Source: Chromera velia (Eukaryota > Sar > Chromeraceae). Taken from it: a DNA stretch of 22,500 bases. The translations under genes and the position numbers were made by a program. The notes under the pieces are model-generated. The model was not told the DNA's origin. It made no database searches and saw only the letters and a list, made by a program, of their open reading frames with translations. The stretch spans positions 7,755-30,254 of the forward strand of contig JAHBMJ010000041.1 in NCBI GenBank assembly GCA_018398765.1, written 5' to 3'. Shown piece after piece: positions 1 through 22,500 of this stretch. How positions within the stretch are numbered: the stretch's first letter is position 1; each line of letters opens with the position of its first letter.

Positions 1-1600
1 GGGGGGGGGGGAGGGGAGCAAGCGGGTGGCAGAGATGGTGTCAGGTGTTGTGTGGACGGAGTTTGAATTTGTTTTTCCGGATCGCCCAGAGGGACCCGAG
101 ACTGAAATGAGGCTCGGGGGAGAGGGGATGGAGGACAGAGAAGACAACGTCCGAAAGTCCGCAGGGCAGAAGAACGGGTTTCTGGAGGAGGAGGCACAGC
201 TGCTGGCGTGAGGCTGGTCTCTGTTCGCTCATTTGTTTTTTTGCAACTAGATGATTCAACGTATACATCGGAGTGTCGGAAAGGTCTGCAGTTGGGGAGT
301 AGGGGGCATCGGAAACTTGACTGAGACGCTGCCTGATGCAGCTGAGACAGCCTCAATTTCAGTCTGTCAAATCAAACAAGCACAGAGTGTCGTTGAATTG
401 CAGTCGAGGTAAGTCGAAGCCCTCGAGGCAGTTCCCGCACACCAACGAGAGGGAACTACAGAGAGATCTTTTGAATGTAATAATTCATGCATGTGATTGT
501 TTTATATTGTTTTCAGACAGATTTCGTCTGTTCTCTATGTATGCGCATCAAGAGAGAAATACGGAATCAAATACGATACTTGGAAACAAGAACACTCATT
601 ATAATGTTTTGTATTATTTTTTTGATTTGTCTTTAGCGTACTTTAGCGCTAGTTTTAGCACTCTTGCAATGACGGAAGGTCATAGAATTTGATTTACATA
701 TAAATCTTTTTAGTAACTTTAGATCGTACTGAAAAAAAAATATGTGATTGACACTTATGCAGAAAGCGCCAATATAAGAAATAACCAATACAAGAAAAAG
801 ATTGAAATGAAGCTAAAGCACGACATGAACCTAAATGCGACTTAAAAAAATATAATGAAGATGATCTTAGATAATCTCTATTTGCAGCATCGTTTTTTAA
901 GAGACCATCTACGCCTGCGCTGTAGACAGTCAAGACACCGTCCAGATATATATGCGGCTTTGGCTTTCAAAACACCATAAATGATCCGCGCCTGCAGCGC
1001 CGCCGGCACGGACTTTTAAGTTTATCTAAAAATGCGGCTTAAACTTTTAAGTGGTAGTATTAAAGACTGACTTTAAAGTGGTAGTTCAGTTTAAGAAGGT
1101 CGATAAAAAGTTTAGGGAGGTCGTGAAGACCGTGCATTGGTCTGGTTCTGGAAAGACGGGGTGTAACAGGGTGTTAGGGTGTCTCCAGCTATCTCTAGCA
1201 GTCTTTGATTTTTTTTTTTCGTTTATTTTCGTTTTACCGGGTTTTATCGCCTAGACTTGTATGCTTTGAAGGCGTTAAATCAGATGCCAAGTACTCAAGT
1301 TACTTTAATTCTAAAATTCAAAAAAGAAATACTGGGCAGAACAATGCTTTGAAAAAAAAAATATCGTACGCCAGGGGCGAGTGGGGTGTTTTTTGCCCCC
1401 GTAAAGCGGCGTATTTCCATAAAAAACTCGTTTTCATAATTGGTAAGGAGTTAGAAGCTGAAACTCTTCTCTCAAAGTCTCAATTCTTTCTCTCCCTTTC
1501 TCTCTTGCATTTCAATACTAAAACTCATTTCGTTTTTAGCAGCATTTTGCCCCTTTGCCAGATGGCCTCAGATCTAGCCTCAGATCGGAATGAGAAAGTC
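1..1600. other. AT-rich spacer, no supported gene
   Basis: The window opens on a G-run, as often seen at a gap or homopolymer edge. Short open frames exist on both strands, the longest about 138 codons, but none has a recognisable motif, a coding-like neighbour or splice sites of the TGCAG type used elsewhere in this window. Base composition is AT-rich from about 450 to 960, with long A and T runs. I see no RNA gene or mobile-element signature. Confidence 0.5.
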
Positions 1601-1619
1601 ATTCAGATAAAGGAAAAAT

Positions 1620-2111
1620 GATGCCGCGTATGCTTTTTCTTCAATTATAAACCGTTTGCGGCACAGGCTAGACCTGTGCGGGCCAGCCAAGGAGGTCTGA
1701 TGCATCTAGGCACTTTCCTTGGAAACTGCACGTCGGACATTCGGCATTCGGGCGGGAGGCCAATCCTCCGAACATAAATCCTAATCCTAATCCTAATCAC
1801 TTATCACTAGACTTATCACTTAACCAACTCGGACCATTAAACGCAAACAGGTACTTAAGAATATAGACATAGTGTGATAGTGATAGTGATTTAATTAGTG
1901 CCCTTGGTAGAGCACATATAGTTACATACACTAGCACATACAGTATCACACGAATCACAATTATTAATTGATTGATTGAAGGGTTTCATACAGTATGTCC
2001 ATCTGATTGATTCCGCTATTCAGTAATAAGTGATTTAGTGGTGCCCTGGAGCACTGTCGCCGTTTTGTCTTTGTTTAGAGGTCGCCCCCGCAAACGGCAG
2101 GGGGTTGTGCA
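1620..2111 (-). repeat. Possible 3' trailer of the LINE-like relic, with hairpins and a CCTAAT tandem
   Basis: Read on the minus strand this follows the LINE-like coding relic. It holds a 3.7-copy CCTAAT/ATTAGG hexamer run at 1777-1798. Three short inverted repeats lie close together. The first is a perfect 7-bp stem with a 5-nt loop (1661-1667 with 1673-1679). The second is a 7-bp stem (1687-1693 with 1716-1722). The third is a 5-bp stem (1755-1759 with 1765-1769). LINE 3' ends often carry stem-loops and short tandem tails, so a trailer is a reasonable inference, but no target-site duplication was found to fix the boundary. Confidence 0.3.
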
Positions 2112-2990
2112 TCATTGCTGAGGCTCAGACCACACCCCGTGGCCCGCCTGGTTTCCCAGGCCGCGATCCACTAACAACTGTTCTGAACTTTGTAGGCTTT
2201 GGGCCGCTGGCTGAGAGGGAGCCATTCCAAAGATAACACCAATGACACCAGACGATAGGGCATTTCGGCTTTGTTGGCGCGCTTCCTGCATCCTTCTCTC
2301 TGCTTTGCTCTCTCCTCCCGCTCGCATCTTCCTCCCCTTTTCCATTGCTTCCAGAATATTTTTGTATTCTTCTTTTCTTCTTTCCTCTCCTCCCCTTCTC
2401 TTTGTGATTACTCCGTGCCTTTGTGCCTGTACCGTCTCATCCAGTAAGCTTCCCGGTGCGTACCTTCCTGGTCTCTCCTTAAAGACTCTTCTGCGGAATG
2501 CTGCCTTCCCGAGAAACTCATCCATCGCGGGATGCCCTTCATTCATCAAAAAGGCAAAAAGAGCGTCCGTTCGAGGGGTTCTTTCTCCCCCCCTTTCTCT
2601 CTGCAAATTTCTGTGGCTCTCTTTTCTCTCTTCTCGTTCCAATCTCTTTGCAACGCTTCATACATTTTTGCTCTCTCTTGGTCGTACACTGGCCGGGCAT
2701 TCTGTCAACATATGGATCTCATCGTCCAGCACCTCTTTATCCATCCATCCTTCACAGAACGGGCACAGCTAGTCTCTTCTCCAATGGTACCCTCTGTTTT
2801 CCTTTCTGTGGCACCTTCTCCTTTGTTGCTGCCAGCGTTCTGTCTCCCACTCTGCAAGCCGCTCTTCTCTTATGCTCGTTAGTCTTCCGTAACAAAATGG
2901 TACCCTTCCTAGCTTTTCTTTCTCTATTCTTATTCCTTCTCTTGGTCTATCTTCTGATGTTTTCCCGAACAAAGAGAGGTGGAGTCTGTT
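2112..2990 (-). mobile_element. Relic of a LINE-type (non-LTR) retrotransposon ORF, C-terminal zinc-motif region
   Basis: One minus-strand frame from about 2987 down to 2112 is open apart from two internal stops, one at 2769-2771 and one near 2660. Just after the first stop it reads LCPFCEGWM, then DDEIHMLTECP, giving a C-x2-C-x13-H-x4-C arrangement. That spacing and the (D/E)DE-x-H-x-L-x-x-CP ending are typical of the zinc-binding segment C-terminal to the reverse transcriptase of many LINEs. A charged stretch (EERLAEWETERW) precedes it. A segment reading FLMNEGHPAMDEFLGKAAFR follows, like the helical tail in such proteins. No reverse-transcriptase or endonuclease motif is visible upstream, so this is a 5'-truncated, decayed copy. 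It could instead be a decayed host zinc-motif gene. The family call rests on the motif alone. Confidence 0.42.
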
Positions 2991-3039
2991 TCCGTTTGCT
3001 TTTGTTCTGTGCGGTTCTGTGTATGTCTGCCATGTGAAC

Positions 3040-4090
3040 TAGGGGGAGAGGCAAATAAGAATTGAGACAACTTGAAGCATATGGGCCAATTTGAAAGCGA
3101 CTGCAACTGAACAGCCGGTAGCTGAGTACTGGAGAATCAGGATGTCGCGTTTTTTTCGCTTCATCTTGACTATCTTCTTTCTGTCCATGTGCAACAGGAG
3201 ATGGAAAACGATCCTGGATCGATGTGTGAGGGGTTCAAATACTAACGGTCGACAAACACCACAATTGAAAAAAGCGGCACAGGGAGAGTCACACACACGA
3301 CAGACAGACAGAGAAGGAACACATAGAAACGTAAATTGCGAAAGAAGGAAGGATACAAAGATGACGAGAAGGAGGCAGAGGGCCGAGCGAAGGGGGTGAC
3401 GGAGAGACTGCAGATGGTAAAACTTTCCTTCGAAACCAACCTGTTGCTGCCGCTGCTACTTGCTGCCAGAGAGGACCAGGAAATCGGTCACTGCAAGCAA
3501 CATAAGGGGTTGCAAGAGAAGTGAGTAGAGAATCTGTGTGCCTTTCTACCCACCCGATACCTATCTATTCTGACTAACATATCCGTTCTCTCTGTCTGTA
3601 CTTGTGCCTATCTCTTCCATATCCCAACTCGGTCTTTACACACACTATCTGCATCAATCAAGCTCCTCTCTTCACTCGCTCTTCTAGGCCTCTCTTCCCA
3701 AAGTCCTTCATAGCACAACTATCTAATTCATTAGCCCTGTAGCCCTTTCTGTTCCTCTCTTTTCCTTTGTAGCCGTTTAGCCTTCTACACCTGTCTAAAG
3801 CTCCGTTCTCCAAAGCATATTTCTCTATCTCCTCCTAAGCTCGGCCCGGCTCAGCCGACTAGCTGACACTACCTGCCTCTATGTATACTACACTAACCCC
3901 TCTGCACCCTTCTACACTAAGCTGCTGGTGGTTTTCTTCCTCGGGCCCAAACAGAGTTGTCTGTGTTTGCCTTGCTTCTGCGCACCAAGATGCGACTGAA
4001 GGAGCAAGCGCTGGCGACCTCACCGAAGGTGACCTACATTTCTTGCATAGCGTCACTCGGCGGCTTGCCCACTTCCAGCTTTTGAAAGTG
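3040..4090. other. Spacer, no supported gene
   Basis: Short overlapping open frames occur on both strands, but they are low in complexity (Arg/Glu/Lys-rich on one strand, Ser/Phe/Leu-rich on the other) and have no motif. The stretch from about 3540 to 3860 is strongly pyrimidine-rich on the plus strand. Nothing here resembles an RNA gene. Confidence 0.45.
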
Positions 4091-4093
4091 GGG

Positions 4094-4158
4094 GTCTGTC
4101 TGTCTGTCTGTCTGACTGTCTGTCTGTCTGTCTGCCTATCTGACTGCCTATCTGACCT
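4094..4158. repeat. GTCT tetranucleotide microsatellite, degenerating to CTAT/GACT units
   Basis: A run of TGTC/GTCT units is interrupted by single CTGA units and decays into CTATCTGA-type units. The same motif recurs in introns 8 and 12 of the Patched-like gene, so it is a genome-wide simple repeat and not specific to this site. Confidence 0.85.
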
Positions 4159-4159
4159 G

Positions 4160-5400
4160 CGAGCCCAATACGAAAGGTCGCGACCATAGACCTCTAATGA
4201 GTATGAGGGATGCAAGGTTCCTTTTGAGAACACGAGCCTGGGTCCTTTCTAGAAGGGCCAGAAAAACTAGCCCCACAGCAGATGAATGTTGCAGCTCTTT
4301 AGTCAATCAGACTGGAAGTCTGACCTGGAGGCCGTTGCCTGATGTGTCCCCTCCTGGCGAGGTCTTCCCAGCCTGAATTTGACCATCTGCATTTATTAAT
4401 AGTACGAAAGACATAACAGCAAAAAGTGGAAGTATGTATTTCTACGTTTTCGGTGTCGACAGTTACCAGTCCAGCTCTACTAACTGATGTAGAGGCAATC
4501 TGAGAAAGGTAAGAGAGAGAGGAACAGAGACCGGGGAGGCGCCGGGGATGTATATGTACAACACAACGCCGACTTTAATTTACGAGGGAATGCGAGTTAC
4601 TCTCTGAGCGAGGGAATGCGAGTTACTCTCTGAACCTGCTGGAACTTCACTGTATTAGCTTTGCGGAATAGACTCTTTGCAAATGAGGTTGAGATAACAA
4701 AGGTTTGATGGAGCTTCAGAAGACCACATTCATGCAGGCAGAAGAGAAAAAGTACATGAGGATTGTCATGCTGCTTGCGTAGACACCTGCATGCGGCCAA
4801 CTTAATTGTCGTGAGACCCTTTTTCTATTTCTCTGCTTCTTTCCGTCTCTTGGAAAACCTCGCATACAAATTGAGGCTGAGAAGGAGGTCTCTCACACAC
4901 CTTCTCAATGCAGAATCCCCCCTCAGAGAAAATGGAGAAAGAGAAGGCGGCCCTTTTGTGAGCAGAACTGCTCTGTAGTCCCGGTCAAGGCGCCCACACA
5001 CCAAAGCTCAGCGGACTCCGTGTATCGCTTGCTATTAAGTATATGTGCGCTGCAAATGTCCTCCATTCTCTTGGGTAGCTGTGTCGATCAATCTGGTTCG
5101 ATCATGAACTGAGTGTCGAAGATTGTTGATCGAGCGAGTGATCGAGAGATGAAGATATATACAGCATGATACAGCTGGAAATAGTTGGAAAGAAAGAGAA
5201 TCATCCTGACCCCCCCATGGGGCTGCTGCGGCGGTGGCCGGGGCCCCGGAAAGCGAAGCGGGGGGCACTTACCAAACTCTCCCATGGTCCCGGAAAGCGT
5301 CAGATAATTGCGTGCGTCAAATTTATTTGCGCGCGCATGCAGACGAAAATCGGATCTGCGTGGATTGAAGTGCGCCCTTTGAAGCAATGCCCTATAACTG
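4160..5400. other. Spacer upstream of the Patched-like gene
   Basis: No coding region can be supported. The stretch holds the 26-bp tandem duplication at 4583-4634 and a GC-rich patch at about 5210-5290, with CCCCCCATGGGG and GGGGCCCCGG self-complementary stretches inside otherwise mixed sequence. The patch could belong to a promoter or 5' leader. That is inference from its position, about 400 bases before the ATG. Confidence 0.35.
4583..4634. repeat. Two-copy 26-bp tandem duplication
   Basis: The unit beginning CGAGGGAATGCGAGTTAC occurs twice head to tail with a 26-bp period, and the copies differ only at the last base. The near-identity points to a recent duplication or slippage event. It lies in spacer with no coding support. 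Confidence 0.85.
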
Positions 5401-5406
5401 CCTCAC

Positions 5407-5575
5407 CTGAATCATTCTGTCGAAACTTCATCATTAGTGCATCAATTCTGTGAGTTTTCTTCATATAGTCCAAATTCCCTTGTCTTTTGACATAGATACG
5501 CATTCGCCTGACCGCCATTTCGAGGTTCGTGCCCTCCTTGCAAAGCGGCAGTCGAGCAACAGGAACCGTTGCCAT
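5407..5575 (-). CDS. Doubtful first exon of an unidentified minus-strand gene, head to head with the Patched-like gene
   Basis: A minus-strand frame begins ATG at 5575, with a further in-frame start at 5629. It reads as a mixed, protein-like sequence (start MATVPVARLPLCKEG, later NLDYMKKTHRIDALMMKF) and reaches a possible donor CAG|GTGAGG at about 5407-5406, in phase 1. I do not recognise the product. Downstream exons could not be fixed: several TGCAG acceptors to the left are phase-compatible but each leads to a stop within about 30 codons. If real, its start lies about 100 bases from the Patched-like ATG, which implies a shared bidirectional promoter. It may equally be chance reading frame inside the 5' leader of that gene. 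Confidence 0.22.
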
Positions 5576-5674
5576 TTGACTTGACTGACTGTTCATTTGG
5601 AGGCCCTCTCGTGTCTCGTGCATATTCATCAGGAGGTCTTAACTACAGACTCACACTCTTTCTGACGTTCTAAC

Positions 5675-8663
5675 ATGTCTTACTCACCCGTGGACGGCAG
5701 GCCGGCTGCCTCCCACGGGCGGTCGTCCAGTGGGAAGTCGAAGGCCGAGGAGAAGCCTTCTTGCTGGCAGAAGACGAAGAAGTTCTTCGGCACAGCGATG
5801 GAAGTGAGAGATAAGGCGCTCGATAGGTTCGGAGACTGGTTTGCAATCCTTGCAATGGCCATCTGGAAGTATCCTTGGCTGGTCAGTCGGCGTGGCAAAG
5901 ACCGGATAGTTGCTTTTGCTGTTTGTATATCTTGTTTCTGGATTTGCGATCGGATCTATGCAACACAGATCTTCACTGTGCCCTTGTTGCCTCCCCTGCC
6001 TGTTTGCAGACTATCATCGGATCTGTCCTTCTGTGTGTCATCTTCTGCATCGGTCAGTCCACTGAAATGTATCCGGGCACTCGCTGTTTACACTCATCAA
6101 CACCTGCTGTAGAGTCAAAGCAAAAGTGTCTGACCTTTGTCTCTCCCATTTATTCCCCATTCCAGGTCTGCTCCCCGGTTTCTTCGGCCGAGTCGAGGGA
6201 GCCGAAGCTCTGTACTCTCTCCCGAGCTCTGAGGCCAGAGACGCCCAGGCAATCTTCCTGGAGAGGTTCCCTGAGAGCAACATGAGGGCCAACACTCTGA
6301 TCTTGACTTCCTCTGCTGGGGATGGAAGGAACATTCTCACTTACGACTTCCTAGAAAAAGTCACGGGCATCGATCGGTGAGTCAATCAGGCGCAGAAGAA
6401 AGCAGAGGAGGGTTGCCCTGACAGAATGGGGAATTCCGGAAGATCCAACAGCGTTTCGGGCATTCACACACCTTTTGCGACGCCGAGAAGTACAAGCCAG
6501 AGAAGAGAGGAGAAGAGAAGAGGAGAGAAGTGAGGAGAAGAAGGGGAAAGGCACAAAATGAAAAACGAGAGGCGTGTAATGATATCAGGTTAACCTGGTT
6601 GTAAGATCATTCTCTGTTTCACAGTTGAATGAATATGGGAAGAGGCCCTCCCTATCTTAAAACACTCGGCACGGCTTTCTAAGCGTGCTGTATGAGCCAT
6701 GGTGTGCCAGTCCCCCTCCTCTTTTTGTTTTCTCTTTGCGCCTGTTTGAATCTCAACGGTGCTTTCCAACTTTGCCACTCCAATCGTTGCATTGCAGGCT
6801 TGTGAGGGGGAAGGCAAGAAACCCGAAGACCAACAAGAACCTGTTCTTCGATGATGCGGAGACGGGCGAACGTGTGGAGTACGAAGACGTGCGTCCGTCA
6901 GCTTTTGTTTGTTCACTGATGTAATGTAATTACGGGCTTTTTGTGAGCAACAGCGAGAGGGGTGGGCAGCATGCGGTGGAGGCGACAGCTGACAGTGTGA
7001 AGGGAAATCAGCCGTGCTCTTGTCGGTCTGTCTGTCCTGCCTCCTCTTTGGTCTCTCTGTTCTGTTTTTGTACTCATTGCTTGTTTTCTCCTGTTTTCTC
7101 TGGTGTCTTGAGTACAACGAATGAATCTTCTCCAAATCCTTTTTTTTCCTTCCCTTGACTTCCCTCGCAGGTCTGCCCCCGGCTGCCAACCGGTGTGTGT
7201 GATGTTCAGGGCGTCCTTGCAATGACGGCCAACCTGGGTGCAGTGGAGGGGGTCAACTGCACTGCGTCATCCCCGGGGGCAGCCACGGATCCTTTCTGTG
7301 ACGTGCCCCCCCACCTGCACGTGCAGCAAACGCAAATTGACGCTTTGGATCAGATCGTCACAGAGGCAGAAGCAAGAATGTCCATTCTTCCAGACTACGA
7401 CAGAGAGACCTTTATCGAAGCCGGAGAACTCGAGCAAAGGCTGGGACTGGACCAGAACAGACCGGAAATCTACGTGTTTGGGGGTTTGGTATTCAACCCG
7501 GTAGGTCTCTTTGACTGTCTATCTGCTTCTGTATCTATCAGTCACCTTTTTGTGCGTCTCTCTGGGTATCTGTGGCTTTGTTTTTTCGTCGCTCTCCCTT
7601 CACCCTCCTGTGTTCCCCCCCATCTCTTTCTCTTTCCATTTAGAGAGTCGCATCTTCTCTCTCTGCATACATTTATTTATGTTCCTTTGTCCTTCCTTCC
7701 CTCCTTTCTGCAGTGGACCTCCAGGGCGTTTGTGCCTGAGTACCTGCTCGGTGGGATCAAAAAAGAGCGTTGCTACAGGCTCTTCCGACTCTCTGATATC
7801 GAATCCGTGGCAGACACCTCTCAGGCTGACGAGATCGTCTTCACAGCCCCGTTCGGAAACGGAATCCCCGTGAACCTCACAGCAGAAGCAGGCCTCGGGA
7901 TGATGGACGTGCGTGAGTCGATCAGACAGAAAGAAAGGTTGACTGCATGCCTGTGTGGGGCCTATCCAGTAGCTGAAGGAAGTCGCTTTGGACACTTCAA
8001 AAGAGCGAGAAAGGGGCACCGTTTCTTTTCGTGGAGTCGTGTGCATTGCTCGCGATGCCGTCTCTCTTGCTCGTTCCGTGCGAAAAACTCTTCTTCATTT
8101 CTGAAATGGAAAATTATAAGTCCAACACGGCACACCACCCTGCTCTTGCCACGCGCGTGACACGAAAGCGTGTCCTGCATTTCACAAAACGACAAATGAG
8201 AGAGGTTTCATTCGGGTTGATTGGTAATATAACCCTCTGAATCTTTGTTTCCTTCGTTTTTTGCAGGTCGAGTGCATCACTGAGACGTCAGCCTATCTGA
8301 TGCTCTACAACACAAAGAACGCAACAGTGGAGGAAGTGGAGAGGTCCAAGGGGTGGGAGAATGCTCTTCTCACAGTGAGTCCAGCACCAGCAATGGTTTC
8401 TTCAGTTGTTTACCCCCTTCCTCATTTATTGTTTCTTTCTTTCTTTCTTTCTTTCTTTCTTTCCTTCCTTCCTTCCTTCCTTCTTTGTTTCTGGCCTACG
8501 TGCAACCTTTCGAAGGCGTACGGATCTTGAGAATGGCATAACAGCACCCAAAACCTCTTTCACCCTTTTTCTCCCCCCTCCTTCCTTTCCTCCCTTCCTC
8601 CATGCAGGTGTTCGAGGACTTCGACCCTCCTGAGGGTATGGAGATCTTCTATACTGCCTTCAG
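5675..8663 (+). other. Patched-like exons 1-8: N-terminus, TM1 and first lumenal domain
   Basis: Exon 1 encodes a cytosolic N-terminus of about 60 residues rich in Ser/Lys, then the start of TM1, which is completed by exon 2 (TIIGSVLLCVIFCIG). Exons 3-8 encode about 325 residues between TM1 and TM2, the position of the first lumenal or extracellular domain in RND proteins. Sequons NCT, NLT and NAT lie in exons 5, 6 and 7, consistent with exposure to the secretory lumen. Several Cys residues in exons 5 and 6 (for example GVCDVQ, PFCDV, ERCYRL) could form disulfides. Intron phases: 0 after exon 1, 1 after exon 2, 2 after exon 3, 0 after exons 4-7, 2 after exon 8. Confidence 0.8.
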
Positions 8664-8682
8664 GTCAGACACACAGACAGAC

Positions 8683-8717
<35 letters not shown>

Positions 8718-9004
8718 AGCCTTAATTGGTGTGTGTGGGGGGGTGGAGGAAACAAAAGCAGGGACTCTGGAGCGTATCGAGGGAATACTAAAGCCACGAT
8801 CAATCGCACCTTGCATGCCACATCATTACGATGAAAGTGCCTCTCTCACTTGGAATGAGCAAAGAAAAGCCCGTGCTGAGTAGACGTTTTGTAGTCCATA
8901 GACTGCGGGTATTTTGCCCTTTTGCCTGAGTATCAGCGTACCTTGATGCCCGTCTGTCTGTCTGTCTGTGGAGAAGAAGAAGAAACATATAGTCTCTCTG
9001 TTTC

Positions 9005-9038
<34 letters not shown>

Positions 9039-12000
9039 AGGCTGCTTCTTTCAGCAATCGGCGCTGACTATGATCTTAATTCCTGTCTCTGTTTGCAGAT
9101 CGAGAGATGACGAGCTGTCTCAGTTCGCTGCCTCTGACACAGACTTGATGCTGACGATGCTGACGTTCGTGCTTCTGATTTCTTACAGTGCTGCGGTGTC
9201 GTTCTCGTGTGACCTCTACAAGAGCAAGTCAGTGAATGAATACGAACATAAATAAAACAAAAGGAGCCGTTTTTCACCGTCTGTCTCTGCTCCTGATAAG
9301 TGCATGACTGGTGCTGAAGTTGAGCCCCTATTTCTGAGTCCTCTTGCTGGAGGCGTGTTGAGTGAGGTCGACTGGGGACTTTCTTTTGTGCGTGTTGTTG
9401 TGAGTTTTCGTCAAAGTTGACGATGAGCTTTGTGTAATAATCCTCGAAATCCATGCATCTGGTGTGGGACTTGCAGGGCCATTCCTGCATTGGCTGGGTG
9501 CACAGCTGCTGTGCTCGGGTGTCTGGCGGGCATAGGTCTAGCGTCACTTTTCGGAGTGAAGTTTGTCCCCACAGCCCTGGTGACAATCTTCCTGGTCCTC
9601 GGTATCGGTGTGGACGATGCCTTCGTGATTTTGAACGCCTACAACCTCGCGTATCTGGTTGAACTTGCAAGGGTGGGTCGGTTTTCTTGTGTGGCGTGTT
9701 TGGGTAGTCATCTGCTTGTACGCATTGAAGGAGAGACAGACCATATGAATGAGTCCTTGTGGATAGACAGATCTCAAGACGCACAGACAACCGGCAATTG
9801 TCTATCCTTCTGGTTCCCTCTCTGGCCGACAGGCCCGATTTGCTGCTGCTCCTTTTTCCCCCTGCCATATAAGCATCATTCTCATCCTCCCTGCCCCCTT
9901 CGCTTGCAGGATCGAGTGGCCCTCGCAATGAAGGACTCCGGAGTGGGTATCACAATGACGACGTCCACCAACATTCTCGCGTTCCTCATCGGAAGCTCGG
10001 CACCCTACCTGGCCATCAGGAACTTTTGTTACTTTTCTGCACTCGGAATGCTCATGGGGTGAGTCAGTCTCTCAGCCAAACAGAGAGAATCGGTTTTTCA
10101 AAAGCCATCTGTTACTTTTGTTCTCTGTTCCTTCGACGGCGCTTATAGTGCTGCAATTTCATTCAGCTGATCGACACCTGGCTGCGATCTGGCAGGCCCC
10201 TTCGACCGCATGGAAGCTCTCACGCAGCCCGCCCCGACCGTTCAAGAGAGAAACGCATGATGCTGATAAAACTATGTAACCCAACGAACGCTTTGCAGGT
10301 ACATCATGAGTAACACTTTCTTCGTCGCGTTCCTTGTCTTGGACGCCAAGCGTGAGGAGGCCGGTCGTCTTCTCTGTTTCTGTCTGCCGGCACAGAGCGA
10401 CGTGGAGGCCCGAGTCGAGGCAAGAGAGAACAAAAAGATGCAAGCGACAATGCAGATGCAAGCCACCGGATCTCACGGAAGAAACGGAGGAGCCACAGGG
10501 TCCCATGGGCGCAACATGGCTGCCACAGGAAGGAACGTTTCGAACATGACTATGAGGCAAACCTTCCAGGGCACTCTCGCAGAGGCACAGGCAAAGAACC
10601 CCAACAACTTCTCGCTGGTCGCCTTCAAGGCCAGGATCGCGATGAAGTATGATGAGGAGGCCCAAGCTGCGGGTCCTAAAAGGTCGGGTCTATCTATCTA
10701 TCTATCTATCTGTCTGTCTGTCTGTCGTCCTGTCGTCTATCTGTCTGTCTGTCTGTCTGTCTAGTTTGTCGGTTTGCCAGCCTCTCTGTTTGTCGATGCT
10801 AGAGTGGGCGGGAAAAGAATGGCAGCGAGAGTTTCCAAAAAATTTTGTTCTTTAGAGACAGATCGTAAATCGCATTCTACTTCTCTTTCCTGTTGCAGGA
10901 TGGTGACCCGCCCAGAGCACCTGAAGATGGGGAATGTCGGATCTCCCTCAGGTCGGTCGGTGTGTCTCTGTTTGTCTTGCTGTCTTTCTCTCCTCTTTGT
11001 CGTTAGCCGTCTTCACCGCACGCTCTAATAGCATGGTGCTGCTCCCCTCAATCAAGTTTCACAGCCGCGTGAGGGTTAAGTGTTTCATGTTTTTGTTTGT
11101 GCGCGAGCCCGTACACTGTAGCCGGCTTTCTATGCATTTGTCTCCTTCCTTCTGTTTATTGTATGCAGGAAAGTCCCATATCTCGATTTCGTACAACCAC
11201 AGAGACGGAACCGGAAGACCGAGGGACAGGGAGAGAGACAGACAGAGAAGACGTGCCAATGATCCGGAGGCAGGGCCCACCCCCGCAGTCAGGGGAGGCG
11301 GACAGGGAGGAGGCATGAACGGAACCATGAACGCGACAGGAAGGACTAACCTGCACTCCACACAGCACAAAATTCTTCAACAGGTCCGTCAGTCAGACAG
11401 AGCGTCGGCCTCTGAGTTCTATTCACTATCCTTTCTTTCGCAGCCACAGGAACTGTATTTGGAGCATTTTTTCGCCTCAAAATAAAAACGAAAGTTTCCC
11501 ACTCTTTCCTCCCATTCTCTCCATCAATAAATTGCTCGACCGTTCCACTGTTGAATTCTTGGTCTTTCTTCCTGCACTCTTGAATCCCTCCACCCATCCA
11601 TCGATCGATCGGTCGCGCCTCCCTCCCTCCGTGCAGGTCCCCGAACTCCTCCACGACGAAATCTTTGAGGAGCCCAAAGGACTGGTGGGTCGAGGATGGC
11701 GTATGTTCTTCCTGCACTACTATGGTCCCTTCATCCTCCACAAGTGGGTGAAGATCTTCCTCCTCCTCGGGTTCGCCGGACTCTTTGCGGCTGCGTGCGT
11801 CGGGTTCTCTCAACTGGGGGCTGGTCTGGATCTGACGGTCAGTTCTTTTTGTCTGCATGCATGTGTTGGTGCATGAGATTCGTGGGTCTTCGTCTAATGG
11901 TTTCTTTGTGTGTCGGTGTCCGATTTTTCTGGCTTAGATGGTTTGACGAACAGTGCTGATGGGTGGGAAGTTGAACGAGAGAGCGAAGAGCACTTTTCCC

Positions 12001-15000
12001 TGTTGACCATGCGTTCTTCATTTTGTGTCCGTTGACTGCGCAGGTCCTCGCTGCTGATGACTCCTACATTGTGGCATACGATCTGGCGACCCGAAAGTAT
12101 TTCGGATCCTTCGACTATCCCGTTGAGATCTTCTTCGAGGACAGACACGAGTGGTACGACCTGGAGGTGCAGGCCAAACTCAGCGAGCTTGAGAATAACT
12201 TGCTGGCCAGCGAGGACATTGAAGTGATTCTCTCACCGTTCCAGAGAATGCTGCAAGACGACGAGTACGGGCCAGACCTCAGGAGTGGAGACCCTTCTAA
12301 GTTCTATCCGACCATTCACAAGGTCAGTGGCTGACAGGAAGGGAACCATGCGTCAGTTTCGGTCTCAGTGTCTCTCTGCATCTCTATTGCTCTCACTATC
12401 TGTGTATCTCTCTGAAGAATAAGGGGGACAAAAAGGGAGAGATAATTTGTGTGTCTGCCTGTCTGTCTGCAGCTGGTAACAGACCCCGACTCCAACTACT
12501 TCAATTTCGGTCGAGACTTCATTTTCGACTCTAACGAGAAGTCAGTCGGTTTTCTCTGACAGTTCCTATCCTTTCAGTGTCGGTTCCCCCTTTTTTGTCG
12601 TTAGTGCTTGGCTCTCTTCTTTCCTATGTGGATATCTTTTCTCCTTCCTCTGTTGGTGTCTTTTCTCCTCTCCTCTTTATCTCCCGGATTTGATGTATTT
12701 TCTGTTCCGCCGTGACATTTGTCTCGTCTCTATGTTGCTGCAGACTGGTGACCTTCAAGTTCAACATTCTACCCAGATTCATGATCAACACAGAAGTGAG
12801 GGCGCAAATGATGACGGAAGTGAGAGAGGTAAGTGCGCTCAGAAATTGAGAGGAGGTCTTTGAANGGGGGGGGGGGGGGGCGCTGAACTCGGGAGTTCCT
12901 TGAGCCCATGCGTCCATCTGCTTCCGTGTATTCTCTTTTTCTGAGCCTCTGAGCAGGTTTGTTTCTCTTCCCTCTGTCAACGCGTTCACTTTCTTGTGCT
13001 GCCTGTTTCTGTAATGAAACCAATCAAGTCCGTGTTCGTTGCAGATCTGCGCCAACGCACGACCAGGCATCACGCCGGTCTCTTTCGGGTGGGTCTCTGG
13101 GCAGGTGGAGAGAGGGAGGGGTGCTGCCTAGACAGGGGTGTGGGATCACCGCGGTGGAAGGAAAAGACACTACTTTGAGTTTTCTTTGTGCTTGTCCTTT
13201 TGTCTCTCCAGTCCGTCTCTGTTTCTGTCTCTCTGTGTGCAACTCTGTTCTCTCCAGGAGATGTTTCAGTTGGGACTCGTGTAGGGTGTCTAGGGTGTGC
13301 TACAGATCTGCTACCCGTGATACACCCTGCAGTTATTGAATTCTACGTCTGCATTGTTTTTTTCTTTTTTGTGACTTCATCGCTTGAGCGCTCGCGTGCA
13401 TGCAGGTATCTATTCATTTTCTTGGAGTCCGATCTTCAAATTCTTCCCGAGGTCATCCAGTCCATGTCTCTGGCCGTGGTGGTCATGTTCCTCATCGCCT
13501 GTCTGTCGATCTCGGACACAGTCTCGATCTTCTTCGTGCTCGCTCTGATGGGAGTGATCGACGTGGAGCTGTTCGGGTTCATGTACTTCTGGGACCTGAA
13601 GCTGAACATGTTGACGATGATCTGTCTGATCATTGCGGCGGGATTCGCGGTTGACTATCTGGCACACGTGTGTCATACCTTCTCACACTGTGAAGGGTAA
13701 GTCGATTGAGCGTACAGGGGGGGTCTTGGATGGAAGTCTTTCTTTCGCTGCCTTGATTGTTGTACGGGGAAGCATGAGATAGAAGCTGGTGACTCAGCTG
13801 GGAGTCGTGGGGAGCTCATTTGATTTTCTGTCGTGTGAGCCCAGCCAGCTTCTAAACCTCTTCTCTGGGGCTCCTTGCCTTGCCTTGCCTTGAAGTCCAA
13901 AGTTGCCCTCTGGTAGGCCTCTGGAACTTCTTTCTCGCACAGAGAAGGATAGGATACTTTTCTGATTCGATGACGTTCCTCCCTGTATGCGTGTGTATGC
14001 GTATATGTATGTGTGAACATATTATGATTGGCTGCATCTATGTGGTGCTTGCAGAGAGACGAGAGACCTCAGAGTAATCGAGACCCTAGTGCTGATGGGA
14101 GTACCTGTGTTCAATGGAGGCATCACGACCATGTTGGGCGTCTTCCTTCTAGCGTTCACCAACTCTTTCATCTTCAGGGTGTTCTTCAAGATGATGACCA
14201 TGGTGCGTTCGTTTTTTTTTTTTTTTTACTTTCATACAGAATGCATCTTCAGGGTGTTCTTCAAGATGATGACCATGGTGTGTTCGCATTTTTTTCTTTT
14301 TTTTTTTTACTTTCATACAGAATGCATCTTCAGGGTGTTCTTCAAGATGATGATCATGGTGCGTTCGTTACTCCGTCGGTTCAAACTGTTTAGCTTCATC
14401 CGTATGAATGTGAAAGTCGAACGACCGGTCTCAGAGGTGTTTGAACGGTCAATGAAGATCAAGGTGACAGAGCCACGCGGAGAAAAAGAGGCCGACACTC
14501 AGTCTCTCCTGCTGTCGTAGATCAGTGGCTTTCCTCTCTCTCCTTGTCCTTTTTCACCACCTTACATCACGACATTCAATCAAATCAGTATGGTGCGGTT
14601 GTACCTGCGGGCTTTTGTTTTGCACATTTAGAAAATCTTCTCTTCCTCATATCATTTCATTCCACTGCAGGTGTGCGGATTCGGGCTTCTGAACGCGCTC
14701 TGCCTGCTTCCCATTCTACTGTCCTACTTTGGGCAACTGAGCACACACGGACACCGCGGAGAGGAAGACGCGAAGACTGCGGGAGGAGACGACAACAAGT
14801 CTCTGGGACTCTCTGACGGCAGACAGAGCAGAGAGAGCGACAGAGACCGACACCGCGATAGGAGGGCCTCCAAAGATCCCATCAAATCCCCAACCATGGA
14901 GACACAACACACAGATCCAGACCGATACCCCGACGAGGGATCCGAGATGCCCTTCTCAGATCAATTCGTGTATGACTCATCCGGACGCCCCATTCCCCTC

Positions 15001-15714
15001 AATCACGTCACATCCCCCAACGCCCACGCACCCGCCAGAGAGGTCCTTTCTGAGGGGGAGAGGTCGGACAGACGGGGGGACAGAAGAGGGGACAGCCGAA
15101 AAGTTGGTGGAAACTCACGAAGGAACAGCCGCGGCCCCACACCAGCTGTCCGGGGCCAGACCCTCCAGGCTCCCCCCCAGGGAGCAGAGGACTCTCTGAA
15201 CCTGACATCCTCCCAGAACTACCGAGGTCAAAACCCGCCTCGTGAGAACAGGGAGATGAGCGGTACACTGATGGACGGCACTAGACGCAGAGACTCCGGA
15301 AGGATGGAGTCGGACGGTGAGTTCAGCAGGAGAGAGGGGAGGGGACGGTCATCCTCTCGTCAACCCGGAGGCGAACGTGAACCCCGCGACTCTTCCACGC
15401 GCCGGGGTCATCGTGACTCTTCAACAATCCGCAGAGGGCGTCGGGATCCGTCGGTTCGTCGGGCACCCGCCCCTGCTCCTGCTGAGCATGACGACGGGTT
15501 TGGTGGTGGGATGAGATTCCGTTCCAACTCCCCAAACGCCAGGGGTCGGGAGTCTGGGGGGGATGAGGGTTTCAGAGGTGGGGAAAGGGGCGGAGGGAGG
15601 GACGGCTCGGTTCGCCGTGGAGAGTCTCGTCGCAACAGCCACAGAAGGGGAAGCTCGGGGAGATACAACGATAGGGAGAGGGGAGCATCGAGCAACAGAA
15701 TGGGCGGGAGGTGA
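5675..15714 (+). CDS. Patched/NPC1/Dispatched-type RND transporter with sterol-sensing domain, 22 exons, 1,508 aa
   Basis: Predicted membrane transporter of the Patched/NPC1 branch of the RND superfamily, which moves sterols or other lipids. Its substrate here is unknown. Exons: 5675-5881, 6010-6052, 6166-6376, 6798-6888, 7171-7500, 7714-7908, 8267-8374, 8608-8663, 9099-9227, 9477-9672, 9910-10058, 10299-10682, 10899-10951, 11169-11383, 11637-11837, 12044-12322, 12473-12540, 12744-12828, 13045-13088, 13406-13696, 14055-14202, 14671-15714. All 21 junctions are GT-AG and phase-consistent, and the joined frame is open. Order: TM1 (about 62-90), lumenal domain 1, TM2-6 with GVDD at 501-504, cytosolic loop, TM7 (about 826-849), lumenal domain 2, TM8-12 with GFAVDYLAH in TM10, then a tail of about 320 residues. 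The start is the first ATG before TM1, and the short N-terminus is cytosolic. Twelve TMs in two repeats and both acidic motifs make the family firm. Patched, NPC1 or Dispatched identity is not resolved. Confidence 0.9.
8432..8487. repeat. TTTC/TTCC microsatellite in intron 7
   Basis: A run of TTTC units passes into TTCC units inside intron 7 (8375-8607), upstream of a long pyrimidine tract and the CATGCAG acceptor. It is a simple repeat that lengthens the polypyrimidine region. Confidence 0.85.
8673..8717. repeat. CAGA microsatellite at the 5' end of intron 8
   Basis: CAGA units begin within about 10 bases of the intron 8 donor (GTCAGA at 8664). They are the reverse complement of the TCTG units near the 3' end of the same intron. 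Confidence 0.88.
8951..9040. repeat. Two TCTG/TGTC microsatellite blocks near the 3' end of intron 8
   Basis: Blocks at 8951-8970 and 9006-9040 are TCTG repeats separated by GAAGAAG-type sequence. They lie upstream of the TTTGCAG acceptor at 9098 and can pair with the CAGA block at 8673-8717. Confidence 0.88.
9099..10390 (+). other. Patched-like exons 9-12: TM2-TM6, sterol-sensing-domain region
   Basis: Five hydrophobic segments run through exon 9 (TM2, LMLTMLTFVLLISYSAAVSF), exon 10 (TM3 and TM4), exon 11 (TM5, ending SALGMLMG) and the start of exon 12 (TM6, YIMSNTFFVAFLVLD). TM4 carries LGIGVDDAFVILNAY at about residues 498-512. Its paired Asp residues match the GxxDD motif required for transport in Patched and related RND proteins. 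This TM2-6 block is where the sterol-sensing domain lies in Patched, NPC1, SCAP and HMG-CoA reductase. Sterol binding itself cannot be read from sequence. Confidence 0.82.
10391..11700 (+). other. Patched-like exons 12-15: large cytosolic loop between TM6 and TM7
   Basis: About 230 residues of low-complexity, mostly polar sequence separate the two RND halves. Exon 12 contains two copies of ATGSHGRN (about 627-634 and 637-644) followed by AATGRN. Exon 14 begins with an Arg/Asp/Glu-rich run (RPRDRERDRQRRR) and carries GPTPAVRG at about 753-760, which recurs in the C-terminal tail. Its end is Gly/Asn/Met-rich. The loop is probably disordered and a site for phosphorylation or partner binding (inference). 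No enzymatic domain is visible. Confidence 0.7.
10689..10762. repeat. CTAT/GTCT compound microsatellite in intron 12
   Basis: CTAT units followed by GTCT units start within 6 bases of the intron 12 donor (GTCGGG at 10683). The donor itself may have been shaped by the repeat, because GGTCGGGTC runs straight into it. Confidence 0.85.
11637..13088 (+). other. Patched-like exons 15-19: TM7 and second lumenal domain
   Basis: Exon 15 supplies a conserved-looking pre-TM7 amphipathic stretch (GWRMFFLHYYGPFILHKW) and TM7 (VKIFLLLGFAGLFAAACVGF). Exons 16-19 encode about 160 residues before TM8, somewhat short for the second exposed domain of the family but complete in phase. Intron 18 holds an N at 12865 followed by about 15 G, an assembly uncertainty that does not touch coding sequence. 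Confidence 0.75.
13872..13892. repeat. CCTTG pentanucleotide repeat in intron 20
   Basis: Four head-to-tail copies of CCTTG. No coding effect. Confidence 0.8.
14169..14370 (+). repeat. Tandem triplication spanning the last splice donor of the Patched-like gene
   Basis: A segment covering the end of exon 21 and the start of intron 21 occurs three times, with copies starting at 14169, 14244 and 14325 (periods 75 and 81 bp). Each copy has the coding core CATCTTCAGGGTGTTCTTCA, the end ...ATG|GT, and then, after the first two copies, a T-rich tract and ACTTTCATACAG. Each copy has its own phase-0 donor (14203 GTGCGT, 14278 GTGTGT, 14359 GTGCGT). Both periods are multiples of three, so the exon frame stays open through all copies. 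The copies differ at very few bases, so the event is recent or the copies are kept alike. Confidence 0.9.
14744..15714 (+). other. Patched-like C-terminal cytosolic tail, Arg/Ser/Gly/Asp-rich
   Basis: About 320 residues after TM12, all in exon 22 and ending at a TAG or TGA-type stop at 15714. The composition is dominated by Arg, Ser, Gly, Asp and Glu, with RS/RG-type stretches (RRGDRRGDSRK, RRGESRRNSHRRG), SP and TP sites, and GPTPAVRG at about 1316-1323. It has no hydrophobic segment or known domain. It is likely disordered and regulatory. The SR/RG character would normally suggest RNA or acidic-partner binding, but in a membrane protein it may instead bind acidic lipids or carry phosphorylation sites. 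This is inference. Confidence 0.7.
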
Positions 15715-18095
15715 GAATCAATGCAATGTGACTGGGCGTGCAGAGAGGGAAACAAGGGTGGGGGGGGGGACACAGGGATGACCGTTCAGTCGATTCGATT
15801 TTACGAAGGAGGAGAGTGAGGTAAAAACTGGACATGCAGGTGAAATAAGAGCGAATGAGAAGGCACTCATCGAATACCAGAGTCTGCAGAGAGGGAGCAG
15901 GTCCTCTGAATTCATTGGAAAGAAACCGCAACTGAATATGATGAGGAGCTCACGGAAGGAGACGATATCAGAATGTGAAGAAGTCGTCAAACGCGAATGG
16001 TGGGGATTGAAAAATAGCTCAAGAACAAGCACATACAGTAGGACTATTGAAACAAAAAAGCGGGGGGAAGGGTAAAGGAAAGCAGGAGGGGGAAAAGCTT
16101 TTGTCTTGGGGTGGGTCTTTCTTTCTCGTGCTCAAATGACTGTCTGTTTCTCGTTATCGCATCTGTTCTGTCCACTCGCCTGTCTGTCTGTCCGTTTTTC
16201 TTCTCATTCGTTCTAGCTGCATGGAGGAGCGTCTGTCGGTCAACTCCGGTGCTTCTTCTTTTTTGCATACGTCCGTGCAATTAAGAGAATTCAACTAGTT
16301 GCGTGCATGCATGTGTGTGTGCGTGTATCGGTGTGTGTGATGCCCGTAAGACAATGAAACGATCGATCAATCGATTGGTCGGTCGGTCAGTCCCTGCAGT
16401 GCAATGCAATGCAGTCGATAGAGACGCCATTCACTCCTTCGTACCCACTGACAGAGTGCCAACAGAGTGCTCGACTGACGGCAAGTCGATTGGGGTCGGG
16501 GGGGGATGGGGTCAGAAAATAATGTTCAAAAGAAAACCAGATGGAGCGGTTGTTTCTCATCCGGAAGGATTCAGAGGATGGGCCTTGGTACGGTACAGGA
16601 CTTGGAAGGGGGATAGGGAAGGGACGTCCAGGTCGAGACAGGAGCCTGAAGAAAGTTGTTTCATGCACCTGCTTGCACCCAGACTTGCGTCCTTTTATGT
16701 GACAGAAGAAGAATCCCTCTCTCATACGACAAACAGAAACCGGTTGAAGAGGTGGTAAGTTTTGGAACAGTTGAATCGACTCATGCCTAGACTCATACAT
16801 ACAGGGGCAGCCATATAGAGCTCCTTCAAATCTTTGAGCACAAATGTAAGAATTCTAAATACTAGACTATGAGAATTATAATGAGATTTAACATTGCTGG
16901 GTTTGATAGGACTTACCCCCACATCACGATCATTACTATCAGATCACGTCGAGATACTGCTATACTACTATTTTAGAGCTAGTTCTAGAGATACTACCAG
17001 TGTATAAGTAGGCAGCACGACTATATGAAAATTTGTAACGAAAGATTACAAAGTAGTATAACTGTAGTACATTGAATTTGTACTGAAATTCCGAAGAGCG
17101 TAAAAATAGCTCTAGGTATAGCTATGCTTATGCACCCAGAGCCTAAACCCAGAAGCCGTTTTAGGACTGGAATTCGGATTATAGAATTCATATTAATTGA
17201 TTGATAGTTTTGAGTTCCCACGTGATCGATCCCACACGTTCAGCTACTAGACGTTGATATATAGACTTTATAGTTTTTATCAATGGATGAATTCATTATG
17301 CAATCGCCAATAATCAGAAAAAAAAATCAAAATTGATAATAAATCTTGAAGTTGTACATATAGATTGAGGTAATTTCTAGACTGTGTGTTTCAATGCATC
17401 GCATTTTTTTCGAACGAACGGATGTTGTATCTGGGTGATGATTGAATTTTTTAGTTCACAGCTCTGATAAAGTTCATTTCTCGTTCGAGGTGTTCTCCTT
17501 CTTTTATCCTTCTTTTTAAATTTATTCACAAGTACAGACTACATGCCACATGGACAAAACGATTTCGATTCAACTAAGAATCGATCGATGGATCGAAGAA
17601 ATGATACAAGTCACCTCTTTCCCCCAATCGTTTCCTTTCTTTCCTTAATTTTTCTTTTCTTCCACAGGGAACAAGCTTCCTTCGTTCGACCTGTCCCGTC
17701 CTCCTGTGCCCATACACGCTAGAGAGCCCGCCAGTACGTGCATCTCAACGAATGCCCTAGCTGCCACCATACGGACGTACGCATGGATCATGCAGCCAAG
17801 ATCCACCCGTCGTCCATGGCCTGCCTTAGTTTCTGGCTGCCTGCAAGCGTGCCTGTCTGCATGCATGCCTGCATGGCTGGGTTATGGTAGGGACATGGGT
17901 CAGTCAGTGACCTCCCCTCTTTGTTGCATGCTTCTTCGACGTCTTACTTCGAGACTCGTGACTCGTCCATCGAAAATCAGACATGCACGAAAACAATGTG
18001 AAGCAAATCAAGCCACTTTCTTTTTTAATAGAAGAAATGTATCACGCGATGAGAGGAATTAAGCGTTGCCACCGTACTGGCAGCCTGCTTTGTGA
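15715..18095. other. 3' flank and spacer after the Patched-like gene
   Basis: Positions 15715 to about 16300 probably include the 3' untranslated region of the Patched-like gene. No canonical polyadenylation site could be assigned. Positions 16800-17640 are markedly AT-rich and poor in open frames. An open frame at 16303-16758 begins inside a GT-rich run and has no motif. I see no RNA gene or transposon signature. Confidence 0.45.
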
Positions 18096-18099
18096 TAAA

Positions 18100-18108
18100 G
18101 ACACACAC

Positions 18109-18171
<63 letters not shown>
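18100..18171. repeat. (AC)n-(AG)n compound dinucleotide microsatellite
   Basis: About 47 bases of AC units, with one G interruption, pass directly into about 25 bases of AG units. It lies in the convergent spacer between the two main genes. Confidence 0.9.
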
Positions 18172-19392
18172 AGAAAGATTCAGAGAAGAAAGAAACATTG
18201 GATCTTCAAATCGCCATGAACCTCAGCATCATCAGCACGGCACAAAGAATGAATGATTGAGCTAGAGCATGAATGAAAGAAACGACAGCACTGCAGTGAG
18301 TGACATGAAGATTGCCACACTCTTTTCTTTCTTTATTTTATAAAGGATAGAAAGTCAGGCAGTCAGTCTGAGATTCAGCGATTCGGTCAGTCAGTCAGGT
18401 CTGTATGTCCATTCCAGTTGTTTTGTTTGCGAAATCAGGCCAGAGAGGAAAGTAAAGGGGGCAATTAACATTTGAAGTTGTGAGGGAATTCATGGAGAAA
18501 GAGGGGCGGGCAAACATCAGAGTGAGTTCCTTTACCACAAAGCCCTCCACTGCGTGGAAGGGAGATCTGTGCGTGAAGCAGCAGCAAAGGAGTGCAGGAA
18601 GGAACGAGAAAGGGAAGGAAAAGACGGAAGGGCATGAAGGGAGGGCAAATGCGATTGACATGTCTATCAATGGAACGTACAGAGAGGAGTCACCAAGCAA
18701 AGGGAACGGCGTTCGCATGTGCATGGAGAATTCTTTGCTTCCTTCCCTCCCTTCCTCTGACTGTTAGACAGAGGGTATTGGTCATTTTGTTCTCTCCGGG
18801 GCATGCACTTTGATGGCGGAGACAAAAGAGGAACAAGGAAGATGGGTGGGAGCGAAGATTTGGTTGGGGCAGGGAAGGAAGCAAACTGCCTCACTCTCTG
18901 TCCGTTAGTTATGATGATGCTAACCCACCCACCCTCCGACCGACCGACTAGTGCCTGACGTCCTCAACCTCTGTTTCATGGAGGGTGTTGTTTGCTCTTC
19001 ATCAACTTAGAATGGAAGAAAGTGGCTTGGGAATGATACAGATAGAGCGAAGGGAAATAAACAACGACGAAAGTCGAGTGCTTTTTTGAAAGGAACGGCA
19101 GGCATTTGCGGCTCTCGGTCTTCAGTCATTTTCTGCATCAACTCCGGCAGCCTGAAACTGCTATCCTTCATTCTACGTCTTCTGGGCCTACGTCCCTCTT
19201 CGTTTTTTAATGCATCTCTTCTTTCTTACTTTGTCTTTCTGCTTTTCTCCTTCTTAATGTGCGCATGCACAGAGGGAGGCGTGACCCGGCCGTACGTCTC
19301 TTTTTCTAAAGTCGACTACTTAAAGGTCAAATAGAACAGAGGAGACAGGATCACGAAATGAGGTCCTACTATGAAAAGTCAGAGTCAGACAC

Positions 19393-19403
19393 AGGGGGGG
19401 GGN

Positions 19404-19446
<43 letters not shown>
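19393..19446. repeat. G-run, ambiguous base and (AG)n microsatellite
   Basis: A run of nine G is followed by N at 19403 and about 43 bases of AG. The N marks a base the assembly could not resolve, so the true repeat length is uncertain. Confidence 0.88.
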
Positions 19447-19452
<6 letters not shown>

Positions 19453-19709
19453 AGGAAGAAGATTTCAATTGATGCTTGCACCCTTTCTTGACGCCAAAAG
19501 TTGTCCTCTGGCTAGTTCATGCCCTACCTTCACGTCTTCCCTTTTCGTACTTCAAGCGTATGTGCAGGTGCCTTTTTTCTCAGGGTGCTTTTTGAGTTCT
19601 CCCATGAATCTTCCTACCTCCCTCCCTGTATTGGTCAGACGACTTCTCTTTCTTCCCCCCATGTTTGAATTTATTCCCCCCCATGCTGTGCTCTCCTGAA
19701 TTTCCATTT

Positions 19710-19749
19710 TCTTCCTTTCTTTCTTCCTTCCTTCCTTCCTTCCTTCCTT
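19710..19749. repeat. TTCC/TTTC microsatellite
   Basis: TTTC units pass into TTCC units in the convergent spacer. The composition matches the repeat in intron 7. Confidence 0.85.
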
Positions 19750-19916
19750 GTTTCCCCCCTTCTACTGCTACGACTACATCGCAAAGTATCATTCAGAAAG
19801 GGAAGAAGGGATTCAGGGTGCAAATCCCTTCGGCTTCTTCCCCTCACCCCCCTTCCTTCCTTCTTTTCCTGACCTGACCTGATCCCCTCCGGTTCTAAAA
19901 TCATTAATTGGCTTCC

Positions 19917-19945
19917 CTCCATCCATCCATCCATCCATCCATCCA
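19917..19945. repeat. ATCC tetranucleotide microsatellite
   Basis: About seven copies of ATCC/CATC lie in the spacer about 170 bases beyond the rhodopsin stop codon, possibly inside its 3' untranslated region. Confidence 0.85.
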
Positions 19946-20113
19946 CCGATCTCTCCTTCCGGCAATGCAAGCTTCTTTCCTTTCCTTCTTTCACAATCCA
20001 CACGGACGGTTACTCAATTTCATGCCCTCCATACCCTCACTCACTGATCCCATCACCCATGCACCCCAACGACATGCAGGCATGCATCATGAGGGGGGAG
20101 TCGTGTGTGTGTT

Positions 20114-22159
20114 CTACGAGAAGAAAAGACACGCGGAGTCCCCATCGAGAGCCATCAGGGTATGCTCCACGTCCTGCAGCGCGTTGTCGTCCACCTCCCC
20201 GTCCGATTCGCCCTCTAGACCCCCCACACCCGCACCCGCCCCTCCCCCTCCCCCAGACATCACATACCCCATAGTCACAGGATCAATTCCGTGCAGGTGC
20301 AGAATGCTCCCTCTGTTTTGAGTGTTGGCATCTGAGGCTGCACTCACAATTCTCTCCGGACGCATCCGGTCCGACGGGGTGCCCTGCTCCCTCACGGGCG
20401 ACTGTCCCCTCTTCTTCAGTACACCTCTCACCTTCGCGTTCTGCACTTTTGCTGTCAAAGTTTGTAGAGCGCCTAGGAGTGCGGTGAGTCTCTGCTGGTC
20501 GACACCACCACCAGGGGACTCAATACCGGACGGGGGGGGGTAGGGATAGGCGTAGGCTTGCGGGGGTGGGTATGCATAGGGGCCCGGAGGGGGGTAAAAT
20601 TGGGGAGGCATGCCATGAGCAGGCGCATTCTCTTCAACTCGCATTTGCTTTCCCCTTCCTGTTCTGTCGTCGGCTTCGGCAAAGAAACGGGGAGGAGACC
20701 CACCTTTTACACCCGGAGATTTGAACTGTTCCTCAAGACGGGCGTGCTCGTCGGCAACGATTGCTGCTGCAAATTCTGCGCCCTTTGTCTGCTGGAGTGT
20801 ATTGGCTCTGGACTTCAAACGTTCGTATGCTACTGCCTTCTGCAGCGTTCTCGTAAGATGACTCTGGTTGGCTAGAAGGTGGTCAAGCAAAGCGGGGACA
20901 GTTCGGATAAGGACCTCATTGGGTACATCGTCTTTTTTCATGTCTGCAATGTTCTTGACGTCCTCATCTGTCCACTTGAGCTCTTTGATGATGTCCTTGA
21001 AGTGGAGGTCTTCAACGTACTCTCTGCATGTATGAATACACATAGGGAGGGGAGGGGAGGACCATGCAGAGGGACGGATCATTCACACATCTATAAGGTT
21101 GTGCATACTTTCATCTCTTTATCCACCTACTAACCCCACCAATTGATTCAATCGCTCATGCATTCCTTGATGAATTCCTTCGTCACCTTTCTCAGCCCCT
21201 CCTTGTCTCGGCTTGATAATCTAAAAAAAGATAAATTCTTCTGATTTGAAAACGAATGCACACAAACATCACAACACATCACAACATGTTCGAAGATCAA
21301 GGCATGACTGATGGAAGAGCATTGATTGAAAAGTTCATCTGCGTTCCAGCTTGACAAGGCAACGCTGGCTCCCGCCTGATTTCTCTATATACGTCCCCCG
21401 TACCCACCTGTACATAACGAGAAAGATCGCGAAGAGCGGTTTTGAGATGATGTCTCCAATGCCGTGCATCAAATCAATCACGGAGAGATCCACGATCCCA
21501 TGACTGGGGTCGATATCGTCCCTCAAGATCCAGGCTGTCGGGAAGATTGCCCAACCAATCAGCATGGTGCACGAAGCAATGATCAGCATGTTCCCTGCTT
21601 TCTTCGAACAGGCATGTTGTTTGCAGACTTTGATGATCGACATGGCCTGCTTTCCTGTTGTACAAATGATCACAAGCACAATCGTCAGTCCGAACGAGAA
21701 CAAGAGCCAGTGAGCGGAGCCCTGAATGATCTCTGTGGCGTTTGCCATCACCAGAGCACCAAACACGGCCCCGGCATAAAAAGTCACCCCCTCCATACGG
21801 ATCGTTTCTGCCCAATCGTACATGATCAGGGGACACCCAACAATGTATCCCCAGTACGCATAGTCGATCGTGTTGAAGCCAATGGGCTGATCCCGATACA
21901 AGTCAAAGGCCTGAGCTGCCTTGAGGGAATACTCAACGAATGAGATGGCTGAAATGATCACTCCAATGAAACGGGAAAGAGGCAACTGTTTTGCCCCGAC
22001 GAGATTCTTGTCGAGTCCGTTCTCCCACTTCAGTCGTGTCACGTTACGGGTCCCGATGAAGTTTGCTGATCGGTGGTACAGCCACATGGCAGCCAGAGCC
22101 TGTACAACTGCCACAATGATGAAGAAGATGCCGAGCTCGGCCAGGCTGAGGGTCGCCAT
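20114..22159 (-). CDS. Atypical microbial (type 1) rhodopsin with long cytosolic tail, 2 exons, 553 aa
   Basis: Seven-helix retinal protein. Exon 1 is 22159-21408 and exon 2 is 21023-20114. The intron starts GTGGGT and ends ATGCAG, and the phase matches (codon AG|A). Helix F has WAIFPTAW (W203, P207, W210, matching bacteriorhodopsin W182, P186, W189). Helix G has GDIISKPLF, with D236 and retinal lysine K240 matching D212 and K216. Helix C reads AYWGYIVGCPLIMYD. Anchored on its Pro, the R82 position is A101, the proton-acceptor D85 position is G104, T90 is C109, and D96 is kept as D115. Standard outward proton pumping is therefore unlikely, and a sensory or channel role is inferred. No signal peptide is seen; helix A starts near residue 9. 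The ATG context is AAAAATGG. Residues 252-355 of the tail look helical and charged, 392-415 are Tyr/Pro-rich, and 508-519 are Gly-rich. No tail domain is recognised. The family call is firm, the tail junction less so. Confidence 0.85.
21148..21220 (-). other. Possible alternative terminal exon of the rhodopsin gene
   Basis: A pyrimidine-rich acceptor (CTTTTTTTAG) ends at 21221. Joined to rhodopsin exon 1 in the correct phase, it gives YRLSSRDKEGLRKVTKEF and stops at 21148, a 274-residue protein with a 24-residue basic tail. This acceptor lacks the GCAG ending found at nearly every other intron in the window, so the long-tail form is preferred. It may be a minor isoform or a chance site. Confidence 0.3.
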
Positions 22160-22500
22160 TTTTTCTCTCTCTAGTCGGTTTCTCTTTTGCTATTGGAGTC
22201 AGCAGCTGGACCAAGTGTACATGTGCTGAGTCGCACGACAGTCACTGAGCAAGTGGATGAGTGAAGCAGGGAGGCAAGCGGCTATACTCGTGCGTATAAA
22301 CAAGGACGTCCAGATCGATTAGCCGGCTCAACCCCAAGAGTCTTGAGCGGTCGTCAGAAACTCATGCAAAACTGGAGGAAAGACACAGCTGTGTTCTTGT
22401 GTGTCCTTGATCAGGAGGTATAAAAGGCAGAGGAGGTTGCCGTTAGATCTGTACGTCGGCTTTGGATGCTTCGATGTATACATATATACATATATATGTA
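22160..22500. other. 5' flank of the rhodopsin gene and right edge of the window
   Basis: Presumed 5' leader and promoter region for the minus-strand rhodopsin gene. No open frame is supported. A weak TATA-like TTTATAC lies on the minus strand near 22290-22300. The last 25 bases are an alternating TA-rich, nearly self-complementary stretch. Confidence 0.35.
22419..22426 (+). promoter_or_regulatory. TATA-like box facing right
   Basis: TATAAAAG on the plus strand matches the classical TATA consensus. With the rhodopsin gene leaving leftward, a rightward promoter here would make a divergent pair with a gene beyond the window. It is a motif match only, in a region already AT-rich, and TATA use in this lineage is not established from the window. 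Confidence 0.25.

Follow-up and report, generated by a model that had tools for sequence, protein, structure and literature searches.

The window analysed here, a 22,500-nucleotide stretch of Chromera velia contig JAHBMJ010000041.1, carries a two-exon rhodopsin gene on its minus strand. Exon 1 (21408..22159) opens with an ATG at 22159 and covers residues 1-250 and the first two bases of codon 251, a region that spans all seven transmembrane helices. Its minus-strand frame runs from 22159 to 21408 as 250 codons followed by AG and meets a GT donor at 21407-21406; the plus-strand translation of the same interval is interrupted by stops. A GT...AG intron of 384 bases in phase 2 (21024..21407, minus strand), inferred from the sequence, ends with its acceptor AG immediately before 21023, and the frame continues through exon 2 (20114..21023, minus strand), a C-terminal tail of about 303 residues, to the stop at 20114. 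The spliced gene, as predicted from genomic DNA, comprises 554 codons, stop included. An earlier note on this DNA had placed a rhodopsin at 21408..22159 without giving a strand; the coordinates are right, and its numbering of P110, W203, P207, W210, D236 and K240 is correct in the minus-strand translation. Elsewhere in the window, positions 9430-10062 of the plus strand belong to a Patched / sterol-sensing-domain gene (Pfam Patched, 1e-22; Sterol-sensing, 2.4e-18), which possibly has further exons between about 5.6 and 15.7 kb; seven other open frames were scanned and matched no family.

Residue equivalences were set by a gap-free alignment on P110 and follow the bacteriorhodopsin numbering of the cited papers. 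Helix C, residues 100-115 (21815..21862, minus strand), reads Y-A-Y-W-G-Y-I-V-G-C-P-L-I-M-Y-D, which gives R82=A101, D85=G104, W86=Y105, T89=G108, T90=C109 and D96=D115. Helix G (21440..21454, minus strand) runs from D236, equivalent to the counterion D212, to K240, equivalent to the retinal lysine K216. When the protein was aligned with BlChR2, HcKCR1 and HcKCR2 under four MAFFT settings, the helix-C and helix-G columns were identical in all four, and the earlier assignment of Ala to R82, Gly to D85, Gly to T89 and Cys to T90 is upheld. Residues 96-120 hold no Arg (the nearest are R89 and R121) and have D99, D115 and E118 as their only acids. Shifting helix C therefore does not restore an Arg/acid pair if C109-P110 and D115 are kept in register. 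The earlier note had named as fatal to its reading a structural alignment with an Arg and a carboxylate at the R82 and D85 positions; sequence alignment places neither of them there. These comparisons confirm, at the level of sequence, that the helix-C arginine and proton acceptor are absent from the window protein. Helix B is placed less firmly. Its residues Y77-K80 (21920..21931, minus strand) were located by MAFFT alignment to the HcKCRs, with Y77 on Y81 in 4/4 runs and K80 on K84 in 2/4, a gap standing there in the other two; the HMMER alignment shifts helix B by three residues relative to MAFFT and sets K80 on Y81. Because the two programs disagree here, any part of Y77 in a counterion network is uncertain.

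The C. velia genome (177.8 Mb in 4040 contigs) contains a family of such genes. The Bac_rhodopsin profile gave 31 matches, counted per exon; with the window protein as query there were 21 exon matches, spread over eight contigs. Seven genes were modelled, on contigs that we label C41 (the window), C1634, C3544, C114, C2906, C1110 and C1338; the C114 model begins within helix B. The match on the eighth contig, an end fragment on C3330 that looks nearly identical to C1110, was excluded from the paralogue count. This fragment (L052) holds a rhodopsin start whose N-terminus matches that of C1110 over the visible stretch, and may be a recent duplicate or an unmerged haplotype. Listed in the order of contigs above, the residues at position 82 are A,S,Q,M,M,M,K, those at position 85 are G,G,G,G,G,G,T and those at position 89 are G,G,G,G,G,G,S, so that the G...G-C-P pattern of helix C is found in 6/7 modelled paralogues. 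Constant in all seven are 86 Y, 90 C, 96 D, 212 D and 216 K, the last two being the D236-K240 pair of helix G. The H232 equivalent is kept in 7/7 and the helix-B Tyr (Y77) in 6/7, with W in one. At the K80 position, 6/7 have K or R; at that of D229, 3/7 have D or E and 4/7 have A or S; an aromatic residue at the A101 or D229 positions occurs in 0/7.

The tail is a family trait as well. Its start (20876..21022, minus strand; about residues 252-300) follows the pattern E-D-L-H-x-K-x-I ... W ... P-E-E-V-x-I-x-T-V-P-A-L-L, which was recovered in 7/7 paralogue models, the models being guided by the window protein. An intron of paralogue C1634 (locus L036, 2570-2898; splice-aware alignment guided by the window protein) falls at the equivalent point and in the same phase, and exon 2 as the sole query finds the C1634 tail at 1.1e-11. 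This conservation of tail and intron position supports the join between exon 1 and exon 2. The first part of the conserved tail start has a further match in BlChR2, in the part of the chain that follows helix G; searched by itself, the exon 2 tail had no PDB match up to E=1 and stayed below the cut-off of every Pfam family. We suggest that the tail is cytosolic, where it may anchor or signal.

Taken together, the sequence data confirm that this stretch holds a real gene for a type-1 retinal protein, neither a chance frame nor a product of decay. Pfam Bac_rhodopsin (PF01036) matches residues 65-248 of the window protein with E=5.5e-10, which, with K240 present in every paralogue, bears out the earlier assignment to type-1 rhodopsins with a retinal lysine. 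A single-sequence AlphaFold run produced seven helices in a low-confidence model (mean pLDDT 42.9). Exon 1 and C1634, its closest paralogue, are identical at 149/247 aligned residues. Between these two, identities at the three codon positions are 0.68/0.82/0.40 and pN is 0.24 against a pS of 0.78 (saturated), values that show purifying selection. A gene model drawn from genomic DNA leaves some room for a pseudogene, or for a model error that masks the true helix C. We consider this highly improbable, given the 250 open codons of exon 1, the position of helix C mid-exon and away from splice sites, the selection against change and the recurrence of the helix-C pattern in six of the seven models.

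Sequence searches place the family among channelrhodopsins. With exon 1 as a phmmer query against PDB sequences up to E=1, all 11 matches belong by name to the KCR/BCCR group, with BlChR2 as the best (8.9e-06). A family profile of six rows, C114 being left out as incomplete, found 17 PDB sequences at a threshold of 0.001, of which 15, including all the best, are channelrhodopsins or their variants by name: BlChR2 (2.2e-23), HcKCR2 (3.3e-20), HcKCR1 (1.9e-16), ChRmine (4.8e-16), HcCCR (7.3e-15), GtCCR2 (1.2e-13) and cation channel rhodopsin 4 (1.1e-10) among them. The last two of the 17 are rhodopsin I (1e-9) and rhodopsin-2 (1.6e-7). BlChR2 appears as B1ChR2, from Bilabrum, in PMC9765531, and HcKCR1, HcKCR2 and HcCCR are from Hyphochytrium catenoides. 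We also built a tree of 16 rows over helices C to G, with the root set on three other rhodopsins of the C. velia genome. The seven paralogues form one clade with support of 100/100, in agreement with the earlier suggestion of a separate branch. They fall on the channel side of the root by a weak split (73/92), in a tree that takes in no pump from outside the C. velia genome, and their grouping with BlChR2 and the HcKCRs alone has support of only 40/30. Profile matches and tree together place the family among the pump-like (bacteriorhodopsin-like) channelrhodopsins, in the neighbourhood of the kalium channelrhodopsins.

Two other rhodopsin types were considered and dismissed. By depositors' names, no chlorophyte channelrhodopsin occurs among the 11 phmmer or the 17 profile PDB sequences, and a ChR2-type protein was set aside since no ChR2-like chain is among the nearest PDB sequences. 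Heliorhodopsins are defined by an ESL motif in helix C together with SxxxK in helix G (PMC9601134); the window protein has two glycines in helix C and DxxxK in helix G, which rules this type out. Rhodopsins are known from viruses (PMC9601134). A scan of viral contigs with the family alignment gave 25 pattern matches and no relative, and one of bacterial and archaeal genome contigs gave 45 and no relative; pump-like control queries, viral contigs included, gave 10 and 21 pattern matches and likewise no relative. These scans are insensitive, because the pump-like control came up empty in the viral contigs even though viral rhodopsins exist, so their negative outcome is weak evidence.

The earlier note had called loss of the arginine rare even among channelrhodopsins, and this does not hold in the neighbourhood of the window protein. 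Among the aligned PDB sequences, BlChR2, HcKCR1 and HcKCR2 have W at position 82, GtCCR2 has P and cation channel rhodopsin 4 has K; ChRmine retains R. The literature gives a similar picture: the position is taken by W102 in HcKCRs, and cryptophyte BCCRs have P or E there (PMC9765531). In a 2022 survey (PMC9601134), nine residues replace Arg82 in at least 10 sequences each (H, K, Q, A, P, S, Y, E and M), and the Ala of the window protein is one of these. The same source groups every rhodopsin that lacks Arg82, the A-type among them, under the umbrella term Alt-rhodopsins, which covers the window protein as a descriptive label rather than a clade. Judging from these sequences, Arg82 loss is not rare among the close relatives of the window protein.

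Nor is the remainder of the pattern exceptional. Govorunova et al. (2022, mBio, PMC9765531) described three C. velia KCR homologues, Cvel_28437 (= ChvCCR1), Cvel_30056 and Cvel_21397, in which D85 is replaced by a non-carboxylate and T89 by Gly, a combination that they called very unusual, and found that the three cluster with the H. catenoides channelrhodopsins. According to that report, ChvCCR1 gave voltage-dependent, reversing, Na+-permeable photocurrents in HEK293 cells, Cvel_30056 gave smaller photocurrents that were left uncharacterised, and Cvel_21397 was very poorly expressed and gave zero current. The window protein fits the published description of this trio in its relationship to the HcChRs, its neutral residue 85 and its Gly at 89. 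Three proteins are published, whereas our family has seven members, six of them with the G/G pattern. The window gene is possibly one of the published trio and thus already tested, and it could be the poorly expressed, currentless Cvel_21397. In our sequences the Gly stands at 89 and the Cys at 90; the wording on helix C in PMC9765531 may mix these two neighbouring positions.

These comparisons bear on how the protein is to be classed. By sequence it is closer to the pump-like channelrhodopsins (BCCR, PLCR) than to pumps. That group is further marked by Asp at D85 and D96, of which the window protein has the second (D115) and has Gly in place of the first (G104). Asp at 85 is not strictly required in the group, because the published C. 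velia members are without it and ChvCCR1 conducts. Kalium channelrhodopsins are marked by Trp at position 102 and by an aromatic residue, Tyr or Phe, at 222; the window protein has A101 and D229 there. G104 and G108, together with the profile and tree results, place it in the C. velia subgroup with a non-carboxylate at 85, Gly at 89 and a relationship to the HcChRs. The window protein therefore adds a member to a subgroup of pump-like channelrhodopsins that has already been published, and the added interest lies in the seven-member series and the conserved tail.

HcKCR1, HcKCR2, HcCCR and BlChR2, the best PDB matches, also lack Arg82, where they have Trp, but differ from the window protein in retaining Asp85 and Thr89. 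The Y81/Y106/D229 network of the HcKCRs corresponds to Y77/Y105/D236 here, and D116, H225 and C110 correspond to D115, H232 and C109. Y77 (W in one paralogue), Y105, D115, H232, D236 and K240 are thus kept as in the HcKCRs. A101 aligns with HcKCR W102 and D229 with HcKCR Y222, a position that is T in HcCCR and F in BlChR2. The wider group found by the profile (ChRmine, GtCCR2 and cation channel rhodopsin 4) shares the D96 homologue and Tyr at W86, but differs in having Asp at 85 and R, P and K, respectively, at 82. Its T-C-P motif shares the Cys with the G-C-P of the window protein. The earlier comparison of this triplet with the TCP of algal channelrhodopsins is sound as regards the Cys, which is, however, common to all channel relatives aligned.

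In HcKCR1 and HcCCR, the Schiff base pairs with helix-G Asp229, held by Tyr81 and Tyr106, and helix-C Asp105 lies farther away in a salt bridge to Lys84 (PMC10359266); hydrogen bonds from Y81 and Y106 to the D229 counterion of HcKCR1 are reported in PMC7615185 as well. The absorption of HcKCR1 moves from 521 to 508 nm in D105N, a shift of about 13 nm, and D229N absorbs at 386 nm with the Schiff-base proton lost (PMC7615185). The earlier note had expected D236 to be alone near the Schiff base and the colour to differ from that of pumps. One conserved carboxylate is indeed what we would expect at this site, an arrangement less exotic than it seemed given that a helix-G Asp is already the main counterion of HcKCRs. 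A colour difference would by analogy be moderate, given the small shift in D105N. Since the equivalents of D236, Y105 and (by MAFFT) Y77 are kept, a visible pigment with one counterion is predicted.

We consider it likely that the window gene is a nuclear gene for a pump-like channelrhodopsin with a conserved tail, working as a light-gated cation channel that is not K+-selective and has D236 as its sole counterion. Conduction, counterion and acceptor are what we infer for the window protein itself, the light-gated passive cation conductance by analogy. In the mechanism that we propose, retinal on K240 would be stabilised by a single carboxylate, D236 of helix G, which Y77 of helix B and Y105 of helix C probably keep in place in an HcKCR-like manner. 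Light would isomerise the retinal, and the Schiff-base proton would pass to D236 or to a water-linked site, bypassing the missing helix-C acid. D115 would participate in opening, and a passive path for cations (Na+/H+) would form. K+ selectivity is not expected, because it needs the homologues of W102 and Y222 (PMC9765531, PMC10359266), which are A101 and D229 here. Helix C is unwound mid-way in ChRmine and likewise in the HcKCRs (PMC7615185), and by analogy the two helix-C glycines of the window protein would suit an unwound helix C.

A neutral residue at 85 also recalls anion channelrhodopsins, the known members of which have a non-carboxylate at Asp85 according to a review and a later paper. 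We regard anion conduction by the window protein as very unlikely: its nearest relatives in the PDB profile search are cation channels, ChvCCR1 has substantial Na+ permeability (PMC9765531), and a neutral 85 need not mean anion selectivity, as NlCCR shows.

The helix-C acid itself presents a puzzle. Neutralisation of D105, the D85 homologue, abolishes currents in HcKCR1 and HcCCR (PMC10359266) and in HcKCR1 and HcKCR2 (PMC7615185), yet ChvCCR1 conducts with a neutral 85. The helix-C Asp is thus indispensable for current in all three H. catenoides proteins and is the assigned proton acceptor in HcKCR1. Its loss is harmful in close relatives, which counts against a channel. The window protein may accordingly be a non-conducting sensory rhodopsin, in which channel function decayed with the loss of the acid and signalling proceeds through the tail. 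The conserved tail start in the seven paralogue models would fit such a role, as would the currentless Cvel_21397, with the reservation that it was so poorly expressed. We nevertheless think this explanation unlikely, because currents were obtained from two of the three C. velia relatives tested (PMC9765531), and because D115, H232 and the helix-C Tyr are kept in 7/7 paralogues and the helix-B Tyr in 6/7.

If the protein is a cation channel, as we prefer, the proton may be taken by D236 or by a replacement acid such as D229, or the subgroup may gate without transfer to a carboxylate. We tentatively propose, as a possibility somewhat short of even, that the window protein and its sisters gate without a helix-C acceptor or Arg, that D236 alone is counterion and acceptor, and that the helix-B residue K80 (K/R in 6/7) and, in the window protein, D229 as an acid of the vestibule rewire the site. 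Were this true, C. velia channels would tolerate a change that abolishes the currents of HcKCR1, HcKCR2 and HcCCR. The seven natural variants (82 A/S/Q/M/K, 85 G/T, 89 G/S) make the destination of the Schiff-base proton and the opening of the pore testable by comparison.

Other rhodopsins of unusual composition were noticed in the same genome. On the minus strand of L035 (C2788), a 760-codon frame encodes a rhodopsin with Arg at 82, Ala in place of D85 and V-N at 89-90, preceded by repeats and a Cys-rich segment; this rhodopsin looks like a pump paralogue without its former acceptor. C774 (L030) has a similar Cys-rich part ahead of a rhodopsin with D-T-D. A plus-strand rhodopsin frame on C3670 (L037, 1871-2827) combines Arg at 82 with Gly in place of D85 (R-Y-M-G-W) and lacks a TP/CP motif. 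On C122 (L033), the helix F-G exon of a pump-like rhodopsin occurs twice, at 1536-1682 and 2577-2723, about 1 kb apart and in identical 106-residue frames, which would reflect a tandem exon duplication, alternative exons or an assembly artefact. Finally, a further group of rhodopsins carries Gln in place of both D85 and D96: Q-T-Q in L040, L041 and L044 (C357, C1176 and C1489), Q-T-Q with Lys at 82 in L049 (C2384), and Q-S-Q in L032 (C4024). A QTQ motif has been reported for C. velia, next to the heliorhodopsins (PMC9601134).
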